A stretch of DNA of 64,000 nt, taken from contig JASEFA010000002.1 of the NCBI GenBank assembly GCA_030019365.1, forward strand, positions 245,525-309,524, written 5' to 3'. Positions 1 through 64,000 of the stretch are shown in pieces. The position numbers and the translations under genes are program-made. The DNA comes from Bacillota bacterium (GTDB lineage: Bacteria > Bacillota > Sulfobacillia > JACIYH01). How positions within the stretch are numbered: the stretch's first letter is position 1; each line of letters opens with the position of its first letter. Below the pieces are notes generated by a model. It made no database searches. It saw nothing but the letters and a program-made list of their open reading frames with translations, and was not told the origin of the DNA.

Positions 1-52
1 CGGATCGCAAAGGGCTGGCAGGTGTAGGGAGCTTCGGGCCGAAGAGCCTGCA

Positions 53-99
53 AACCGCCGGTCTTGGGTAGACCGTTTACCCGGGCCGGCGGTTTTCGT
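53..99 (+). terminator. Probable intrinsic terminator of an upstream gene
   Basis: A 9-bp perfect stem (AACCGCCGG at 53-61 with CCGGCGGTT at 86-94) is followed by TTTTCGTTT. The loop holds a second small hairpin. It probably ends a gene left of the window. It could also be the expression platform of a leader whose 5' part is cut off, because 1-52 also folds (GCAGG with CCTGC around a CTTCGG/CCGAAG arm). I could not match 1-52 to a riboswitch class. Confidence 0.55.
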
Positions 100-186
100 T
101 TACGGCGAGGCCTGCCCCCAGGGCAGGACCCGCCGCGGCGGGCCCGTGGGAAGCCGGCAGTCCGGTCAAAGGAGGTAGGAAAGAGC

Positions 187-1224
187 ATGGATGTGCCGCG
201 GGTGAACGACGTGTTGATGGCCCTGGACGCCATCACGGGGGGGCGGGTGGTGACCGACCTGGGTCAGCTTGCCCGCACCGGCAACCGGTTCGTGGTCATC
301 AAGTCCTCGGGAATCCCGGGCAAGGCGGTGATGGAGACGCCCGGGCTGGTATTCGGCGATCCGGATCAGCCGGTGCGGAAGCTGGCGGTCACCATGACCC
401 TCACCGAGTCCCAGATAGAGCTGGCGGGAGCCATGGACATCGACGCCATCGTGGCCCACCACCCGGTGGCGGACGCGGCCAACTCGGGAGGGGTGCCCCT
501 GAAGTTCTACCTGTCGCTGTACGGGATAGCGGTGTTCGAGTTGCACGAGGCCTTCCACGGTCTGCATCCCGGCATCCCCTTCCTGCACGGCCACCGCCCC
601 GTGCGGGTGGACATCGCCTACGGGGGTGTCCCCGGCAACATCATGTACGTGGGCGAACCCCTGGATGACATCCGCACGGCCGGCGACATCCTGCACCGCC
701 TGGAGGATTTCATGGGGTTTGCCCGCGAGCGAGACGCCCTGGACAGTGACCGCGACCTGCGCGAGTGCCCCGAGGCCATGGAAACGGTGGTGGCCACCGG
801 GCCGCAGCTCCTCCACGGCAGCCCCGGTTCTCCGGTACGGGAGATACTGCACATCTTCCCCCACACCGGCTTCAGCGATGCCCATCTGAGCCAGGCCCTC
901 AGCGAGCACCCGGACGTGAACACCATCGTGGCCAGTATCAGCAGGGCACGGCCTTCCCACCCCCTGGTGGAGAAGGCCAGGGAGCTGGGGCTGACCTTCC
1001 TGGTGGGCAACTCCCACGCGGTGGAAATCCTGGAAAACGGCATGCCTCTGGCCTACGCCCTCCACGCCCTCCTTCCCGCCGTGGAGGTCTGGCTGTTCCG
1101 GGAGCGGGTGCTGGCCCTGCCGCTCGAGCGGGCGGGCCACGCCGCCGTCAGGCAATACGCGCAGGACATGGCCGGGCGCTTCCTCCTGCCCAAGCAGGTG
1201 GCCGCCCGGCCGCCGGGGAGGTGA
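187..1224 (+). CDS. NIF3/DUF34-like protein
   Basis: The 345-residue product resembles the NIF3 (DUF34) superfamily, whose members bind a dinuclear metal centre. A His-His-Pro motif (IVAHHPV) lies near residue 95, where NIF3 proteins have their metal-binding HHP. The C-terminal part (GNSHAVEILENGMPLAYAL) resembles the family's second metal-ligand region. The start at 187 has a strong AAAGGAGG at 168-175; the open frame begins at 64 but the upstream part is not protein-like. It lies 80 bp upstream of the Gate-domain permease, and the two could be cotranscribed. The biochemical role of NIF3 proteins is unsettled, and this member is divergent, so no reaction is assigned. Confidence 0.65.
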   Translation: MDVPRVNDVLMALDAITGGRVVTDLGQLARTGNRFVVIKSSGIPGKAVMETPGLVFGDPDQPVRKLAVTMTLTESQIELAGAMDIDAIVAHHPVADAANSGGVPLKFYLSLYGIAVFELHEAFHGLHPGIPFLHGHRPVRVDIAYGGVPGNIMYVGEPLDDIRTAGDILHRLEDFMGFARERDALDSDRDLRECPEAMETVVATGPQLLHGSPGSPVREILHIFPHTGFSDAHLSQALSEHPDVNTIVASISRARPSHPLVEKARELGLTFLVGNSHAVEILENGMPLAYALHALLPAVEVWLFRERVLALPLERAGHAAVRQYAQDMAGRFLLPKQVAARPPGR

Positions 1225-1304
1225 TGCGAGCCGCATATAGGTCAAACGTGCGACGGGAAGGGCTCATCGGAAAGAGAGGATTCCCATGAGAGGAGGCAAT
1301 GAGA

Positions 1305-2387
1305 ATGGCGACCCTGGAAAAGGAAGCGGTGACCGGGCGCACCATGACCCGCATTGAGGTCATCGGGCTGGTCATGGTACTCCTGGCGCTGCTGGGATTG
1401 CTCCTCGGGCCCGGGACCATCGCGGGGACCTTCGACGCCATGGTGAAGAAGGTCTTCGACATCGTGGTCAAGATCTACATCACCGGTGCCCTGGGCGTCA
1501 CCATCATACTGAGCGTGATCGTGGGGCGGGTTCTGGAGAGGCTGGGATTCACGGACGCTCTCATCCGCATATTCGCGCCCGCCGCCAGGTGGATGAGAAT
1601 CAACCCCACGGTGATCATCCCCGCCGTGTACAACATCCTGGGTGACATCAACGCCGCGGGCCGCATCACCGGCCCCACTCTCAAGCAGGCCGGGGCCACC
1701 CGAGCGGAGCAGAAGATCGCGGTGGCCACCATGGTGCAGTCCCAGCAGTCCTTCTCCACCTTCATGCTGGGCATGCTAGCCATGACCCGGGCCGGAATCG
1801 CCGTATTCCCTGTGATCCTGATCGCCCTCTTCCTGCCCCTGGTGGTGGTGCCGTTCCTGCTCAGCCGCACCATCTACCGGGACACCAGGCGGGTGGAGCT
1901 GAAGGAGTTGCCGCACTTCACCCCCACCAAGGGCGCGCTCGATACCGTATTCGGTGCCGGTCGCGAAGGGGCGGAGCTCGTGTTCCTGCTCATCATCCCC
2001 GCTGCCGTGGTGATCTTCGGGATTATCGGGGCCCTGGACTACCTGGGAGCGTGGAAGCCCATCGAGAGCGGCCTGACCGCTGCCCTCACCGCCCTCAGCA
2101 TCGAGCCCAAGACCGGCATCCTGTCGGTGCTGGCCTCCCCGACCCTGGCCATGAACACGCTCAAGGACATCTCGGCCCAGGTGGCTCCCGCCCTGGTGAT
2201 CGGGTCCTTCGTGCTGGCGGCGTCCGGCTTCCCCCTGCAGGTGATATTCGGTCAGATCCCGGCGGTATGGGCGCGGGTTTCCGACCTGTCCGAAGGCGAG
2301 GCCATGGAGGCCGCCGTACTGGGCACCGTCATCCGCATCCTCACCGCCGCCCTGCTGGCGGTGGCCCTCAGCCCGCTCGTTTCCTGA
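1305..2387 (+). CDS. Nucleoside-recognition (Gate) domain membrane protein
   Basis: A 360-residue integral membrane protein with about eight to nine hydrophobic segments and the N-terminal layout of Gate-domain (nucleoside recognition) proteins, related to spore maturation proteins SpmA/SpmB and nucleoside transporters. The segment VIIPAVYNILGDINAAGRITGPTLKQAGATRAEQKIAVATMVQSQQS carries the conserved polar loop. AGGAGG at 1291-1296 places the start at the ATG at 1305 (8-nt spacer); the in-frame ATG at 1299 is too close. The substrate is unknown, though nucleoside or drug transport is the usual inference for the fold. It follows the NIF3-like gene on the same strand. Confidence 0.7.
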   Translation: MATLEKEAVTGRTMTRIEVIGLVMVLLALLGLLLGPGTIAGTFDAMVKKVFDIVVKIYITGALGVTIILSVIVGRVLERLGFTDALIRIFAPAARWMRINPTVIIPAVYNILGDINAAGRITGPTLKQAGATRAEQKIAVATMVQSQQSFSTFMLGMLAMTRAGIAVFPVILIALFLPLVVVPFLLSRTIYRDTRRVELKELPHFTPTKGALDTVFGAGREGAELVFLLIIPAAVVIFGIIGALDYLGAWKPIESGLTAALTALSIEPKTGILSVLASPTLAMNTLKDISAQVAPALVIGSFVLAASGFPLQVIFGQIPAVWARVSDLSEGEAMEAAVLGTVIRILTAALLAVALSPLVS

Positions 2388-2508
2388 GGAACGACGCAGG
2401 CAGCCCGCATTTTGCCGGCGGGGCAACACCGCACGCGGGCATTGGCTGGCCTGTCGGCCCACCGCCGACCCAGACGGAGCCGCAGGCAGGCCAGGCAGGT
2501 GACCACCA

Positions 2509-2991
2509 TCAGAGCCGGGCCAGGAGCGCCCGGACCTGGCCGGACACGTCCAGGACGAAGAGGCCGCGCCCCAGCCAGTCCAGGCCCACGTCCGGCCGGC
2601 GGAGGGGAGCGTCCAGGATCACCTGGCCCGCCTCATTCACCCAGTGGGCGGTGAGGCCCGCCACCAGCTGGCCCGGATCGAGGAACAGGCTACCCTGCAG
2701 CTTCACCCTTGTGCGGCGGACGTAGTCAGGAAGCGGCGCCGGTACCGCCGGCGCCGCTTCCACCGTCCCCAGGCCCAGCGGCAGGCAGGTCTCCCGGTAG
2801 GTGCGATGGCGCCCGCTGGCCGCCACCCGGCGGCCCCCGAGCACCGCACCGTCCAGCTGATACACGTCGCTGCCGCTCCATTCCGGAGCCGCCTGGTGAT
2901 CAAAGGTAACCTCCATGCTGAGGAAGAGACCGGGAGTGATGATGACGGCACTCTCCGCCACCAGTTCCAGCCCCGCCCGCACCGTCTCCAT
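2509..2991 (-). CDS. Hypothetical protein, 160 aa
   Basis: I do not recognise this protein. The frame is open further upstream to 3144, but that part is proline/arginine-rich noise overlapping the divergent MFS gene. The ATG at 2991 has a G-rich Shine-Dalgarno (CGGGGGGTG) and begins a balanced sequence, METVRAGLELVAESAVIITPG. The product has no long hydrophobic segment and no cysteine cluster, and looks like an all-beta soluble domain. It is convergent with the Gate permease and divergent from the MFS gene. Composition and a plausible ribosome site support it being real. Confidence 0.5.
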   Translation of the reverse strand: METVRAGLELVAESAVIITPGLFLSMEVTFDHQAAPEWSGSDVYQLDGAVLGGRRVAASGRHRTYRETCLPLGLGTVEAAPAVPAPLPDYVRRTRVKLQGSLFLDPGQLVAGLTAHWVNEAGQVILDAPLRRPDVGLDWLGRGLFVLDVSGQVRALLARL

Positions 2992-3101
2992 GACCGCACC
3001 CCCCGAGGTCTCACTGCCTAATCCATATGCGGGCGGTGCGGGGGCCACCCGCCGGCGGCCCGGCCGCATCCTGGGAGGCGACGGTACGCCGCCCGGAAGG
3101 G

Positions 3102-4412
3102 ATGGGAGAAGTAGAGCGCGAACGTGTAGGCGTGCAGCAGACAACCGGATCGTGGCCCGCAGCGAGAAACGTGCCCGTCATGGCCGCCACCACGGCGTTG
3201 AACGTGGGCGCCATGACGCTGTGGAGCCCCATCCTTCCGCTCATCCTGCGCGACCTGGGGGCGACGGCCTTCCAGGTCAGCCTGTCCGTGGCCATCTGGA
3301 CGGCGGTGGCCGCCCTGTTCCAGTATCAGGGCGGCATCTGGAGCGACCGCTGGGGGCGTCTCCCCACCCTCGTCTATCCTACGTACCTTTGCGCCGTGGC
3401 CATATCGGCGGCAGCGTTCATGTCCTCGTGGAAACCCTTCGTCCTGGTCTACATCCTCTGGTACGTGGCCAACGCCATCCAGGGGCCCACCTTCTCCACC
3501 ATCATTGGCGAGGCCGTTCCTCCCGAGCGCCAGGGTCACGCTTTCGGCCTGGTGGAATTCACCATCGGGCTGGGCGTGGTGGCGGGGCCCCTTCTGGGAG
3601 CCTACCTGCTTCCCGTCGTACGGGCGCGGGGCTTGCTCCTCACCACCGGAGTCATCTTCCTGGGCACCGCGATCGCCCGGCACGCCCTCCTGCGCGAGAC
3701 CAAACCGGCGGCGGCGGGGTCGATCCACTTCCACTTCACCCAGGTGTTCTCAGGGCGGCTGGCGGTCGTGCTCCTCATCTCGGTGGCGTACTACCTGGTC
3801 CTCAGCACCACCATGTGGGGACCGTTCCTGGCCCTGCATGCCAGCGACGCCATGGGGTTGAGCAAGTCCCAGATCAACCTGTTCTACGCGGCCGGCTCGG
3901 CCGTCTCGGCCCTGTGCAGCCTGCTGGCCGGCCGGGCGGTGGCGCGGTGGGGTGTCTACCGGGTGCTCTCCTGGGCCTCCCTCGCCCTGGGCGGCACCGT
4001 GCTGCTCTGGTCCCTGCAGAGGCACCTGGGCGCCATCTTGGCCGGCATGCTCGCCATTTCGGCCGCCTTCCAGTTTTCCATGGTCGCCAGCGATGCCTTC
4101 CGGGTGATAGCGCTACCGGAGACCATACGCGGCCGGGCGCTGGGCGCCATCGGTACCATGAGCAGCGTCGCCGCCGTCCTGGCCGTGCCCCTGGCCGGTT
4201 ACCTCCGGCAGAAGCTGGTGCTGGCGCCGTTCATCCTGGCCGCCGCCACGGCGGTGGTGCTGTTCTTCGCCGTGCAGGTCCTGATCGCCCGCCACGTCGC
4301 CCCCGCCGACTCCCTTGCTGACCCCGGCGCGCGCGCCGGCGGCAGCGTCGCCCCCCTCCCGTGCACAACCACCGATCCGGATCGGCCTCCCGGCGACGAA
4401 CGTCAGGCATGA
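3102..4412 (+). CDS. MFS transporter
   Basis: The 436-residue protein has about twelve transmembrane helices and the major facilitator superfamily signature between helices 2 and 3 (GGIWSDRWGRLPTL, near residue 75 from the first in-frame ATG). A long cytosolic loop follows helix 6. Start choice is weak: the ATG at 3102 has GGAAGG only one base upstream. A GTG at 3132 and an ATG at 3180, just before the first helix, are alternatives. Substrate cannot be predicted. The gene ends 61 bp before the flavin reductase start, so the two may be cotranscribed. Confidence 0.8.
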   Translation: MGEVERERVGVQQTTGSWPAARNVPVMAATTALNVGAMTLWSPILPLILRDLGATAFQVSLSVAIWTAVAALFQYQGGIWSDRWGRLPTLVYPTYLCAVAISAAAFMSSWKPFVLVYILWYVANAIQGPTFSTIIGEAVPPERQGHAFGLVEFTIGLGVVAGPLLGAYLLPVVRARGLLLTTGVIFLGTAIARHALLRETKPAAAGSIHFHFTQVFSGRLAVVLLISVAYYLVLSTTMWGPFLALHASDAMGLSKSQINLFYAAGSAVSALCSLLAGRAVARWGVYRVLSWASLALGGTVLLWSLQRHLGAILAGMLAISAAFQFSMVASDAFRVIALPETIRGRALGAIGTMSSVAAVLAVPLAGYLRQKLVLAPFILAAATAVVLFFAVQVLIARHVAPADSLADPGARAGGSVAPLPCTTTDPDRPPGDERQA

Positions 4413-4473
4413 GGCACCCCGCCGCAGGACACCAATATTGAGGAGAACAACGCCTGCGGGGAGGGAGTGGCTA

Positions 4474-6474
4474 GTGCCCACCAAGCATTATCCGAGTCTG
4501 TTTCAGCCAGGCAGGATCGGCAAGATAACGGTGCGGAACCGCCTGGTGATGCCGCCCATGGCGACCAACTATGGCGGCGAGGACGGCGAGGTCACCGACC
4601 GCATGATCCGTTACTACGAAGAGCGGGCCAAGGGTGGGACGGGCCTGATCATCGTGGAAAACGCCCAGGTGGATTACCCCATCGGGAAGAACGTGGTCCG
4701 CCAGCATCGCATCGATGACGACAAGTTCGTCCCCGGCCTGCGCCTTCTCGCCACCGCCATCAAACGTCATGGGGCGGTGGCCCTGCAGCAGATCCACCAT
4801 GCCGGGAGGCAAACCACCCCCGCCATCACCGAGGGCCACGTGCCGGTGGCGCCGTCGCCGGTGCCCTGCCGCTTCCTGGGGGTGCAGCCCCGCGAGCTGA
4901 CCGGCGCAGAGATCGACACCCTCATCAACAGGTTCGCGGAGGCGGCCGCCCGCGCCAAACTGGCCGGCTTCGACGGCGTGGAACTCCACGGCGCCCACGG
5001 CTACCTGATCGGGGAGTTCATCTCGCCGTACACCAACAAGCGCGTCGACCAGTACGGCGGGACGCTGGAGGGCCGGATGCGCTTCCCCCTGGAGATCATC
5101 CGGCGCACGCGCGAGAAGGTGGGGGACGACTTCGTCATCGGCTTCCGCTTCAGCGCCGACGAGTTCATCCCCGGGGGCCTCACCCTGGACGAGGCCAGAC
5201 AGGTGGCGCCCATGCTGCAGCAGGCCGGGGTGGACGTCCTGCACGTGTCGGCCGGTATCTACGAGAGCATGGACCGCGTCCTGGAACCCATGTCGTACCC
5301 GGAAGGATGGCGGGTCTACCTGGCCGAGTCCATCAAGCAGGTGGTGACCATCCCGGTGATAACGGTGGGCGTCATCCGCACGCCCGAGATGGCCGACCGC
5401 ATCATCGCCGAAGGCAAGGCCGACTTCGTGGCGGTGGGGCGCGGCCTCATCACCGACCCCGAGTTCGCCCTCAAGGCGGCCACCGGGCACGCCGACCGCA
5501 TCAACCGCTGCATCAGTTGCAACATCGGGTGCGTGGGCAACGGCATCTTCGCCTCCAGCATCATGCGCTGCACCGTCAATCCCGCCGTAGGGACGGAGGA
5601 GCTCCTGGGCACCATCCCGCCCGCCCCCCATCGCGTGAAGGTGGTGGTGGTGGGAGGCGGCCCCGCCGGCATGGAGGCGGCCCGCATCGCCGCGATGCGC
5701 GGCCACGACGTGGTGCTGTTCGAGAAGTCGGACCGCCCGGGGGGACAGATGCTGCTGGCCGCCCTTCCTCCCCACAAGGACAAGATCAACTGGTTCACGG
5801 ATTTTCTCACCCGGGAGCTGGCTTTGTTCCGGGTGCGCGTGGTCACCGGGCGCGGGGTTTCCGCTGAGGACGTCCTGCGGGAGCAGCCGGCCGCCGTGAT
5901 TGTCGCCACAGGGGCGGTGCCGGCGGTTCCCGACATCCCCGGTGTGGACGGGCCCCGCGTCTTCCAGGCCTGGGACGTGGTGGCCGGCACCAGGAAGGTG
6001 GACGGCCAGCGCGTGGTGGTAATGGGAGGCGGTCAGGTGGGATGCGAGACGGCGGAGCTCCTGGCCGAGCAGGGTAAGCAGGTCACCATCCTGGAGATGC
6101 TGCAGGACCTGGCCCTGGACATGGAGCCCATCAACCGCCTGGACATGCTGGGGCGGTTCAAGCGCCTGGGGATCAACGGACTCACCGGAGTGACGGCCAC
6201 CGCCATCACCGACGGCACCGTCCACACCATCGACCGCCACCTGCAGACCGCGTCCTTCCCCGCCGATGCCGTGCTCCTGGCCGTGGGAGCCACCCCGGTG
6301 AACGACCTGGCCCTGGACCTGGCCGGCCGCGTGGGCGAGGTGTACGTGGTGGGCGACGCCGTGCGGCCCCGACGCATCATGGAGGCCGCCCAGGAGGGAG
6401 CCCTGGCCGCCTACTCCATCGCCGAAGCCCACAAGTGGCTGAGCCCCCTCTCCCCGGCCCACGCTACCGTCTGA
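4474..6474 (+). CDS. NADH:flavin oxidoreductase, 2,4-dienoyl-CoA reductase type
   Basis: The 666-residue product has the full architecture of the 2,4-dienoyl-CoA reductase/BaiCD family. An N-terminal old-yellow-enzyme TIM barrel (residues 1-340) begins LFQPGRIGKITVRNRLVMPPM. A 4Fe-4S motif C-x2-C-x3-C-x11-C starts near 346 (CISCNIGC). A C-terminal FAD/NAD(P) module has two Rossmann loops, VVGGGPAGMEA near 390 and VMGGGQVGCETAE near 514. Such enzymes pass NAD(P)H electrons through FAD and the cluster to FMN and reduce enoates or enones. The start is GTG at 4474 behind GGGGAGGGAG. The substrate is not known. The four dyads and the sigma-54 activator lie just downstream. Confidence 0.85.
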   Translation: MPTKHYPSLFQPGRIGKITVRNRLVMPPMATNYGGEDGEVTDRMIRYYEERAKGGTGLIIVENAQVDYPIGKNVVRQHRIDDDKFVPGLRLLATAIKRHGAVALQQIHHAGRQTTPAITEGHVPVAPSPVPCRFLGVQPRELTGAEIDTLINRFAEAAARAKLAGFDGVELHGAHGYLIGEFISPYTNKRVDQYGGTLEGRMRFPLEIIRRTREKVGDDFVIGFRFSADEFIPGGLTLDEARQVAPMLQQAGVDVLHVSAGIYESMDRVLEPMSYPEGWRVYLAESIKQVVTIPVITVGVIRTPEMADRIIAEGKADFVAVGRGLITDPEFALKAATGHADRINRCISCNIGCVGNGIFASSIMRCTVNPAVGTEELLGTIPPAPHRVKVVVVGGGPAGMEAARIAAMRGHDVVLFEKSDRPGGQMLLAALPPHKDKINWFTDFLTRELALFRVRVVTGRGVSAEDVLREQPAAVIVATGAVPAVPDIPGVDGPRVFQAWDVVAGTRKVDGQRVVVMGGGQVGCETAELLAEQGKQVTILEMLQDLALDMEPINRLDMLGRFKRLGINGLTGVTATAITDGTVHTIDRHLQTASFPADAVLLAVGATPVNDLALDLAGRVGEVYVVGDAVRPRRIMEAAQEGALAAYSIAEAHKWLSPLSPAHATV

Positions 6475-6532
6475 CCCCGACGCGGCGCGCGGCAGCCCAC
6501 GCCCACGCCCCCCGACGCCCACAGGCAAACCA

Positions 6533-6775
6533 ACACGGTCAGCCGACTGACAGTGTGGCCTCTCACATGGTCAATCGGCTGACTGTGCACTCCGCCATCC
6601 GTCCCTCCGGTTCCCCGCGGGGCACCACCGCAATCTGCAGCGTTAACATAAAGATCGCACGCGCGATTTCCGTCAACCGCGTATTGCTGACTCTACCAAA
6701 TGTTACCACATAACCAGCGTCAGTGTCAGTGCCCTGACAGTCTTCCCGCCTACACGGTCAGTCCGCTGACCGTGC
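6533..6775. promoter_or_regulatory. Array of four phased dyad operators
   Basis: Four copies of the dyad GTCAR-N4-CTGAC lie in the 451-bp gap between the flavin reductase and the sigma-54 activator. Cores are at 6538-6551, 6570-6583, 6725-6738 and 6757-6770. Within each pair the centres are exactly 32 bp apart, about three helical turns, so both sites face the same side of DNA. Flanks of the first and last are also symmetric (ACAC...GTGT or GTGC). They look like binding sites of a dimeric regulator; the Fis-type activator encoded immediately downstream is the obvious candidate. The rest of 6475-6925 holds an AT-richer patch near 6640-6715 that may contain a promoter. Confidence 0.6.
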
Positions 6776-6925
6776 GTTCTCCGCCCCCCGCCGGGGTGGG
6801 CAGGATGGCTGGCACTCCAGAGCGAACTAACTACTGCAACGGGCCGGGAACCGCCGCGCGGGGGGCGGCCGGGACCGCAACGCACGTGCCTGCCGCGCTG
6901 GTAGGCGGGCGGGAATGCGGCGCAC

Positions 6926-8755
6926 ATGCCCGCCATGGGGGTGGGGGCCGGGTTGCCCGGGTCGGATCTATTATCGATTCAGGAGACAGCGCAGCAGGTG
7001 GCGGAGGCGGTATCTGCCGCCCTGGGCGTGGAAACCGAAATCGTGGACGACCGGATCACCGTGGTGGCCGGCACCGGTAAGTACCGCCAGCGCATCGGTG
7101 GTAACGAGGAAGGCGGCGACCCCACGGCCGGCTTCCTGTACGGTCGGGTGCTGCGCACGGGACAGTCCTTCGTGGTGGAGGATCCCGCTTCGGACCCCAC
7201 GTACGACCCCCGCTCCCTCACCGGGGAGACGGAAGAGCAGGCCGAGATTTGCTGTCCCATCGTGGTGGACGGCCGCGTGGTCGGGGTGCTGGGTCTTTCC
7301 GCCATGACCGCCGCCCAGCGGGAAATCCTGCTGGGCAAGCAGCGCGAGATGCTGGAATTCCTGCAACGCATGGCGGAGCTGCTTGCCAGCAAGGTCCGGG
7401 AACATCACGCCATGACCAGGCTGAGCATCACCTCGGGCCAGCTTGCCACCATCCTGGAGAGCATCGGCGAGGGCGTCCTGGCCATCGACGAGTCCGGCTT
7501 CATCTCCCACTGCAACCGCTCGGCCGAGGTGCTCATCGGGCTGCCGCGGCGGCAGCTGCTGGGCAAGCACCTCTCCACCCTGTGGCCGGATTCCCCCATG
7601 CTCACCGTGCTCGCCACCGGACAGGAGTACCGTGAGCGCGAGGAAATCTACCAGCGGCCCCGGCCCACCCACTTCCTGGTCACCGCCCTGCCCGTCCGCG
7701 TGGAGGGCGTCGTCAAGGGGGTGGTGGCCACCTTCCGGGCGTTCTCCGAGGTGAGGCGCCTGGTCCGCAGCATGACCGACACCCTCCCGGGATACACCTT
7801 CGCCGACATCAAGGGCACCAGCCCCGCCATCCTGCGCATGAAAGAACAGGCCATGCAGGTGGCGGCCAGCGATGTCACCGTCCTCATCTGCGGGGAAAGC
7901 GGCACCGGCAAGGAGATGTTCGCCCGCGCCGTCCATGCCGCCAGCCCGCGGGCGTCCGGCCCCTTCGTGGTGCTGAACTGCGGTGCCATCCCGGAAACCC
8001 TGCTGGAGAGCGAGCTGTTCGGGTACGAGGGGGGTGCATTCACCGGGGCGAAGCGCGAGGGCAAGCCGGGCAAGTTCGAGCTGGCCAGCGGTGGCACCAT
8101 CTTCCTGGACGAGATCGGCGATATGCCCCTGCACCTGCAGGTGAAGCTCCTGCGCGTGTTGCAGGATCACGTGGTGGAACGGGTGGGGGGCACCCACCCC
8201 ATCCCGGTGGACGTGCGGGTCATCGCTGCCAGCAACCGCGACCTGGAGCAGATGATGCACGACCACGAGTTCCGCGAGGACCTGTACTTCCGCCTGAGCG
8301 TCATCCCCCTCCAGGTACCGCCCCTGCGCGAGCGGCGCGAAGACATACCGCTCCTCGCCGAGTACTTCCTCGACAACCAGCGGCGGCTCGTGCCCAAGGA
8401 AGTGAGCGGATTCAGCCGCGCCGTCCTGGACGCCTTCCTGGCGTACGACTGGCCGGGGAACGTGCGGGAGTTGCAGAACACCGTCGAGTACGCCGTCCAC
8501 CTGGCCAAGGGGCCCACCATCACCCTGGAGAGCCTGCCACCGCGCCTGCGCCGGCACACGACGGCGGTGGCCGATGGCACCCTGCGCGAGCAGGTGCGCC
8601 GCTTTGAGGCCAGTCTGATCCAAACCTGCCTCTCCCGCTACGGATCGGGCAGCACGGCGGTGGAGCAGGCCGCCCGGGAGCTGGGGATCAGCCGGGCCAG
8701 CCTGTACCGGAAGCTGCGCGCCACCGCACGCGTCACCCGCCAGGCATCGGGATGA
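6926..8755 (+). CDS. Sigma-54-dependent transcriptional activator (sensor-PAS-AAA-Fis)
   Basis: The 609-residue enhancer-binding protein has four parts. The N-terminal sensor region (about 15-155) is GAF-like. A PAS domain starts near 175 (ILESIGEGVLAIDESGFISHCN). The AAA+ domain has Walker A GESGTGKE near 321, the sigma-54 contact loop GAFTGA near 369 and Walker B TIFLDEIG near 391. A C-terminal Fis-type helix-turn-helix ends GISRASLYRKLRA. It activates RNA polymerase-sigma54 promoters from upstream dyads. No receiver domain is present, so it probably senses a ligand directly. The start is uncertain: ATG 6926, ATG 6935 and TTG 6950 all lack a good ribosome site. Confidence 0.88.
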   Translation: MPAMGVGAGLPGSDLLSIQETAQQVAEAVSAALGVETEIVDDRITVVAGTGKYRQRIGGNEEGGDPTAGFLYGRVLRTGQSFVVEDPASDPTYDPRSLTGETEEQAEICCPIVVDGRVVGVLGLSAMTAAQREILLGKQREMLEFLQRMAELLASKVREHHAMTRLSITSGQLATILESIGEGVLAIDESGFISHCNRSAEVLIGLPRRQLLGKHLSTLWPDSPMLTVLATGQEYREREEIYQRPRPTHFLVTALPVRVEGVVKGVVATFRAFSEVRRLVRSMTDTLPGYTFADIKGTSPAILRMKEQAMQVAASDVTVLICGESGTGKEMFARAVHAASPRASGPFVVLNCGAIPETLLESELFGYEGGAFTGAKREGKPGKFELASGGTIFLDEIGDMPLHLQVKLLRVLQDHVVERVGGTHPIPVDVRVIAASNRDLEQMMHDHEFREDLYFRLSVIPLQVPPLRERREDIPLLAEYFLDNQRRLVPKEVSGFSRAVLDAFLAYDWPGNVRELQNTVEYAVHLAKGPTITLESLPPRLRRHTTAVADGTLREQVRRFEASLIQTCLSRYGSGSTAVEQAARELGISRASLYRKLRATARVTRQASG

Positions 8756-8756
8756 A

Positions 8757-9580
8757 GCACTCGGGTGCGGCGATGCGTTCGCCTCTCGAGCTTCCGCCCT
8801 GCTCCTGACCCTCATCCTGACGGTGGTCTTCCTGGTACTGTTTGCCCTGGGCGTGCGCGCGGCCGCCCGGCAGATCTCGCCCATAGAACGGGAGCTGACG
8901 GCCTCGGTCCTGGGGACCCAGCTCCTGGTGCTGGGCCTGTTCTTCGGGAACTTCATCGTGGCCTTCCTGGCCATATTCTCGGCTGTGGGCGTGGTCTCCA
9001 CGGAGCTGGAGAACGGAGTGCTGCAGACCATCGTGACCCGCCCGCTCTCCCGGGCCGCCGTGATCGGGGGTAAGTACGCCGGGCTGGGCGCCCTGCTCGC
9101 CCTGTACGCCGCCCTGTACTTCGGGGCCATCCTGGCGATCGTGCGGCACTACACGGGCACGAGCACTACCGGGGAGCCCGGCGCCCTCGCCCTCTTCTGC
9201 CTGACCCCGCTCGCCTTGCTGGCGGTGACCGTGCTGGGGAGCACATCCCTACCCACTGGGCCAACGGCATGGCGGTGCTCGGCCTCTACGTGGTGGCCTT
9301 CGTGGGGGGCATGGCGGAGCAGGTGGGTGCCCTCATCGACAACCTGACCATGCAGCGCCTGGGCATCGTGTCCAGCCTGATCCTCCCCTCCGACGCCCTC
9401 TACCGCAAGATCGTAGCCGTCCTCACCGGGTCGTCGGGGGACCCCTTCATGGCCGTGCGCCAGCTGGGCCCCCTGGGCAGCCTGTCCGAGCCCAGCGTGT
9501 GGATGATCGTGTACGCGCTGCTCTACACCGCCGCGATGGTGGCGCTGGCCATCCGCTGCTTCGCCCGCCGCGACATCTAG
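8757..9580 (+). pseudogene. Decayed ABC-2 type permease
   Basis: The region encodes an ABC-2 permease in two frames. Frame one runs through LLLTLILTVVFLVLFALG and a second and third membrane segment to VTVLGST. Near 9250-9265 the frame shifts, and WANGMAVLGLYVVAFVGGMAEQVG continues to the end at 9580. The normal N-terminus is absent: there is no in-frame ATG, GTG or TTG between the activator stop at 8755 and a GTG (8823) already inside the first membrane helix. No ABC ATPase gene lies beside it. A sequencing error could explain the frameshift but not the missing 5' end, so I call it a remnant. Confidence 0.7.
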
Positions 9581-9721
9581 TGCCGGGTCAGGGCGAAATC
9601 ACTCCGGGTACGATCGGAACTCCACCCCATCGATAGGAACCTCCCTGCGGGGGCCGCCACTCAGCGGAACAGCCTGCCCAGCAGGCGACCGGTTGCCCGC
9701 CCGGCGGCCGGCCGGCTGCCC

Positions 9722-10516
9722 CTACGTATGCGAAACCAGTTCGGCCATGATCGCCTCGCCGGAACTGGTGCCAAGCACATCGGCGCCGGCCCCAAGCAGG
9801 GCCAGGGCCTGGGCCAGCGTGCGGATGCCACCCGAGGCCTTCACGCCCAGCCGGTCACCCACCGCCCGGCGCATCAGATGCACGTCTTCCACCGTGGCAC
9901 CGCCCGGCCCGAATCCGGTGGAGGTCTTCACGAAGCGGGCCCCGGCCTCCTCCGCCAGGCGACAGGCCACCACCTTCTCCTCGTCCGTTAGGTAACAGGC
10001 TTCGATGATGACCTTGACCACGATCCCCTCGGCGGTGGCGCCTCCCGTGCCAAAGGCGCGGTGCCCAGCATCACCCGGCGGGGGGCTGGTGGCGTCGCCG
10101 GGCGCGCGGTGCGCGGCGCCAACGGGCGCGCGGTGCGCGGCGCCAACGGCGGCGCGGGCGGCGCCCCGCACCACGGCGCGGATCTCGTCGCGCACGTAGT
10201 CGAGCTGACCGGCCTTGAGGCGGCCGATGTTGATCACCATATCCACGTCGCTGGCCCCGGCGCGCACCGCTTCCTCCGCCTCGCGCGCCTTGGACGCCAG
10301 AGTGACGGTGCCGAGGGGGAATCCCGCCACCGTGCATACGCGCACCGGGCTTCCCTCCAGGTGCTCCACGGCCAGAGCCACATACGCCGGGCTCACGCAG
10401 ACGGCCCGGAAGCGGTGCCTCAGTGCCCCCGCGCAGAGGGCCTCCACCTGGGCCGGGGTGGCAGTGGGGGCAAGAAGGGTCTGGTCTATGCGGGCAGCCA
10501 GTTCAGCGGGCGTCAT
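9722..10516 (-). CDS. deoC: Deoxyribose-phosphate aldolase
   Basis: DeoC cleaves 2-deoxyribose-5-phosphate to acetaldehyde and glyceraldehyde-3-phosphate, the last step of deoxynucleoside breakdown. The Schiff-base lysine lies in FVKTSTGFG, the second active-site lysine in GVKASGGIR, and the aspartate in DVDMVINIG. The 264-residue product is longer than the usual ~220 because an Ala/Pro/Gly/His-rich insert of about 45 residues sits between DEIRAVVRGA and GIVVKVIIE. Part of the insert comes from a perfect 24-bp tandem repeat. The start at 10516 follows GGGAGG and overlaps the cytidine deaminase end by 14 bp, which suggests translational coupling. It is last in the nucleoside operon. Confidence 0.92.
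   Translation of the reverse strand: MTPAELAARIDQTLLAPTATPAQVEALCAGALRHRFRAVCVSPAYVALAVEHLEGSPVRVCTVAGFPLGTVTLASKAREAEEAVRAGASDVDMVINIGRLKAGQLDYVRDEIRAVVRGAARAAVGAAHRAPVGAAHRAPGDATSPPPGDAGHRAFGTGGATAEGIVVKVIIEACYLTDEEKVVACRLAEEAGARFVKTSTGFGPGGATVEDVHLMRRAVGDRLGVKASGGIRTLAQALALLGAGADVLGTSSGEAIMAELVSHT
10100..10147. repeat. 24-bp tandem duplication inside deoC
   Basis: Two identical 24-bp units (10100-10123 and 10124-10147) encode the repeated octapeptide VGAAHRAP. They sit in the non-conserved insert of the aldolase, so the reading frame is kept. Confidence 0.9.
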
Positions 10517-10976
10517 GGGCAGCGCCTCCCGTGGGCGGGAAGTCGAAGGCAGCGGGTAGGAGCTCGGCCACGGAACTGGATCTCCGGTCACCTCTCACGT
10601 TGGCCATGATGACGCGGAAGTCCCCAAACTCCGCCATCACCTGACGGCAGGCCCCACACGGGGAGCACACGCCCTCCGTGTCGGCCACCACCGCCAGGGC
10701 AGCGAAATTGCGCTGGCCCCGGGACACCGCGTTGAAGATGGCCACCCTCTCGGCACAGACGGTCAGGCCGTGGGATGCGTTCTCGACGTTGCACCCGGTG
10801 AACACCTCACCCGACCGGGTGAGCAGGGCGGCCCCCACCGCGAACCCTGAGTACGGGACGTAGGCCCATTCCCGGGCCTCCGTAGCCCGTGCCACCAGTT
10901 CCCCGTCGGAGATGGTCCCCGCAGACCCGCCTTCCACCGCCCCACCCGGCGCCGGAGCCCCGGCCTTATCACTCAC
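10503..10976 (-). CDS. cdd: Cytidine deaminase
   Basis: The 157-residue product is a homotetrameric-type zinc cytidine/deoxycytidine deaminase, converting (deoxy)cytidine to (deoxy)uridine. The zinc site is visible as VCAER (Cys plus catalytic Glu) and PCGACRQ (two Cys). The conserved YVPYSGFAVGAALL and GCNVENASHG segments are present. A GTG at 10976 follows AAGGGAG with about 9 bases spacing and overlaps the phosphorylase stop (GTGAGTGA). An ATG at 10985 is possible but touches the Shine-Dalgarno. The N-terminus is about 20 residues longer than usual. It feeds uridine to the upstream-encoded phosphorylase. Confidence 0.93.
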   Translation of the reverse strand: MSDKAGAPAPGGAVEGGSAGTISDGELVARATEAREWAYVPYSGFAVGAALLTRSGEVFTGCNVENASHGLTVCAERVAIFNAVSRGQRNFAALAVVADTEGVCSPCGACRQVMAEFGDFRVIMANVRGDRRSSSVAELLPAAFDFPPTGGAAHDAR

Positions 10977-12402
10977 GGCCAACATCTCCCTTCGTCAAGC
11001 CGGCGCCGCATCCCGGTCGCGCGCGCTGTGGTCCGGCACGGTAGTGCTCGACGCCCTGGGCGGTGACCAGGGCCAGGATCAGGGGTGGGACCGGCGGCCG
11101 CTGTCCCTCAATGCGATAGGCGTGCTCCAACAGCTCCAGGGCGGCCGGCAGGCGGTCGGCGTCGTTGTAGTGCACTTCCGCCAGTGGCTCTCCCCGCCGC
11201 ACGGGATCGCCCACCTTGCGCCGGAGGACGATGCCCACCGCAGGGTCAACGCGGTCATCCTTCCTGGCCCGGCCCGCCCCCAGCAGCATGGCCGCGCGGC
11301 CCACCAGCAGGGCGTCAACACGGGTGACGTACCCATCGACATCGGCCGGGAGCAGGTGGACGTACCGGGCAACGGGAAGCAGGTCCCCGTCGCGCACGCC
11401 GGCGTCGGCCCCCCCGGAAACGCCGGGCGCGAGCACGGCCCGGGGGTCGCCCCCCTGGGCCTCCACCATGGCCTGGAACCTGGCCAGGGCTGCCCCCGAC
11501 TCCAGCAACTCGTCCAGGCGCGAGCGCGCCTGGGCCAGGTCCCGGGCGACTCCGCCCAGGACAAGCATGTGGCTGCCCAGCACCAGGCATAGCTCCCTCA
11601 GGTCGGCGGGACCCCCGCCGGCCAGAGTGGCCACCGCCTCCCGCAACTCCAGGGCGTTGCCCACCGCGTGGCCCAGGGCCTGGTCCATGCTGGTGATGAG
11701 CGCCCGGGTGCGACGGCCGGCCCTCTCCCCGATGTCGACCATGGTGCGGGCCAGGGCCAGGGCGGATTCGAAATCCTTCATGAAGGCGCCGCTGCCCGTC
11801 TTGACGTCGAGCACGATGGCGTCGGCGCCGGCGCCGATCTTCTTGCTCATGATGCTGGAGGCTATCAGGGGCAGGCTGTCCACGGTGCCGGTCACGTCGC
11901 GCAGGGCATACATCTTGCCGTCGGCGGGGACCAGGCGGCGCCCCTGCCCCACCACGGCGAGGCCGATGCGGCGCACCTGCTCCAGGAAGCGCTCCGGGGG
12001 TACGTCCACCGTCAGCCCGGGGATGGACTCCAGCTTGTCCAGGGTCCCCCCGCTGTGGCCCAGGCCCCGGCCCGACATCTTGGCCACCGGCACCCCGGCA
12101 GCGGCCACCAGGGGGGCCAGTACCAGGGTGGTCTTATCGCCGACGCCGCCCGTGCTGTGCTTGTCCACCTTGATGCCGGGGATGCTACCCAGGTCCATGC
12201 GGTCGCCCGAGTCCGCCATGGCCATGGTGAGGTCGGCCACCTCGCCGGGTTCCATGCCCCGCAAGCACACCGCCATCAGGAAGGCGGCCATCTGGTAGTC
12301 GGGGACCTCCCCCCGCACGTAACCCTGAACCAGGAAGTCCAGTTCCTCCCGCGACAGCGTGCCCCCGTCCCTCTTCTTCAGGATCAGGTCCACGGCCCGC
12401 AC
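10969..12402 (-). CDS. pdp: Pyrimidine-nucleoside phosphorylase
   Basis: The 477-residue enzyme phosphorolyses uridine, thymidine and deoxyuridine to free base and (deoxy)ribose-1-phosphate. The family signature is clear near residue 110 (SGRGLGHSGGTLDKLES), and the phosphate-binding region reads KVDKHSTGGVGDKTTL. Length and the N-terminus (RAVDLILKKRDGGTLSREE) match Gram-positive Pdp rather than short relatives. The start is a GTG at 12402 preceded by a G-rich tract. It overlaps cdd by 8 bp and follows the permease genes, so import and cleavage are cotranscribed. Confidence 0.93.
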   Translation of the reverse strand: MRAVDLILKKRDGGTLSREELDFLVQGYVRGEVPDYQMAAFLMAVCLRGMEPGEVADLTMAMADSGDRMDLGSIPGIKVDKHSTGGVGDKTTLVLAPLVAAAGVPVAKMSGRGLGHSGGTLDKLESIPGLTVDVPPERFLEQVRRIGLAVVGQGRRLVPADGKMYALRDVTGTVDSLPLIASSIMSKKIGAGADAIVLDVKTGSGAFMKDFESALALARTMVDIGERAGRRTRALITSMDQALGHAVGNALELREAVATLAGGGPADLRELCLVLGSHMLVLGGVARDLAQARSRLDELLESGAALARFQAMVEAQGGDPRAVLAPGVSGGADAGVRDGDLLPVARYVHLLPADVDGYVTRVDALLVGRAAMLLGAGRARKDDRVDPAVGIVLRRKVGDPVRRGEPLAEVHYNDADRLPAALELLEHAYRIEGQRPPVPPLILALVTAQGVEHYRAGPQRARPGCGAGLTKGDVGRE

Positions 12403-12461
12403 CAGTGAATACCCCCTCTCCCCCGGCAGCGGGTACCCCCCTCCCCCGGCGTCGGGGAACG

Positions 12462-12497
12462 TCAGTCTTCTTCCCGCTCGTAGGGAAAGCCGACCCG
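12462..12497 (-). repeat. In-frame duplicate of the permease C-terminal tail
   Basis: Directly after the stop codon of the upstream permease (12498-12500), the same frame reads RVGFPYEREED then a second stop at 12462-12464. This mirrors the permease's own last residues, DGIPYEREEA. It looks like a short tandem duplication left outside the gene. Readthrough of the UGA would add twelve codons, but nothing else supports readthrough. The rest of 12403-12497 is C-rich with repeated CCCCTCCCCCGGC-like runs and no gene. Confidence 0.55.
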
Positions 12498-13406
12498 TCA
12501 GGCTTCCTCGCGTTCGTAAGGGATGCCGTCCGCGGCCGGGGGCGTGGTCCGCTTGAGCATGCCGGCCAGCACGACCAGTGTCAGGACGTAAGGGATCATC
12601 TTGATGAACTGGTAGGGCACCACCGCGCTCTCGACCACCCGGAAACTCAGCGACTCCGCCAGCCCGAACAGCAGGGCCGCCCCCATGGCCCCCACGGGAG
12701 ACCAGTTTCCAAAGATCATGGCGGCCAGGGCAATATACCCCTTGCCCTGGGTCATCCCTTCCACGTACATGCCGGTGTGCTCCACCGAGAGGTAGGCTCC
12801 GGCCAGACCCGCCAGCACCCCGCTCAGCAGCACTCCCGCGTAGCGGAGGTGGAAAACCTTCAGGCCCAGGGTGTCTGCGGCCAGGGGATTCTCCCCTACC
12901 GAGCGCAGGCGCAGCCCGAAGACCGTCTTCTCGATCAGCCAGTAGCTGAAGGGTACCAGCAGCAGGCCCACCACCACCAGCGGGGAGACGTTGCTCACCA
13001 GGGGCTTCAGCCAGGAGATCTGATCGAGGCCGGGGATGCTGATGGGTGTGAAACCCTGCACGTGGGGGCTCATGGTGGCCTTCTGGAAGAGGGTGATGCT
13101 GGAGAAGCGCGCGGCGCCGTAAGCCAGGATGTTCAACGCCACCCCGCTCACGATCTGATCCACCCGGAAGGTCACCGAAACCCCAGCATGCACCAGGGCC
13201 ATGAGCACGGACGCCACCACCGCCAGGGCCATCCCGGCCAGCGGACCGGCGTAGTAAGCCCCCACCGCGCCCCAGAACGACCCCGTGATCATCATCCCCT
13301 CCAGGCCGATGTTGACCACGCCGCTGCGCTCGGAGTAGACGGCGCCCAGGGCGGCCAGCAGCACCGGCAGTCCCATGCGGATGGCGGAAGCCACGAGCTC
13401 GCTCAC
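12498..13406 (-). CDS. Nucleoside ABC transporter permease (second subunit)
   Basis: The 302-residue membrane protein belongs to the branched-chain/ribose-type permease family (BPD_transp_2), with eight to ten hydrophobic segments. YSERSGVVNIGLEGMMITGSF is the family's conserved N-terminal stretch and SVGENPLAADTLGLKV the cytosolic EAA-like loop. A GTG at 13406 begins 2 bp after the stop of the first permease. With the ATPase and BMP lipoprotein it forms a NupNOPQ/RnsABCD-like nucleoside importer. Confidence 0.88.
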   Translation of the reverse strand: MSELVASAIRMGLPVLLAALGAVYSERSGVVNIGLEGMMITGSFWGAVGAYYAGPLAGMALAVVASVLMALVHAGVSVTFRVDQIVSGVALNILAYGAARFSSITLFQKATMSPHVQGFTPISIPGLDQISWLKPLVSNVSPLVVVGLLLVPFSYWLIEKTVFGLRLRSVGENPLAADTLGLKVFHLRYAGVLLSGVLAGLAGAYLSVEHTGMYVEGMTQGKGYIALAAMIFGNWSPVGAMGAALLFGLAESLSFRVVESAVVPYQFIKMIPYVLTLVVLAGMLKRTTPPAADGIPYEREEA

Positions 13407-13408
13407 GA

Positions 13409-14527
13409 TCAGGCCCCCAGCGCCTCCTTCCGTTCCTGGCGGCGGATGTAGCGGCCCATGACGGCCGACGCCACCACGATGCTGAGGATCATTACTCCCT
13501 GTAAGATCACCACCGTGTCCATGGGCACCGCCGCGAAGGTTTGCACCCCTTCAGCTCCCCGGCTGAGGAACCCGAATAGCAGCGCCGCCAGCACGATCCC
13601 CAGGGGGCTGTTCTTGCCCATCAGGGCCACCGCGATCCCCGTGAACCCGTACCCCTTGGGGAAGTCCAGGTCCATATACCCAAAATACGAGAGGAGATCA
13701 CTCAGCCCGGTCATGCCGGCGATGAGGCCACTCAGCAGGAACGCCTTCGTCTGCACGGAAGCGGGCTGGATTCCGGCCGCCTCCGCAGCCGCGGGGTTGT
13801 GGCCCACGGCCCGCAACTCGTATCCGAAAGCGGTCCTCCAGATGAGGTAGTGGACGGCCACTGCCAGGAGCAGGCCCAGGGGAAAGAACCAGTTCAGGTA
13901 CACGTGCCTGGGCAGGTCCACTCCGAAGAGGGCAAGAAATCCGTGCATCCTGGGCATGAGGGCGCTGGGCGCGATCTTCGGTAACCGGATGAGGGGATTG
14001 CCAACGCCGGGCATGAGCCCCTGCTGCTTATCCATGAATACGTCGGCGATCAGGTAGTGGATGAGGGAGAAGGCGATGTAGTTGAGCATGATGGTGGTGA
14101 TGACCTCGTGCACCCCGCGCCGGACCTTGAGGTATATGGGCAGGAGGGACCACAGCAGCCCACCCAGGGCGGCCATGGCGATGACCAGGGGCAGGTGGAT
14201 GAAAGATGGCAACCCCCTGAGGGCAAAACCCGTCAGTGCCGCCAGGAAGGTGCCGATCAGGTACTGCCCTTCCACCCCGATGTTGAAAAGCCCCACCCGG
14301 AAGCTGATGGCGACGGCCAGGCCGGAGAAAACGAGGGGGGTGGCACCGAACAGGATGATGCCCACGCTGTCCAGCCGCCGGAAGGCGAAGGTGAACATGA
14401 TGCGGTAAACCTCCACCGGGTTCTTCCCGATGGCACCCATCACCACCGCGCCCACCAGGACCGCGAATGCTATGGCCACCAGGGGCGAGGCCATCTCCAG
14501 GGCCAGGTACCGGTAGCGCTTCCTCAT
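13409..14527 (-). CDS. Nucleoside ABC transporter permease (first subunit)
   Basis: The 372-residue inner-membrane protein pairs with the next permease as a heterodimeric channel. It begins MRKRYRYLALEMASPLVAIAFAVLVGAVVMG, has the conserved FRVGLFNIGVEGQYLIGTF stretch near residue 80 and the cytosolic loop ELRAVGHNPAAAEAAGI near 235. The start overlaps the ATPase stop by four bases (ATGA), the usual sign of translational coupling. Confidence 0.88.
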   Translation of the reverse strand: MRKRYRYLALEMASPLVAIAFAVLVGAVVMGAIGKNPVEVYRIMFTFAFRRLDSVGIILFGATPLVFSGLAVAISFRVGLFNIGVEGQYLIGTFLAALTGFALRGLPSFIHLPLVIAMAALGGLLWSLLPIYLKVRRGVHEVITTIMLNYIAFSLIHYLIADVFMDKQQGLMPGVGNPLIRLPKIAPSALMPRMHGFLALFGVDLPRHVYLNWFFPLGLLLAVAVHYLIWRTAFGYELRAVGHNPAAAEAAGIQPASVQTKAFLLSGLIAGMTGLSDLLSYFGYMDLDFPKGYGFTGIAVALMGKNSPLGIVLAALLFGFLSRGAEGVQTFAAVPMDTVVILQGVMILSIVVASAVMGRYIRRQERKEALGA

Positions 14528-16143
14528 CCCATCTCCCCGCCCGTCCCCGTCATCGTGCGGTCTCCTCCGCGCCCCGCCGCCCCGCCCTGCGCGTCCCCGC
14601 CCGACGCCTCCCCGCCGGACGACCCGGGCACGCCGGCGCGGGCGCGCCCGCCCAGCATGTAGCGGCCGATCTCCTCGGGCGTGACCTGGTCCGGCCGGAA
14701 CTCGGCCACCAGTTCCCCGTTGTACATGACGCCCACCCGGTCACTCAAGGAGAGCACCTCTTCCAGGTCCGCCGATACCAGGAGCACTGCCCGGCCGCGG
14801 TCGCGCGCCCGCAGGAGTTGCTGGCGCACGAACTCCGTCGCCCCTATGTCCAGGCCCCGGGTGGGCTGGGAGGCCACGATGAGGGTGGGTTCGCGCCCCA
14901 ACTCGCGGGCCAGGATGAGCTTCTGCTGATTCCCTCCCGACACGTTGCGCACCGGGATGTCCAGCCCGGGCAGGCGGATGTCGAACTCCCGCACCAGACT
15001 CTGGGCGTGTTTCCTTATGGGCGCCACCTGCAGCCATCCCCGGCGGGCGAAAGGCAAGCTCCGGTGCAGGCCCAGGATGCCGTTTTCCCACACGGTCATG
15101 GCCAGGATGAGCCCCCGCCGCTGGCGGTCCTCGGGGATGTGAGCCAGGCCCTGCTCCCGCATCCCCCGCACCTTCCCGTCGCCCACGGGGTGGCCGTGCA
15201 CCAGGATGCGCCCCCCGGATGCCCGCCGCAATCCGGTGAGGGCCTCCACCAGCTCGGACTGGCCGTTGCCCTCTATCCCCGCGATCCCGTAGATCTCCCC
15301 CGCCCTGACCCGCAGGCTCACACCCCGCACCGCCGGCCGTCGCCCCGGGCCGGACACGGTGAGGTCCTCTACCACCAGGCAGTCCTCTCCCGGGCGATAG
15401 GAGCCGCGGGAAAGCTCAAAGAGGACGGGCCGGCCCACCATCATGTGGGCCAGCTCCGCCCTCCCGGTCTCTTCCCTGCGCACGGTGCCCACCAGCACGC
15501 CCCGGCGCAGGACGGATATGCGGTCGGCTATCTCCAGCACCTCATCCAGCTTGTGGCTGATGAAGATGATGGTCTTGCCCTGCTCCCGCAGGTTGCACAG
15601 GTTCAGGAACAACTCGCGCACTTCCTGGGGGGCCAGCACGGCGGTGGGCTCGTCCAGGATCAGGATCTCGGCACCCCGGTAGAGAACCTTGAGGATCTCC
15701 ACCCGTTGCTGCTGACCCACCGACAGGTCGCCCACCCGCGCCCCCACGTCCAGGGCGAACTCGTAGCGCCGGCACAGGTCTTCCACCAGCCGCCGGGCGT
15801 CCCGCTCTCGCAGCACTCCCGCCCGGGCCGGCTCGGATCCCAGCACGATGTTCTCGAGCACAGGGAAACGAGGGATCAGCATGAAGTGCTGGTGCACCAT
15901 GCCGATCCCCAGTTCAATTGCGCGCCGGGGGCTGTCGATCACCACCCGCCTGCCATCCAGGCGGATTTCCCCGGCATCCGGCTGGTAGAGACCGGCCAGC
16001 ACCTTCATCAGGGTGCTCTTGCCGGCCCCGTTTTCGCCCACCAGGGCGTAGATCTCGCCCCTGTCGATTTCCAGGGAAATATGGTCGTTGGCCACTACCC
16101 CCGGAAAACGCTTCGTTACTTCTCTGAGCTCCAGGAACGCCAT
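14524..16143 (-). CDS. Nucleoside ABC transporter ATP-binding protein (duplicated ABC)
   Basis: The 539-residue protein has two fused ABC domains, as in RbsA/NupO-type importers. The first has Walker A GENGAGKST near residue 36, signature LSVGQQQRVEIL and Walker B LILDEPTAVL. The second has a degenerate Walker A region (GIEGNGQSEL) and a signature NVSGGNQQKLILAREL. This asymmetry is normal for sugar and nucleoside importers. The last ~30 residues are a Gly/Ala/Ser-rich tail not expected in the family. The start codon is immediately adjacent to the BMP gene stop. Confidence 0.93.
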   Translation of the reverse strand: MAFLELREVTKRFPGVVANDHISLEIDRGEIYALVGENGAGKSTLMKVLAGLYQPDAGEIRLDGRRVVIDSPRRAIELGIGMVHQHFMLIPRFPVLENIVLGSEPARAGVLRERDARRLVEDLCRRYEFALDVGARVGDLSVGQQQRVEILKVLYRGAEILILDEPTAVLAPQEVRELFLNLCNLREQGKTIIFISHKLDEVLEIADRISVLRRGVLVGTVRREETGRAELAHMMVGRPVLFELSRGSYRPGEDCLVVEDLTVSGPGRRPAVRGVSLRVRAGEIYGIAGIEGNGQSELVEALTGLRRASGGRILVHGHPVGDGKVRGMREQGLAHIPEDRQRRGLILAMTVWENGILGLHRSLPFARRGWLQVAPIRKHAQSLVREFDIRLPGLDIPVRNVSGGNQQKLILARELGREPTLIVASQPTRGLDIGATEFVRQQLLRARDRGRAVLLVSADLEEVLSLSDRVGVMYNGELVAEFRPDQVTPEEIGRYMLGGRARAGVPGSSGGEASGGDAQGGAAGRGGDRTMTGTGGEMG

Positions 16144-17250
16144 CTACTTGGGGAGCGTCTTCTCGAACTCGGCCAGCTCCTTCTTGTCCGCGGGAACCTT
16201 GATGTCGCCGCTGATGATCCTCTTCTTCAGGTCTTCCAGCCTATCCTGGATGTCCTTGATCATTTGCTGGTTGTACTGGTTCACGGCGTAGCCTACGCCG
16301 TCCTCAGCCACCCCGAACACCTGGTAACCGCCCTTGAACTTGTTCTCCAGGGCGGCCTTGATGGTCTCGTAGACGGCCACGTCCACCCGCTTGAGCATGC
16401 TGGTAAGGACGTACTGACGCTGCTCAGGCTTGGCGGTGAGGGACTGGTCTGAGTCGACGCCGATGACCAGTTTCTTCTGAGCAGCGCATGCCTCGATTAC
16501 GCCGATCCCGGAGGCACCCGAGGCATGGTACACGATGTCGGCACCCTTCCTGATCTGGGAGAGGGCGAGCTCCTTGCCCCTCACCGGGTCCTTGAACGCC
16601 TCACCCGTCGTGCCGATGTACTCGCTGAACACCTCGACCCTGGGGTTGACGTACCTGGCGCCGGCGATGTAGCCCGCCTCGAACTTCTCGATGAGCGGGA
16701 TCTTCATGCCGCCCACGAAGCCAATCTTGTTCGTCTTCGTCTTCAGGCCAGCGGCGGCCCCCACCAGGAAGGACCCCTCGTTCTCCTTGAACAGCAGGCA
16801 GGAGATGTTCGACGAGTCGGTGAGCTTGTCGATGAAGCCGTCGATCAGCCCGAACTTGGTGTTGGGGAACTCCTGGGCCACCTTGGCCACGTGCTCGGTG
16901 AACATGAAACCGACGCCGAAGATGAGGTCGTACTTGTCCTCCGCCAGGAGGCGCAGCAGTTGCTCGCGGTTCTCACCGCCTGCAGACGGCTCCAGGTACT
17001 TGGTCCCGGTCTTGTCTCCGAACTCCTTTTGAGCCCTCTCCAGGCCCGCATAGGCCGCATCGTTAAAGGACAGGTCGCCTCGCCCGCCGATGTCGAACAC
17101 CAGACCCACCCGCAGCGGCTTGGGCTTCTCGGGCTGAGCGGGCTGCGCGGGCGCCGGAGCCGGCGCTTCCTTCTTGGCGCAACCCGCGCCCACCCCCGCC
17201 ACGGCGAAGAACAGCACCAACCCGACCACCAGGAGCCTCCGCCACGCCAT
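16144..17250 (-). CDS. BMP family nucleoside-binding lipoprotein
   Basis: The 368-residue product is a substrate-binding lipoprotein of the BMP (PnrA/NupN) family, which usually binds purine or other nucleosides outside the membrane. The signal peptide ends with lipobox GAGC (lipidated Cys24), followed by a Pro/Ala-rich linker. The mature part starts LRVGLVFDIGGRGDLSFNDAAYAGL, a family hallmark, and has DLIFGVGFMF, KIGFVGGMKIP and VIGVDSDQS. The ATG at 17250 follows a G-rich tract. It is the first gene of the nucleoside operon, and the catabolic genes downstream support nucleoside as the cargo. Confidence 0.92.
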   Translation of the reverse strand: MAWRRLLVVGLVLFFAVAGVGAGCAKKEAPAPAPAQPAQPEKPKPLRVGLVFDIGGRGDLSFNDAAYAGLERAQKEFGDKTGTKYLEPSAGGENREQLLRLLAEDKYDLIFGVGFMFTEHVAKVAQEFPNTKFGLIDGFIDKLTDSSNISCLLFKENEGSFLVGAAAGLKTKTNKIGFVGGMKIPLIEKFEAGYIAGARYVNPRVEVFSEYIGTTGEAFKDPVRGKELALSQIRKGADIVYHASGASGIGVIEACAAQKKLVIGVDSDQSLTAKPEQRQYVLTSMLKRVDVAVYETIKAALENKFKGGYQVFGVAEDGVGYAVNQYNQQMIKDIQDRLEDLKKRIISGDIKVPADKKELAEFEKTLPK

Positions 17251-17351
17251 CCCCACCAGACCCCCCTCTTCGTGGAATCGACGGACCTCTTGCCAGGGAA
17301 GGGAATGTTCCCCATCCGTCAGGCAAAATCCTGCTGCCCGACCCCAGCAGG

Positions 17352-18614
17352 TCAGGCCAGGGGCACGGTGAGCCCGGCCTGCGGCATCACCACCACCCGC
17401 GGGGTGCCGGCGACACCGCCTGCGTGAAGGTGGCGCAGTGCGGCTGCCAGGGCCTCCTCCGCTGAGGAGGCGGGTGCGAACCCCAGCCGGGAAACCATGG
17501 CCGGCTTGAGCGCCGAAAGCAGTACCACCGGGTGACGGGCGGTGATGCGCGCCACCGCCCACGCCTTGTGCCCGCCCAGGACGAACTCCTCCCGGATGGC
17601 CCGCTCCAGTTCGGCCAGGGTGGAGTACTTCTGCACCCACTCCCAGTACTTCTCCGACCCCACGCCCTCTCGGCACTCGGCCGCCAGGATGATGACCCCA
17701 CCCGGGCGGCACACCAGGGCGGCGTTCTCCAGGGCCTTATGGGACTGGTAGACGTTGATGTCCTTGGGCCATCCCCCGCAGGACGCGATCACCAGGTCGG
17801 CAGGACCGGCCCGGTAACCGGCGAAGGCCCGGTGGGCCAGGCGGCAGGCCTCCCGGTGGGCAAGATCCATATCCCCGGCGAACACACCCAGGATATCGCC
17901 CTCCGGATTCAGGACCGTGTTGACCAGGAAGTCGGCCCCCACCAGGCGGGCCGCTTCGAACATGTCTTCCGCTGCCGGGTTGCCGTCCAGCACCCCCGTG
18001 CGGCAGGCGGGATCCAGCATCAGGGCGTGGTTGCGCCGGATGGTCTCGTAACCGGCCACCCCTGGCACCAGGGCCTTGCGCCCGCCTCCGAAGCCGGCGA
18101 ACCAGTGGTGCACCACACTCCCGGTCAGGATGCGGCGGTCGGCTTCCACCACCCGGGAGCTGATGTAAACCGGCGTGCCCCGAGACGTGATGCCGAGGAA
18201 GGTGAGCATGCCGGCATCGTGGGAGTCGTGGCTGAACATGGCCACCCGGGCGGCCGCCTCCGGCCCGGTCAGGGCGGCCATCTCGTCGCGCCCCACCCGG
18301 CGGTGGCTGCCGGTGGCGAACACCAGGTAAACATCTTCATCCCGTACGCCGGCCCAGTTGAGCTCTTCCAGGAGAATGGGAAGGATCAGCTCGCTGCGGG
18401 CCTTGCGGGTACTGTCGTTGACCAGGATGCACACCCGTTCCCCGGGTCGCACGATCTCCCGCAGGGGCGCCGTGCCCACCGGGTCGGCCAGGGCCCGGCG
18501 GATGGCCCCCACCGGGTCGGCCTCGGCGGGATACCGGCGGAACGCCACCTCCTCGACTTTCCACTCCGCCGGAAGCTCCAGCCTCACCGTCCCCGACCCA
18601 TACCGCAACTCCAT
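17352..18614 (-). CDS. LarA-like nickel-dependent racemase family protein
   Basis: The 420-residue protein is of the LarA (DUF2088) family, whose founding member racemises lactate with a nickel-pincer cofactor. Visible family elements are GERVCILVNDSTRKA, FATGSHRRVGRDEM, FSHDSHDAGML, SGSVVHHWFAGFGGGRKALVPGVAG and a C-terminal NVYQSHKALENAA. The start is ATG 18614 behind GGGGGG. Many LarA homologues act on other 2-hydroxyacids and no LarB/LarC/LarE cofactor genes lie in this window, so the substrate is open. The next gene upstream encodes a malate/lactate dehydrogenase, consistent with hydroxyacid metabolism. Confidence 0.85.
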   Translation of the reverse strand: MELRYGSGTVRLELPAEWKVEEVAFRRYPAEADPVGAIRRALADPVGTAPLREIVRPGERVCILVNDSTRKARSELILPILLEELNWAGVRDEDVYLVFATGSHRRVGRDEMAALTGPEAAARVAMFSHDSHDAGMLTFLGITSRGTPVYISSRVVEADRRILTGSVVHHWFAGFGGGRKALVPGVAGYETIRRNHALMLDPACRTGVLDGNPAAEDMFEAARLVGADFLVNTVLNPEGDILGVFAGDMDLAHREACRLAHRAFAGYRAGPADLVIASCGGWPKDINVYQSHKALENAALVCRPGGVIILAAECREGVGSEKYWEWVQKYSTLAELERAIREEFVLGGHKAWAVARITARHPVVLLSALKPAMVSRLGFAPASSAEEALAAALRHLHAGGVAGTPRVVVMPQAGLTVPLA

Positions 18615-18734
18615 GTAGAACCCCCCAAGACGCGTGCGGTCGAGCCCCCGCGGCCTGCCGAGCCGCCTGAGGGCTCCCCGGTGGCGAGGTCCCCCTTCGG
18701 CCGCGCGTTCTGATGCCCCCACATCTTTCGGCGG

Positions 18735-18919
18735 TCAGGCTTCCCGGTCCTCCAGGGCCACCTCCGGGGCCCGCGCCCGAACCTGCCACCAGATCCCCGT
18801 CACGATGGTGAAGAAGCGGGCCTGTCCAGCGGGGGATCTCTGCAGTTGCTCGTACAGGGGCCGGGGCTGCTTCAGCAGCCCAAACCGGGCGGCCCCTCTG
18901 CCCCGCCCGCGGCCCCCTG
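18735..18919 (-). other. Coding-like stretch between larA-like and dehydrogenase genes
   Basis: The 305-bp gap 18615-18919 holds no full gene. One minus-strand frame ending at TGA 18735-18737 reads protein-like sequence (LLKQPRPLYEQLQ and RFFTIVTGIWWQVRARAPEVALEDREA) for about 50 codons, but has no usual start codon. It may be a small gene with an unrecognised start, or a remnant. No family is recognised. Confidence 0.25.
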
Positions 18920-20005
18920 TCAGGAAAGAGGCTCGAGGGCCGGCGGTTCCAGGTCCAGGTCGCAGCTCACCTTCCTGAGGATGACCGCCGTGGCTTCTTC
19001 CAGGGGTATCCCCTCCCGCAGTCGCCGCTCCCGCTTGCGCCAGGACCGCTCACCCGGTACCAGCACCTCGCCGGCGGTATCGGGGCGCCTGCTGGACTTA
19101 ACCTGCTGGAGCAGCCGCGCCACCCGGGCCCGGAATTCGGCCACGTCCATCAAACTCGCCACCCGCAGGACGACCACCAGGTGGGACATATCCACCGGGC
19201 GCCGTGGGTCCCCGCCCGCGAAGCGACCCACGTCGGAGCCGAACGTGCCTCCGGCCAGCACCCCGGTGAGGATCTCCAGCATGAGGGCCATGCCGTACCC
19301 CTTGTACCCGGCGATGGGCAACACCGATCCCAGCAGGGCGGCCTCGGGATCGGTGGTGGGACGCCCCTCCAGGTCGATGGCCCAGCCCTCGGGTATGGGC
19401 TTCCCCCGCCTGGCCGCCATGATGATGTGACCACGCGCCACCACGCTCAGGGCAGTGTCCAGGACCACCGGGAACCCGGCGTCGGACGGGATGGCCATCG
19501 CGAAGGGATTGTTCCCCAGCACGGGCCTCGCCCCGCCCCAGGGGGCCATGAGCGGGCCGGTGTTGGTGGTCACGGACCCGATCATGTCCCGTACCAGCGC
19601 CCGCGCCGCCGGGTATCCCAGTGCCCCCGCGTGACCGCTGTCGCGCACCGCCACCACTCCCACGCCGTGGATCTCCGCCAGGTCCATCGCCCTCCCCATG
19701 GCTTCCCAGGTGGCCAGCTGGCCCATGGCCCGGTCACCATCCAGCACCGCGGTGGCTCCATGCTCTCTCACCATTCGCAGGCGGGGCCGGGGGTTGATCG
19801 ACCCCGTCCCCATGCGCTCCACGTACATCCCCAGTCGCGAACAGCCGTGGGTCTCGACGCCCCTCAGGTCCGCTTCCACCAGGGCATCCGCCAGCAGCCA
19901 GGCGTGCTCTTCGCTGGTCCCCGCCCTCCGAAAAGCGCTCCGGCAGAATTCCTTCAGTTTCTCCGCCTCGATCCGGTAGACGGTGCCTCCTGCGTGCCCT
20001 GCCAC
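18920..20005 (-). CDS. Malate/L-lactate dehydrogenase family (Ldh2) oxidoreductase
   Basis: The 361-residue product belongs to the type-2 malate/L-lactate/ureidoglycolate dehydrogenase family, a fold unlike classical LDH, which reduces or oxidises 2-oxo/2-hydroxyacids with NAD(P). The catalytic-region motifs are visible: ETHGCSRLGMYVERM near residue 55, VAVRDSGHAGALGYPA near 135 and GNNPFAMAIPS near 185. A GTG at 20005 sits 6-8 bases after GGAGGG. An ATG at 20053 would add a Gly-rich leader. The C-terminal ~60 residues are Arg/Glu-rich. It faces the EamA transporter divergently across a 130-bp promoter region. Confidence 0.87.
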   Translation of the reverse strand: MAGHAGGTVYRIEAEKLKEFCRSAFRRAGTSEEHAWLLADALVEADLRGVETHGCSRLGMYVERMGTGSINPRPRLRMVREHGATAVLDGDRAMGQLATWEAMGRAMDLAEIHGVGVVAVRDSGHAGALGYPAARALVRDMIGSVTTNTGPLMAPWGGARPVLGNNPFAMAIPSDAGFPVVLDTALSVVARGHIIMAARRGKPIPEGWAIDLEGRPTTDPEAALLGSVLPIAGYKGYGMALMLEILTGVLAGGTFGSDVGRFAGGDPRRPVDMSHLVVVLRVASLMDVAEFRARVARLLQQVKSSRRPDTAGEVLVPGERSWRKRERRLREGIPLEEATAVILRKVSCDLDLEPPALEPLS

Positions 20006-20047
20006 ATTCAACCCTCCGCCGCCCCTGCCCTGCCGGAAGGACACAAT

Positions 20048-20057
20048 TGACATGTCA
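20048..20057. promoter_or_regulatory. Palindrome in divergent promoter region
   Basis: A perfect 10-bp palindrome, TGACATGTCA, lies midway between the divergent dehydrogenase and EamA genes. It overlaps a TTGACA (20047-20052) that could be a -35 element. An operator role is inference only. Confidence 0.35.
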
Positions 20058-20137
20058 TATTGGCCGCACCCTGCCCCTCTCCCTGCATCGCACGCACCAG
20101 TTGCGAGCGGGGGAGTGTTTCTGATACCGTAATAGCC

Positions 20138-21121
20138 GTGGTCACATCTGGGGGACACGTTCTCGGCTGCCTGGCGCTCCTCTTGGGCGGGATCACGTGG
20201 GGTACCACGGGACTCTTCGTGCGGGCACTCGATGCCCGCGGATGGCATCCCCTCGACATAGCTGCTGTCCGAACCACCTGCTCCCTGATCATCCTCTCCG
20301 CTGGTGTGGCCCTGATACGACCCCGCCTGCTGTCGGTCCGGCGCAGCGACCTGCGCTATTTCCTCCTGTCGGGCATTTCCGGGCCGGGCACTTCCCAGCC
20401 CATGTTCATCCTCGCGGTGGCGGGGGCGCCGCTGGCCGTGGCGGTACTGCTCAACTACACCGCCCCGCTTTTCGTCGCCCTGCTGGCCCGGCTGTTTCTG
20501 AAGGAAAAGCTATCGCCGCCCAAGGTGATCGCGCTCGGCCTCAGCATCGTGGGGCTGGGCCTGGTGACCGGGGTCCTTCCCCGCGGGACGCTGACCGCCT
20601 GCTCCGTCACACCCCTGGCCCTGCTCACAGGACTGGGATCGGGATTCTTCTACGCAGTCAACCTGCTCGTGCTGCGGCGCCTGTCCGGCACCTACTCCCC
20701 GGCCACCGTGCAGGTGTGGGGGCCCCTGCTGGGGCTCCCCGTACTCCTAGTGATGCGTTCCCTGCTCAACAGCCTGGTGACCCCCATCGTCGGGGTCACC
20801 TCCCGGGCCCTGGCCGGGACTCCGGTCACGGGCGCCACCGCCGGGGCCATCCTCCTCATGTCCCTCGGCCCCGGCCTGGTCGCCTTCCTCCTGGTAACAT
20901 ACGGCCTGGCCCGGGTGGAGGCCGCCCCGGCCTCCATACTCCTCACCGTGGAACCCCTGGTGGCCACGCTCCTGGGATGGCTGGTACTCGGGGAACACCT
21001 CACTTTCGCCCAGGGCGCGGGGATGGCGGTGGTGCTGGGCGCCATCTGCCTGGTGAGCCTGGAGCGAAAGGCAGGGGAGTTGCCCCGGGCCGGCGAACAG
21101 AGTCCCCACGCGCCGGGATAG
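20138..21121 (+). CDS. EamA/DMT family transporter
   Basis: A ten-helix drug/metabolite transporter with two EamA repeats. The first repeat starts LGCLALLLGGITWGTTGLFVRAL and ends near GLVTGVL; the second ends with the conserved EPLVATLLGWLVLGEHLTFAQGAGMAVVLGAI. Such proteins usually export metabolites. The GTG at 20138 gives a normal N-terminus two residues before the first helix but lacks a clear ribosome site. The frame is open back to TTG 20060. It ends 38 bp before the BtrH-like gene and may be cotranscribed with it. Confidence 0.8.
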   Translation: MVTSGGHVLGCLALLLGGITWGTTGLFVRALDARGWHPLDIAAVRTTCSLIILSAGVALIRPRLLSVRRSDLRYFLLSGISGPGTSQPMFILAVAGAPLAVAVLLNYTAPLFVALLARLFLKEKLSPPKVIALGLSIVGLGLVTGVLPRGTLTACSVTPLALLTGLGSGFFYAVNLLVLRRLSGTYSPATVQVWGPLLGLPVLLVMRSLLNSLVTPIVGVTSRALAGTPVTGATAGAILLMSLGPGLVAFLLVTYGLARVEAAPASILLTVEPLVATLLGWLVLGEHLTFAQGAGMAVVLGAICLVSLERKAGELPRAGEQSPHAPG

Positions 21122-21159
21122 CACCCGCCGGACTACCCTGCTAAAGGAGGGAGGCCACC

Positions 21160-22314
21160 GTGCCCACCGTCACCGGGTTTGTTCACCGGCCGGGCGCTCA
21201 CTGCGGCTCCACAGCCCTGCGTGACCTGGCCGAGTCCTGCGCCGGCGTCGTCCTTTCGGAGGCCATGTGCTTCGGGCTGGGGGCGGGGCTGGGCTTCGCG
21301 TACCTGGCAGCCCCCGCTCTCTCACCCTCTCACGGATTCTGCGCGCGTGCCCCCTACCTGGAACCCCACTTCTTCCTGCACCTGGGCACCCCTTTCTCCT
21401 GGCGCAATGCTCCTCTGCCCTGGGAAGAGCTGTGCCAGTACATAGACGCAGGCACACCCATCCTGACCCTGACCGATCTCTACTACCTCGATTACTACAC
21501 CTCCAGCGTCCACTTCGGGGGACACGCCGTCATCGCAGCAGGATACCTGCCCGCAATCGACACGGGCACCAGCCCGGCGCCCGCCGGCTCGCCCGGCCGG
21601 GGCGCGGCGGGCAGCGTGCTGCTGGCGGATACTGCCTGGCCGGACCTGCAGGAAGTCCCGTACGCCCACTTCCGCCGGGCCATGCACTCCCTGGCCCCGC
21701 CCTTCCCCGTGGACGGCCAGTGGACTCCGGTGCCGCGGTCCACCATACCCGAAGGGGTGCTGCCGCGCGCGGTGCGGTCCGCCCTGGCCACCTGCGCCCG
21801 ATCTTACCTGCAGGCCCCTCCGCCCCCTGAGCTCGCACGTCTGGGCGTGCAGCATTACGGCATTTCCGGGCTGCGTGCCATGGCCGCCACCCTACCCTCC
21901 TGGGCGGACGCCCCCGACTTCGCGTGGTGCTGCCGCTACGCCTACCAGATGATTGAGAAACGGGGGACAGGCGGGAGCGCCTTCCGGCGGATGTATGCGG
22001 CCTTCCTGCGGGAAGCCCGCACCCTGGAGCCCGCAATACCCCTCAGGGCCATCACCGAACTGGAAATGGCCGCCGCCCTCTGGAGCGAGGCAGCGACCGT
22101 GTTCCGCGAGCTGGCCATCGGTAGCGACCCGGCAGGGGGCCAACCCGGCTTGCCCGCTGAAGGCTGCACCCCTGAAGGCCTGCCTCCCGACGAGCCGACC
22201 GCGGGACCACCGGCTCAGCCCGCGGTGGCCGCCGCCCTCCGGCGAGTTGCGGACATCCTGCTGGAGGTGGCCTCCCGCGAAGAAGAGGCCCTCACACTAG
22301 TCGCCCCCATCTGA
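21160..22314 (+). CDS. BtrH N-terminal domain protein
   Basis: The 384-residue protein carries the BtrH_N domain, named for the butirosin acyltransferase BtrH, which moves an acyl chain from a carrier protein to an aminoglycoside; the fold is papain-like. The hallmark reads GAHCGSTALRDLAE at residues 11-24 with the candidate catalytic Cys, then LSEAMCFGLGAGLGFAYL. A later His occurs in SVHFGGHAVIAAGY near 120. The C-terminal half matches the helical partner domain often found with it. Low-complexity Pro/Gly inserts occur near 140 and 330. The start is GTG 21160 behind AAAGGAGGGAGG. No antibiotic cluster surrounds it, so the substrate is unknown. Confidence 0.75.
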   Translation: MPTVTGFVHRPGAHCGSTALRDLAESCAGVVLSEAMCFGLGAGLGFAYLAAPALSPSHGFCARAPYLEPHFFLHLGTPFSWRNAPLPWEELCQYIDAGTPILTLTDLYYLDYYTSSVHFGGHAVIAAGYLPAIDTGTSPAPAGSPGRGAAGSVLLADTAWPDLQEVPYAHFRRAMHSLAPPFPVDGQWTPVPRSTIPEGVLPRAVRSALATCARSYLQAPPPPELARLGVQHYGISGLRAMAATLPSWADAPDFAWCCRYAYQMIEKRGTGGSAFRRMYAAFLREARTLEPAIPLRAITELEMAAALWSEAATVFRELAIGSDPAGGQPGLPAEGCTPEGLPPDEPTAGPPAQPAVAAALRRVADILLEVASREEEALTLVAPI

Positions 22315-22434
22315 TCACCCGCGCCACTGGCAGTCCTGCATCGGGGCAGGTAGTCCCCACTCTCCCGCGGGTGGGGAGGCGGAGGGCGCCCCTCGTGGGC
22401 GGCGTAGCTGGCGGCGCGGACCGCGCGGGCAGCG

Positions 22435-24105
22435 TCAGGTGGCGGCGCGACGGCCTCCGGCCAGCAGGCGGGCGATGCGCACCTTCTCGGGCAGGGGAGC
22501 GCCTTCCTCGTCCACGGCCCGGCAGGCACCCCCCACGATGCACGTGCGCACGGCGCCGCCGGCAGCCGGGTTCCCCCGCAGGTGAGGAGCGTCCAGCAGG
22601 CCAATGCGTACGGCCAGAGTGAGGGTGGCGGCATCGGCCCAGGGGTCGGCGGTACCGGGCGGGGCGATGTCCCGGATGGCGTCAAGCAGCAGCCGGGCTT
22701 CCTCGAGCAGCTCCTCCTTGCGCCCCTGCACCGCCGGGTCGCGGGTCATGTCGGGTAGCCCGTGGATGGCATTGCGGATGACGCCACGAGCTATCCCCAC
22801 CGCCTCGACGATGTCCTCCGGGGTGGCGGCATGGTGGGCCTCGCAGTGCGCCACCACGTGGACGATGTGGGGACGGAGGCTCATCTGCAGCATGGTGGAG
22901 GAGGCCAGCTGTCCCTTGGCCAGGTTCATGTCCACGGGGAGGCTGGCCAGCCCCGTCCGCGTCTGGCGGTAGACCGTGAAGTGCCGGTCCTGCAGGGACT
23001 CGATCAGTTCCACCTTGGCCAGCATCTTGCCCAGGTCCATGGGGAACGTGGTCCCGGGCGGGGTGTTGAACATGTACTGGGCCACGTAGTGGGTGACGCC
23101 GGCCTTCCTGGCGTTGTACGCGGCCAGGAAGGCAGCGGCCACCGCCACCTGATCGGGGGCGTCCCGCAGGCTCCAGTGATGGGCCTCGTTCACCTCCAGG
23201 GGGATACCCTCCCGGGCATGCCAGCGCATAGCCTGCTGAGCCTCCCGGATGGATTCCCCCAGCGACCGGCCGCTGCGGCCGTCCAGGACGTTGTACCACA
23301 GGAGGGGCACGGCACCCCAGGCCAGGTTGATGGTGCTCTTGAGCAGGCGGGCCATGGGGATGAGGTCTCGGGTGCCGCTGTACGAGCGTACCAGGGGATA
23401 GTTGCCACACCGCGAGGCCGCATAGATGGCGGCGAAATCCTCGGGCCGCCGCACCGGCACGCCGCCGGCGCCGTCCTGGCGGGGGTCCATCTCCTGAGGC
23501 CGGAAGAAGCTCTCCTGGGCGTTCTGGTCCGGCCCGATGGAGATCACGTCCAGCATCCGGGCCTCGGCCAGGCGCCGGGCACCCGCGATCGTGGCCTCTA
23601 GGGAGGGCAACCCGAAGTGGTGCCGGATGAGGGGGTAAGGGGCCTGCCGGACCACCCGTTCCGGCAGGGTCTGCGGGAACGATGCCTCCCCGTCCCGCCG
23701 CTCCACCCGGCCCGTACCCCGGAGGCCCTTGAGGTAGGCGATCACCGCCTCGTCCCCCTCCGACCCGTCGAAGGTCCGCTCGAAGAGCCCCGTCTCCCCG
23801 GCCACCTCTACCACGGGCGGAGTTCCGCCGAACACCATCCTCCCCGGCAGGAGTCCTTTGGACTCGAGCATCCCCTTGAGGTCGGCGAGCAGCCGTCCCG
23901 CGGCTTCAGCGGTCAACCGGTACGACAGCGCCACCAGGTCGGGCCGGTACCGGGCGATCGCTTCCACCACCTCCTCGGGGGAACGGGCCGAGCCCAGGAA
24001 GTGGCACCGGTACCCCTGGTCTTCGGCCAGCCCCAGGAACGCAAAGACGCCGGCCACATGCACGCAATCCCCCAGCGTGGCGGCAAGCACAGCCGGACGG
24101 TTCAT
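22435..24105 (-). CDS. Cobalamin-binding mutase-like protein (B12 domain + glutamate-mutase-type barrel)
   Basis: The 556-residue protein starts with a B12-binding Rossmann-like domain (1-115). The cofactor loop reads LGDCVHVAG, D13-x2-H16-x2-G19, one residue longer than the classic D-x-H-x2-G of base-off enzymes. Residues 200-480 resemble the catalytic barrel of methylaspartate (glutamate) mutase subunit E: LVRSYSGTRDLIPMARLL, LLWYNVLDGRSGRSLGESI, VEVNEAHHWSLRDAPD, VAQYMFNTPPGTTFPMDL. In glutamate mutase these parts are separate subunits with carbon-skeleton radical chemistry; here they are one chain. The ATG overlaps the upstream dehydrogenase stop by four bases. The substrate is unknown, and the riboswitch controls both genes. 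Confidence 0.75.
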   Translation of the reverse strand: MNRPAVLAATLGDCVHVAGVFAFLGLAEDQGYRCHFLGSARSPEEVVEAIARYRPDLVALSYRLTAEAAGRLLADLKGMLESKGLLPGRMVFGGTPPVVEVAGETGLFERTFDGSEGDEAVIAYLKGLRGTGRVERRDGEASFPQTLPERVVRQAPYPLIRHHFGLPSLEATIAGARRLAEARMLDVISIGPDQNAQESFFRPQEMDPRQDGAGGVPVRRPEDFAAIYAASRCGNYPLVRSYSGTRDLIPMARLLKSTINLAWGAVPLLWYNVLDGRSGRSLGESIREAQQAMRWHAREGIPLEVNEAHHWSLRDAPDQVAVAAAFLAAYNARKAGVTHYVAQYMFNTPPGTTFPMDLGKMLAKVELIESLQDRHFTVYRQTRTGLASLPVDMNLAKGQLASSTMLQMSLRPHIVHVVAHCEAHHAATPEDIVEAVGIARGVIRNAIHGLPDMTRDPAVQGRKEELLEEARLLLDAIRDIAPPGTADPWADAATLTLAVRIGLLDAPHLRGNPAAGGAVRTCIVGGACRAVDEEGAPLPEKVRIARLLAGGRRAAT

Positions 24106-25364
24106 GCCGCTTCCCTCCCTTCGCGGACGTAATTCAGCAGGTCCGCCACGCCCATGCCGTCCAGCCCCATGCGGGCCAGGGTGCGACCGTGATGGAAATA
24201 GTCCACGCCGTGCACCAGCGAGGCCAGGTGGACGAGGCTCCTCATGGTGGGCGTGGGCACACCCGCAAATTCACCGAGCGATACCAGGGGCACCAGGCCG
24301 GTGGGGACGTCTTCCCACACGTACCGGGTGTCCAGGCCATCGGGTGCCCTGATGCCCCGGTAGGCGCGGTTGTTCTGGAGCGCCCGATACAGGTCCGGGC
24401 CGTGGGCCCCGTAGGCCTGATGCAGCCACTCCCGCGCCGTGGGCAGGGCGATCCCCAGGGCGGCGGCCACGCCCAGCCGCTCGCCATCGAGGGCCTCCAG
24501 CACCCGCGCCACCGCCGGGGTAATGCCCTGGTGGTAGTGGTCGAAGGGATCGCCCGCCTCCACCCGGGCCAGGTTGAGCAGCACGGGTGCGGGATGGAAG
24601 ACGGCTCCTATGTTGTCCAGGCTGGTGTGGAGCACCGTTTCCGCGCCCACGAACTGGGGAAAAGCCTCCCGCAGCAATGCCAGCACCCGGGGCGTCTGCC
24701 AGGCGGGCAGGGCCGCCAGGGGCACCCGTTGCTTGATACTGAAGATGTGCACGTGCCCCGGCCCCGCCACGCGGGCGGCGTACAGCAGGGTCTGCGCCTC
24801 CGCCACCACGGGCAACTCGCGGCACCCACCGGCCCGCAGCGCGCATTCCATCTCCAGGGCACCCAACGTGCGGCCGGGGTTCAGCACCAGCACCTGGTCT
24901 TCCCGCACGTGGGGCGCCAGGCCGCGCCCCAGGTCGGCGTGGCCGGTGGCGGGCACTGTCAGCATGAGCACCCGCGCCCGGGCTGCCTCGGCCGGCGACC
25001 CCGTCAGCCATACCGTCCCGGTTCCTGGCCGGCCCCCGGCGGCACTCATCCCTGCACCCTTCATGCGGCTGCTCCACACGCGCCCCGGCTCGCTGCCCGG
25101 CGCGACCCCCAACCGGCTGCCCCGGCCGCCGTCGGGCCGTGCGCAGGGCCTCACCGGTATGCGGCCATCCACGGCGCCAGACACAGTGAGCACCCCGCGC
25201 TCGAGCAGCTCCCGCACACGGTCGGGGCTCCGGTTGTACAGGACGACGTCCCACCCCTGGCTGGCCAGGTGGGCTGCCATGGCCTGGCCCCCGTTGCCCG
25301 CTCCCAGGACGGCGAAGGGCACCCACCCGGGGTATCCTCGCGCGGCAAGAACTTCTGTGGGCAA
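24102..25364 (-). CDS. Opine/octopine dehydrogenase family NAD(P) oxidoreductase
   Basis: The 420-residue product has the NAD/NADP octopine/nopaline dehydrogenase architecture. An N-terminal Rossmann domain has GAGNGG at residues 21-26, and the C-terminal helical domain has the family's DNIGAVFHPAPVLLNLARVE, including the conserved His. Family members reductively join an amino acid to a 2-oxoacid, or the reverse. A Gly/Arg/Pro-rich insert (about 66-110) interrupts the Rossmann fold. The start is TTG 25364, eight bases after GAGGAGG; the open frame to 25466 crosses the terminator hairpin and is not translated in this model. It is the first gene after the c-di-AMP riboswitch and is coupled to the B12 protein. 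Confidence 0.8.
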   Translation of the reverse strand: MPTEVLAARGYPGWVPFAVLGAGNGGQAMAAHLASQGWDVVLYNRSPDRVRELLERGVLTVSGAVDGRIPVRPCARPDGGRGSRLGVAPGSEPGRVWSSRMKGAGMSAAGGRPGTGTVWLTGSPAEAARARVLMLTVPATGHADLGRGLAPHVREDQVLVLNPGRTLGALEMECALRAGGCRELPVVAEAQTLLYAARVAGPGHVHIFSIKQRVPLAALPAWQTPRVLALLREAFPQFVGAETVLHTSLDNIGAVFHPAPVLLNLARVEAGDPFDHYHQGITPAVARVLEALDGERLGVAAALGIALPTAREWLHQAYGAHGPDLYRALQNNRAYRGIRAPDGLDTRYVWEDVPTGLVPLVSLGEFAGVPTPTMRSLVHLASLVHGVDYFHHGRTLARMGLDGMGVADLLNYVREGREAA

Positions 25365-25407
25365 ACGAAACACCTCCTCGGCCTGGTGGCACCGGCTCTG
25401 GAGGTGG

Positions 25408-25441
25408 AAAAACCCGACCCGGAGGTACATCCTGGGTCGGG
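25408..25441 (-). terminator. Intrinsic terminator/attenuator in the opine dehydrogenase leader
   Basis: On the minus strand CCCGACCC and GGGTCGGG form an 8-bp perfect stem (25434-25441 with 25413-25420), with an inner AGG/CCT extension, followed directly by TTTTT. It lies between the riboswitch and the TTG start, about 45 nt before it. This is the expected place for a riboswitch-controlled terminator. Confidence 0.8.
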
Positions 25442-25517
25442 CATCAGGCTCGCCTCGCTTAGTCACGCCCCTCGCAGAGAAGCGTTCCCGTCGGGCGGCA
25501 CGGTTGCCCGGCCCAAC

Positions 25518-25722
25518 CCACCTCCTCTTTCCACGCTTACGAGGTTAGCTGCCGGGCTCGGATCGAAAGAGTGTGACCCGTCTCGCCTTCACCCGCACCG
25601 GTCGGACCGGTGCCGGGCCCGGACGAGATTCGCCCCGTTGGTCTGGTTCCCCCGTTTCCCCTGGCGGGGAATTCAGCGATCAAGCGGATTGGCCGTGAGC
25701 CAACCAAGCATTATTCGGTTCT
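25518..25722 (-). promoter_or_regulatory. Cyclic-di-AMP riboswitch (ydaO/yuaA class)
   Basis: Read on the minus strand, this leader has the conserved blocks of the ydaO-yuaA aptamer in order: AACCGAAT (25713-25720), AATCCGC then GCTGAATT, CGGGGGAACCAG (25643-25654), GGGGCGAATC (25627-25636), a variable hairpin GCACCGG/CCGGTGC, and CGAGCCCGGCAGCTAACCTC followed by GTAAGCG (25534-25560). This RNA binds c-di-AMP, usually switching genes off. A TTGACA (25752-25757) upstream may be a -35, but no convincing -10 is placed. The terminator at 25408-25441 completes the switch. Known targets are mostly wall hydrolases and K+ or osmolyte transport; here it precedes the opine-dehydrogenase/B12 operon. Confidence 0.88.
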
Positions 25723-25804
25723 ACCACAGGCTAACATATCACCCAATCCCCTGTCAACCGCCCGCCCCATGTCCAAGTCCCCTCCTTTTGGATGGGGCTA
25801 GCCG

Positions 25805-26566
25805 CTACAGATCCCGGCAGCCCACCGCCACAGTGCTGGCCCAGAACAGCACCAGGGCGGCCCCCAGGAGCACTAGCAGGGAGGCCCAGGGAAAACCCGG
25901 CCCCGCCATGATGGCAAACGCCTTCATGTGCCAAAAGAACGAGAGAAAGAAGGTCGAACGGAACCACCCCGGCACCGCCAGTGCCAGGCACACGACCCCG
26001 GCACCCACCCCCGCACGCACCCCGTCGTGCGCAAACACCGAGGCAAGCACTGCCACACCCAGCACCACCAGAGAACCGGCCCAGGCCAGGGGCATCCCCA
26101 GGAGAAAGCCCTCGGGTGCGCTCTCACCGCCCAGCCAGGGGGAGGCCGCCCACACCCCCAGGGTAGGGATCACCGTGCATAGGGCAAGCACCACCGCGCC
26201 CGCCATCACCTTGGCGGCCACCGCCTGCCGCCGGCTGACCGGCAGAGTGAGCAGAAACGGCAGCGTCCCCCGAGCCCGCTCGCCGGCCAGAGCGCCCGCC
26301 CCCAGCACCAGGGCGATCACGGTCAGGTTCTGGTACAGGTTCTTGCCGTACCAGTTGGCCCACAGGTACACCCGGAAGTCCGCCAGCTGCCGCAGGATTT
26401 CTCCCGAGAGGCCGGGCAGCATGGCCCCCGCGCCTGCGATCCTGCTGAGGAACCGGTAGAAGTAAGGGAGGGAGAGGCCGACCAGGAGGGTCAGCCCCAG
26501 CCCCACCCAGAGCACCCACCTGACCTGCCTCAGTTCCTTCTCCACCAGGACACCGAGCCTGCCCAT
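25805..26566 (-). CDS. ABC-2 type transporter permease
   Basis: The 253-residue protein has six hydrophobic segments in the ABC-2 layout. It begins MGRLGVLVEKELRQVRW and has an N-terminal amphipathic region, then ALAGERARGTLPFLLTLPVSRRQAVAAKV, the typical cytosolic loop before helix 3. The ATG at 26566 follows GGAGG by eight bases. The gene starts 17 bp after the ATPase stop. It probably works with that ATPase as an exporter controlled by the upstream GntR regulator. Substrate unknown. Confidence 0.85.
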   Translation of the reverse strand: MGRLGVLVEKELRQVRWVLWVGLGLTLLVGLSLPYFYRFLSRIAGAGAMLPGLSGEILRQLADFRVYLWANWYGKNLYQNLTVIALVLGAGALAGERARGTLPFLLTLPVSRRQAVAAKVMAGAVVLALCTVIPTLGVWAASPWLGGESAPEGFLLGMPLAWAGSLVVLGVAVLASVFAHDGVRAGVGAGVVCLALAVPGWFRSTFFLSFFWHMKAFAIMAGPGFPWASLLVLLGAALVLFWASTVAVGCRDL

Positions 26567-26583
26567 CACAGCCACCTCCGGCC

Positions 26584-27474
26584 CTACTCCTCGGGTGCGG
26601 TCGCGTATTCCTCGAAGACCTGCTCCAGGGAGAGGTCGATCACCTCCAGGGCGAACAGGGGCACCGTGCGCAGGCGCTCCAGCACGGAGGGCACGTCCCC
26701 AGCCACGGTGATCAGGAAGGCCGCGCCCTCCCGTCCCACCCGCCTCACCCCGGGTACCTGGTCCAGCCAGGGAGGTGCCTGACCCTGGAACACAACGCGC
26801 ACCTTCTTCTCCCCGGTCTTGACCTCGTCCATGGACCTGTGCAACACCAGGCGACCGTCCCTGATCATGGCCAACGTATCGGCCACCCGCTCCACGTCCT
26901 CCAGCAGGTGCGAAGAGAGGAACACGGTCTGGCCGGTGGCGGTGGCCTCTGCCAGGACCGCCTGCAAGAAATGCTTGCGGGCGAGGGGGTCCAGGCCCGC
27001 GGTGGGTTCATCCAGCACCAGCAGGTCCGGGCGCGGCGCCAGGGCCAGCACGAGCGCGAGCTGGCCCTTCATCCCCCGGGAGAAGCCGCTCACCTTGCGG
27101 TTGCGGGGCAGCCGGAAAAGATCGAGGTAGCGGTCCACCAGGGCCTGATCCCACCTGCGGTACAGCCGCCTGCACAGGGAGACCAGTTCACCTGCGGTGA
27201 GTCCGGGGTAGAGGGCCGGGATCTCGGGGACGTACCCCACCCGGGCCAGCACCTCGGGCGAGGGAGGTCCCTCGCGGCCGAGCACGGCAAACCTGCCCGC
27301 GTCTGGACGCAGAAGACCCAGCAACAATCGGATGGTGGTGGTTTTCCCAGCGCCATTTGGCCCCAGGAACCCGAAGATGCTGCCCCGTGGCACCCGCAGG
27401 TCAATGCCGTCAACGCCCACGGTCCTTCCGAAGCACTTGCGCAGGCCCTCGGTCCAGACCGCGTACTCGCTCAC
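26584..27474 (-). CDS. ABC transporter ATP-binding protein
   Basis: The 296-residue ATPase of the drug/sodium exporter type has Walker A GPNGAGKTT near residue 38, a signature degenerate to FSRGMKGQLALVLAL near 127, and Walker B LLVLDEPTAGLDP near 151. The C-terminal ~80 residues form an accessory domain (KKVRVVFQGQAPPWL onward) found in YtrB/BcrA-like proteins. The start GTG 27474 follows GGGAGG. Operon order GntR-ATPase-permease resembles ytrA-type antibiotic or wall-stress exporters, a comparison based on layout only. Confidence 0.88.
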   Translation of the reverse strand: MSEYAVWTEGLRKCFGRTVGVDGIDLRVPRGSIFGFLGPNGAGKTTTIRLLLGLLRPDAGRFAVLGREGPPSPEVLARVGYVPEIPALYPGLTAGELVSLCRRLYRRWDQALVDRYLDLFRLPRNRKVSGFSRGMKGQLALVLALAPRPDLLVLDEPTAGLDPLARKHFLQAVLAEATATGQTVFLSSHLLEDVERVADTLAMIRDGRLVLHRSMDEVKTGEKKVRVVFQGQAPPWLDQVPGVRRVGREGAAFLITVAGDVPSVLERLRTVPLFALEVIDLSLEQVFEEYATAPEE

Positions 27475-27624
27475 CTCCGCACACCTCCCGTCCCGTATCC
27501 CGTCTCCCGCATCCGCCTTCTCCCCCGTGCCGCCACGGCCCGTATCCCGCGCCAGACCCCGCTCTGCCCGACGCCTCGGCCGGCCTGCGCCCCCACCCCG
27601 CCCCGGGGCCGCGATCCCCTACGC

Positions 27625-28026
27625 CTACGTCCCGTCCTGCGACGCCCCTTCTTGGCCCGACAACTCACGCTCAACCAGGCGGCGCAACTCGTCATCCGGC
27701 AACCCCAGGGACCGGGACTCGTCCACCAGCCTGCGCACCAGCGCGGACACCCGCGCCCGCCGTTCCCGGCGGGCCTGGTCCGCCGCCTGCGGAGCCACGA
27801 ATGTCCCCCGGCCCCGCTGGGTGACCACGACGCCCAGTCTCTCAAGTTCCTGGTAGGCATGGGCCACCGTGTTGGGGTTGAGGGCAAGCCGGACCGACAG
27901 TTCCCGCACGGAGGGCAGCTGGTCCCCGACCGCCAGGGCGCCGTAGGCAACCGCCTTCTTGACCTCTTCCACCAGCTGCAGGTAGATGGGAACGGGGCTG
28001 CGGGGATCCACGTGCAAGTAAACCAC
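27625..28026 (-). CDS. GntR family regulator, YtrA type
   Basis: The 133-residue protein has an N-terminal GntR winged helix-turn-helix (PIYLQLVEEVKKAVAYGALAVGDQLPSVRELSVRLALNPNTVAHAYQELERLGVV) and only a short ~50-residue helical tail, as in the YtrA subfamily that represses adjacent ABC exporters. The start lies behind GGGAGATGA. The palindrome at 28051-28062, 24 bp upstream, is a likely autoregulatory operator. The 150 bp to the ATPase start are C-rich without another gene. Confidence 0.88.
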   Translation of the reverse strand: MVYLHVDPRSPVPIYLQLVEEVKKAVAYGALAVGDQLPSVRELSVRLALNPNTVAHAYQELERLGVVVTQRGRGTFVAPQAADQARRERRARVSALVRRLVDESRSLGLPDDELRRLVERELSGQEGASQDGT

Positions 28027-28050
28027 GACTCATCTCCCGGGCTTCTACGG

Positions 28051-28062
28051 TGTACTAGTACA
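28051..28062. promoter_or_regulatory. Palindromic operator upstream of gntR
   Basis: A perfect 12-bp palindrome, TGTACTAGTACA, lies 25 bp before the GntR start. Its position and TAC/GTA arms fit a YtrA-type GntR operator that would autoregulate the exporter operon. The link to this regulator is inferred. Confidence 0.55.
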
Positions 28063-28091
28063 TTAGCACAACCCGCCCCGGGGCGTCAATT

Positions 28092-28247
28092 CGGACGCTC
28101 GCACCTGGACCACTGTTCGGCCGCCTGAGCATGACGCCCCCGGTGGTGGGGGTCATGTTCATCGGCCTGGTCATTGCCAACTACCTGCTGCTCAAAGTGG
28201 CGGTGCCCCTCTTCCGGCGCGAGACCATCCTCACCCGCTGGAAGTAG
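28092..28247 (+). pseudogene. C-terminal fragment of an ABC-2 permease
   Basis: This short plus-strand frame encodes PLFGRLSMTPPVVGVMFIGLV followed by IANYLLLKVAVPLFRRETILTRWK and a stop. It is a single hydrophobic helix with a basic tail that closely resembles the C-terminus of ABC-2 permeases (FxRExILTRWK). No start with a ribosome site or upstream portion exists; the DNA before it is the gntR promoter region. It is best read as the leftover 3' end of a lost transporter gene. Confidence 0.5.
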
Positions 28248-28274
28248 TCACGCGCGGTGCAATCAGGCGGCGCT

Positions 28275-28907
28275 TCAGGCGAGGGCGGAGCGCAGGGCCG
28301 CGGCGGCGGCGGTTACATCCGGCGCCGACACCACCGCCGAGATGACGGCCACGCCAGCCGCCCCGGCCTCTAGCACCCGACGGGCGTTGTGGACGTTCAC
28401 CCCGCCGATGCCCACCAACGGGATGCGGACGGCCCGGCAGATCGAGCGCAGCCCGTCCGGCCCCATGGCGGGGCCGGCATCGCACTTGCTGGTGGTGGCG
28501 AAGACGGGACCCGCCCCCAGGTAGTCGGCCCCACCCCGCCGCGCCCGTTCGGCCTCCTCCACGGTATCCACGGACACGCCGATGATCTTCCTGCGCCCCA
28601 TGAGGCGCCGGGCCGCCTCCAGGGGAAGGTCTTCCCGCCCCAGGTGCACCCCGTCGGCGTCCACCGCCAGGGCCACGTCCACCCGGTCGTTGACGATGAA
28701 GAGCAGGCCCATCTCGCGCGTCAGCCTGCGCAGCGAGAGCCCCGTAAGGTAAAGCTGGCGGGCCGTGAGTTCCTTGCTCCGCAACTGGATGGCGGTGGCG
28801 CCACCACGGGCGGCCGCGGCCACGATTTCCTCCTCGCCGCGCCCCGCGGCGAAAGCCCGGTCCACAATCACATACAACAGCAAGCGCTTGCGTAGCTCGG
28901 CCTTCAC
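28275..28907 (-). CDS. thiE: Thiamine-phosphate synthase
   Basis: The 210-residue TIM-barrel enzyme couples HMP-pyrophosphate with thiazole phosphate to make thiamine phosphate. Motifs: LYVIVDRAF at the N-terminus, AIQLRSKELTARQL (pyrophosphate/HMP site), IVNDRVDVALAVDADGVHLGREDLP, GADYLGAGPVFATTSK and IPLVGIGGV. The GTG at 28907 follows a G-rich site. It lies 112 bp downstream of thiD on the same strand. No TPP riboswitch precedes the pair. Confidence 0.93.
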   Translation of the reverse strand: MKAELRKRLLLYVIVDRAFAAGRGEEEIVAAAARGGATAIQLRSKELTARQLYLTGLSLRRLTREMGLLFIVNDRVDVALAVDADGVHLGREDLPLEAARRLMGRRKIIGVSVDTVEEAERARRGGADYLGAGPVFATTSKCDAGPAMGPDGLRSICRAVRIPLVGIGGVNVHNARRVLEAGAAGVAVISAVVSAPDVTAAAAALRSALA

Positions 28908-29019
28908 GGCGAAACCCCCATGCCCATTTCTCCCGCCACCGATTCCGGCCTGGCCGCTCGCGCGCCGGACATCCCGGTACTCACGGGTGGACGCCCCATG
29001 GGCTGCATCCCCCGCGGGG

Positions 29020-29871
29020 TCAGCCTTCGCTGGCTTGCCCCGTGGTCGGTTGCCCGCGGGGGGCACCCGCCAGGTGGTGGACGGGGCCGATGCCGTGGCC
29101 CAGCGGGAAGGCGGCGGCTATGGCCCGGGTGATGAACTCCTTGCCCGCCCGCAGCGCCGCCTCCGCATCGAGGCCGCGAGCCAGGTAGGCGGCCACGGCG
29201 GCGGAGAAGGTGCAGCCGGTGCCGTGGGTGTGCGGCGTGGCGATGCGCTCCGACTCCAGAACAAAGAAGCTCCTTCCATCGAACACCAGGTCGTCCGCCC
29301 GGCCCGGCAGGTGACCACCCTTCACCACCACGTAGCGGGGACCCATGGCGTGGATGCGCCGGGCCACCTCGCGCACCGCCTCGTCCCGGTGCGCCGGATG
29401 GGCGGCCTCCGCCAGCAGGTCGACCCCGGACAGGGCCGCCGCCTCGTGGGCGTTGGGCGTGACGACGGTGGCCAGGGGGAGCAGTCTCTCCACCACAGCC
29501 CGGTGGGCCTGCTCGTCCAGCAGAGCGTGTCCCGACTTCGAGCGCATGACCGGGTCCACGACCAGACTCTTCACATGATGACGAGACAGGGTCTCCGCGA
29601 CCGCAGTCACGATCTCGGCGGTGGCGAGCATCCCCGTCTTGGCGGCGTCGGTGCCCAGGTCGGAGAGCACCGAGTCCATCTGCATGACGACCATGTGCAC
29701 CGGGAGCACGTGCACACCCTGCACACCCAGGGTGTTCTGGGCGGTGATGGCGGTGATGGCGCTCATCCCGTAGGTGCCAAGCACAGTGAAAGTCTTGAGG
29801 TCGGCCTGGATGCCGGCCCCACCCCCCGAATCCGATCCCGCAATGGTGAGGACACGCGGCAACGTCGCCAC
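29020..29871 (-). CDS. thiD: Hydroxymethylpyrimidine/phosphomethylpyrimidine kinase
   Basis: The 283-residue ribokinase-fold enzyme phosphorylates HMP twice to HMP-PP, the substrate of ThiE. It begins LPRVLTIAGSDSGGGAGIQADLKT, the family signature, with MQMDSVLSDLGTDAAKTGML, VVDPVMRSKSGHALL and the anion-hole HGTGCTFSAAVAAYLARG. The GTG at 29871 has AAGGGGG seven bases upstream. The frame is open further upstream, but that part is low-complexity. No other thiamine genes are in the window, so salvage is as likely as de novo synthesis. The gap 29872-30046 holds nothing I can identify. Confidence 0.93.
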   Translation of the reverse strand: MATLPRVLTIAGSDSGGGAGIQADLKTFTVLGTYGMSAITAITAQNTLGVQGVHVLPVHMVVMQMDSVLSDLGTDAAKTGMLATAEIVTAVAETLSRHHVKSLVVDPVMRSKSGHALLDEQAHRAVVERLLPLATVVTPNAHEAAALSGVDLLAEAAHPAHRDEAVREVARRIHAMGPRYVVVKGGHLPGRADDLVFDGRSFFVLESERIATPHTHGTGCTFSAAVAAYLARGLDAEAALRAGKEFITRAIAAAFPLGHGIGPVHHLAGAPRGQPTTGQASEG

Positions 29872-30046
29872 CGCCCCATCCCCCTTTCTCGGTCTGCGCT
29901 TCGTGGACGAGCCCAGCTGCAGCCCGGGCGGGCAGCCCCGCGCCCGGCCCAAGCCCCAGCCGGCCAACACACCCTACCCGATGCGCCGCCCCGGCCGACG
30001 CGCTCCTGCCCCTGTCAGCACCCGGGCCGACGCGCGACCGCCAGAT

Positions 30047-31300
30047 TCAGGCCGCCGGGCGAAGACCCCGGTTCACCTGGACCTCGCCGCCCTTCATCAT
30101 CAACAGTATGCGACCCCTGTGCTGCAGGCAGGAGATGTCTTCCAGGGGATTGCCGTCCACCACCAGCAGGTCGGCCAGCCTGCCGGGCGCAAGCACGCCC
30201 GTCTCCAGGCCGAGCAGTTCCGCCCCGCGGGCGGTGGCGGCCACGATGGCCTGCACAGGGGTCATGCCCGCCTTCACCATGAGTTCCAGCTCCAGGGCGT
30301 TATCACCGTGATAGTTGAAGGGAGTGGCGGCGTCCGTCCCCATGGCGATCCTGACCCCCGCCTCCAGCGCCATGCGGAAGCTGCGGAAGTGGTCCTCCTG
30401 CATGCGCCGGGCCTTCTCCACGGCGTAGGGCGGGATGCCGGCCTCCGCCCCCCGCTCCACGATGTGGTGCACCGCCGAAAGGGTGGGGACGAGAAAGACG
30501 CCCCGGGCCAGCATCATCTCGATGATCTCTTCCGTGAGGTAGCAACCGTGCTCGATGGAGTCGATCCCGGCCAGGATGGCATTCCTGATTCCCGTACTAC
30601 CCTGGGCATGGGCCAGGGTCTTCTTGCCCAGGTTGTGAGCCTCCTCGATGGCTGCCCGCATCTCCTCTATGGTGAGGCCCCGGCTGGTGGGCAGGTCCCC
30701 CTCGGACAGCACGCCACCCGTAGCCAGGAGCTTGATGCAGTCGGCACCGTCTCGCAGGTGGGTACGGGCGGCCCGACGGGCCTGGTCGGGAGAATCGACC
30801 ACCGACATCTCCCTCGCGCGGAATACCACTTCGGGAGGCCAGCCGTTGGCGGGATCGCCGTGGCCTCCCGTGATGGAGAGACCGGGCCCGCTCACCACCA
30901 TACGCGGCCCCGGTATCCGCCCCTCATTGATGGCCCGCTTGAGACCCACGTCGATCCCCCAGCCCGCCCCGGCATCCCGGATGGCGGTAATACCCGCCTC
31001 CAGGGTGGCGCGAGCGTTCACCGCCGCCCGCAACGTGGTGTAAGGAATGGTATACTTGACGGTTTCCATCCAGCTTGCCTCTCCGGAACCGGCTATGTGC
31101 ACGTGGCTGTCGATGAGGCCCGGCATCACCGTCCGGCCTCCGGCGTCGTACACCAGGCTGTCGGGGGGATACTCAACTTCATCCGGTCTGCCCGCCGCCA
31201 CCACCCGGTCGTCCCGGATCACCACCACCGCGGGCGATACCGGATCAGCGCCGCTTCCGTCGATGAGCGAGCCTGCCCTTATTACCGTGTAGCTGCTCAC
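30047..31300 (-). CDS. Metal-dependent amidohydrolase (imidazolonepropionase/prolidase-like)
   Basis: The 417-residue amidohydrolase has the metal ligands of the superfamily: HVH in PGLIDSHVHIAG near residue 65, the bridging-lysine region CIKLLATGG near 190, His in LAHAQG and SIEHGCYL, and Asp in AMGTDAATP near 310. Such enzymes hydrolyse cyclic amides or Xaa-Pro-type dipeptides. The N-terminal beta-sandwich strand (YTVIRAGSLIDGSGADPV) requires the GTG start at 31300, which has GAGGAGG upstream. That makes a 56-bp overlap with the metallopeptidase gene. Substrate unknown. Confidence 0.87.
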   Translation of the reverse strand: MSSYTVIRAGSLIDGSGADPVSPAVVVIRDDRVVAAGRPDEVEYPPDSLVYDAGGRTVMPGLIDSHVHIAGSGEASWMETVKYTIPYTTLRAAVNARATLEAGITAIRDAGAGWGIDVGLKRAINEGRIPGPRMVVSGPGLSITGGHGDPANGWPPEVVFRAREMSVVDSPDQARRAARTHLRDGADCIKLLATGGVLSEGDLPTSRGLTIEEMRAAIEEAHNLGKKTLAHAQGSTGIRNAILAGIDSIEHGCYLTEEIIEMMLARGVFLVPTLSAVHHIVERGAEAGIPPYAVEKARRMQEDHFRSFRMALEAGVRIAMGTDAATPFNYHGDNALELELMVKAGMTPVQAIVAATARGAELLGLETGVLAPGRLADLLVVDGNPLEDISCLQHRGRILLMMKGGEVQVNRGLRPAA

Positions 31301-31652
31301 GCCATCGCCTCCTCTGCCACTCGTCTTCCACCTCGAGGTCGGCCAGACCTGCCCGGTGCTCGGCGTGATGCCGCAGCTCGTGGCGGATGGTGCGCCGCAA
31401 CTCTTCCACCACCTGCGCCCAGGGCGCATCCCCCGGGACCCGCCGGAAGGAACCGTAGTACAGCACTATCATGCGACCCAGGCCCGGGTCGACCCGGTAC
31501 TCGCCCAGAAGATAGACCCCTGGTGGGTCGCCGGGCCGCTGCCCCACCCCCGGCACCACGATCACGCCCCCGTTGAGGTCTTCCAGCAGGGGGGAAGGAA
31601 TTCCGGCCAGCAGCCGGGACGCTTCCCGGCGAAAACGGCGCAGTGTCCACAT
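31245..31652 (-). CDS. Zincin-like metallopeptidase family protein
   Basis: The 135-residue product has the HExxH zinc motif as HELRHH near residue 90 (RRTIRHELRHHAEH), preceded by a beta-rich region (IVLYYGSFRRV) as in the small predicted metallopeptidases of the PF06262 type. The Arg-rich C-terminal tail (REQLHGNKGRLAHRRKRR) is read from the segment overlapping the amidohydrolase start. The ribosome site is weak. Substrate unknown. Confidence 0.72.
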   Translation of the reverse strand: MWTLRRFRREASRLLAGIPSPLLEDLNGGVIVVPGVGQRPGDPPGVYLLGEYRVDPGLGRMIVLYYGSFRRVPGDAPWAQVVEELRRTIRHELRHHAEHRAGLADLEVEDEWQRRRWREQLHGNKGRLAHRRKRR

Positions 31653-32050
31653 GCCTGGTCCATTCCCCTATACCCAAGAGCTCGGTCGCAAACGTACCCA
31701 CCCAGGCGCGGAAAGCCCGGCACCGAGGTGCCCCGAGCACGGCCGCCGCCTGGAGCATGGGCACCGCCCTCTATGCTATCACCAGCGCCTTCTCTCTGCC
31801 AGCGCCTTGGGGCAAGGGGGAGCAAGGTCGCCCGCGCCAGAGCAGCCCAGGCTCATGCGCGCGGCCGCCGGCAGCTGGGCAAGCAGCCTGCCGCCTATGC
31901 CACGGAATCCGCCCGGCCCGGGTCCGCCGCCTCCGGCGGCGGGGTTTCGACTGCCAGTATCAATTGTGCCAGCCGCCTGGACGTGGCTGGGAAAACGACG
32001 GGTTGTCTTCGGGTAGTTCTTGATGCTACCATACAGATGGAGGTGGGCAG
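31653..32050. other. 398-bp gap with possible promoter
   Basis: Between the divergent metallopeptidase and coiled-coil genes I see no gene. Near the right edge TTGTCT (32003-32008) and TACCAT (32027-32032), 18 bp apart, could be a weak sigma-A promoter for the coiled-coil gene. The remainder is C/G-rich and featureless. Confidence 0.3.
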
Positions 32051-32644
32051 GTGGCCATACCTGAGGAGGACATCTCCAGAGAAGTCGCCGCTACTGGAGA
32101 GCAAACCCCAGGCGCGGCGTCCCCGGAGTTCTTTTTCCTTCTGCAGCGTATGGATCGGCTCGATGAGAAGCTGTCGTCCCGGGTCGACGAACTCGTGCGC
32201 GACATCCGGGGCCTTGACGACAAGCTGACCGGCGAGATCAAGGCTCTGCACCACGAGTTGAGCGGGGAAATCAAGGCCGTGCGGGGCGAGTTGGGCGGCG
32301 AGATCAGGGCCGTGCGGGAGGAAGTCCGCACGGACATCAAAGCCCTCGACGACAAGTTGAGCGGGGAAATTAGGGCCGTGCGGGAGGAAGTCCGTACGGA
32401 CATCAAAGCCCTCGACGACAAGTTGAGCGGGGAAATTAGGGCCGTGCGGGAGGAAGTCCGTACGGACATCAAAGCCCTCGACGACAAGTTGAGCGGGGAA
32501 ATCAGGGCCGTGCGGGGCGAGGTCCGCACCGACCTGCGGACTCTACAGGATAGGGTTGACCATCTGCGCTTCTGGGCCATGGGCGCAGTGATCACGCTTG
32601 TGGTCGGCTTCGTGGGTATCATCGTGGTACTGGCCGACCGCTAG
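32051..32644 (+). CDS. Tandem-repeat coiled-coil protein with C-terminal membrane anchor
   Basis: The 197-residue protein has no recognised domain. From about residue 35 to 165 it is one long heptad-like helix. This includes three 22-residue repeats ([22 protein letters not shown]) and a partial fourth, flanked by diverged copies ([22 protein letters not shown]). The last 25 residues form one membrane helix ([21 protein letters not shown]). It is likely a membrane-anchored coiled-coil oligomer facing the cytosol. GTG 32051 follows GGAGGTG. It ends 28 bp before the macro-domain gene. The layout resembles DUF1640-like coiled-coil proteins, but I would not assign it. Confidence 0.75.
32297..32494. 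repeat. Three 66-bp tandem repeats in the coiled-coil gene
   Basis: Units are 32297-32362, 32363-32428 and 32429-32494. The second and third are identical at the DNA level; the first differs at a few silent positions. A partial fourth unit follows to about 32530. Each unit encodes 22 residues, close to three heptads. Confidence 0.92.
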
Positions 32645-32672
32645 TGCCAGCCGTCAGGTAGTGGGAGTTGCC

Positions 32673-33218
32673 ATGGAAGAAGAACGGAAGCGGGTCGAGG
32701 TCCGTGGAACGTTGTTGCGGCTGGTGGAGGATGACATCACGGGTCTGGAAGTGGACGCCATCGTCAACGCTGCCAACAGCCACCTTTGGATGGGCGGGGG
32801 AGTGGCGGGCGCCATCAAACGCAAGGGCGGGGTGGAAATCGAGAAAGAGGCCGTCAGCAAGGGGCCCATCCCGGTGGGAGAGGCTGTCGTGACCGGGGCC
32901 GGCAATCTCAAGGCGCGCTACGTGATCCACGCGGCCGTGATGGGGCGGGATCTGGTGACGGACGCCGACAAGATCAGGGCGGCCACCCGCAGCGCCCTGG
33001 AGCGGGCCCGAGAGCTGGGCATCGGTAGCGTGGCATTCCCCGCCCTGGGCACCGGGGTGGGCGGGTTCTCCATGGAAGAGGCAGCCCGCATCATGCTGGA
33101 AACCACCCGCGACTGGATAGGGGCGGCTGGCGCCATCAACGAAGTGGTTTTCTGCCTTTACGGACAGCAGGCATACACCGTTTTCGCCGCTACCCTGCAG
33201 AGGATGTTCCCCGCGTGA
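32673..33218 (+). CDS. Macro domain protein
   Basis: The 181-residue product is a single macro domain, which binds or hydrolyses ADP-ribose, O-acetyl-ADP-ribose or ADP-ribosylated targets. Visible motifs: [27 protein letters not shown] (Asn and the GGGVAGAI loop), [22 protein letters not shown] and the phosphate loop [25 protein letters not shown] 32673 follows GTGGGAG. It is encoded right after the membrane coiled-coil protein, so the two may act together. Confidence 0.9.
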
Positions 33219-33367
33219 ACCCCCGGGCCGGAGAGGCCTTTGCAACCGGCCAAGCCGCCGGCGCGCCCTGGGGGCCTGTACCCCGTACCGCGGCCAGGCG
33301 GCCGGGGCACCGGGAGGCGTGAGCCCTGTGCCGGGGCGAGGCCGCTCGGGCAGGAGCAGCCGGGCCG

Positions 33368-34939
33368 CTACTCCGGCGAGGCTGTTCCCGGCCGGAGCCT
33401 GAGGCGGCGCCAGACAGCCCGGACAGTGCGGCGGCCCAGGCCGGCGGCCTGGCGCATCTCCGGAACGCCCAGCAGCCACAGGATGCCCAGGTAGAGCAGG
33501 ACGGCCCCACCCACCAGGGCGGCCAGGCGGGCCGCCTCCACCAGGGCCGAGCCCACGGGTACGCCGTGGGCGGCCATCCACTCCAGGCTCAGGCGATCGG
33601 CCAGCCAGACCGCCGCTCCCATGGTTCCCGAAGCCAGCCCGGCCTTGCCGACCCGGTCCAGCATCTGCCTGCCCCCCAGGTGCCCCAGTCGACCTCGCAG
33701 ACGCAAAAGCAGCATCGCCCCCGTGACCAGGTTGGTGACCGTTACGGCGGCGGCCAGCCCGGCCTGCGCGAGGGGACGCACCAGCACGAGGCTCAACCCC
33801 ACCGACACGAGCATCCCCAGGACGCCCACCACCGTTGGGTATCCGGTGTCCTGCAGGGCGTAGAACGCCCGTCGCCAGAGATCGCTGCACACCACGGCCA
33901 GCATGGACCAGGCCAGCATCCAGAAGGCTGCCGAGGTGGCGGCGGTGTCGGCGGCGTCGAAGGCCCCTCTTTCGAAGGCCAGCCTGACCAGGGGGGTACT
34001 CAGGATCAGGCACCCCATCGTTACCGGCGACATCACCAGCACCGACAGGTTGATGCCACGGGCGAGGAGGGAACGGACGCCCTCCAGGTCGCCCTGCGCG
34101 GTGTGGCGGGAAAACGCGGGGTAGAGCACCGTCCCCAGGGCAGCTACGGTGAGCCCGGTGGGAAGGCCGCTGAGCAGGGTGGCGTAGTTGAGAGCAGAGA
34201 GGCTTCCCTCGGGGAGCCCCGATGCCAGCACTCGCTGCATGACCGGGGCCACCTGCCCGACCACCCCGCCCGCCAGCAGGGGCAGGGCCAGGGAAAGCGT
34301 ACGCATCACGCCGGGGTTGCGCCAGGGGAGGCCGGGAGGCCGCAGGGCGATCCCCCGCATGCCGGGCGCTAGCGCCACCCACTGGGCGGCTGTCCCCAGC
34401 ACCAGCCCGGCCGCCACGCCGGTGATGCCCCACCAGCGCCCCAGAGTGACGATAGCGGCTATGAGGGCCACGTTCTGGCAGATGCCCGCCAGGGCGGGAC
34501 CGGTGAACCGGTAGTGGGACTGCAGCAGGCTGGTGGCGAGGGCGTTCAGCCCGAGCAGGACCGGCAGCGGTGAGAGGTACAGGGCGGTGCGGGCGGCCAG
34601 GTCGAAGGTGGCGGCCGGGAAGTCGGGCGCGAGAAACCGGCACAGGGGCCGGGCCCCGATCACCACGGCCACCCCGGCCAGCATGCCCACTCCGGCCAGG
34701 AGGAGGAACATGTCACTTATCAGGCGGGCAGAGGCAGCCCGGTCTCGCTGGCGCTCCCGTGTGTAAATGGGAATGAAGGTGGTGGCAATGGCTCCCACCA
34801 CCACCCCCACGATGAGGTTGGGGACGGTGGAGGCCACCAGATACGCGTCAGTGGCGGCGCTGGCACCGAACACAGCCGCCAGGCAGGACTCCCTGACGAA
34901 CCCCAGGATCTTGCTCCCCACGCTCCCGGCCACGATCAC
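33368..34939 (-). CDS. murJ: MurJ-family lipid flippase
   Basis: The 523-residue protein has about fourteen membrane helices of the MOP/MurJ superfamily, which flips lipid II or other lipid-linked precursors. The N-terminus matches MurJ (KILGFVRESCLAAVFGASAATDAYLVASTVPNLI), and FSRHTAQGDLEGVRSLLARG, LVRLAFERGAFD and RRAFYALQDTGYPT are family segments. The GTG at 34939 lacks a ribosome site and starts inside helix 1; a few residues (QFLLAAS) upstream look genuine but have only a CTG, with a stop further up. It may be a second MurJ or a polysaccharide flippase, given the sugar epimerase upstream. Confidence 0.83.
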   Translation of the reverse strand: MIVAGSVGSKILGFVRESCLAAVFGASAATDAYLVASTVPNLIVGVVVGAIATTFIPIYTRERQRDRAASARLISDMFLLLAGVGMLAGVAVVIGARPLCRFLAPDFPAATFDLAARTALYLSPLPVLLGLNALATSLLQSHYRFTGPALAGICQNVALIAAIVTLGRWWGITGVAAGLVLGTAAQWVALAPGMRGIALRPPGLPWRNPGVMRTLSLALPLLAGGVVGQVAPVMQRVLASGLPEGSLSALNYATLLSGLPTGLTVAALGTVLYPAFSRHTAQGDLEGVRSLLARGINLSVLVMSPVTMGCLILSTPLVRLAFERGAFDAADTAATSAAFWMLAWSMLAVVCSDLWRRAFYALQDTGYPTVVGVLGMLVSVGLSLVLVRPLAQAGLAAAVTVTNLVTGAMLLLRLRGRLGHLGGRQMLDRVGKAGLASGTMGAAVWLADRLSLEWMAAHGVPVGSALVEAARLAALVGGAVLLYLGILWLLGVPEMRQAAGLGRRTVRAVWRRLRLRPGTASPE

Positions 34940-35113
34940 CGATGCGGCCAGGAGAAACTGCCTCGTGTCCGTATGAAACGCCCCCTGTCAAGGCGCCGGA
35001 CCAGCCGGTACCTTCCGGCTACCCAGACCCCCCGGCCGGGCACCGGCGGCAAGCCCCCCGTCAGGCGCCCGCCACAGGCCTCGCTCGACGCCGCCACCCG
35101 GGCGGGCGTCACC

Positions 35114-36043
35114 CTATCCGGCCTGGGCCACCCAGCGGGCGGTGAGGCGCAACCCTTCGGCCAGCGGGGTGGTGGGCTGCCAGCCCAGTTCTTCTTTTGC
35201 CCGGGAAGCATCCAGACAGATGCGGCTGACCTCACCGGGCCGGGGCGGGTCGTACCTGGGGGGGACGTCCGTGCCCAGCACCTCCTGCAGGCTGGCGAGC
35301 AACTCGAGCACCGAGACCTCCCTGCCCCACCCCAGGTTGTACACGCCGTCGCCCCCGCGCTCCAGGCAGAGCAGGCTGGCTTCCACCACATCGGCCACGT
35401 ACACATAGTCCCGGGTCTGGCGACCGTCCCCGAATATGACGGGACGCTCGCCCGCCAGGAGGGTGCGGCTGAAGATGGCCACCACCCCCGCCTCCCCGTA
35501 AGGGTCCTGCCGGGGCCCGTACACGTTGGGATAGCGGAGGACGCTGTAGCGCAGACCGTGGTTGTCCCGGTAGAGGCGCAGGTACAGCTCGACCACGTAC
35601 TTGGAGAGACCATACGGCGAAAGGGGCCGCACCGGATGATCTTCCCGCACGGGGAGGCCATCGGGCTCCCCGTAAATCGCTCCCCCCGACGAGGCGTATA
35701 CCACCTTCTCGACCCCGGTGCGCACCGACGCGTCCAGCACGTTGATGCTGCCCACCACGTTCGTGCTGGCATCCCCGGCGGGATCCCCGGTCGAGCGCCG
35801 CACGCTGGTCTGGGCGGCCAGGTGGTAGACGATCTCGGGCCGGAAGCGTTCGAACACCTCGCCCGCACGCACGGGGTCGCCGATGTCCACGGCCTGGAAA
35901 TCTGCCCCTGAAGGCACGTTCTCGCGGCGGCCGGTGGACAGGTTGTCTACCACCGCCACCTGATGACCCCGCGCCAGCAAGGCCTCCACCAGGTGGGAAC
36001 CGATGAACCCGGCCCCGCCTGTAACCAGTACGCGCTTGCCCAA
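35114..36043 (-). CDS. NAD-dependent nucleotide-sugar epimerase/dehydratase
   Basis: The 309-residue extended short-chain dehydrogenase acts on nucleotide sugars. NAD loop GGAGFIGSH is at residues 9-17; the catalytic triad is Ser in YASSGGAIYG with YGLSK (Tyr-x3-Lys) near 145; PNVYGPRQDPYGEAGVVAIF and GDGRQTRDYVYVADVV are UDP-glucose 4-epimerase-like. It probably supplies a sugar for a surface glycan. The start is TTG 36043 behind GGGAGGGGG. It is transcribed toward the flippase gene with a 174-bp gap that shows no feature. Confidence 0.87.
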   Translation of the reverse strand: MGKRVLVTGGAGFIGSHLVEALLARGHQVAVVDNLSTGRRENVPSGADFQAVDIGDPVRAGEVFERFRPEIVYHLAAQTSVRRSTGDPAGDASTNVVGSINVLDASVRTGVEKVVYASSGGAIYGEPDGLPVREDHPVRPLSPYGLSKYVVELYLRLYRDNHGLRYSVLRYPNVYGPRQDPYGEAGVVAIFSRTLLAGERPVIFGDGRQTRDYVYVADVVEASLLCLERGGDGVYNLGWGREVSVLELLASLQEVLGTDVPPRYDPPRPGEVSRICLDASRAKEELGWQPTTPLAEGLRLTARWVAQAG

Positions 36044-36113
36044 AATGCTGCCCCCTCCCGCACTTCAATACGCCCAGCGCACCACCCAATCCTGCCACGG
36101 CGGAGTAAGGCGG

Positions 36114-36740
36114 TCAGTCGCCGGGGTCGCGGGGTTTGCAGAGGATCTCGAGGATCTTGGTCTCGAAGAAGCGACGGGAGTGGGCGGGGAGCATCACCAC
36201 GGCGCTGTCGCCACCCCGGCTGGTGCCCCCTACGGCGATGACCTCCTGGCCATACGGGATGAGGCCGGCATCCAGGGCCATGACCGCCACCTCGACGGCC
36301 ACCTTCACCCCCTGAGAAAACATGTAGAGAGCGTGGGCCACTATCTGGCCGGGGTACAGGCCGCCGAACTCCTTGGTGATGGCGCGGTCGACGCCGGAGA
36401 AGAGGTGGGTGGTGGTGAGCACGCGCGCGCCCTCGGCCGTGAGGGCCCGGCGCACCTCCGCAGGCATCTCGTCCGTCCCAGGCTCACGGAATCCCACCTG
36501 GTGGGTGACCACCACCAGGTTGAGCATGCCCTGGGGAACGGCCGCCCCGTCCGAGCCCGGCACGGCGCGATATAGCTGCAGGCCGCGCTGGCGGGCCTGG
36601 CGGATGAACTCCTGCGCGGTGACCCCCTGATTGGAGGCCACCACGATGTGGCGAACGTCCAGCTCCCGGGCCCGGTCCAGGCAGAGGGAGACCGTCCGCT
36701 CCGTGTGGTCTGGTCCGGTCGTCTCGAAGTACAACCCCAT
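36114..36740 (-). CDS. Stand-alone pyruvate kinase C-terminal (alpha/beta) domain protein
   Basis: The 208-residue protein resembles the C-terminal allosteric domain of pyruvate kinase without the catalytic barrel. It starts GLYFETTGPDHTERTVSLCLDRARELDVRHIVVASNQGVTAQEF and has VVVTHQVGF and EVIAVGGTSRGGDSAVVMLPAHS. Such single-domain proteins are common in Clostridia and have no known reaction. ATG 36740 overlaps the GlcF-like stop (TGATG), so it is the last gene of the glc-like operon. Confidence 0.82.
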   Translation of the reverse strand: MGLYFETTGPDHTERTVSLCLDRARELDVRHIVVASNQGVTAQEFIRQARQRGLQLYRAVPGSDGAAVPQGMLNLVVVTHQVGFREPGTDEMPAEVRRALTAEGARVLTTTHLFSGVDRAITKEFGGLYPGQIVAHALYMFSQGVKVAVEVAVMALDAGLIPYGQEVIAVGGTSRGGDSAVVMLPAHSRRFFETKILEILCKPRDPGD

Positions 36741-38035
36741 CAACCTCCGTTCCGGTAGGATTGCCACAGCAGTTGCACGGGATGGACCGCCCGCGCCCCC
36801 AGGCCGGCCCGCCGCAGCCCGAACCCCAATTGCAGGAGGCAGGATGGGCACGACGTGGCCAGCAACCGGGCACCCGTCTGCCGGAAGTTCTCCATCTTCC
36901 GCTCCAGGATGCGCACGGAGAGCCCGTGATGGGTGACGTTGTACGAGCCCGCCCCCCCGCAGCACCAGTCCGCCTCCGGCAGCTCCCGGAACTCCAGGCC
37001 AGGGATGCTGCGCAGGATCTGGCGGGGTTGGGCCCGTACACCCATGCCGCGACCCAGGTGGCAGGGGTCATGGTAGGTGACGGTCTCTTCCAGCGTCCCC
37101 GGAGGCTCCTCAAAACCCTCCTCCACCAGCAGCCGGCTCACCTCGCGGACCTTGCCGGATAGCTCGCCCGCAGCCGCGCCGTAGCGAGGGTCGTCGGCCA
37201 GCAGGTCGGCGTACTCTCGCAGCGTGTGGGCACAGGTGGCGCAATCGGTCACCACCAGCTCCGCCCCGGTTCCGGCCAGGATGGCCACGTTCTGGCGGGC
37301 CAACTCCTCGGCCGCCGCCAGGTCACCGTACGCCCGGTGCGCCACCCCGCAGCACATGTTGTCCGGCACCACCACCTGGTAGCCGTTGCGCTCCAGGACA
37401 CCGATGAGGGCCTCCCCCACGGGCGGGAAAAGGTTGTCGGTGACGCATCCCAGGAAGTAGGCCACCCGTTTGCGCGGCGCCGACCCGAGCCGTTCGGCCG
37501 GCGTGGCGTACACCAGAGCACCCGGCGCGCTGAGGCGGGCGCGCAGGGAGAACGGCGGGATGCCGGGCAGCATGCCCTCCACCCGCCCGAGGGTACCGAG
37601 CAGGTTGAGGAGGCCGGTATGTCGCGCCACCCAGCGCAGGCCGGAGTTCTGGTACAGGCGCAGGAGCGTCATGGGGACCGCCAGCCGGCGGGGGCTGCGC
37701 AGGACACCCTGCAGGGCCGTCCGGTAAAGCAAGGGCAACCCCTGCCCGCCGGTGAGGTCGGCCCGGGCGGCGGCCACCAACTTGTCGGTGGGCACCCCGG
37801 GCGGGCATACCACGGTGCAGGCGCCGCACAGCAGGCACGTATACAGGTACTCCCTGAGTTCCGGGTCCCGCTCCAGGGTGATTCGCCCGTCGACCACCAG
37901 CCGCATGAGGCGGTTGCGTCCCCGCGCCACGGCGAACTCCTGCCCGGTCACCTTGTAGGTGGGGCAGACCTCCTGGCAGAAGCCACACTTGTTGCAGCGC
38001 ACCACCTGCTCGGCCGCCTGTGACAGGCTCTTCAT
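36740..38035 (-). CDS. glcF: Glycolate/lactate oxidase iron-sulfur subunit (GlcF-like)
   Basis: The 431-residue protein has two N-terminal 4Fe-4S motifs (CNKCGFCQEVCP and CLLCGACTVVCPPG) and two CCG domains, the second ending in WCCGGAGSYNV, the layout of GlcF/LutA-type electron-transfer subunits. It takes electrons from the FAD subunits encoded upstream. Its ATG overlaps the GlcE-like stop by four bases. Confidence 0.9.
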   Translation of the reverse strand: MKSLSQAAEQVVRCNKCGFCQEVCPTYKVTGQEFAVARGRNRLMRLVVDGRITLERDPELREYLYTCLLCGACTVVCPPGVPTDKLVAAARADLTGGQGLPLLYRTALQGVLRSPRRLAVPMTLLRLYQNSGLRWVARHTGLLNLLGTLGRVEGMLPGIPPFSLRARLSAPGALVYATPAERLGSAPRKRVAYFLGCVTDNLFPPVGEALIGVLERNGYQVVVPDNMCCGVAHRAYGDLAAAEELARQNVAILAGTGAELVVTDCATCAHTLREYADLLADDPRYGAAAGELSGKVREVSRLLVEEGFEEPPGTLEETVTYHDPCHLGRGMGVRAQPRQILRSIPGLEFRELPEADWCCGGAGSYNVTHHGLSVRILERKMENFRQTGARLLATSCPSCLLQLGFGLRRAGLGARAVHPVQLLWQSYRNGG

Positions 38036-39651
38036 GCCCCCTCACCCCCAACCCGGCCGGCCGGGCACATTATGCCCCCCGGATCCAGCGCCCCCTTCAA
38101 GCGACTACACACAGCACCCAGGCCGCCCACCGGGGGAAGCACCTCGTATGGGCTACCTGACCAGGCGGCGTCGTCGGTCAGCAGGTAACCGCCCCGTGCG
38201 CGCACCACCGCGCTGATCGCTTCCGGCCAGCGCCAGTCGCCGACGGCCCCGGCTTCGCTCCCGGCCACGCAGCGGGACACCCCGCCTGCGGGCGCCCTGC
38301 CTCCGGCCAGGAAGAGGTGGGCGTGGCCGTTGCCGGCGTGAGCCGCTACTCCTAAGATGCCACGTGCCGGCTCCCCACCCGCAGCCCCAGCGGGGTCATC
38401 CAGCTTCGGCCTGACCTCAGGCGCAACCAACGTCGCCCCGGCTCCCGGTGCAGCACCCTCGATGGCGTGGAGGTTCTCCAGCAGGGGACCCAGGTCGGCG
38501 GGCGGGACGGCCACATTCCACACGGACGCCCCCGCCCCGGCTGCCCGGTCGAACAGACTCCGCCGCGCCTCCCAGATGGCCGCAGCCGCATCTCCATCCT
38601 CTCGTGCGAGCGTTGCTGAGGTGGCCCACCCGTCCGGGAGGGCCAGGCCGTGGCGGGCGGCCAGTCCCTCCAGCCACTCGCACTGACGGTCCACCGCTTC
38701 CCGAGCACCCTCCAGGCCCACCAGGAGCACCGCCGGCAGAGTTACTCCGGCGTCCCCAGGGCGGGCAAACTCAGGCAAGACCTCCGCCGGGCCCTCCGCG
38801 CCGGCGAGCTCGGGCAGAGCCTCCGCCGTGTCCTCCGGCCCCGCGAGTGCCGCGTGCGCAACGACGGACACGACGCCGGCCTCCTGGCACCACCAGGACG
38901 CGGCCCGCCCCAGCAACACCTCTATGGCGGTGGAGCCGTATAGCTGGCGCCGCACCTCCTCCGCCGCCCGCAGTACGGCAGCCATCGCTCCCGTGAGGAC
39001 TTTCACTATCCCGCGCTCGGGAAGGGGGCGCACCTTGATCACGACCCGGGTGATCACCCCGAGGGAACCCCAGGAACCGCACAGGAACCGTGACACGTCG
39101 TACCCGGATACGTTCTTCACCTGCTTACCGCCGAACCAGCCACCGGAACCGTCGGGAAACAACACCCGCGCCCCCAGCAGGTAGGCCCGCGCGGAGCCGT
39201 AGGCGTACTTGCGCGGTCCCGAGGCGTCGGCCGCCACTTCACCTCCCAGGGTGGAGCTCTCCGGCCAGGCGGTTTCGGGCGGGAAGAAGAGCCGGTGGGC
39301 GGCCAGGTCGGCCTGCAGGGCACCGTGGCTCATGCCGGCGCCGGCCACCACGGTGAGGTTGTCAGGGTCCAACTCCTCAAGCTGATCCAGGTGGCGCATA
39401 TCCAGCCCGATGCCTCGGCGAAAGGGCCGGAATGCCGCCCGCCATCTGGTAGCGCCTCCGCGGGGGTACAAGGGGACTTTCTCCCGGGTAGCCCAGGACA
39501 ACAGCTCCCTCACCTGCTCCTCGTCGCGCGGCGCCACCCATATCTCGGGGCACCTGCCCGGAGCAGTCGGCGGGGCATCGCCCGGTCGTACTGCCTCGGC
39601 CCCCAGGAGGGCTTCCAGCCGACTGGCCAGGGACGCCTCAGCGGACGTCAT
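38032..39651 (-). CDS. glcE: FAD-binding 2-hydroxyacid oxidase subunit (GlcE-like)
   Basis: The 539-residue PCMH-type FAD protein has the FAD site in VPLYPRGGATRWRAAF, NLTVVAGAGMSHGALQ and SSTLGGEVAADASGPRKYAYGSARAYLLG. Absence of a full C-terminal catalytic domain like GlcD's and its place between GlcD and GlcF suggest GlcE. It is longer than usual GlcE (~350-400) because of Ala/Glu/Pro-rich inserts, one with repeated LAGPEDTAEALPE-like units near residue 290. ATG 39651 overlaps the GlcD end by 14 bp. Confidence 0.82.
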   Translation of the reverse strand: MTSAEASLASRLEALLGAEAVRPGDAPPTAPGRCPEIWVAPRDEEQVRELLSWATREKVPLYPRGGATRWRAAFRPFRRGIGLDMRHLDQLEELDPDNLTVVAGAGMSHGALQADLAAHRLFFPPETAWPESSTLGGEVAADASGPRKYAYGSARAYLLGARVLFPDGSGGWFGGKQVKNVSGYDVSRFLCGSWGSLGVITRVVIKVRPLPERGIVKVLTGAMAAVLRAAEEVRRQLYGSTAIEVLLGRAASWWCQEAGVVSVVAHAALAGPEDTAEALPELAGAEGPAEVLPEFARPGDAGVTLPAVLLVGLEGAREAVDRQCEWLEGLAARHGLALPDGWATSATLAREDGDAAAAIWEARRSLFDRAAGAGASVWNVAVPPADLGPLLENLHAIEGAAPGAGATLVAPEVRPKLDDPAGAAGGEPARGILGVAAHAGNGHAHLFLAGGRAPAGGVSRCVAGSEAGAVGDWRWPEAISAVVRARGGYLLTDDAAWSGSPYEVLPPVGGLGAVCSRLKGALDPGGIMCPAGRVGGEGA

Positions 39652-41065
39652 GACCCCACCCTCCCCCCTGACCCGCCAGACCGTTGGCGCGGTCGGGCAG
39701 GACCTTCCCGGGGTTGAGGGCTCCACCCGGGTCGAAGGCCGCCTTGATGGCAGTCATGGCCTGCAACGCGCCCGCCTCGAAGAGCCAGGACATGAACTCC
39801 TTCTTCAGGATACCGATGCCGTGCTCACCGGAGAGGGTACCACCCAGGGCCAGGGCGCGCCGGAACAGCTCGCTCCGGGCGGTCATCACCCGGTCCAGTT
39901 CCTCGCGGTCGCGGTCGTCGAACAGGATGAGCGGGTGCAGGTTGCCATCCCCGGCGTGGGCGAGCATGCCGATCTGCAACCGGTACTCGCGGCCCACTTC
40001 CGTCACCTGTCGCAGCATCTCCGTGAGCCGGTTGCGGGGCACGGTGGCATCCTCCAGGTCGTAGCAGGGTCGCAGGCGAGCGATGGCGCCAATGGCGGTA
40101 CGGCGGCCCAGCCACAAGGTGTCCCGTTCCGCCGCCGAGCGGGCGACGCGCACCTCCCGGGCTCCCTGCTGGCGGCACACCTGCCCGATCACATCGGCCT
40201 GCCGCTCGAGGGCGGCCTCCACCCCGTCCACCTCGATGAGCAACACCGCCTCCGCCTGGGTAGGCAATCCAGCATGGACGTACGCCTCCACCGCTTCGAT
40301 GACCGGACGGTCCATGAGCTCCAGGGTGGTGGGGATGATCCCCCGGGCCACGATGGCCGACACGGTCCCACCCGCATCCTCCAGGCGGTCGAACACCGCC
40401 AGCATGGTCCTTACGGCCGGAGGTTTGGGCAGGAGCCGCACCGTGATCTCGGTCACCACGGCCAGGGTGCCTTCAGAACCCACCATCAGCCCGATCCAGT
40501 CCACACCCGGCACGATGGGCTCGAGGGCTCCCCCCACCTGGCATACCTCACCATCGGCCAGGACCAGCTTCAACCCCACCACGTGGTCCTTGGTGACGCC
40601 GTACTTGAAACCGCGCATCCCGCCCGCGCCCTCGCCCACGTTGCCACCCAAAGAGCACACCTTCTGGCTGGCGGGGTCGGGGGCATACATGAGGCCCAGC
40701 CGGTCCACGGCCTTCTGCAGATCCATGTTGACCACACCGGGCTGCACCACGGCCACCCGGTTGACGGCGTCGATCGAGAGGATGCGGTCCATGCGGGTGA
40801 GGACCATCACCACGCCACCCAGGGGGATCGAACCCCCGCTCAGGTCGGTGCCGTGCCCCCGGGGCGTGACGGAGATGCCATTTCCGTGGCAATAGCGCAA
40901 GACCGCCGATACCTGCTCAGTCGTGGCGGGGAAGACCACCGCGTCGGCCCGCCCCTCCAGCAGGGTGGCATCGTAGCCGTACGTGGCCAGGCTGGCCGGA
41001 GAGGCCATCACGTTGCCGCGGCCCACCAGCCTTTCCAGGGCCCTGACCAGTAACTGCCCTCTCAA
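39638..41065 (-). CDS. glcD: FAD-linked 2-hydroxyacid dehydrogenase (GlcD-like)
   Basis: The 475-residue catalytic subunit oxidises glycolate, D-lactate or a related 2-hydroxyacid. It has the PCMH FAD domain (SVTPRGHGTDLSGGSIPLGG, VNRVAVVQPGVVNMDLQ, CSLGGNVGEGAGGMRGFKYG) and the FAD-oxidase C domain (IGMLAHAGDGNLHPLILFD, GGTLSGEHGIGILK). TTG 41065 has GGGGGGGAAG upstream; GTG 41092 is an alternative. It leads the GlcD-GlcE-GlcF-PK-domain string and follows the Nramp-like transporter by 110 bp. Confidence 0.9.
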   Translation of the reverse strand: MRGQLLVRALERLVGRGNVMASPASLATYGYDATLLEGRADAVVFPATTEQVSAVLRYCHGNGISVTPRGHGTDLSGGSIPLGGVVMVLTRMDRILSIDAVNRVAVVQPGVVNMDLQKAVDRLGLMYAPDPASQKVCSLGGNVGEGAGGMRGFKYGVTKDHVVGLKLVLADGEVCQVGGALEPIVPGVDWIGLMVGSEGTLAVVTEITVRLLPKPPAVRTMLAVFDRLEDAGGTVSAIVARGIIPTTLELMDRPVIEAVEAYVHAGLPTQAEAVLLIEVDGVEAALERQADVIGQVCRQQGAREVRVARSAAERDTLWLGRRTAIGAIARLRPCYDLEDATVPRNRLTEMLRQVTEVGREYRLQIGMLAHAGDGNLHPLILFDDRDREELDRVMTARSELFRRALALGGTLSGEHGIGILKKEFMSWLFEAGALQAMTAIKAAFDPGGALNPGKVLPDRANGLAGQGGGWGHDVR

Positions 41066-41175
41066 CGTCTTCCCCCCCGCCCATTCTACCACGCCGGTCC
41101 CGGCCGCGGCGAAGGGCCGGTCCCGGGCAACCCCGGCACCGGCCCCGCCGCAGCAGTCCCGACCTGTGTCGCCGG

Positions 41176-42648
41176 TCAGAACTTCAGCCCGAACAGCTGG
41201 GTACCCAGGCCCACCACCATGAAGGCACCGTAGAAGAGCACGAGCACCACGACGCCCAGCTTGTACAACGCATGGCCCCTGATCTCGCGGGGCAGCATCC
41301 GGTCAATGAAGAGGAGCTGGATGCCGGCTACGAAGAAGGCAACGTTGGCGAAGTTGGCCACCAGGGCCACCAGATGAAGGGGCACGCCCTTGTTGAACAT
41401 GTAGAAGGCCCAGATGGTGAAGGCGATGAGCACGCTGTAATACAGCTTGCGGATGTCTTCTTTGCTCCAGCGCCTCACCGTGGGGCTGGCGTACCAGAGC
41501 AGGTCGGTCACCTGGCGCACGAAGGTGTCCGATACGGTAAGCTGGGTTCCCCACAGGACCCAAAACCCGATGAGCAGCACCCAGTACCAACCGACGGTAC
41601 CCAGCACTTTTCCGACGCCCTCGGCCTGGTGAGCAGCCGCCGACCAACCGCTCAGGGAGGTCCCGGTGGGGATCATCCCGAACGCCAGCAGGGTGCATAG
41701 GAACATGCCAATCCAGCAACCCAGGCCCCACACCCAGGCCTGATCGAACACGGCGTACCGCCACCAGGTGCGGAACTTCTCGAAGCTCTCCCGGGTGGAT
41801 GGGAACACCTTACCCACCGGCGACACCCGGATCTGACGGCCTCCAATCAGGGAGGGGATGTAGCCCACCGAGGCACCCATGGCGTAGCCCTTATCGCGGA
41901 ACCAGTTGGATTGGGCCATGTTGAATATGCCGCCGGCACCGGCATACCCAGCCAGACCGGCTAACAGGAACCAGTCCACTTTGCCCGCAGGCAACCAGCC
42001 GAACCGGAAGAAGCCGGTGAAGATCTCCGCCCACGCTTTGCCCGGGACAAAACCGACGCACAGGATAACCAGGCTGCCGAACACGAAGGCCACGATGTAC
42101 TTGTTGAGCTTCTCCAGCAGGGCCTCGATCTTGCCCCCGAACATCAGGATGACAATGACCGCCACGAAGAGGATGGCCCCCGCCACCTGGACCACGGGTT
42201 GCTCGGCCTTGCCGGGCATGCGGTTGAGCATCATGGCCGCGAGAGCCGTGGCCGATGCCACCGCCCAGCCCGGGCCCAGGCACAGAAACGAAATGATGAT
42301 CCACACCGGAGTCCACAACTTGGGACCCGGCCAGAGGCGAGTGAACCCGATCATGATGGGCTCGCCGCAGTACAGGGTATACCGGCTGCACTCGAGGTTG
42401 AACAGGGTCTGGGTGACGATGCCTACCGTAGTGATCCAGAGGATGGCAGTGCCGTACTTGACCACGGCTGCCGGTCCCATCAACCACTCACCGCTGCCGA
42501 TGGACAACGAAAGCAGGATCACGCCCGGTCCGATCAGCTTGAGGATATTGGCGCGGGTGTATGGCACGGGCGCGGGCAACTCGTCCGTTCCCCAGGCTGG
42601 CCCGTATCCCGCCTTCACCCGGGCAGCTTCCTTCCCTTCAGGACTCAC
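41176..42648 (-). CDS. Nramp-fold transporter, non-canonical
   Basis: The 490-residue protein has about eleven membrane helices and the overall Nramp (NRAMP/MntH) pattern. Helix 1 reads LIGPGVILLSLSIGSGEWLMGPA where metal transporters carry the DPGN motif, so the classical metal-binding Asp and Asn are replaced by GSGEW. It is therefore probably not a Mn/Fe importer. Its place between 2-hydroxyacid oxidase genes suggests an organic acid or another ion, which is inference. GTG 42648 follows AAGGAGGGAG. Confidence 0.72.
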   Translation of the reverse strand: MSPEGKEAARVKAGYGPAWGTDELPAPVPYTRANILKLIGPGVILLSLSIGSGEWLMGPAAVVKYGTAILWITTVGIVTQTLFNLECSRYTLYCGEPIMIGFTRLWPGPKLWTPVWIIISFLCLGPGWAVASATALAAMMLNRMPGKAEQPVVQVAGAILFVAVIVILMFGGKIEALLEKLNKYIVAFVFGSLVILCVGFVPGKAWAEIFTGFFRFGWLPAGKVDWFLLAGLAGYAGAGGIFNMAQSNWFRDKGYAMGASVGYIPSLIGGRQIRVSPVGKVFPSTRESFEKFRTWWRYAVFDQAWVWGLGCWIGMFLCTLLAFGMIPTGTSLSGWSAAAHQAEGVGKVLGTVGWYWVLLIGFWVLWGTQLTVSDTFVRQVTDLLWYASPTVRRWSKEDIRKLYYSVLIAFTIWAFYMFNKGVPLHLVALVANFANVAFFVAGIQLLFIDRMLPREIRGHALYKLGVVVLVLFYGAFMVVGLGTQLFGLKF

Positions 42649-42962
42649 CTTCTCTCCCTCCTTGCCGGGAGCAAGATCGCCACGACAGGGACTGACCAGC
42701 GCCTGCTCTGGTTGACACCGCACTTCTCACCCGACCTGACCACAGACACGCCTGACCGCCGCAGCAACACAACAACCGGGGCCGACTCGCCGGAAATCGC
42801 CTCACCGGGCTCGGGCAAAGCACCCCTCCTTTCCCGGGAACCCAGCCTACCCAGGCGTTCCACAATATGAAACTGGGTACCCCCATGCGTAATATGGTGG
42901 CTCTATTCGCTCATCCCCCGCCCTTTTCCTGCTCACCCTGCCCCAAGGCAACCCTGGAACCA
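42649..42962. other. 314-bp gap upstream of the Nramp-like gene
   Basis: No gene is seen. The right-hand half (42850-42910) is AT-richer than its surroundings, with CATATT and ATATTA stretches on the minus strand that could be -10 elements, and contains the GTTCCACA site described separately. Confidence 0.4.
42857..42873. promoter_or_regulatory. Candidate IclR-type operator, site A
   Basis: GTTCCACAATATGAAAC is an imperfect palindrome (GTTCCA/TGAAAC) about 210 bp upstream of the Nramp-like start. It shares GTTYCACA and a terminal AC with sites at 48205-48221 and 49108-49124. Confidence 0.45.
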
Positions 42963-44024
42963 TCAGCGGGGCGCGCACCTCTTCCTGCTCATGGCGACAC
43001 CCGATGAACCGATGTAGACCAGGTGGTGTCCCGCCCTGGCAGGTGAAGGACACCCTGTCATGACCATGGCGGTCAACAGCTCATCCCGGAACCGCTCCAG
43101 GGCCAGCCGGACGCCCTCTCCCCGGCCTCCGATGGCGGCTATGGCCAGGGGCCGCCCCACCAGGACGGCATCGGCACCCAGGGCCAGGCACTTGAGGACA
43201 TCCCCGCCCGTCCTGATCCCACCGTCCACCAGCACCGCCAGCCTGCCCTTCACCGCGCGAGCTATGGCGGGCAACACGTCAGCGGTGCCGGGCGTGTCGT
43301 CCAGCACCCTCCCCCCGTGGTTGGATACCACGATGGCAGCGCACCCCGCCCCGGCTGCCAGCTCGGCTTCGTCCGGGGTCATGATGCCCTTGGCCACGAA
43401 GGGGACCCCCACCGACTCCACCAGCCGGGCCAGCTCCACTGCGGGCATGGGACCCACCCGTTCCCCGGCCCGCCTCATCATGAGGATTCCGGCCGCATCC
43501 ACGTCCACACCCACCGCCGCCGCCCCGGCTTCCACCGCACGCAGTAACCTGTCCCGCACCACCTCTTCCGGCAGAGGCTTCGCTATCACGATGACCCTCC
43601 CCGGATACAGCCGGGCTGCGTTGAGGCTGGCCGCAAACGTCTCCGGGGCCGGACCGTCACCGACGAACGTCACCGTACCCGCGGCGACGCACCCTTCCGC
43701 GAAGCTTCCCGCCAACTCCTCCTCCGTGATGATTCCCCGGAAGTTCACCACCGCTCCCGCCACCGGGGCCCCCATGACCGGAAGGGCAAGGGGGATGCCG
43801 AGCACCTCCGTGGCCGGGGCCGGCTCGGACACCGTGTGCAGGCAGCGCAGGTTAAGCTGCCAGGAGGCCAGGGCCCGGTAGTTATTGATGAAGGACCTTC
43901 CGGTACCGATCCCTCCCATACCGGGCACCTGGCCTGCACATGCCACCCCGTTACATTCCCGGCACACCCGGCACTCGGGCCCCAGCAACCGGCGAGCCCT
44001 GTCCCGCACCTCTTCCAGGGTCAT
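42963..44024 (-). CDS. FMN-dependent 2-hydroxyacid dehydrogenase family protein
   Basis: The 353-residue TIM-barrel flavoprotein is related to lactate oxidase and lactate monooxygenase. It has the family's AIVVSNHGGRVLDDTPGTADVLPAI (active-site His near residue 240), LAVLVDGGIRTGGDVLKCLALGADAVLVGRPLAIAA, and KGIMTPDEAELA. An N-terminal cysteine cluster (CRVCRECNGVAC, residues 19-30) is not part of classical lactate oxidase and may bind a metal or cluster. ATG 44024 follows GGGGAAGGG. It lies 106 bp after the 2-oxoacid oxidoreductase beta gene. Confidence 0.85.
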   Translation of the reverse strand: MTLEEVRDRARRLLGPECRVCRECNGVACAGQVPGMGGIGTGRSFINNYRALASWQLNLRCLHTVSEPAPATEVLGIPLALPVMGAPVAGAVVNFRGIITEEELAGSFAEGCVAAGTVTFVGDGPAPETFAASLNAARLYPGRVIVIAKPLPEEVVRDRLLRAVEAGAAAVGVDVDAAGILMMRRAGERVGPMPAVELARLVESVGVPFVAKGIMTPDEAELAAGAGCAAIVVSNHGGRVLDDTPGTADVLPAIARAVKGRLAVLVDGGIRTGGDVLKCLALGADAVLVGRPLAIAAIGGRGEGVRLALERFRDELLTAMVMTGCPSPARAGHHLVYIGSSGVAMSRKRCAPR

Positions 44025-44044
44025 AACCCTTCCCCTCAACTAAC

Positions 44045-44075
44045 GTTGCAACTGAGGTTGCAGCCGATGGTTGCA
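44045..44075. promoter_or_regulatory. Three GTTGCA direct repeats upstream of the FMN dehydrogenase
   Basis: GTTGCA occurs at 44045-44050, 44057-44062 and 44070-44075, spaced 12 and 13 bp, and the first is part of the palindrome GTTGCAAC. They lie 21-51 bp upstream of the FMN dehydrogenase start (minus strand), a good operator position. A further GTTGCA lies at 48225-48230, upstream of the formyltransferase-like gene. Confidence 0.4.
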
Positions 44076-44129
44076 CCCACCTTCGCCGGCCGCAAAGGGT
44101 TTTCCTTCCTGCCGGGGGAACCGCGGGCG

Positions 44130-45062
44130 CTACCGCCGGCCGGCGCGGGCCAGGAGCTCCTCCCACTCGCGGTCGACTTCCGCCTGCAGCTCGGCCAGCA
44201 TCCCCTCGTTGCCGGGAGCGAAGAAGTGAGAGAAGCGGCCCTGCTTCTTGAGCCACTCGGACACCGGCTTCTTCTCCCGGGGCACGTAGCTGACGGTCAC
44301 TTTCCCCCGCTCCACCTCGTAGAGTGGCCAGTAGCAGGTCTCCACCGCCAGGCGGGCCATCTCGATGGTCTCCTCCTCCGGGAAGCGCCAGCCCCGCCAG
44401 CAGGGGGAGATCACGTTCAGGAAGGAGGCACCGTCGGCGTCCACGGCCTTCTTCACCTTGCGCATGAGGTCGCGGAAGTTGTGGGGCGAGGCCTGCGCCA
44501 CGTAGGCGGCGTTGTGGTCGGCGGCGATGGCGGTGAGGTCCTTGCGGTGCTGCACCTTGCCCTTGTAAGCCGACCCCACGTGGGTGGTGGTGGTCCAGGC
44601 CCCGAAGGGGGTGGCACCCGAGCGCTGGATGCCCGTGTTCATGTAAGCACCATTGTCGTAGCACACATACAGCATGCGGTGGCCGCGCTCCAGGGCCCCG
44701 GAGAGGGCCTGGAAGCCGATGTCATAAGTGCCCCCGTCGCCCCCGATGGCCACCACGGCCACGTCGAAATCTGCGGGCAGGTCCCCCCGCCGCTTGCGCG
44801 CCTTGAGCGCCGCCTCGACCCCGGAGGCCACCGCCGCCGCGTTTTCGAAGGCGTTGTGGTAGTATGGGGTTTTCCACGCCGTGTAGGGGAACACCACCGA
44901 GGATATCTCCAGGCACCCGGTGGGCTGGACGATCACCACCGGCTTGCCCGCGCCCAGCATGACCTGCTTGGCGATGGTGGGGGCGGCGCAGCCATCGCAC
45001 AGCCGGTGCCCCGACGTGAGGGGCGAGCCCCGGGTGGCCAGCTCCTTCAGGTTCACCGACAT
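44130..45062 (-). CDS. porB: 2-oxoacid:ferredoxin oxidoreductase, beta subunit
   Basis: The 310-residue subunit carries thiamine pyrophosphate and a cluster. Cysteines in HRLCDGCAAP (residues 22-25) and a later Cys in VIQPTGCLEI fit the PorB cluster. The TPP motif reads GDGGTYDIGFQALSGALERG with CYDNGAYMNTGIQRSG. It oxidatively decarboxylates a 2-oxoacid to acyl-CoA, reducing ferredoxin. Pyruvate is most likely from similarity, but branched-chain substrates are possible. Start ATG 45062 overlaps the alpha stop by one base. Confidence 0.9.
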   Translation of the reverse strand: MSVNLKELATRGSPLTSGHRLCDGCAAPTIAKQVMLGAGKPVVIVQPTGCLEISSVVFPYTAWKTPYYHNAFENAAAVASGVEAALKARKRRGDLPADFDVAVVAIGGDGGTYDIGFQALSGALERGHRMLYVCYDNGAYMNTGIQRSGATPFGAWTTTTHVGSAYKGKVQHRKDLTAIAADHNAAYVAQASPHNFRDLMRKVKKAVDADGASFLNVISPCWRGWRFPEEETIEMARLAVETCYWPLYEVERGKVTVSYVPREKKPVSEWLKKQGRFSHFFAPGNEGMLAELQAEVDREWEELLARAGRR

Positions 45063-46249
45063 CAGTTCCACCCCCTCAGGTCCAGGTAGTTGACCGCCCG
45101 GTCCACCTTGCCCGCCTCGGCCACCTGGCCCAGGTGGGTGAACACCCGCGCCACCGATGCGGCGGGCACATCCCGGCCGCCCAGACCGTAGATGTAGTTG
45201 ATCACGGGCAGGAGGACGCCGCGGGTGTGGAGGGCCGCCCGCACCTCGCCGAAGACGGGGCCGCCTTCGCCACCCTGGGTGCCCGCCCGGTCCATGACCG
45301 CCACTGCCTTTTTCCCCTGCAATGCCCCCACGATTTCGTCGGCGGGGAAGGGGCGGAAGCACCTGATGCGGAGCGTGCCGGCCCGGATGCCCCGCTCGCG
45401 CAAATCGTCCACCACAGCCCGGGCGGTACCGGCGGTCGACCCCAGCACTACCAGGGCCAGTTCGGCGTCCTCCAGGCGATAGAGGTCGAGCAGGCCGTAG
45501 CTGCGGCCGAAGCGCTCGCCGAACTCGCACCCCACCCCTTCGATGACCGCCCGGGCCCCGTCGGTGGCCAGCCACTGGGCGTACTTGTGCTCGAAGTGGA
45601 ACTCGGGCGCCACCAGCGCCCCCAGGGCGGGGGGATGCTCGAGGTCGAGCAGGTCCACCACCGGCTGGAAGGGCCCCACGAACTCCCGCACCTGCTCGTC
45701 GTCCAGGAGTTCCAGCCTCTCCACCGAGTGGCTGAGGACGAATCCGTCCAGGTTGACCATCACCGGCAGCATGACCTGCGGGTGCTCGGCAATGCGCACG
45801 GCCTGGATGACGGTGTCGTACACCTCCTGCACGTTCTCGCAGTAGAGCTGTATCCAGCCCGAGTCCCGCGACCCCATGCTGTCGGAGTGGTCACAGTGGA
45901 TGTTGAGGGGGGCGGAGAGGGTGCGGTTGACGTTGATGAGCACAATGGGCAGGCGGTTGCCGGCCGCGATGTAGAGCACCTCATGCATGAGGGCCAGTCC
46001 CTGTGAGGAGGTGCAGGTGATGGTACGGGCGCCGGCCGCAGACGACCCACAGCAAGCGGACATGGCGCTGTGCTCCGACTCCACCGCCACAAATTCTGTG
46101 TTCACCAGGCCGTCCGCCACGAACTCGGCGAACCGTTCCACGATTTCCGTCTGGGGGGTGATGGGGTATGCCGCCACCACGTCGGGGTCGATCTGGCGCA
46201 TGGCCTCGGCGGTGGCGCCGTCCCCGGTGAGTCCAATGAGCCTGGGCAT
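45062..46249 (-). CDS. porA: 2-oxoacid:ferredoxin oxidoreductase, alpha subunit
   Basis: The 395-residue alpha subunit supplies the pyrimidine-binding half of the TPP site: GDGATAEAMRQIDPDVVAAYPITPQTEIVERFAEF, with EHSAMSACCGSSAAGARTITCTSSQGLALMHE, INVNRTLSAPLNIHCDHSDSMGSRDSGWIQLY and MLPVMVNLDGFVLSHSVE, all matching PorA. The start follows AAAGGAGGAGAACG. It is the third gene of the porG-porD-porA-porB string. Confidence 0.92.
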   Translation of the reverse strand: MPRLIGLTGDGATAEAMRQIDPDVVAAYPITPQTEIVERFAEFVADGLVNTEFVAVESEHSAMSACCGSSAAGARTITCTSSQGLALMHEVLYIAAGNRLPIVLINVNRTLSAPLNIHCDHSDSMGSRDSGWIQLYCENVQEVYDTVIQAVRIAEHPQVMLPVMVNLDGFVLSHSVERLELLDDEQVREFVGPFQPVVDLLDLEHPPALGALVAPEFHFEHKYAQWLATDGARAVIEGVGCEFGERFGRSYGLLDLYRLEDAELALVVLGSTAGTARAVVDDLRERGIRAGTLRIRCFRPFPADEIVGALQGKKAVAVMDRAGTQGGEGGPVFGEVRAALHTRGVLLPVINYIYGLGGRDVPAASVARVFTHLGQVAEAGKVDRAVNYLDLRGWN

Positions 46250-46270
46250 CGTTCTCCTCCTTTCCGCCGC

Positions 46271-46615
46271 CTAGTAGGCGCCGCCCTCGGCCATGTTCAT
46301 GGCGCCCTTGACCGGGCACTCGCGGGCGCAAATGCCGCATCCCTTGCAGTGATCCTTATCGACGCCCACCACCTTCTGCTCCCGCACCACGATGGCATCG
46401 TCGGGGCAGTAGAGCCAGCATATCATGCAGCTCGTGCACCTCGCAGGATCGTGAATGGGCCGGCGTGTGCGCCAGCTTCCCGTCCTGTACTCCACGGCGT
46501 TGCCCGGTTCCACCAGGATGCCCCCCAGGGGGATCTCGAGCCACGCGGGCAACCCCCGGGGAGGAGCGGCGATCTTGCTTCCGGCTGCCAGCTTGCTTTC
46601 CGCCAGTTCGCTCAC
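46271..46615 (-). CDS. porD: 2-oxoacid:ferredoxin oxidoreductase, delta (ferredoxin) subunit
   Basis: The 114-residue ferredoxin-like subunit has two 4Fe-4S motifs, CTSCMICWLYCP and CKGCGICARECP, and the N-terminal PorD strand EYRTGSWRTRRPIHDPARC. It carries electrons from the TPP site to external ferredoxin. It overlaps porG by four bases and sits 21 bp before porA. Confidence 0.92.
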   Translation of the reverse strand: MSELAESKLAAGSKIAAPPRGLPAWLEIPLGGILVEPGNAVEYRTGSWRTRRPIHDPARCTSCMICWLYCPDDAIVVREQKVVGVDKDHCKGCGICARECPVKGAMNMAEGGAY

Positions 46616-47184
46616 CCCACCTGCACCTCCTCGTACGCGCGCCTGATGGCCCGCAGGTTGGCCTCCACCACCGGGGGCTTGAAGCGGGCGCCCATGCTCT
46701 CCTTGAACTCCGCCAGCACGTTGTCGATGCCCACCACCCCGGTGATGCGGGACAGGGCACCCACCATGGGCGTGTTGGGGATGGGACGCCCCAGTTCTTC
46801 ACTGGAAATGCGCGTGGCATCCACCGCCGCCACCCGCACGCCCCCGTCCTTCACCCCCAGCGCCCGGCGCAGTTCCTCCACCGGGCCGGCGTAGTTCACC
46901 ACCACGGTGCCGCCCGGCTTCAGGCCGGCCAGCACGTCCACCTGGCCCAGCAGGGTGGGATCCATCACCGCCACCACGTCCGGTTCCACCACCGCGCAGT
47001 GCAGGTGGATGGGGCACGGGCTCACCCGGGTGAAGGCCACGATGGGAGCCCCCATGCGCTCCGTCCCGAACTGGGGGAAGGCCTGGAAGTACTTGTTCTC
47101 CCGCAGGGCCGAAGCCGCCAGGAAGCGGGAGGCCAGCACCGCCCCCTGTCCACCCCGGGCGTGCCACCTGATCTCGATCGCCAT
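46612..47184 (-). CDS. porG: 2-oxoacid:ferredoxin oxidoreductase, gamma subunit
   Basis: The 190-residue subunit begins IEIRWHARGGQGAVLASRFLAASAL, the hallmark of PorG, and includes FPQFGTERMGAPIVAFTRVS. It helps bind coenzyme A. Start: ATG 47184, with AAGGAGG 11 bases upstream; ATG 47193 is in frame but too close to that site. It follows the formyltransferase-like gene by 58 bp. Confidence 0.9.
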   Translation of the reverse strand: MAIEIRWHARGGQGAVLASRFLAASALRENKYFQAFPQFGTERMGAPIVAFTRVSPCPIHLHCAVVEPDVVAVMDPTLLGQVDVLAGLKPGGTVVVNYAGPVEELRRALGVKDGGVRVAAVDATRISSEELGRPIPNTPMVGALSRITGVVGIDNVLAEFKESMGARFKPPVVEANLRAIRRAYEEVQVG

Positions 47185-47242
47185 CTCCGCCATCTCCTCC
47201 TTCCCTCGCAAGCATCTCTGCACTCCGGCGCGGCTGCGGAGG

Positions 47243-48190
47243 TCAATCGCCCAGGCGCTGGCCGGGGGCCAGTCCCATCTGGGCCGCGTACTCCGCCGCC
47301 GGAAGCTTGGGACCAGCTTCCGCACCCAGCCTCTTGAGCAGCACCACCTCCTCACCGGTCGCCACCAGCACGCCGGCCGGTGACACCTGCAGGATCTGAC
47401 CCGGCACCCCCTCTGTCCCATCCCCGGCCGCCCCCGCGGCGGGAGCGGCACCGGGAAGGGCAGACTCCCACACCTTCACCTTCTGGCCGCTCCGGGTGGT
47501 CCACGCCCCCGGCCGGGGGGCGGCACCGCGGATCAGGTCGTGGATGCGGTGAGCGGGCTGCGACCACTCAATGCCCGCGTCGCTTTCCTTGATCACGGGC
47601 TGGAAGGAGGCCAGGGCCTCGTCCTGTTTGGTTCGGGGAGCCCTGCCCTCCCGGATGAGCCGGACCGCCTCCGCGATCATCTCCACGCCCAGGGGGAACA
47701 GCTTGTTGTAGTACAGGGAAGCCGAGGTGTCGTCGGGCCCGATCTCTACCCGTCGCTGCAGGATGATGTCGCCGGTGTCCACACCCTCGTCTATGTAATG
47801 GATGGTGACACCGGTCTCCTTTTCTCCGTAAATGATGGCCCAGTTGATGGCGGTGCCGCCCCGGAACCCGGGCAGCAGGGAGGGGTGGTAGTTGATGCCC
47901 CCCAGCCGGGCCAGCTCGATGAGGCGGCGGGGCACGAACTCGGTGACGTAGGCCAGTACCAGCAGGTCGGGAACAAGGCCCCGCACCCACTCGTACACCC
48001 GGTTGCCCTTCAGGTTGCGTGGCTGCAGGCAGGGGATACCCCGCTCATCCGCCAGCTCCCGCACCGGATTGGGCTTACCCCCCGGTACCTCCGGGACGGT
48101 AATGACGCCGACCACCTGCTCACTCTGGTTGAGCAGGGCCTCCAGGGAGGCACGCCCGAAAGCCTCCTGACCGATCATGATTACGCGCAT
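47243..48190 (-). CDS. Formyltransferase family protein (Fmt paralogue)
   Basis: The 315-residue protein has the two-domain layout of methionyl-tRNA formyltransferase. The formyl-transfer domain shows the Asn-x-His...Asp active site as GGINYHPSLLPGFRGGTAINWAI and DEGVDTGDIILQ. A C-terminal OB-like domain follows (PRPGAWTTRSGQKVKVWE). Its N-terminus, MRVIMIGQEAFGRASLEALL, differs from housekeeping Fmt, and it heads a 2-oxoacid oxidoreductase operon rather than sitting with def or rsmB. It may formylate another amine, or be a substitute Fmt. Start ATG 48190 behind CGGAGGG. Confidence 0.78.
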   Translation of the reverse strand: MRVIMIGQEAFGRASLEALLNQSEQVVGVITVPEVPGGKPNPVRELADERGIPCLQPRNLKGNRVYEWVRGLVPDLLVLAYVTEFVPRRLIELARLGGINYHPSLLPGFRGGTAINWAIIYGEKETGVTIHYIDEGVDTGDIILQRRVEIGPDDTSASLYYNKLFPLGVEMIAEAVRLIREGRAPRTKQDEALASFQPVIKESDAGIEWSQPAHRIHDLIRGAAPRPGAWTTRSGQKVKVWESALPGAAPAAGAAGDGTEGVPGQILQVSPAGVLVATGEEVVLLKRLGAEAGPKLPAAEYAAQMGLAPGQRLGD

Positions 48191-48204
48191 ACCTGTTTCC
48201 CTCC

Positions 48205-48221
48205 GTACCGTACTGTGAAAC
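48205..48221. promoter_or_regulatory. Candidate IclR-type operator, site B
   Basis: On the minus strand this reads GTTTCACAGTACGGTAC, 15 bp upstream of the formyltransferase-like start. It shares the GTTYCACA half with sites A and C and would sit over the promoter of the por operon. Confidence 0.45.
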
Positions 48222-48253
48222 AGGGTTGCAATTCGGGGGCAAAAAGGGGCGCC

Positions 48254-49069
48254 TCAAGCGCCTTCTCCGTTGAAGCCCAGCCGGCGGGAAATGCGCAGGG
48301 CCGTGGCCCTCACCATCTGGGCCACCTCCCCGATGCGCTCCCGGCTCAGCCTCACCGCCGGACCCGACACGCTCAAAGCTGCCACCACCTCCCCCCGGTA
48401 GTTGCGCACCGGTGCCGCCACGCACCGGATGGCCTCCTCGTGCTCGGTGTCATCCACGGCGTAGCCCTGGGCCGCCACCCGGCGCAGGTGGTCCTTCAGT
48501 TGCTCCGGGTCGGCGATGGTGTTGCTGGTGTACCGGGTGAGCCCGCGGGTGGCAATGATGCGGTCCCGCTCCGGTTCGGGCAGGTGGGCGAGCAGAACCT
48601 TGCCCATGGCGGTGCAGTGAGCGGGTGCCCGCTTCCCCAGTTCCGAGTACATGCGCACCGTCTGGGGGCTCTCCACCTTTTCGATGTATACCACCTGACC
48701 TTCGTCGAGGATACCCAGGTGAGTCGTCTCCAGCGTTTGATCGACCAGCTCCTGCAACAGGGGACGGGCCTCCTGCCGCAGCTCCATGCTGTTGAAGAAC
48801 CAGGAACCCAGCTCGAAGACTTTCAGCCCCAACCGGTACCTGCCCGTGTCTCCGTCGCGCTCCACGTAACGGCGTTTTCCCAGCGTAGACAACAGGCGGT
48901 GGACCGTGCTCTTGTGGAGCCCCAGCTGGTGAGAGAGATCCACCAGGCGCGCGGGCTGCCTGTGGGCGGCCAGCGCCTCCAGCACATCCAGCGCCCGCTC
49001 CAGTGCCTGCACACCACGGGGCCCGTCTTGTTCCCTCAGGGCCTTCGCCACCCTTCCTCGCTCCGTCAC
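48254..49069 (-). CDS. IclR family transcriptional regulator
   Basis: The product of about 271 residues has an N-terminal winged helix (GVQALERALDVLEALAAHRQPARLVDLSHQLGLHKSTVHRLLSTLGKRRYVERD) and the IclR effector domain (GKRAPAHCTAMGKVLLAHLP, GYAVDDTEHEEAIRCVAAPVRN, AALSVSGPAVRLSRERI). IclR proteins sense small carboxylates or aromatics. GTG 49069 is chosen because it gives the usual length and leaves operator site C upstream; GTG 49051 and GTG 49114 are alternatives, none with a strong ribosome site. It is divergent from the LutB-LutA fusion and adjacent to the por operon, so it probably controls both. Confidence 0.9.
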   Translation of the reverse strand: MTERGRVAKALREQDGPRGVQALERALDVLEALAAHRQPARLVDLSHQLGLHKSTVHRLLSTLGKRRYVERDGDTGRYRLGLKVFELGSWFFNSMELRQEARPLLQELVDQTLETTHLGILDEGQVVYIEKVESPQTVRMYSELGKRAPAHCTAMGKVLLAHLPEPERDRIIATRGLTRYTSNTIADPEQLKDHLRRVAAQGYAVDDTEHEEAIRCVAAPVRNYRGEVVAALSVSGPAVRLSRERIGEVAQMVRATALRISRRLGFNGEGA

Positions 49070-49107
49070 CAATGCATTCGACGGGTTGCGCCCGACTCCT
49101 TCTTTGC

Positions 49108-49124
49108 GTTCCACACTGTAAGAC
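49108..49124. promoter_or_regulatory. Candidate IclR-type operator, site C
   Basis: GTTCCACACTGTAAGAC lies in the divergent iclR/lut region, about 40 bp upstream of the chosen iclR start. Its first nine bases (GTTCCACAX) match site A at 42857. Confidence 0.45.
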
Positions 49125-49281
49125 CACGACCCACACCGAGAACCGCGAGGCCTCACCGCAGGGAGGGCAGCGCCCCGGCAAGCCAGCGCGCAAGGACGGC
49201 GGGCCACGGCGCTACAGCGGCCGGCGCAGGAACACGGCGCCGGCGGGGCGAATCCTTGCCACAATCACGCCACGGGCGGTG

Positions 49282-51507
49282 ATGCGAGAGGTGACCGCAC
49301 CCTCTTCCGAGCGGGTCAGAGAAGCCCTGGCCAACCAGACGCTGCGCGGGGTCTTGGGTCGTTTCGCCGACGCGTTCGTGGTGTCGCGGCAAGAAGTCTT
49401 CGCCGGGTATGACTTCCCCGCCCTGCGGGATCAGGTGGCCGCCATCAAGGATCGGGCCATGGCCCGCCTGCCTGAGCTGGCCGACCAGTTCGAACGGGCG
49501 GCCCGCAGCCGGGGCATGATCGTCTTCCGCGCCCCCGACGCCCGCAGTGCCGTCGATTACGTGGTGCGGCTGGCCCGGGAAAAGGGAATCAGCCGTGCGG
49601 TCAAGTCCAAGTCCATGGCTTCCGAGGAGATCGACCTCAACCCCGCCCTGGCGGCCGCCGGAGTGCACGTGGTGGAAAGCGACCTGGGCGAGTGGATCAT
49701 CCAGCAGTTGGGCCAGCGCCCATCCCACATGGTGATGCCCGCCCTGCACCTGAACCGGGACCAGGTGGCCTCCGTGTTCAGCCGGGTCCTCTCGCGGCCC
49801 GTCGAGCCCGACATCGCCGCCATGGTGCGGGCGGCGCGCGGCCGCCTGCGGGACGAATTCCTGAGCGCGCAACTGGGGATCTCGGGGGCCAACGCCGCGG
49901 TGGCCTCCACCGGGACCCTGGTCGTCCTCACCAACGAGGGGAATGGTCGTCTCACCACCACCCTCCCCCCCGTGCACGTAGCCATCGTGGGCTACGAGAA
50001 GCTCATCCCCACCATGGCCGACCTCGTCCCCATCCTGCGCATTCTGCCCCGCAATGCCACCGCCCAGCATCTCACCAGCTACGTCACCATGATCTCAGGG
50101 CCCAGCCCCTCCCCGGCCGGCCCCAGAGAACTGCATGTCATCCTCCTCGACAACGGCAGGCTGGAGCTGGCCCAGGACGGTACTTTCCGCATCCTGCTGC
50201 GCTGCCTGCGGTGTGCGGCCTGCCTGAACGTATGCCCGGTGTTCGCCCTCGTCGGGGGACACGTTTTCGGAGGAAGTGCCTACACGGGAGGCATCGGCAG
50301 CCTGCTCACCGCCTTCCTGCCCGGAGGAGCGGCCAGCCTGGCCCTGGCCGACAGAGCCCAGTCCCTGTGCACGGCCTGCGGAGCGTGCCTGGATTACTGC
50401 GCCTGTGGATTGCCCATACCGGAGCTCATCCTGGAACTGCGCCGGCGGCTGGCCCGTACCCGTCCCCCGGCCCCCAGCGATCGCCTGGCGGCGGCCATCA
50501 CCGCGCACCCGGCCCTGCTCCGCGCCGCCCTGGGCGCCGCGCGGGTGGCCTCCCTGCCCCTGCAGCGGCAGGGCACCACCCTTGCTGGCCCCCTCTTCCG
50601 CGAAGCGACCTCGTTCCGTGCCCTACCCGCCCTAAGGCCGCCCCTGGCCTCCCGGCTGCCCGACGCAGTGCGCTCATCTCGCCGGGAAGAGCCCCAGTAC
50701 AGCCGGCACCGGGGCGAGCCCGGCGAGGGTCCAGCCGAGCGGGTCAAGACGGTCGCCTTCTACTCCGGCTGCCTGGTCGAGCACGTGTACCCTGAAATCG
50801 GCCGGGCGGCCATGGAAGTCCTGAGCCGGGCCGGCTTCCGGGTGGCGTATCCCCGTGGCCAGGGCTGCTGCGGCGCCCCGGCCATATACACCGGGCAGGA
50901 TGCCACCCGGGCCGCCCGATACAACATCGGCCGCCTGCTGGACTCCGGGGCCGATGCCGTGGTGACCTGCTGCCCCACCTGCGCGGTGGCCCTCAAGCTG
51001 GACTTTGCCCGCATCCTGGCGGGGGACTCCCGCTGGGAGGAGCAGGCCCGGGCCCTGGCGGACCGGACGTACGAGTTCACCCAGTTTCTGGCGTCCCGCG
51101 ACATGCTTCCCGCGGCACCACACCCGCGCCACATCGCGCCCGCCACGGCCAGCCGGGACACCACCGGGCCCGCTCTTACGGTGACGTATCACGATTCCTG
51201 CCACCTGCGCTACCGCCTGGGCGGCGCTCAGGCGCCCCGCCGGCTCCTGACCTCGCTGCCGGGATACACCTTCCGGGAGATGTCCCACGCCGACCGCTGC
51301 TGCGGATTCGGGGGCACGTACTCCTTCAAGCAACCCGCCGTGTCAGCGGCGCTGCTGGGGCAAAAACTCGACTGGGTAGCCCAGGCCGGCGCTGAAGTGG
51401 TGGCGGTGGCCTGCCCGGGCTGCCTCCTGCAGCTGCGGGGCGGCCTGCGCCGGCAAGGGTCCACCGTGCGAGCGGCCCACATCGCCGAGCTACTGCTACC
51501 GCCGTAG
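49282..51507 (+). CDS. LutB-LutA fusion: L-lactate/2-hydroxyacid utilisation iron-sulfur protein
   Basis: The 741-residue protein joins two usually separate Lut subunits. Residues 1-300 are the LUD domain of LutB (GISGANAAVASTGTLVVLTNEGNGRL). Residues ~300-400 carry two ferredoxin motifs, CLRCAACLNVCP and CTACGACLDYCACG; the latter lacks the usual final proline. Residues ~490-740 are two CCG domains as in LutA (GQGCCGAPAIYTG, CCPTCAVAL, CHLRYRLGG, DRCCGFGGTYSFKQP). A Pro/Ala-rich linker joins them. LutABC oxidises L-lactate to pyruvate; no LutC is seen here. The start at ATG 49282 has only GGGCGG upstream. Confidence 0.87.
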   Translation: MREVTAPSSERVREALANQTLRGVLGRFADAFVVSRQEVFAGYDFPALRDQVAAIKDRAMARLPELADQFERAARSRGMIVFRAPDARSAVDYVVRLAREKGISRAVKSKSMASEEIDLNPALAAAGVHVVESDLGEWIIQQLGQRPSHMVMPALHLNRDQVASVFSRVLSRPVEPDIAAMVRAARGRLRDEFLSAQLGISGANAAVASTGTLVVLTNEGNGRLTTTLPPVHVAIVGYEKLIPTMADLVPILRILPRNATAQHLTSYVTMISGPSPSPAGPRELHVILLDNGRLELAQDGTFRILLRCLRCAACLNVCPVFALVGGHVFGGSAYTGGIGSLLTAFLPGGAASLALADRAQSLCTACGACLDYCACGLPIPELILELRRRLARTRPPAPSDRLAAAITAHPALLRAALGAARVASLPLQRQGTTLAGPLFREATSFRALPALRPPLASRLPDAVRSSRREEPQYSRHRGEPGEGPAERVKTVAFYSGCLVEHVYPEIGRAAMEVLSRAGFRVAYPRGQGCCGAPAIYTGQDATRAARYNIGRLLDSGADAVVTCCPTCAVALKLDFARILAGDSRWEEQARALADRTYEFTQFLASRDMLPAAPHPRHIAPATASRDTTGPALTVTYHDSCHLRYRLGGAQAPRRLLTSLPGYTFREMSHADRCCGFGGTYSFKQPAVSAALLGQKLDWVAQAGAEVVAVACPGCLLQLRGGLRRQGSTVRAAHIAELLLPP

Positions 51508-51572
51508 CCGTCAGGAGGCTCACCCCCACTAGCGGCCCCGCCCCCCACCGCCCAGACGAGGCCCCCGCTGGC

Positions 51573-53492
51573 TCAGCCCTCGGCGGCCGGAGCGGGACGG
51601 GGAGGTGCCGGCCGCACTTCCGGCGCGGGAAGGGGAACCGGCTTCTCTTCGCTTTCTTCCTCACCGGAGCGGGAGCCGGGAACGGTCGGCTTGCTGGGCA
51701 CGGGAGCCCCGGCCATGAGGGCATCCAGCTCCGGTCCCTCCAGGGTTTCCCTTTCCAGAAGGGCAGAGGCCACGCGGTCCAGCGTCTCCCGGTGGTCGCG
51801 CAAGAGCGCTGTGGCCCGGGAGTAGCACGCGTTGACGATGCCCCGCACTTCCTTGTCGATGGCCGCTGCCACTTCCTCAGAGTAGTTACGCTCGCGGGCG
51901 ATGTCTCTCCCCAGGAAAACCAGCTCTTCCTTCGTGCCAAAGGTGAGCGGGCCCAGGGTTTCGCTCATGCCGTACTCCGTGATCATGCGGCGCACCAGCT
52001 TGGTGACCGTCTCCAGGTCGTGGGCGGCGCCGGTGGAAACCTCGTCGAACACCAGTTCCTCTGCAGCCCGGCCCGCCAGGGCGGAAGTGATGCGGTCCAT
52101 CAGTTCCGCCTTGGTCATGATGTAGCGGTCTTCGGTGGGAAGCTGCAACACGTACCCCAGGGCCGCTCCCCGCGGGATGATGGATGCCTTGTGCACAGGA
52201 TCGGTACCCGGCAGCAGCTTGGCCACCAGGGCGTGGGCCGCCTCGTGGTAGGCGATCACCCGTCGCTCCTTCTCACTCATGACCCGGCTCTTCTTCTCGG
52301 GACCGGCCACCACCCGGTCGATGGCGTCCTGCAGATCGTCCATGCTGATCTTGCGCCGCCGCTGCCGGGCCGCCAGCAGGGCCGCCTCGTTCACCACGTT
52401 TTCCAGGTCGGCTCCGGTGAATCCCGGCGTGCGCCGGGCTATGATCTCCAGGTCGACTTCCTTGTCCAGGGGCTTGGTGCGGCTGTGGATACGCAGGATC
52501 TCTACCCGACCCTTCAGGTCGGGCCGGTCGATCACCACCTGGCGGTCGAAACGGCCCGGCCGCAGCAGGGCGGGGTCGAGGACGTCGGGCCGGTTGGTGG
52601 CGGCCATCACGATGATCCCCTCGTTGGTAGAGAAACCGTCCATCTCCACCAGGAGCTGGTTGAGGGTTTGCTCGCGTTCGTCGTGGCCGCCGCCGTACCC
52701 GGCTCCCCGCTGGCGGCCCACAGCGTCGATCTCGTCGATGAACACGATGGCGGGCGCGTGCTTCTTGGCCTGCTCGAAGAGGTCGCGCACGCGGGAAGCA
52801 CCCACGCCCACGAACATCTCCACGAAGTCGGAGCCGCTTATGAAGAAGAAGGGGACGCCGGCCTCTCCCGCCACCGCCCGGGCCACGTGGGTTTTGCCCG
52901 TGCCGGGAGGACCCACGAGCAGGACACCCTTGGGGATGCGGGCTCCCATCTCCAGGTAACGCTTGGGATGGCGCAGGAAGTCGACTATCTCCTTGAGTTC
53001 CTCTTTGACCTCATCCACGCCGCCCAGGTCGGCGAAGGTGATCTTCTTCTTGTCTTCGGAAACCAGGCGGGCCCGGGAGCGTCCGAACTGCATCACCCGG
53101 CTGCCCGTCCCCTGGGTCTGCTGCATGAGGAGGAAGAACACTCCGGCGATGAGGAGGACCGGGAGGAGGGTGGTGATGAGGGCCATCCACCAGGGAGGGT
53201 CCTGGGGGAGGCGGAACTTCATGACCACGCCTTTCTCCTGCAGGAGCGTGTAAAGGGAGGGATCGTCGGGGAGCACCACCCGGAAGCTCTGACCGGACTT
53301 GAGATGGCCGGTAGTCTCTCCCTTTTGCACCACGATCTCGGCGTCGTTGATCTGGCCGTCTCTGGCGTACTGCAGGAACTGGTTGTACGTAATCTCCTGA
53401 ACGGGGGCGTGCTGAGAGAAGTAGTTGATGACCACGATGCTCAAGAAGAGCACGGCCACGTACACTGCCAGCGTGCGAAATGCCCGGTTCAC
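51573..53492 (-). CDS. ftsH: ATP-dependent zinc metalloprotease FtsH
   Basis: The 639-residue membrane AAA protease degrades misfolded and regulatory proteins. It has two membrane helices (about 6-24 and 100-120) flanking an extracytoplasmic domain, Walker A GPPGTGKT near 195, Walker [12 protein letters not shown], the SRH motif [15 protein letters not shown], and the zinc motif HEAAH near 415. The C-terminus is a Pro/Glu-rich tail. GTG 53492 has GGGGGG seven bases upstream and starts two bases after the tilS stop. The usual hpt gene between tilS and ftsH is absent. Confidence 0.97.
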
Positions 53493-53493
53493 G

Positions 53494-54984
53494 TCATGCC
53501 CCCCTTTCTTCTTCTTCCAGGTCGCAAGCTTCCAAGACCAGCGCCTCACGGGTGGCAGGGGTAACCCGGTAACGATGGTCGATGCGGTACCCCACCACCC
53601 AGATGATTTCGTCTCCAGACAAAACAAGCGGGATACGTTGCCTTTGCACCCGCGGAACCTTCTCGTCCACGAAGAAGTCGTGGAGCTTCTTGGGCGATTC
53701 CATCCCCAGCGGGAAGAACCGATCGCCCGGTCGCCACGAACGCACCAGCAACTGCGCTCCCGTCTTATTATAGTCCAGCAGTGCCCGCCGGGCAAGGTGA
53801 CCGATCGCCTGCACGGGATCGCGCACCACGGCTGCGTGAATGAGCAGTCCCGCCTCCGGCACCTCCACGAGCCCCGGCACCGGCAGGCGGTACCGGTAGC
53901 CGACGGTCGCTCCCTCGTCCCGTTTGGGCCGGCCGGCTTCGCCCGGCGCCGGCTCCAGGGCCAGGCCATCGGGCGTCAGCCGCGCCACCACTCCACCGGG
54001 GAGATGCACCTCTTCCGCTGCCGGCCGGTGTCCTGTACTGCGCGCCCCTGCCAGGCCGCCCTCATCCTCGGGGACGGCCCGGCCGCCCAGCAGGTCGAGC
54101 ACCGCCTGCACATGGGCAAGACCCACCTGCCGGCCCGGCCGCTTGACCGTAAGGATCGCCCGCCTGAGCACCCGCCGCCGGAGGGCGGGGGGAAGGGCCG
54201 GCAGCCGCCCGAGGTCGATCAACACACCTTCTCCCCGGCGGGAGCTCACATCTGCCAGCGTTTGCTCCTCCACTCCCCGCAGCCACTCCACGTCGGGACG
54301 CAGCGCCTCGGCGAGTTCGGCCAGGCGTTCCCGCACCCCCGCTCCCGCCACTTCCTCCAGGCAGGGCAAGAGGTGATGACGCACCCGGTTGCGCAGGTAC
54401 CCGGGATCGAAATTATAGGGGTCGACCCGCCAGGTCAGACCTTGCTGGCGGCAGTACTCCTCCAGTTCCGCATGCCCCACCCGCAGGAGCGGGCGCACGA
54501 TGGACCCTCGCACGGGCGGGATGCCGGCCAGTCCCTCAATGCCGGCTCCCCTGATGATGCGCATGAGGACCGTCTCCGCCTGGTCATCCCGGGTGTGGCC
54601 GAGGGCAATGCGCCTGGCTCCCACGTCCCCGGCCAGGCGTCCCAGGAAGGCATAGCGGGCTTCCCTGCCTGCCTCCTCCAGCCCGGTGCCCGAGGAAGCC
54701 GCCCGGGCCGCCACGTCTTCCCGGCCCACGGTGCAGGGGATACCCAGCGACCGGGCCAGGTCCGCCACGAACCTGGCGTCTTCCTCCGCCTGATCGGCCC
54801 GCAGCAGGTGGTTGAGGTGCCCCGCGTGAAGGCGTAATCCCATGCGCTTCGCCAGCCGTCCCATGACATGCAGCAGGGCGACGGAATCCGCGCCTCCCGA
54901 CACCGCCACCACGATGGCGTCGCCCGGGGAGAACATCCCGTGCCGCTCCACATATGCCAGGACCCGCCCGTATACGTCCCCCAA
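53494..54984 (-). CDS. tilS: tRNA(Ile)-lysidine synthase
   Basis: The 496-residue enzyme modifies the wobble C of tRNA-Ile(CAU) with lysine so that it reads AUA. The PP-loop is SGGADS at residues 29-34, followed by LHAGHLNHLLRADQAEEDARFV and IALGHTRDDQAETVLMRIIRGAGIEGLAGIPP. The C-terminal domain (LLVRSWRPGDRFFPLGM and KLHDFFVDEKVPRVQRQRIPLV) is complete. The start is TTG 54984 behind GGGGA. It is essential in most bacteria and is cotranscribed with ftsH. Confidence 0.95.
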   Translation of the reverse strand: MGDVYGRVLAYVERHGMFSPGDAIVVAVSGGADSVALLHVMGRLAKRMGLRLHAGHLNHLLRADQAEEDARFVADLARSLGIPCTVGREDVAARAASSGTGLEEAGREARYAFLGRLAGDVGARRIALGHTRDDQAETVLMRIIRGAGIEGLAGIPPVRGSIVRPLLRVGHAELEEYCRQQGLTWRVDPYNFDPGYLRNRVRHHLLPCLEEVAGAGVRERLAELAEALRPDVEWLRGVEEQTLADVSSRRGEGVLIDLGRLPALPPALRRRVLRRAILTVKRPGRQVGLAHVQAVLDLLGGRAVPEDEGGLAGARSTGHRPAAEEVHLPGGVVARLTPDGLALEPAPGEAGRPKRDEGATVGYRYRLPVPGLVEVPEAGLLIHAAVVRDPVQAIGHLARRALLDYNKTGAQLLVRSWRPGDRFFPLGMESPKKLHDFFVDEKVPRVQRQRIPLVLSGDEIIWVVGYRIDHRYRVTPATREALVLEACDLEEEERGA

Positions 54985-55123
54985 CGTGTTTCCCCGTACA
55001 GAGTTTCACCAACTGGCCACCTTTTCCTGCACCTGGACCGGCCGATGCCGGGAGCGCGCGTCCCGTGCCTGCCGGGGAAGGCCCGGCCCGTGGATGGAGC
55101 ACCCATACCGTGGATGCCGGGAG

Positions 55124-55154
55124 AAAAAGGGGGAGCGGGCTTTCGCCCACTCCC
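55124..55154 (-). terminator. Intrinsic terminator after spoIIE
   Basis: On the minus strand GGGAGTGGGC/GCCCGCTCCC form a 10-bp stem (one mismatch) with a GAAA loop, followed by CCTTTTT. It ends spoIIE transcription before tilS, so tilS-ftsH must have its own promoter in 54985-55120, where I see no clear one. Confidence 0.8.
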
Positions 55155-55236
55155 GAGGGGTTGGGAGAGGTCGCCAAGACTGCTCAAACCTCAACCGGGC
55201 ACTCTGCATGGGTGCTGTACGAGGGCCCTACCCATG

Positions 55237-57393
55237 TTATGCGGGGGGCAGCACCCGCAACACCGCCACCGCCACGTCGTCTTCCAGGGGACGCCGCCCG
55301 TGGTCGGTGGCCCGAGCAATCAGTCGCTCGGCCACTTCCGCGGGCATGACGGCATTGGCCCGGGTCAACCAGGCCAGCACCCAGTCTTCGTCCCGCTGCC
55401 CCTCCCGGTCCCACAGCCCATCGGTGGCCATCACCAGCAGGTCCCCCGGCGCCAGGGCAAGCTCCTGAACCTCCGTCCGCACCAGGGGGAGTATGCCCAC
55501 GGGCCAGGAGGGGGAGTAAAGGGGACTCACCTCCTTTCCTCTCTTCAGGTAGGAAGGGGCAGCCCCCATCTTGAGGATCGCCCCCTGTCCGGTACGCAGA
55601 TCCACCACGGCGGCGTCCAGGGTCACGAACCGGTCCTGTTCCCCCTGCCGCTGCAACACCAGGTTGGCCAGCCTGGCAGCCAGAGTCAGATCGAACCCGG
55701 CGTCCACCATGCGCGCCATCAAGGCGCAGGCAGACTCGCTGCTCCGGTGCGCCTCTTCCCCCACCCCCATGCCGTCGGAGATCACCACGAGCACCCGCTG
55801 ATCTTCCAGTTCCTTGATGAGCACCCCGTCCCCCGGCACCCGCTCCCCGTGGCGCGGCAGGGTGGTCGAACTGATCTCGTACGCCAGGGGGTGTACCCCG
55901 GTAGCCGGGCTGGGCGGAGCGGCCGCCTGGTCGGCCATCCTGCCGATCACTCTGGCCAGAGTGGCCACCTGCTGGTGCATGAGAGAGCAGTACTCCTGCA
56001 CTCGCTCCTGCCAGTGGCGGCTGGTGTGGTACAGCTCGCCCAGACCGGCCACCGCCGCCACCAGTTGCTCGGCATGGGGACACCGGCGCCCGAGCCCTTC
56101 GGGAAGGTCGGCCAGGGTGGGTTTGCCTCCCCGCTCCGCCACCTCCAGGAGCCCCAGGATGCCGCGATAGGTCTGGTGAAACTCCTCCTCCCAGCAGGCG
56201 CGGAACCCGTGGCACCGGTCACATAGGCGGAAGGCCACCGGCCCGGCGAAATCCCAGAGGGTTTCCACCCGGGATGGGGCGGTGCAGGATGCCAGGCTGC
56301 GGTCCAGCTCGGTGAGCAGCCTGGAGGTGCTGTGAAGACGCTGCACCACCCGGTCGTGCAGCCGCCGCTGGCGCGTCACCCCCAGCTCGGCCTCGCCCGC
56401 CCCGCGGAAGGCCGCCCGGGCCGTCTCCAGCCAGCCGCCGGGGATCAGAGCAAACAATACCAGGGCGGCCGTGCACTCCGCCAGCACCAGGCCGGCCGGC
56501 GCATGGGGGTAGGAGTGAAAGGTCATGAGGAGGGAACCCAGCATGCCCCCTATGCCCGTGCCCACGCGGCCCAGCTCGCGGAACACTCCTGCCGTCAGGC
56601 CGGCGAAGGCAGGGACGGCCACCGCCCAGGCGGACCCCGGAGCAGCGGTCACCAGGCCGGTAACCACTCCCGCGGCTGCCCCCAGACCGGCGCCGCCCGC
56701 GTAACCGGCCACCAGGGCCAGGAAAAGCACCATGATGCCCTCGGCATCCAGAGGACCCAGGGGGATGCCGGCCGTGCCCGCCACCGCACCGGCTCCCAGC
56801 ACGGCCAGGGCGAACACCTGCTCCATGCCTCCCCGGCTCCCCCGCACCTGGGCCATCTCCTCCGCGGTCTCGCGAAGCCGGGGCCGGGCAGGCAACGCGT
56901 AGCTGCTGACCAGGGTGAGGAGGAGGGCCAGGAAGGACTCGGCCAGGGCCAGCGCCAAATCCACAGGAGTCGGGCCCGCGACCACGGCCGCCGCCGACCT
57001 CACCGTGGCCGTGAGGGAAAAGGCGATCACTCCCAGCCCCAGGGGGTTGGTGTCGGCGTGGGCCGGCAGCCGGGCCAGGAGAAGCTGGGCAAACAGGAGG
57101 AGCAACCCCAACTCCAGGCCCAGCACGGGGCTCCGGGTGGCCGCACCCGCCACCAGAGCTGCCGCCACCGGCAGTCGGGCCCGGGGACGGGCGCCGGCGG
57201 CAGCCAGGTAGAAGGGGAGGCCGAAGGGGTAGAGCGAACCAAAGAGGGAGGCCCTCGCCAGCAACACGCCCAGCAACAGAAGCGGCCACAGCCTGTCCCC
57301 CAGGACCCTACCCGCCGTGGTCACCAGGGCCTGCGAACGGGGACGGGCCCAGCGCCAGCTGCCGGCCCATCTGGCATAGGAACCGTTGCCCAC
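55237..57393 (-). CDS. spoIIE: Stage II sporulation protein E
   Basis: SpoIIE is the septal PP2C phosphatase that dephosphorylates SpoIIAA and so activates sigma-F in the forespore. The protein (718 residues from GTG 57393) has an N-terminal membrane region of about ten helices, a central regulatory region with a Cys pair motif (CDRCHGFRACWEEEF) and a C-terminal PP2C domain (VLVVISDGMGVGEEAHRSSESA, DLLVMATDGLWDREG, LEDDVAVAVLRV). GTG 57393 follows GGGGCGG and lies just after a TATAAT; GTG 57444 would add 17 residues but precedes that -10. The gene marks an endospore former. Confidence 0.93.
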   Translation of the reverse strand: MGNGSYARWAGSWRWARPRSQALVTTAGRVLGDRLWPLLLLGVLLARASLFGSLYPFGLPFYLAAAGARPRARLPVAAALVAGAATRSPVLGLELGLLLLFAQLLLARLPAHADTNPLGLGVIAFSLTATVRSAAAVVAGPTPVDLALALAESFLALLLTLVSSYALPARPRLRETAEEMAQVRGSRGGMEQVFALAVLGAGAVAGTAGIPLGPLDAEGIMVLFLALVAGYAGGAGLGAAAGVVTGLVTAAPGSAWAVAVPAFAGLTAGVFRELGRVGTGIGGMLGSLLMTFHSYPHAPAGLVLAECTAALVLFALIPGGWLETARAAFRGAGEAELGVTRQRRLHDRVVQRLHSTSRLLTELDRSLASCTAPSRVETLWDFAGPVAFRLCDRCHGFRACWEEEFHQTYRGILGLLEVAERGGKPTLADLPEGLGRRCPHAEQLVAAVAGLGELYHTSRHWQERVQEYCSLMHQQVATLARVIGRMADQAAAPPSPATGVHPLAYEISSTTLPRHGERVPGDGVLIKELEDQRVLVVISDGMGVGEEAHRSSESACALMARMVDAGFDLTLAARLANLVLQRQGEQDRFVTLDAAVVDLRTGQGAILKMGAAPSYLKRGKEVSPLYSPSWPVGILPLVRTEVQELALAPGDLLVMATDGLWDREGQRDEDWVLAWLTRANAVMPAEVAERLIARATDHGRRPLEDDVAVAVLRVLPPA

Positions 57394-57411
57394 GGTTTCC
57401 GCCCCTGGAAC

Positions 57412-57417
57412 ATTATA
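57412..57417 (-). promoter_or_regulatory. -10 element of the spoIIE promoter
   Basis: TATAAT on the minus strand lies 19 bp upstream of the GTG at 57393. No convincing -35 is found 16-18 bp upstream, as expected for an activator-dependent promoter. The predicted transcript would begin about 12 nt before the start codon. Confidence 0.45.
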
Positions 57418-57563
57418 GAAGGGACGGCCCGCAGAGTTTGTCACTTACCGCGTAATCACAAGATTTCTATCGCCATCCCTCGCCGCCCCGCGTCGGCCGG
57501 CCCCGATCTCCGTCGAATCCCGGGCGTCGCGCGGCAGCCCAGGCGGCCAGGGCTGCGCCGCAT

Positions 57564-57615
57564 GCGGGCAGGGCTACAGCGCAGGCAGGGCTGCAGCGCA
57601 GGCAGGGCGCACAGC
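57564..57615. repeat. 17-bp imperfect tandem repeats between spoIIE and the HD gene
   Basis: Three consecutive copies of about 17 bp (consensus GCAGGCAGGGCTGCAGC) occur at 57564-57580, 57581-57597 and 57598-57615, with decayed copies to 57680. The 325-bp gap 57394-57718 contains no gene otherwise. Confidence 0.7.
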
Positions 57616-57718
57616 GCCGCAGCCGACCAGGTTTGCGCCCGCAGGCAAGGGCAGGCAGCCCCGCAGGGCAGCCCGGAGTACACCCCCGCGCCGGGCGGCT
57701 CCAGAGAGGAGGATAAGC

Positions 57719-59071
57719 ATGAGCGGTGTCATCATTCGCGATCCCGTGCACGGCGACGTGGCGGTTTCTCGCGAAGAAGCGGCGGTGCTGGACACCCGCC
57801 CCCTTCAGCGCCTGCGGGGCATCAAGCAGGTGGGAACCGCATACCTGGTCTACCCGGGATGCACCCACACCCGCTTCGAGCACTCCCTGGGGACCCTGGC
57901 CGTGGGGCAACGCCTGCTGGCGGCCATCGCCTCCTCCGGTGAATCCCTCGACCCGGACCTGGTCCGCCTGGCCCGCATGGCCGCCCTGGTCCACGACATC
58001 ACCCACCTGCCTTTCGGTCACACTTTCGAGGACGAGACCCGCATATTCCCCCGCCATGATACCCCCGCCCGCTTCGCCCGCTTCCTGAAGGAAGGACCCA
58101 CGGGGGAGGTCCTCCACCACCTCGGCCTGGCAGAAGACGTCTGCGCCGCACTGACCGACCAGGGAGCCGCCCGCGGCATACCCCCCTGGGTGAGGCAGAT
58201 GGTGGCGGGAGCCGTGGACGCCGACCTGCTGGATTACGTTCGCCGAGACTCCTACTACGCCGGACTCCGCCAGGCATACGACGACCGGGTGTTCGCGTAT
58301 TTCCGCCTCACCGGGGGGCAGTTGACTTTCAACCTCACCCGGCACGGCATGGAGCGGCCCGACGCGCGGACGGAGCTTTCCCACCTCGTCCGCCTGCGCT
58401 ACTTCCTCACCGAGCGCCTCTATTACCACCACGCCAAGATCGCGGCCGGCGCGATGGTGGCCAGGGCGGTGGAGCTGGCCACCCACCAGGGCCTCACGGA
58501 AGCGCACCTCTACGACCTCACAGACGAGACCCTGCTGGAGTGCCTCCCTGCCCGGGTGCCGGAGGGTCCGCCCCATCCCGGCATCGCCGCCCTGCTCGGG
58601 GCCCTGCGGGAACGCCGCCTGCACAAGCGCGCCTATGTCCTCTCCCTCGACGGCATCGGCGGGGAAGCCCAGCACGACCTCATCGCCCGCTTCCGCCACT
58701 CGGCGGCCGGGCGCCGCACTCTGGAAGCAGAGATCGCCCGCGCCGCCGCCATCGCCCCCTCAGCGGGGACGGGCAGCGGGACCTTCCCCCCGGAGGCGGC
58801 GGTGATCGTGTACTGCCCGGAGGCAACCGCCATGAAGGAAGCAGCGGTGCCCATCATCGGCCCCGCCGGGCCCGGACTGTTCAACGACCCGGAGGTGGGC
58901 GGCCGGGAGATCGCCTGCCTGGACGAGATGTATCGCCACCTCTGGCGCTTCTATGTCTTCGCCCCTGCCCCCCTGGCCCCCGCCGTGGGCAGGGCAGCCA
59001 CGGAGGTCATGGGCTTCCCCAACGAACACCGCCCGGCCCCGGGGCCCATGCGACCAGGTCAGGTGCCGTAG
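57719..59071 (+). CDS. HD-domain phosphohydrolase (SAMHD1/dGTPase-like)
   Basis: The 450-residue protein resembles SAMHD1-type HD hydrolases, which cleave (d)NTPs or related phosphoesters. It starts IIRDPVHGDVAVSREEAAVLDTRPLQRLRGIKQVGTAYLVYPGCTHTRFEHSLGT, with the metal-binding His in TRFEHS near 55, the HD pair in LVHDITHLPFGH near 95-100 and a distal Asp in VDADLLDYVRRDS. ATG 57719 follows AGAGGAGG. The last 13 bases overlap the convergent membrane protein gene. Substrate unknown. Confidence 0.88.
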   Translation: MSGVIIRDPVHGDVAVSREEAAVLDTRPLQRLRGIKQVGTAYLVYPGCTHTRFEHSLGTLAVGQRLLAAIASSGESLDPDLVRLARMAALVHDITHLPFGHTFEDETRIFPRHDTPARFARFLKEGPTGEVLHHLGLAEDVCAALTDQGAARGIPPWVRQMVAGAVDADLLDYVRRDSYYAGLRQAYDDRVFAYFRLTGGQLTFNLTRHGMERPDARTELSHLVRLRYFLTERLYYHHAKIAAGAMVARAVELATHQGLTEAHLYDLTDETLLECLPARVPEGPPHPGIAALLGALRERRLHKRAYVLSLDGIGGEAQHDLIARFRHSAAGRRTLEAEIARAAAIAPSAGTGSGTFPPEAAVIVYCPEATAMKEAAVPIIGPAGPGLFNDPEVGGREIACLDEMYRHLWRFYVFAPAPLAPAVGRAATEVMGFPNEHRPAPGPMRPGQVP

Positions 59072-59625
59072 CGGGGCCGGAACCGGCGCATCCAGTACGC
59101 CGCGAAGTACGAAAGGGCCCAATCGTAGACCAGGAAGGCCCCATTGCCGACCGCGACCACTGCCGAGAACCATGACGCTCCTCCCGTCGCCGGCCAGAAG
59201 CGATCTCCCCAGGGGAACAGACGGGCCAGCAGTCCGGCCTCGCCCGCAGCCGGCGCCACCAGGAAGAGGGCCAGGGCTCCCGCCAGGCCCAGGTTGAAGA
59301 AGAGCAGCTTCAGCATCCAGGCCAGCGCAGGCCGCCGCAACCGACCGGCGCCGTACTTCACCAGAGCATAAGGGGCGAAGAACCCCCAGAACGCCAGGGT
59401 CCAGGGCCCCACCGGAAGCAGCAGGAAGACCAGCAGGGAAGAGGCCAGCACGGCCGCCCCGGCCGCCGCCGGGCCGGCCTCAAGGGCCAGAATGTGCAGG
59501 CCCAGGGTGCTCGCCCCCAGGAAAAACAGCCGGTTCGCCGGCATCGCCACGGCCAGGTACACCAGCAGTACCGTGGCGGCCACCACCAGGGCCCCCAGGG
59601 AGAGCCCGCGCGCGCTTAGCAGCAC
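59059..59625 (-). CDS. Hypothetical membrane protein
   Basis: The 188-residue product is unrecognised, with about five to six hydrophobic segments and an aromatic/basic C-terminus ([21 protein letters not shown]). GTG 59625 follows GGAGGGG and overlaps the J-protein stop by 10 bp. It is the third gene in the DUF5685-J protein-membrane protein string, which suggests a common task. Confidence 0.7.
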
Positions 59626-60248
59626 GAGACCAGATCCCCTCCGCAACTCTCACACATGCAGTCGGCGCACCACAGCGCCGTACACACCGTGCAGGGATCG
59701 ACCCCCTCACGTCGGCGCCCCGCCGCCCGATAGGTGCGTCCCGCCGCCTCCATCTGCTCCACCGCCTGCCGGTACTCATAGTTGGTGGGGGCGGTCGCCG
59801 CCGCCTGCCGGAACAGATGGTACGCCTGGTCGTACCAGCCCTTGCGCAGGGAGACAACCCCCTTGAGGAACATCCACTCCGGATCCCTCGGGTTGAGAGT
59901 GCGCAGCAGATCCTCCGCCTGATCGAGGTCACCCAGGTCAATGAGCTGGCGCACGCGGGCGTAATCACCCCGGGTGCCCGCCCCATAGCCACCCCCCGTC
60001 CTGCCCTCGCCTGCGGCTCCGGACCGCGACCAGCCCCGACCCGTGCTGCCGCCCGCGCCCTGCCGCTGCGCCATGAGGTACTCGTAGGCTTCGTTGACCT
60101 CCCGCAGCTTCTCCTCGGCCAGCTCCGCCAGCGGGTTATCCCGGTACCGGTCGGGATGGTACTTCTTGACCAGCTCCCGGTACGCCCGCTTGATCTCCGC
60201 TTCGCTGGCACCGGGTTTCAAACCCAGCACCTCGTACGGATCTGTCAC
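59616..60248 (-). CDS. J-domain protein with cysteine-rich tail
   Basis: The 210-residue co-chaperone has a canonical N-terminal J domain ([40 protein letters not shown] at about 31-33). A Gly/Arg/Ser linker follows, then a helical TPR-like region ([53 protein letters not shown]) and a tail with eight cysteines ([17 protein letters not shown]...CC) that may bind metal. It would stimulate DnaK on specific clients. GTG 60248 has GGGGGAGG upstream and lies inside the end of the DUF5685 frame. Confidence 0.88.
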
Positions 60249-61185
60249 AACGCTCGCCTCCCCCGGGTCCTGCCAGCACCTTTTCGGTCTGATCCCGCAG
60301 ACCCAGGTACACCACGTTCTCTATCAATCCCCGGTTGCTCTCGAGGGGCAGGAGCTCTACCACCTCGGCTACCCGCGCCAGGCACTGGGTGAGGAGGAAA
60401 TCGACCCTCGCCCTCGCCCGCTCCCGCAGAGCACCCCCGCCCCGGGCGCCAGGGTCGCTCGCCGGCCTGCCGCCACAGACGGCCACAACCGGGTTGTAGC
60501 GGCCCGCTGCCAGGTCGGCTTCCAGGTCGGCCATGGCGTCGGCCGTGTACACCCACTTGCCCAGGTTGTAACCCAGGTGGCGCAGGCCTTCGCGGATGCG
60601 GCCGCCGGCCCCGGCATCGCCCGGGCGCGGGTCCCAATCCCCGGGGCCGGCAGCCACCTCGGCCAGCAGGCGGGCGAAGGGATCGGCCGCCCGGTCCAGG
60701 TCCGCGCACCCCTCCCGTTCCCGTGCCTGCAAGTCCGCCAGGCACTGTTCCACCACGCCCGCCTGATGCGGGAACAACCCGGCCGCGCGGCGGGCCGCGC
60801 TCCCGAGGAGCAGGCGCCCGCCCGCGGCGCCCAACCAGCGCATGTGCCCGGCACCGGAATCCCGCACATCGTCCCCCAGCCTGTGATAGGCCAGCAGGAC
60901 ATTGACGGCAGCGGCATACCGCTGCTCGCACGGTGCCACTGCCAGGGGCACCTGTCGCCAGGGCGGAAGGGGACAGCGCCCGCGCCGGTACGTCACCGCA
61001 TCCGGGCGCAGCGACGAAAGCAGGAGCCCCAGGAATGCCCCTTCGTAGCTCACCGTGAACCGGGCCGTCGTTCCTCCCAGGCGGGCCAGAGCGGCACAGA
61101 GCCCGCAGTAATGGGCCCGGAATACCTGATATTCACGCACCTTCAGCTCCGCCCGGTCCGGGCGCACGTATCCGAACACACGCAT
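60136..61185 (-). CDS. DUF5685 family protein
   Basis: The 349-residue protein matches the DUF5685 family of Clostridia-type genomes. The N-terminus is [38 protein letters not shown] with the conserved YCGLC, then [11 protein letters not shown], a Cys at [26 protein letters not shown] and a C-terminal [17 protein letters not shown]. Family proteins normally end near that point. Here the frame continues 38 more residues through the J-domain gene, a 113-bp overlap with unconserved sequence. Function unknown; association with J proteins suggests protein or metal-centre handling. Confidence 0.82.
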
Positions 61186-61189
61186 CAGT

Positions 61190-61327
61190 TCGCCAGTCTC
61201 AGCATGCGGTCCTGCCTGCCCGTTCGAGACCGGTTTCCGCTACCTGGAAGGCTACCCGGCGGTGATAGTGGTGGCCTGCGACACCTGGCAGGGCATCCCC
61301 GCCACCACCGGATACCCCGGGCGCTAG
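61190..61327 (+). pseudogene. Coding remnant between DUF5685 and methyltransferase
   Basis: A plus-strand frame ending at TAG 61325-61327 reads ETGFRYLEGYPAVIVVACD followed by TWQGIPATTGYPGR, which looks like real protein (a hydrophobic beta strand followed by a loop). It has no start with a ribosome site. It may be the 3' end of a lost gene. Family not determined. Confidence 0.3.
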
Positions 61328-61354
61328 GGCAAGCCACCCCGCCGGTCGGGGTAC

Positions 61355-62200
61355 TCAATCACGCTGGAGGCTGATGAGGGAGACCCAGCAGTAGGGCCGC
61401 AGGGCGGGGCAGCGCTTCACCAGGGCATCATCCAGTCGCACCAGGGGAGGGATCAGACTCCCGCCCCAGTTCAGGGGCAGGTACTTCTTGAGGAAGAACA
61501 GGGGAATGGTGAGCAGGTAGTGCTCCTCGTGGCTCACCCGTGCGAAGTACCGCCCCCACTCCTCGATCTCCCGCACCAGGAAGGGTTGTTCGAAGCGGCT
61601 GCGCCGATCGGGCGTGAGCCGCCGGAATAGCTGCAGGAAGGGGTTGTGCCCCAGGGGCTCCTCGAAGAGCGCCCGACCCCCGGGGCGGAGGACCCGCCGT
61701 ATCTCCGCCAGGGCGCGGGGGACGTCCACGTGGTGCAGGATGCCCGTGCCCGCCACCAGGTCGAAGCTGCTGTCAGAGAAGGGCATGGCCTCGGCGTTCG
61801 TTCTCACCGGGGTGATCCGGTCCGCCACCCCGTACCTCTCCCCCAGTCGCCGGGTCTGAGCAAGCATCCCCTCGGAGATGTCGCCTGCGGTGACCAGGGC
61901 CCCGCGGCGGGCGAGGGCGACCGACAGGCGACCCAGCCCGCAGCCCACGTCCAGCACTTGTAGGCCGGACACATCCCCCAGCAGCCCCAGCATGCGCGCG
62001 CGCATGAGCTTCATGCTGTCGAAGCCGCAATCCAGGTCGATGTCCTCGACGCGCAACCTGCGGCTGAACGTATCGCCCAGCTCCTCTTCCACCCGCAACC
62101 GGGAGCCGATTCCATCACCCGGGCCCTCTTCCACCCGCAACCGCTGGCCGGATCTCTCGCCCGGCTCCTCTTGCACCTGCAACCGATGCACAGGGTCCAC
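61355..62200 (-). CDS. Class I SAM-dependent methyltransferase with N-terminal repeats
   Basis: The 281-residue protein has a standard class I methyltransferase domain from about residue 60: VLDVGCGLGRLSVALARRG (SAM loop), VTAGDISEGML, AEAMPFSDSSFDLVAGTGILHHV and EIRRVLRPGGRALFEEP. This is the Methyltransf_11 pattern, common in quinone, lipid and small-molecule methylation. The first ~50 residues are three 14-residue repeats plus a partial fourth. GTG 62200 lies nine bases after GGGAGGAGG; ATG 62233 lacks a ribosome site. Substrate unknown. Confidence 0.83.
   Translation of the reverse strand: MDPVHRLQVQEEPGERSGQRLRVEEGPGDGIGSRLRVEEELGDTFSRRLRVEDIDLDCGFDSMKLMRARMLGLLGDVSGLQVLDVGCGLGRLSVALARRGALVTAGDISEGMLAQTRRLGERYGVADRITPVRTNAEAMPFSDSSFDLVAGTGILHHVDVPRALAEIRRVLRPGGRALFEEPLGHNPFLQLFRRLTPDRRSRFEQPFLVREIEEWGRYFARVSHEEHYLLTIPLFFLKKYLPLNWGGSLIPPLVRLDDALVKRCPALRPYCWVSLISLQRD
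62060..62185. repeat. Three 42-bp tandem repeats encoding the methyltransferase N-terminus
   Basis: Units of 42 bp encode RLQVQEEPGERSGQ, RLRVEEGPGDGIGS and RLRVEEELGDTFSR; a fourth begins RLRVED. The DNA copies differ at several sites, so the array is older than the identical copies in the coiled-coil gene. Confidence 0.85.
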
Positions 62201-62279
62201 CGCGTGCGACCTCCTCCCGGGTTTCGCCCCCATGATAGCACATGCCGCGCGCCGCCCGGGCGGAGGCGGACTTATGCAT

Positions 62280-62340
62280 TTAACGAAACGTTAACAGGGC
62301 GTTGGACGGGCCTTAACCTGCTTCGAATTGTCGCTTAACT
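62280..62340 (+). promoter_or_regulatory. Pho box array upstream of pstS
   Basis: TTAACG (62280), TTAACA (62291), TTGGAC (62302) and TTAACC (62313) are direct repeats exactly 11 bp apart; another, TTAACT, lies at 62335, two periods on. This is the PhoP-box pattern (TTAACA-like hexamers with 5-bp spacers). It implies induction of pst by phosphate starvation through PhoPR. A TAGAGT near 62350 may be the -10. Confidence 0.8.
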
Positions 62341-62397
62341 GCCGGCGTCTAGAGTCAAGCCAGATGAGTCTACGCGACGAAGGGGGTTGGGGGTTCC

Positions 62398-63501
62398 ATG
62401 GGACAGCTCTCGGCGGGCAAACGGCTTGTCATGGTCCTCGTGCTGTCGGCAGCCCTCATCACGGCGGGGTGCGCGGGCGGCAAGGAGTCGGCTCGGCCCG
62501 GCAGCGGTACCGGAACCGGCGAACCCCAGAAGGTGGTGCTGAATGGCGCGGGCGCCAGCTTTCCTTTCCCCATCTACTCGCTGTGGTTCACCGAGTACAA
62601 CAAGCTGCACCCGAACATCCAGATCAACTACCAGTCCATCGGGTCAGGCGGCGGTCAGAAGGCCATCATCGAGAAGACGGTTGATTTCGGCGCTTCCGAT
62701 GCTCCCATGACCGACGAGAGGCTGAAGGAGGCCCCGGGGAAGCTCCTGCACATCCCCACCGTGATGGGCGCCGTCGTCCTCACCTACAATCTCCCCGGCG
62801 TGGGGACGGGCCTGCGCCTGACCCCGGAAGTCATCGCGGGAGTCTACCTGGGCAAGATCAAGAAGTGGAATGACCCCGCCATGACGCGGGAAAACCCCGG
62901 GGCGAAGCTGCCGGGCAAGGACATCGTGGTGGTGCACCGGTCCGACGGCAGCGGCACCACCAACATCTTCACCGCCTATCTCAGCGCGGTGAGCCCGGAA
63001 TGGAAGTCGCGCGTGGGCTCCGGTACCTCCGTGGGATGGCCCACGGGTGTGGGCGCCAAGGGCAATGAGGGTGTCACCACCCAGGTGCAGCAGACCGAAG
63101 GCGCCATCGGTTACGTGGAGCTGGCATATGCCGTCGAGAACAAGCTGGGTTACGCCCTGGTCAAGAACCGGGCGGGCAAGTTCGTGGAGCCGTCCATCGA
63201 CTCGGTGACTGCGGCGGCCGGCGCGGCCCAGAACATCCCGGAAGACTACCGGATCATGATCGTCGACCAGCCGGGCGACAACGCCTATCCCATCTCCGGC
63301 TTCACCTGGCTGCTCATCTACGCCCAACAGAGCGACCTCGCCAAGGGCCGGGCCCTGCTGGAGCTCCTGCAGTGGGCGCTGACGGATGGCGAGAACATGG
63401 TGTCCCGGTTGCTCTACGCTCCCCTCCCCGCCAACGTCCAGGACATGGTGCAGAAGACCCTCAAGACGGTCACCTACCAGGGTCAGCCCATTCTCAAGTG
63501 A
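62398..63501 (+). CDS. pstS: Phosphate ABC transporter substrate-binding lipoprotein
   Basis: The 367-residue lipoprotein has a signal peptide with lipobox TAGC (Cys25), then a Gly/Thr-rich linker and the PstS fold. Phosphate-site segments are visible: NGAGASFPFPIYSLW, SIGSGGGQKAIIEKTVDFGASDAPM and VVHRSDGSGTTNIFTAYLS. It captures inorganic phosphate outside the membrane for PstCAB. ATG 62398 follows a G-rich site (GGGGGTTGGGGG). The stop overlaps the pstC start. Confidence 0.95.
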   Translation: MGQLSAGKRLVMVLVLSAALITAGCAGGKESARPGSGTGTGEPQKVVLNGAGASFPFPIYSLWFTEYNKLHPNIQINYQSIGSGGGQKAIIEKTVDFGASDAPMTDERLKEAPGKLLHIPTVMGAVVLTYNLPGVGTGLRLTPEVIAGVYLGKIKKWNDPAMTRENPGAKLPGKDIVVVHRSDGSGTTNIFTAYLSAVSPEWKSRVGSGTSVGWPTGVGAKGNEGVTTQVQQTEGAIGYVELAYAVENKLGYALVKNRAGKFVEPSIDSVTAAAGAAQNIPEDYRIMIVDQPGDNAYPISGFTWLLIYAQQSDLAKGRALLELLQWALTDGENMVSRLLYAPLPANVQDMVQKTLKTVTYQGQPILK

Positions 63502-64000
63502 CAACGCGACTCCGTATCACCCATGAAGGCCTGCTCAGGGGCGGCACCGCCCTCTTTGCCCTGGCGGTGCCGGCCGTCCTGGGCGGGATGGTCTGGGAGC
63601 TGTACCGGGCCTCCGCCATGGCGCGGCAGACCTTCGGATGGCACTTTCTGGTCAGGCAGGACTGGGACCCGGTGGCCGGGGAGTTCGGCGCCCTGCCCTT
63701 CATCTTCGGCACCGTGGTGTCGTCGGCCCTGGCGGTCCTGATCGCCGCCCCGCTGGGCGTGATGACCGCCATCTACCTGGCCGAGCTGGCCCCCGCCCGC
63801 TGGCGCCGTCCCCTCTCCTTCACCGTCGAGTTGCTGGCCGCGGTCCCCAGCGTCGTCTATGGCCTGTGGGGCATGTACGTGTTCGCCCCCTGGCTGCGCC
63901 GCTGGGTGCAGGCCCCGCTGGGGGCAGGGCTGGGGTTCATACCGTTTTTCCATGGACCGGCCTACGGCATCGGGATGCTGGCCGGGGGATTCATCCTGGC
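63498..64000 (+). CDS. pstC: Phosphate ABC transporter permease PstC (partial, runs off the window)
   Basis: Reading from GTG 63498, which overlaps the pstS stop (GTGA), the frame gives a membrane protein with LLRGGTALFALAVPAVLGGMVWELYR, FGALPFIFGTVVSSALAVLIAAPLGVMTAIYLAEL and LLAAVPSVVYGLWGMYVFAPWL. These match PstC, the first permease of the phosphate importer. No stop is reached by 64000; about half the protein is present. Confidence 0.9.
   Translation, partial: MTTRLRITHEGLLRGGTALFALAVPAVLGGMVWELYRASAMARQTFGWHFLVRQDWDPVAGEFGALPFIFGTVVSSALAVLIAAPLGVMTAIYLAELAPARWRRPLSFTVELLAAVPSVVYGLWGMYVFAPWLRRWVQAPLGAGLGFIPFFHGPAYGIGMLAGGFIL

Follow-up and report, generated by a model that had tools for sequence, protein, structure and literature searches.

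c-di-AMP is known mainly for its role in K+ and osmolyte transport and in the upkeep of the cell wall. What, then, could a riboswitch for this second messenger control when it stands in front of a predicted opine dehydrogenase and a B12-dependent mutase-like protein, as an earlier note had proposed for the window analyzed here, i. e. the whole stretch of 64,000 nucleotides? The answer that we favor, with a probability of about 0.5, is that c-di-AMP would act via an OFF switch on the biosynthesis of an osmolyte derived from an acidic amino acid, which the mutase and the dehydrogenase would help to build.

The riboswitch leader

The leader contains the following elements:

25752..25757, minus strand: TTGACA, possible −35 element 5′ of the aptamer (sequence; weak)
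25520..25688, minus strand: c-di-AMP (ydaO) riboswitch aptamer with a GC-rich long variable arm (RF00379 match, homologous leaders)
25511..25519, minus strand: putative antiterminator segment GGGTTGGGC (role proposed from pairing with the terminator left arm)
25408..25442, minus strand: intrinsic terminator (hairpin 25442-25412, T-run 25412-25408)
25373..25378, minus strand: AGGAGG, ribosome-binding site of the dehydrogenase gene (sequence)

The earlier note had described a well-preserved ydaO-type aptamer and suggested a covariance search with RF00379. In this search, the element at 25688-25520 (minus strand) scored 81.9 bits (E 1.7e-17), well over the gathering score of 38 bits, matched the model over its full length (1-134) and was the sole Rfam match in the whole window. 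Homologous c-di-AMP aptamer leaders occur at 30 related loci. At the level of sequence, a genuine c-di-AMP-sensing riboswitch in front of the enzyme pair is thus confirmed. The intrinsic terminator expected 3′ of the aptamer was recovered by folding as the hairpin CCCGACCC...GGGTCGGG followed by TTTTT (25442-25408, −21.9 kcal/mol). A consensus scan of 22300-25900 listed neither a terminator nor a promoter, in the former case probably because of a loop or bulge in the hairpin. Most related leaders carry T-run hairpins 3′ of the aptamer as well, with differing sequences. Directly 3′ of the aptamer, GGGTTGGGC (25519-25511) can form nine of nine pairs with the left arm of the terminator, one of them G-T, and this duplex was calculated at −17.4 kcal/mol. 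Hence, an expression platform consisting of a terminator and a mutually exclusive pairing is predicted. Further upstream, TTGACA lacks a good −10 element at normal spacing and did not pass the consensus scan. Between the terminator and the TTG at 25364, the same scan, a weak one, gave no sigma70-type promoter.

A conserved pair of enzyme genes

The genes downstream of the leader and their parts are:

24102..25364, minus strand: opine dehydrogenase family gene, CENDH-like, 420 aa, TTG start (PF02317, 1bg6)
25008..25145, minus strand: 46-residue insert in the dehydrogenase, aa 74-119 (alignment)
22435..24105, minus strand: B12-dependent mutase-like gene, 556 aa, ATG at 24105 (PF02310, 80 relatives, AF2 model)
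23716..24105, minus strand: N-terminal B12-binding domain, aa 1-130, with (D/N)CVHxxG motif (PF02310; 4jgi, Z 16.5; alignment)
22459..23691, minus strand: TIM barrel, approximately aa 139-549, glutamate-mutase epsilon fold (1cb7_B structural match)

The span originally assigned to the feature (24102-25722) thus covers the leader and the dehydrogenase gene and omits the B12 gene at 24105-22435. The assignment of the first gene to the opine dehydrogenase family is supported by its sequence, which matches PF02317 with 162.6 bits (cut-off 30 bits) and finds CENDH (1bg6, E 1.6e-77) as its closest relative in the PDB. Residues G21, G23, G26, H257 and D352 are conserved in at least 95% of 77 sequences and were aligned to 1bg6, whose H202 and D297 we take to be the catalytic His/Asp that, along with the Rossmann GxGxxG, define CENDH-type dehydrogenases; both the motif and the catalytic-type His/Asp are present here. 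The 46-residue insert was found elsewhere only in a sister genome (L003).

The start codon of the second gene (ATG 24105) overlaps the dehydrogenase stop by 4 nt (ATGA), in line with the proposed coupling, and its product matches PF02310 with 43.8 bits. H16 and G19 of the B12 domain are invariant among 65 sequences, which preserves the HxxG core of the DxHxxG motif with (D/N)CV in place of the preceding Dx. Apart from B12 binding, the protein has no sequence-family match, and PDB searches with the sequence or its profile returned essentially B12-binding domains only, so that the barrel was recognized through structure prediction (AF2, pLDDT 91.4). The predicted structure adopts the TIM-barrel fold of GlmE: the closest solved fold is glutamate mutase (1cb7_B; Z 35.8, rmsd 3.2 over 379 residues, 16% identity), followed by lysine 5,6- and ornithine 4,5-aminomutase (Z 29-32) and MCM. 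The glutamate mutase epsilon family PF06368 matched neither this protein nor any other in its genome; a few relatives, assigned to the mutase family by locus position, match weakly near the cut-off. Alignment with GlmE by hhalign (probability 37, E 3.6e-4) is too weak for firm residue mapping. In glutamate mutase, the arginine claw is formed by R66, R100 and R149 (PMC10947579). In the low-probability profile alignment, R149 falls opposite Y242, and R66 comes to lie close to H163; in both cases, a conserved arginine precedes the residue of the mutase-like protein by two positions. Since there is no clear conservation of the claw, the enzyme may use a substrate other than glutamate. GlmL adjoins the pair at two loci (L052, L082) and is fused in a paralogous pair, and the corrinoid adenosyltransferase CobA is encoded in the genome. 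The radical carbon-skeleton rearrangement that had been postulated is supported by the predicted fold (glutamate mutase, aminomutases, MCM) and by the linkage with GlmL, while the chemistry itself stays a prediction. The protein would represent an uncharacterized B12 mutase family, and its evident partner enzyme makes the search for a substrate tractable.

A genome comparison of the order riboswitch-dehydrogenase-B12 gene, as the earlier note had advised, was carried out on a sample of 80 related loci. Both genes are adjacent in 79 of these, across Bacillota, Armatimonadota, Planctomycetota, Chloroflexota and one Thorarchaeote (L080). The c-di-AMP switch heads the operon at 30 of the 80 loci; at the other 50 it was not detected, in some cases merely due to contig ends. 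Among 50 genomes tested whole, a switch was found at the pair in 25 (approximately 0.02 expected by chance). In the genome of L016, such a switch also precedes an opine dehydrogenase gene (L129) separate from the mutase gene. On the mutase tree, the presence of the switch requires 10 changes (24 when shuffled); it is clustered, yet was repeatedly gained or lost. Single loci carry other leaders, namely an nhaA-I RNA (Li+; L066) and a fluoride riboswitch in front of the dehydrogenase gene (L041); dedicated Na+ riboswitches were not seen in the subset of loci scanned with Rfam. A literature text search, with the founding ydaO gene-list papers outside its scope, gave no earlier listing of the riboswitch-dehydrogenase-B12 association.

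A possible osmolyte pathway and its alternatives

The only other c-di-AMP switch of this genome precedes an ATP-grasp gene resembling D-Ala-D-Ala ligases and a family-5 binding protein gene. Homologues of this ATP-grasp gene lie beside the pair at 15 of the 80 loci and are sometimes replaced by an asparagine-synthase-like gene, e. g. in Thermoanaerobacter. Three of seven such AsnB-like partners (L017, L066, L072) lack the glutaminase Cys2, which raises the possibility of a lactam-forming or ammonia-using role. Further c-di-AMP switches in the compared genomes precede genes for TrkH, glycosyltransferase family 20 (the trehalose-P synthase family), Opp-type transporters and wall proteins, several of the latter being of SH3/LysM type by inspection. 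In addition, MscS channel genes adjoin the pair, a V-ATPase is found near it at 12 loci, and diadenylate cyclases are present. The regulon, these neighbors and the other ion-sensing leaders lend indirect support to the osmolyte product that had been suggested, and the switch in front of two enzyme genes that are so consistently adjacent suggests an unrecognized pathway to an osmotic-stress metabolite. Neighboring genes for DapF (five loci, one checked), GCV_T, MtrH and LNT-type acyltransferases were considered likely incidental. An upstream aconitase gene (three loci) and one isocitrate-dehydrogenase-family gene hint at 2-oxoglutarate supply, in too few cases to be used.

Starting from the observed sequences, folds, linkage and regulon, the ligand response, the reactions, their order and the product may be envisaged as follows. 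At high c-di-AMP levels, i. e. in K+-replete cells without osmotic stress, the bound aptamer would block pairing of 25519-25511 with the terminator left arm; with the antiterminator blocked, the terminator would form and transcription would end. A drop in c-di-AMP would then permit read-through and production of dehydrogenase and mutase in coupled amounts. The putatively adenosylcobalamin-dependent mutase with its glutamate-mutase fold may catalyze a carbon-skeleton (or amino-group) isomerization of an acidic, multi-carboxylate amino acid or derivative, and the CENDH-like dehydrogenase could carry out an NAD(P)H-dependent reductive amination that links an amino acid to a 2-oxoacid. The product might be amidated or ligated by the asparagine-synthase-like or ATP-grasp enzyme; the gene for the latter lies at another locus of this genome, where it follows the second switch, as does the gene for the binding protein of a peptide-type ABC transporter. 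Most likely, the end product would be a compatible solute.

The ATP-grasp gene of the D-Ala-D-Ala ligase family and the wall-protein targets of the switches would fit a cell-wall role, too, as peptidoglycan is likewise under c-di-AMP regulation. The operon could provide a building block or modifier, i. e. a rearranged N-substituted amino acid that a D-Ala-D-Ala-ligase-like enzyme ligates and that is then inserted into peptidoglycan, and a Mur-ligase-like gene (L065) and an N-acetylmuramoyl-L-alanine amidase gene (L042) are indeed found downstream of the pair. This is nevertheless unlikely, since the Thorarchaeote, in which peptidoglycan is not expected, also has the pair, the Thermoanaerobacter partner is asparagine-synthase-like, and MscS, V-ATPase and ion-sensing leaders indicate ions or osmolarity.

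Glutamate mutase functions in amino-acid fermentation, and many hosts are, judged by name, anaerobic fermenters. Given the glutamate-mutase fold and the GlmL association, the pair could alternatively form a redox or catabolic module, in which the dehydrogenase regenerates NAD+ via opines or oxidizes imported ones, while the mutase feeds or drains fermentation. Opine-related catabolism is plausible for paralogous pairs, of which one in this genome is flanked by N-acyl-D-amino-acid deacylase-type amidohydrolases, and another (G080) adjoins Opp-type ATPases. For the operon itself this seems rather improbable: c-di-AMP control, MscS and amide-forming partners better suit osmotically controlled biosynthesis, and neither methylaspartase nor another fermentation gene was seen among the neighbors examined.

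Conceivably, the mutase rearranges the opine itself, converting the N-carboxyalkyl amino acid released by the dehydrogenase into a new skeleton. Each of three divergent mutase subfamilies is paired with an ODH-family dehydrogenase, and R161, R240, R277 and R383, conserved in the mutase family, would suit several carboxylates. Yet, the pairing is explained equally well if the dehydrogenase receives its amino acid from the mutase, and we know of no AdoCbl mutase that uses opines, which renders this option quite improbable. Finally, a decayed or incidental aptamer with genes driven from an internal promoter is very improbable in view of the 81.9 bits, the intact terminator and antiterminator and the homologous leaders at the same position in many genomes, even if the upstream TTGACA, a candidate promoter element, lacks a good −10.

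Taken together, osmolyte biosynthesis under c-di-AMP control is the preferred reading. Somewhat short of even odds, it may extend to a new class of compatible solutes, made by a new AdoCbl mutase family and opine dehydrogenases under c-di-AMP (occasionally other ion-sensing) riboswitches, with possibly the first B12 radical enzymes in opine-type chemistry. A two-enzyme core found together at 79 of 80 loci in several phyla offers a testable path from a second messenger to a new metabolite, for which Thermoanaerobacter wiegelii, Caldanaerobacter and Tissierella are available as cultured hosts.

Relation to known systems

The closest regulatory precedent is found in Dehalobacter sp. CF, where a tandem Na+/c-di-AMP riboswitch controls lysine 2,3-aminomutase (ablA), which generates the osmolyte precursor β-lysine (PMC9337991). 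Given this system, the earlier idea that linking c-di-AMP with such chemistry would be new has to be qualified. In both cases, c-di-AMP would switch off the expression of a mutase that provides an osmolyte precursor. The proteins are different, however, with an AdoCbl-type mutase fold and an opine dehydrogenase here, and unlike in the ablA tandem, no Na+ riboswitch was found in the window.

Among enzymes, GlmE/GlmS/GlmL resemble the present system in the TIM barrel, the invariant His/Gly of the B12 domain and GlmL beside or fused to relatives. In contrast, the B12 domain is fused N-terminally here, identity is low, PF06368 is unmatched, an arginine claw is not clearly recognizable at the equivalent positions, and an opine dehydrogenase is linked. 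D-Ornithine 4,5- and lysine 5,6-aminomutases belong to the same barrel superfamily and share the AdoCbl chemistry predicted here, but are PLP-dependent with another domain order; no PLP element was identified in the mutase-like protein, and no aminomutase-type substrate is implied. The nearest solved relative of the dehydrogenase, N-(1-D-carboxyethyl)-L-norvaline dehydrogenase (CENDH, 1bg6), is similar over most of its length and shares the catalytic-type His/Asp, whereas the 46-aa insert and the coupling to a B12 mutase distinguish the enzyme described here.

c-di-AMP riboswitches are furthermore known from kdpFABC, kimA and ktrAB (PMC6488665, PMC5575661), with an OFF switch published for kdp (PMC6488665). 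The aptamer family and the terminator-based OFF architecture, whose polarity is predicted here, are alike, but these switches target K+ transporters, while the one described here precedes a metabolic operon.

The operon and its leader

Aptamer, terminator, dehydrogenase and B12 gene follow one another on the minus strand of the window.

Features of the operon
25688-25520, minus: c-di-AMP riboswitch aptamer (RF00379, 81.9 bits against a cut-off of 38, E 1.7e-17)
25442-25408, minus: terminator hairpin with T-run (folding, -21.9 kcal/mol)
25364-24102, minus: opine dehydrogenase gene, TTG start, good ribosome-binding site
25008-25145: 46-residue insert of the dehydrogenase (aa 74-119), present only in the window genome and its sister L003 (alignment of 77 sequences)
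24105-22435, minus: B12 gene, 556 aa, ATG start, overlapping the dehydrogenase stop as ATGA

The covariance search and the folding thus bear out the c-di-AMP riboswitch and the intrinsic terminator behind it that the earlier note had read from the sequence. All nine bases directly 3' of the aptamer (25519-25511) can pair with the left arm of the terminator, one of the pairs being G-T. In c-di-AMP OFF switches, bound ligand favours termination (PMC9337991, PMC6488665); the layout of the leader fits this published logic, and the same polarity would be expected here.

The assignment to the opine dehydrogenase family likewise held (PF02317, 162.6 bits). The nearest solved relative is N-(1-D-carboxyethyl)-L-norvaline dehydrogenase (CENDH; 1bg6, E 1.6e-77), with octopine dehydrogenase far behind (2e-10). 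The catalytic-type residues H257 and D352, at least 95% conserved among the 77 aligned sequences, line up with H202 and D297 of 1bg6. As a side observation, the single 2.9-Mb genome G000 contains five PF02317 matches.

A mutase-like protein and its conserved partner

Sequence-library searches of the B12 protein recognised nothing except the B12-binding domain. An AlphaFold2 model built from 65 sequences (pLDDT 91.4) predicts this domain to be followed by a TIM barrel. Among solved structures the barrel comes closest to glutamate mutase epsilon (Z 35.8 over 379 residues, at 3.2 A and 16% identity); next are lysine 5,6-aminomutase (Z 32), ornithine 4,5-aminomutase (Z 30) and then methylmalonyl-CoA mutase (Z 24). 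The alignment shows no variation at His16 and Gly19 of the cobalamin motif. The protein is not a member of the glutamate mutase epsilon profile PF06368, and the glutamate-holding arginine claw of glutamate mutase (PMC10947579) could not be confidently placed at equivalent positions. Because of the fold match and the invariant residues, the protein probably works like a mutase of the glutamate-mutase-fold class, in line with the cobalamin-dependent, mutase-like identity proposed earlier, but it should not be named a glutamate mutase. Convergent on the B12 gene lies a BtrH_N/DUF4872 protein gene (21160-22314, plus), just preceded by an EamA transporter gene.

When 84,980 species genomes were searched, 79 of the 80 best relatives of the mutase (50-93% identity) proved to have an adjoining dehydrogenase gene. 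Of 299 genomes from the phylum, 60 contain relatives by a profile scan. A second, divergent pair occurs elsewhere in the window's own genome.

L146 (C5:134000-150000), 4785-10018: dehydrogenase, then a fused protein of 1270 aa (B12 domain, barrel, MutL/GlmL)

The same fusion is found in genome G080, G111 has a long frame resembling it, and genome G007 (L149) carries a third pair type. Residues common to all pair types include H16, G19, R161, H163, R240, Y242, D275, R277, E304, N306, H309, K360, R383, E422 and H425 of the mutase. GlmL is the accessory protein of methylaspartate mutase. It also adjoins a main-type pair at one locus (L082, 496 bits against a cut-off of 475), and a MutL-family gene does so at another (L052). 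That an opine dehydrogenase is repeatedly coupled to this mutase fold speaks most strongly for a joint pathway. The neighbours of the L146 pair on both sides are Amidohydro_3 genes (N-acyl-D-amino-acid deacylase type).

Riboswitches and partner genes across genomes

With a covariance model derived from 16 leaders, 30 of the 80 loci show an upstream c-di-AMP switch in the same orientation (L046 is cut by a contig end). The first gene behind it is the dehydrogenase at 21 loci, an ATP-grasp gene preceding the dehydrogenase at eight and an asparagine-synthase gene at one. Whole-genome searches (n=50) yielded 69 switches in 33 genomes, 25 of which have one at the pair; chance would give 0.02 in the 50, if kinship is ignored. 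On the mutase tree, switch presence takes about 10 changes, compared with 24 when shuffled; the switch therefore came and went repeatedly. In the L016 genome, where the mutase has no adjoining dehydrogenase, a c-di-AMP switch precedes a separate dehydrogenase (L129) that is 46% identical to that of the window. Other ion-sensing RNAs lead the operon in single loci.

L066:4254-4307: nhaA-I RNA (Phycisphaerales genome), one small membrane-protein gene before the pair
L041:4676-4737: fluoride riboswitch in the leader, directly before the dehydrogenase

For the nhaA-I class, Li+ sensing has been reported (PMC9646797). At L066, an asparagine-synthase-like gene overlaps the mutase end; at L041, a TTGACA-N17-TATAAT-like promoter lies upstream.

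The window genome has just one further c-di-AMP switch, with a D-Ala-D-Ala-ligase-like ATP-grasp gene and then a family-5 solute-binding protein downstream. At 15 of the 80 loci a homologue of this ATP-grasp gene adjoins the pair, and ten of these homologues are directly upstream in the same orientation; Thermoanaerobacter, Caldanaerobacter and others have an asparagine-synthase-like gene next to the pair instead. Amide-bond formation thus recurs as a later or parallel step. The asparagine-synthase-like partners in L017, L066 and L072 lack the N-terminal glutaminase cysteine. In Armatimonadota the pair has MscS channels next to it, and a V-ATPase operon lies downstream in 12 of the 80 loci. 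Behind the remaining c-di-AMP switches in these genomes lie genes for TrkH, for Opp-type transporters and wall proteins, and for a family-20 glycosyltransferase. With the switch in front of the glycosyltransferase gene (trehalose-6-phosphate synthase family; L098, in the genome of L003), synthesis of a sugar-type solute appears to be under direct c-di-AMP control. In Formimonas warabiya (L125), a switch is followed by a group-1 glycosyltransferase, sucrose-phosphate-synthase-like by eye, and a phosphatase-like ORF.

Proposed role and precedent

In the favoured reading, falling c-di-AMP would switch on the operon and thereby a biosynthetic route to an osmolyte. The window genome encodes diadenylate cyclases and a corrinoid adenosyltransferase, so ligand and cofactor can be made. 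Either enzyme may act first in this route, and the mutase may take a free amino acid or the opine as its substrate. Synthesis of a wall precursor remains an alternative to the osmolyte route, as does a redox module.

None of the RNA class, the dehydrogenase family or the mutase fold is new. What appears to be new is the conserved core of dehydrogenase and AdoCbl-type mutase, together with the ATP-grasp or asparagine-synthase enzymes that accompany it and its membership of the c-di-AMP regulon. A search of the available literature returned no paper joining switch, core and partners; earlier tabulation in c-di-AMP riboswitch gene lists is possible. One published precedent is known for a c-di-AMP switch over an osmolyte-precursor mutase, that of lysine 2,3-aminomutase (PMC9337991).
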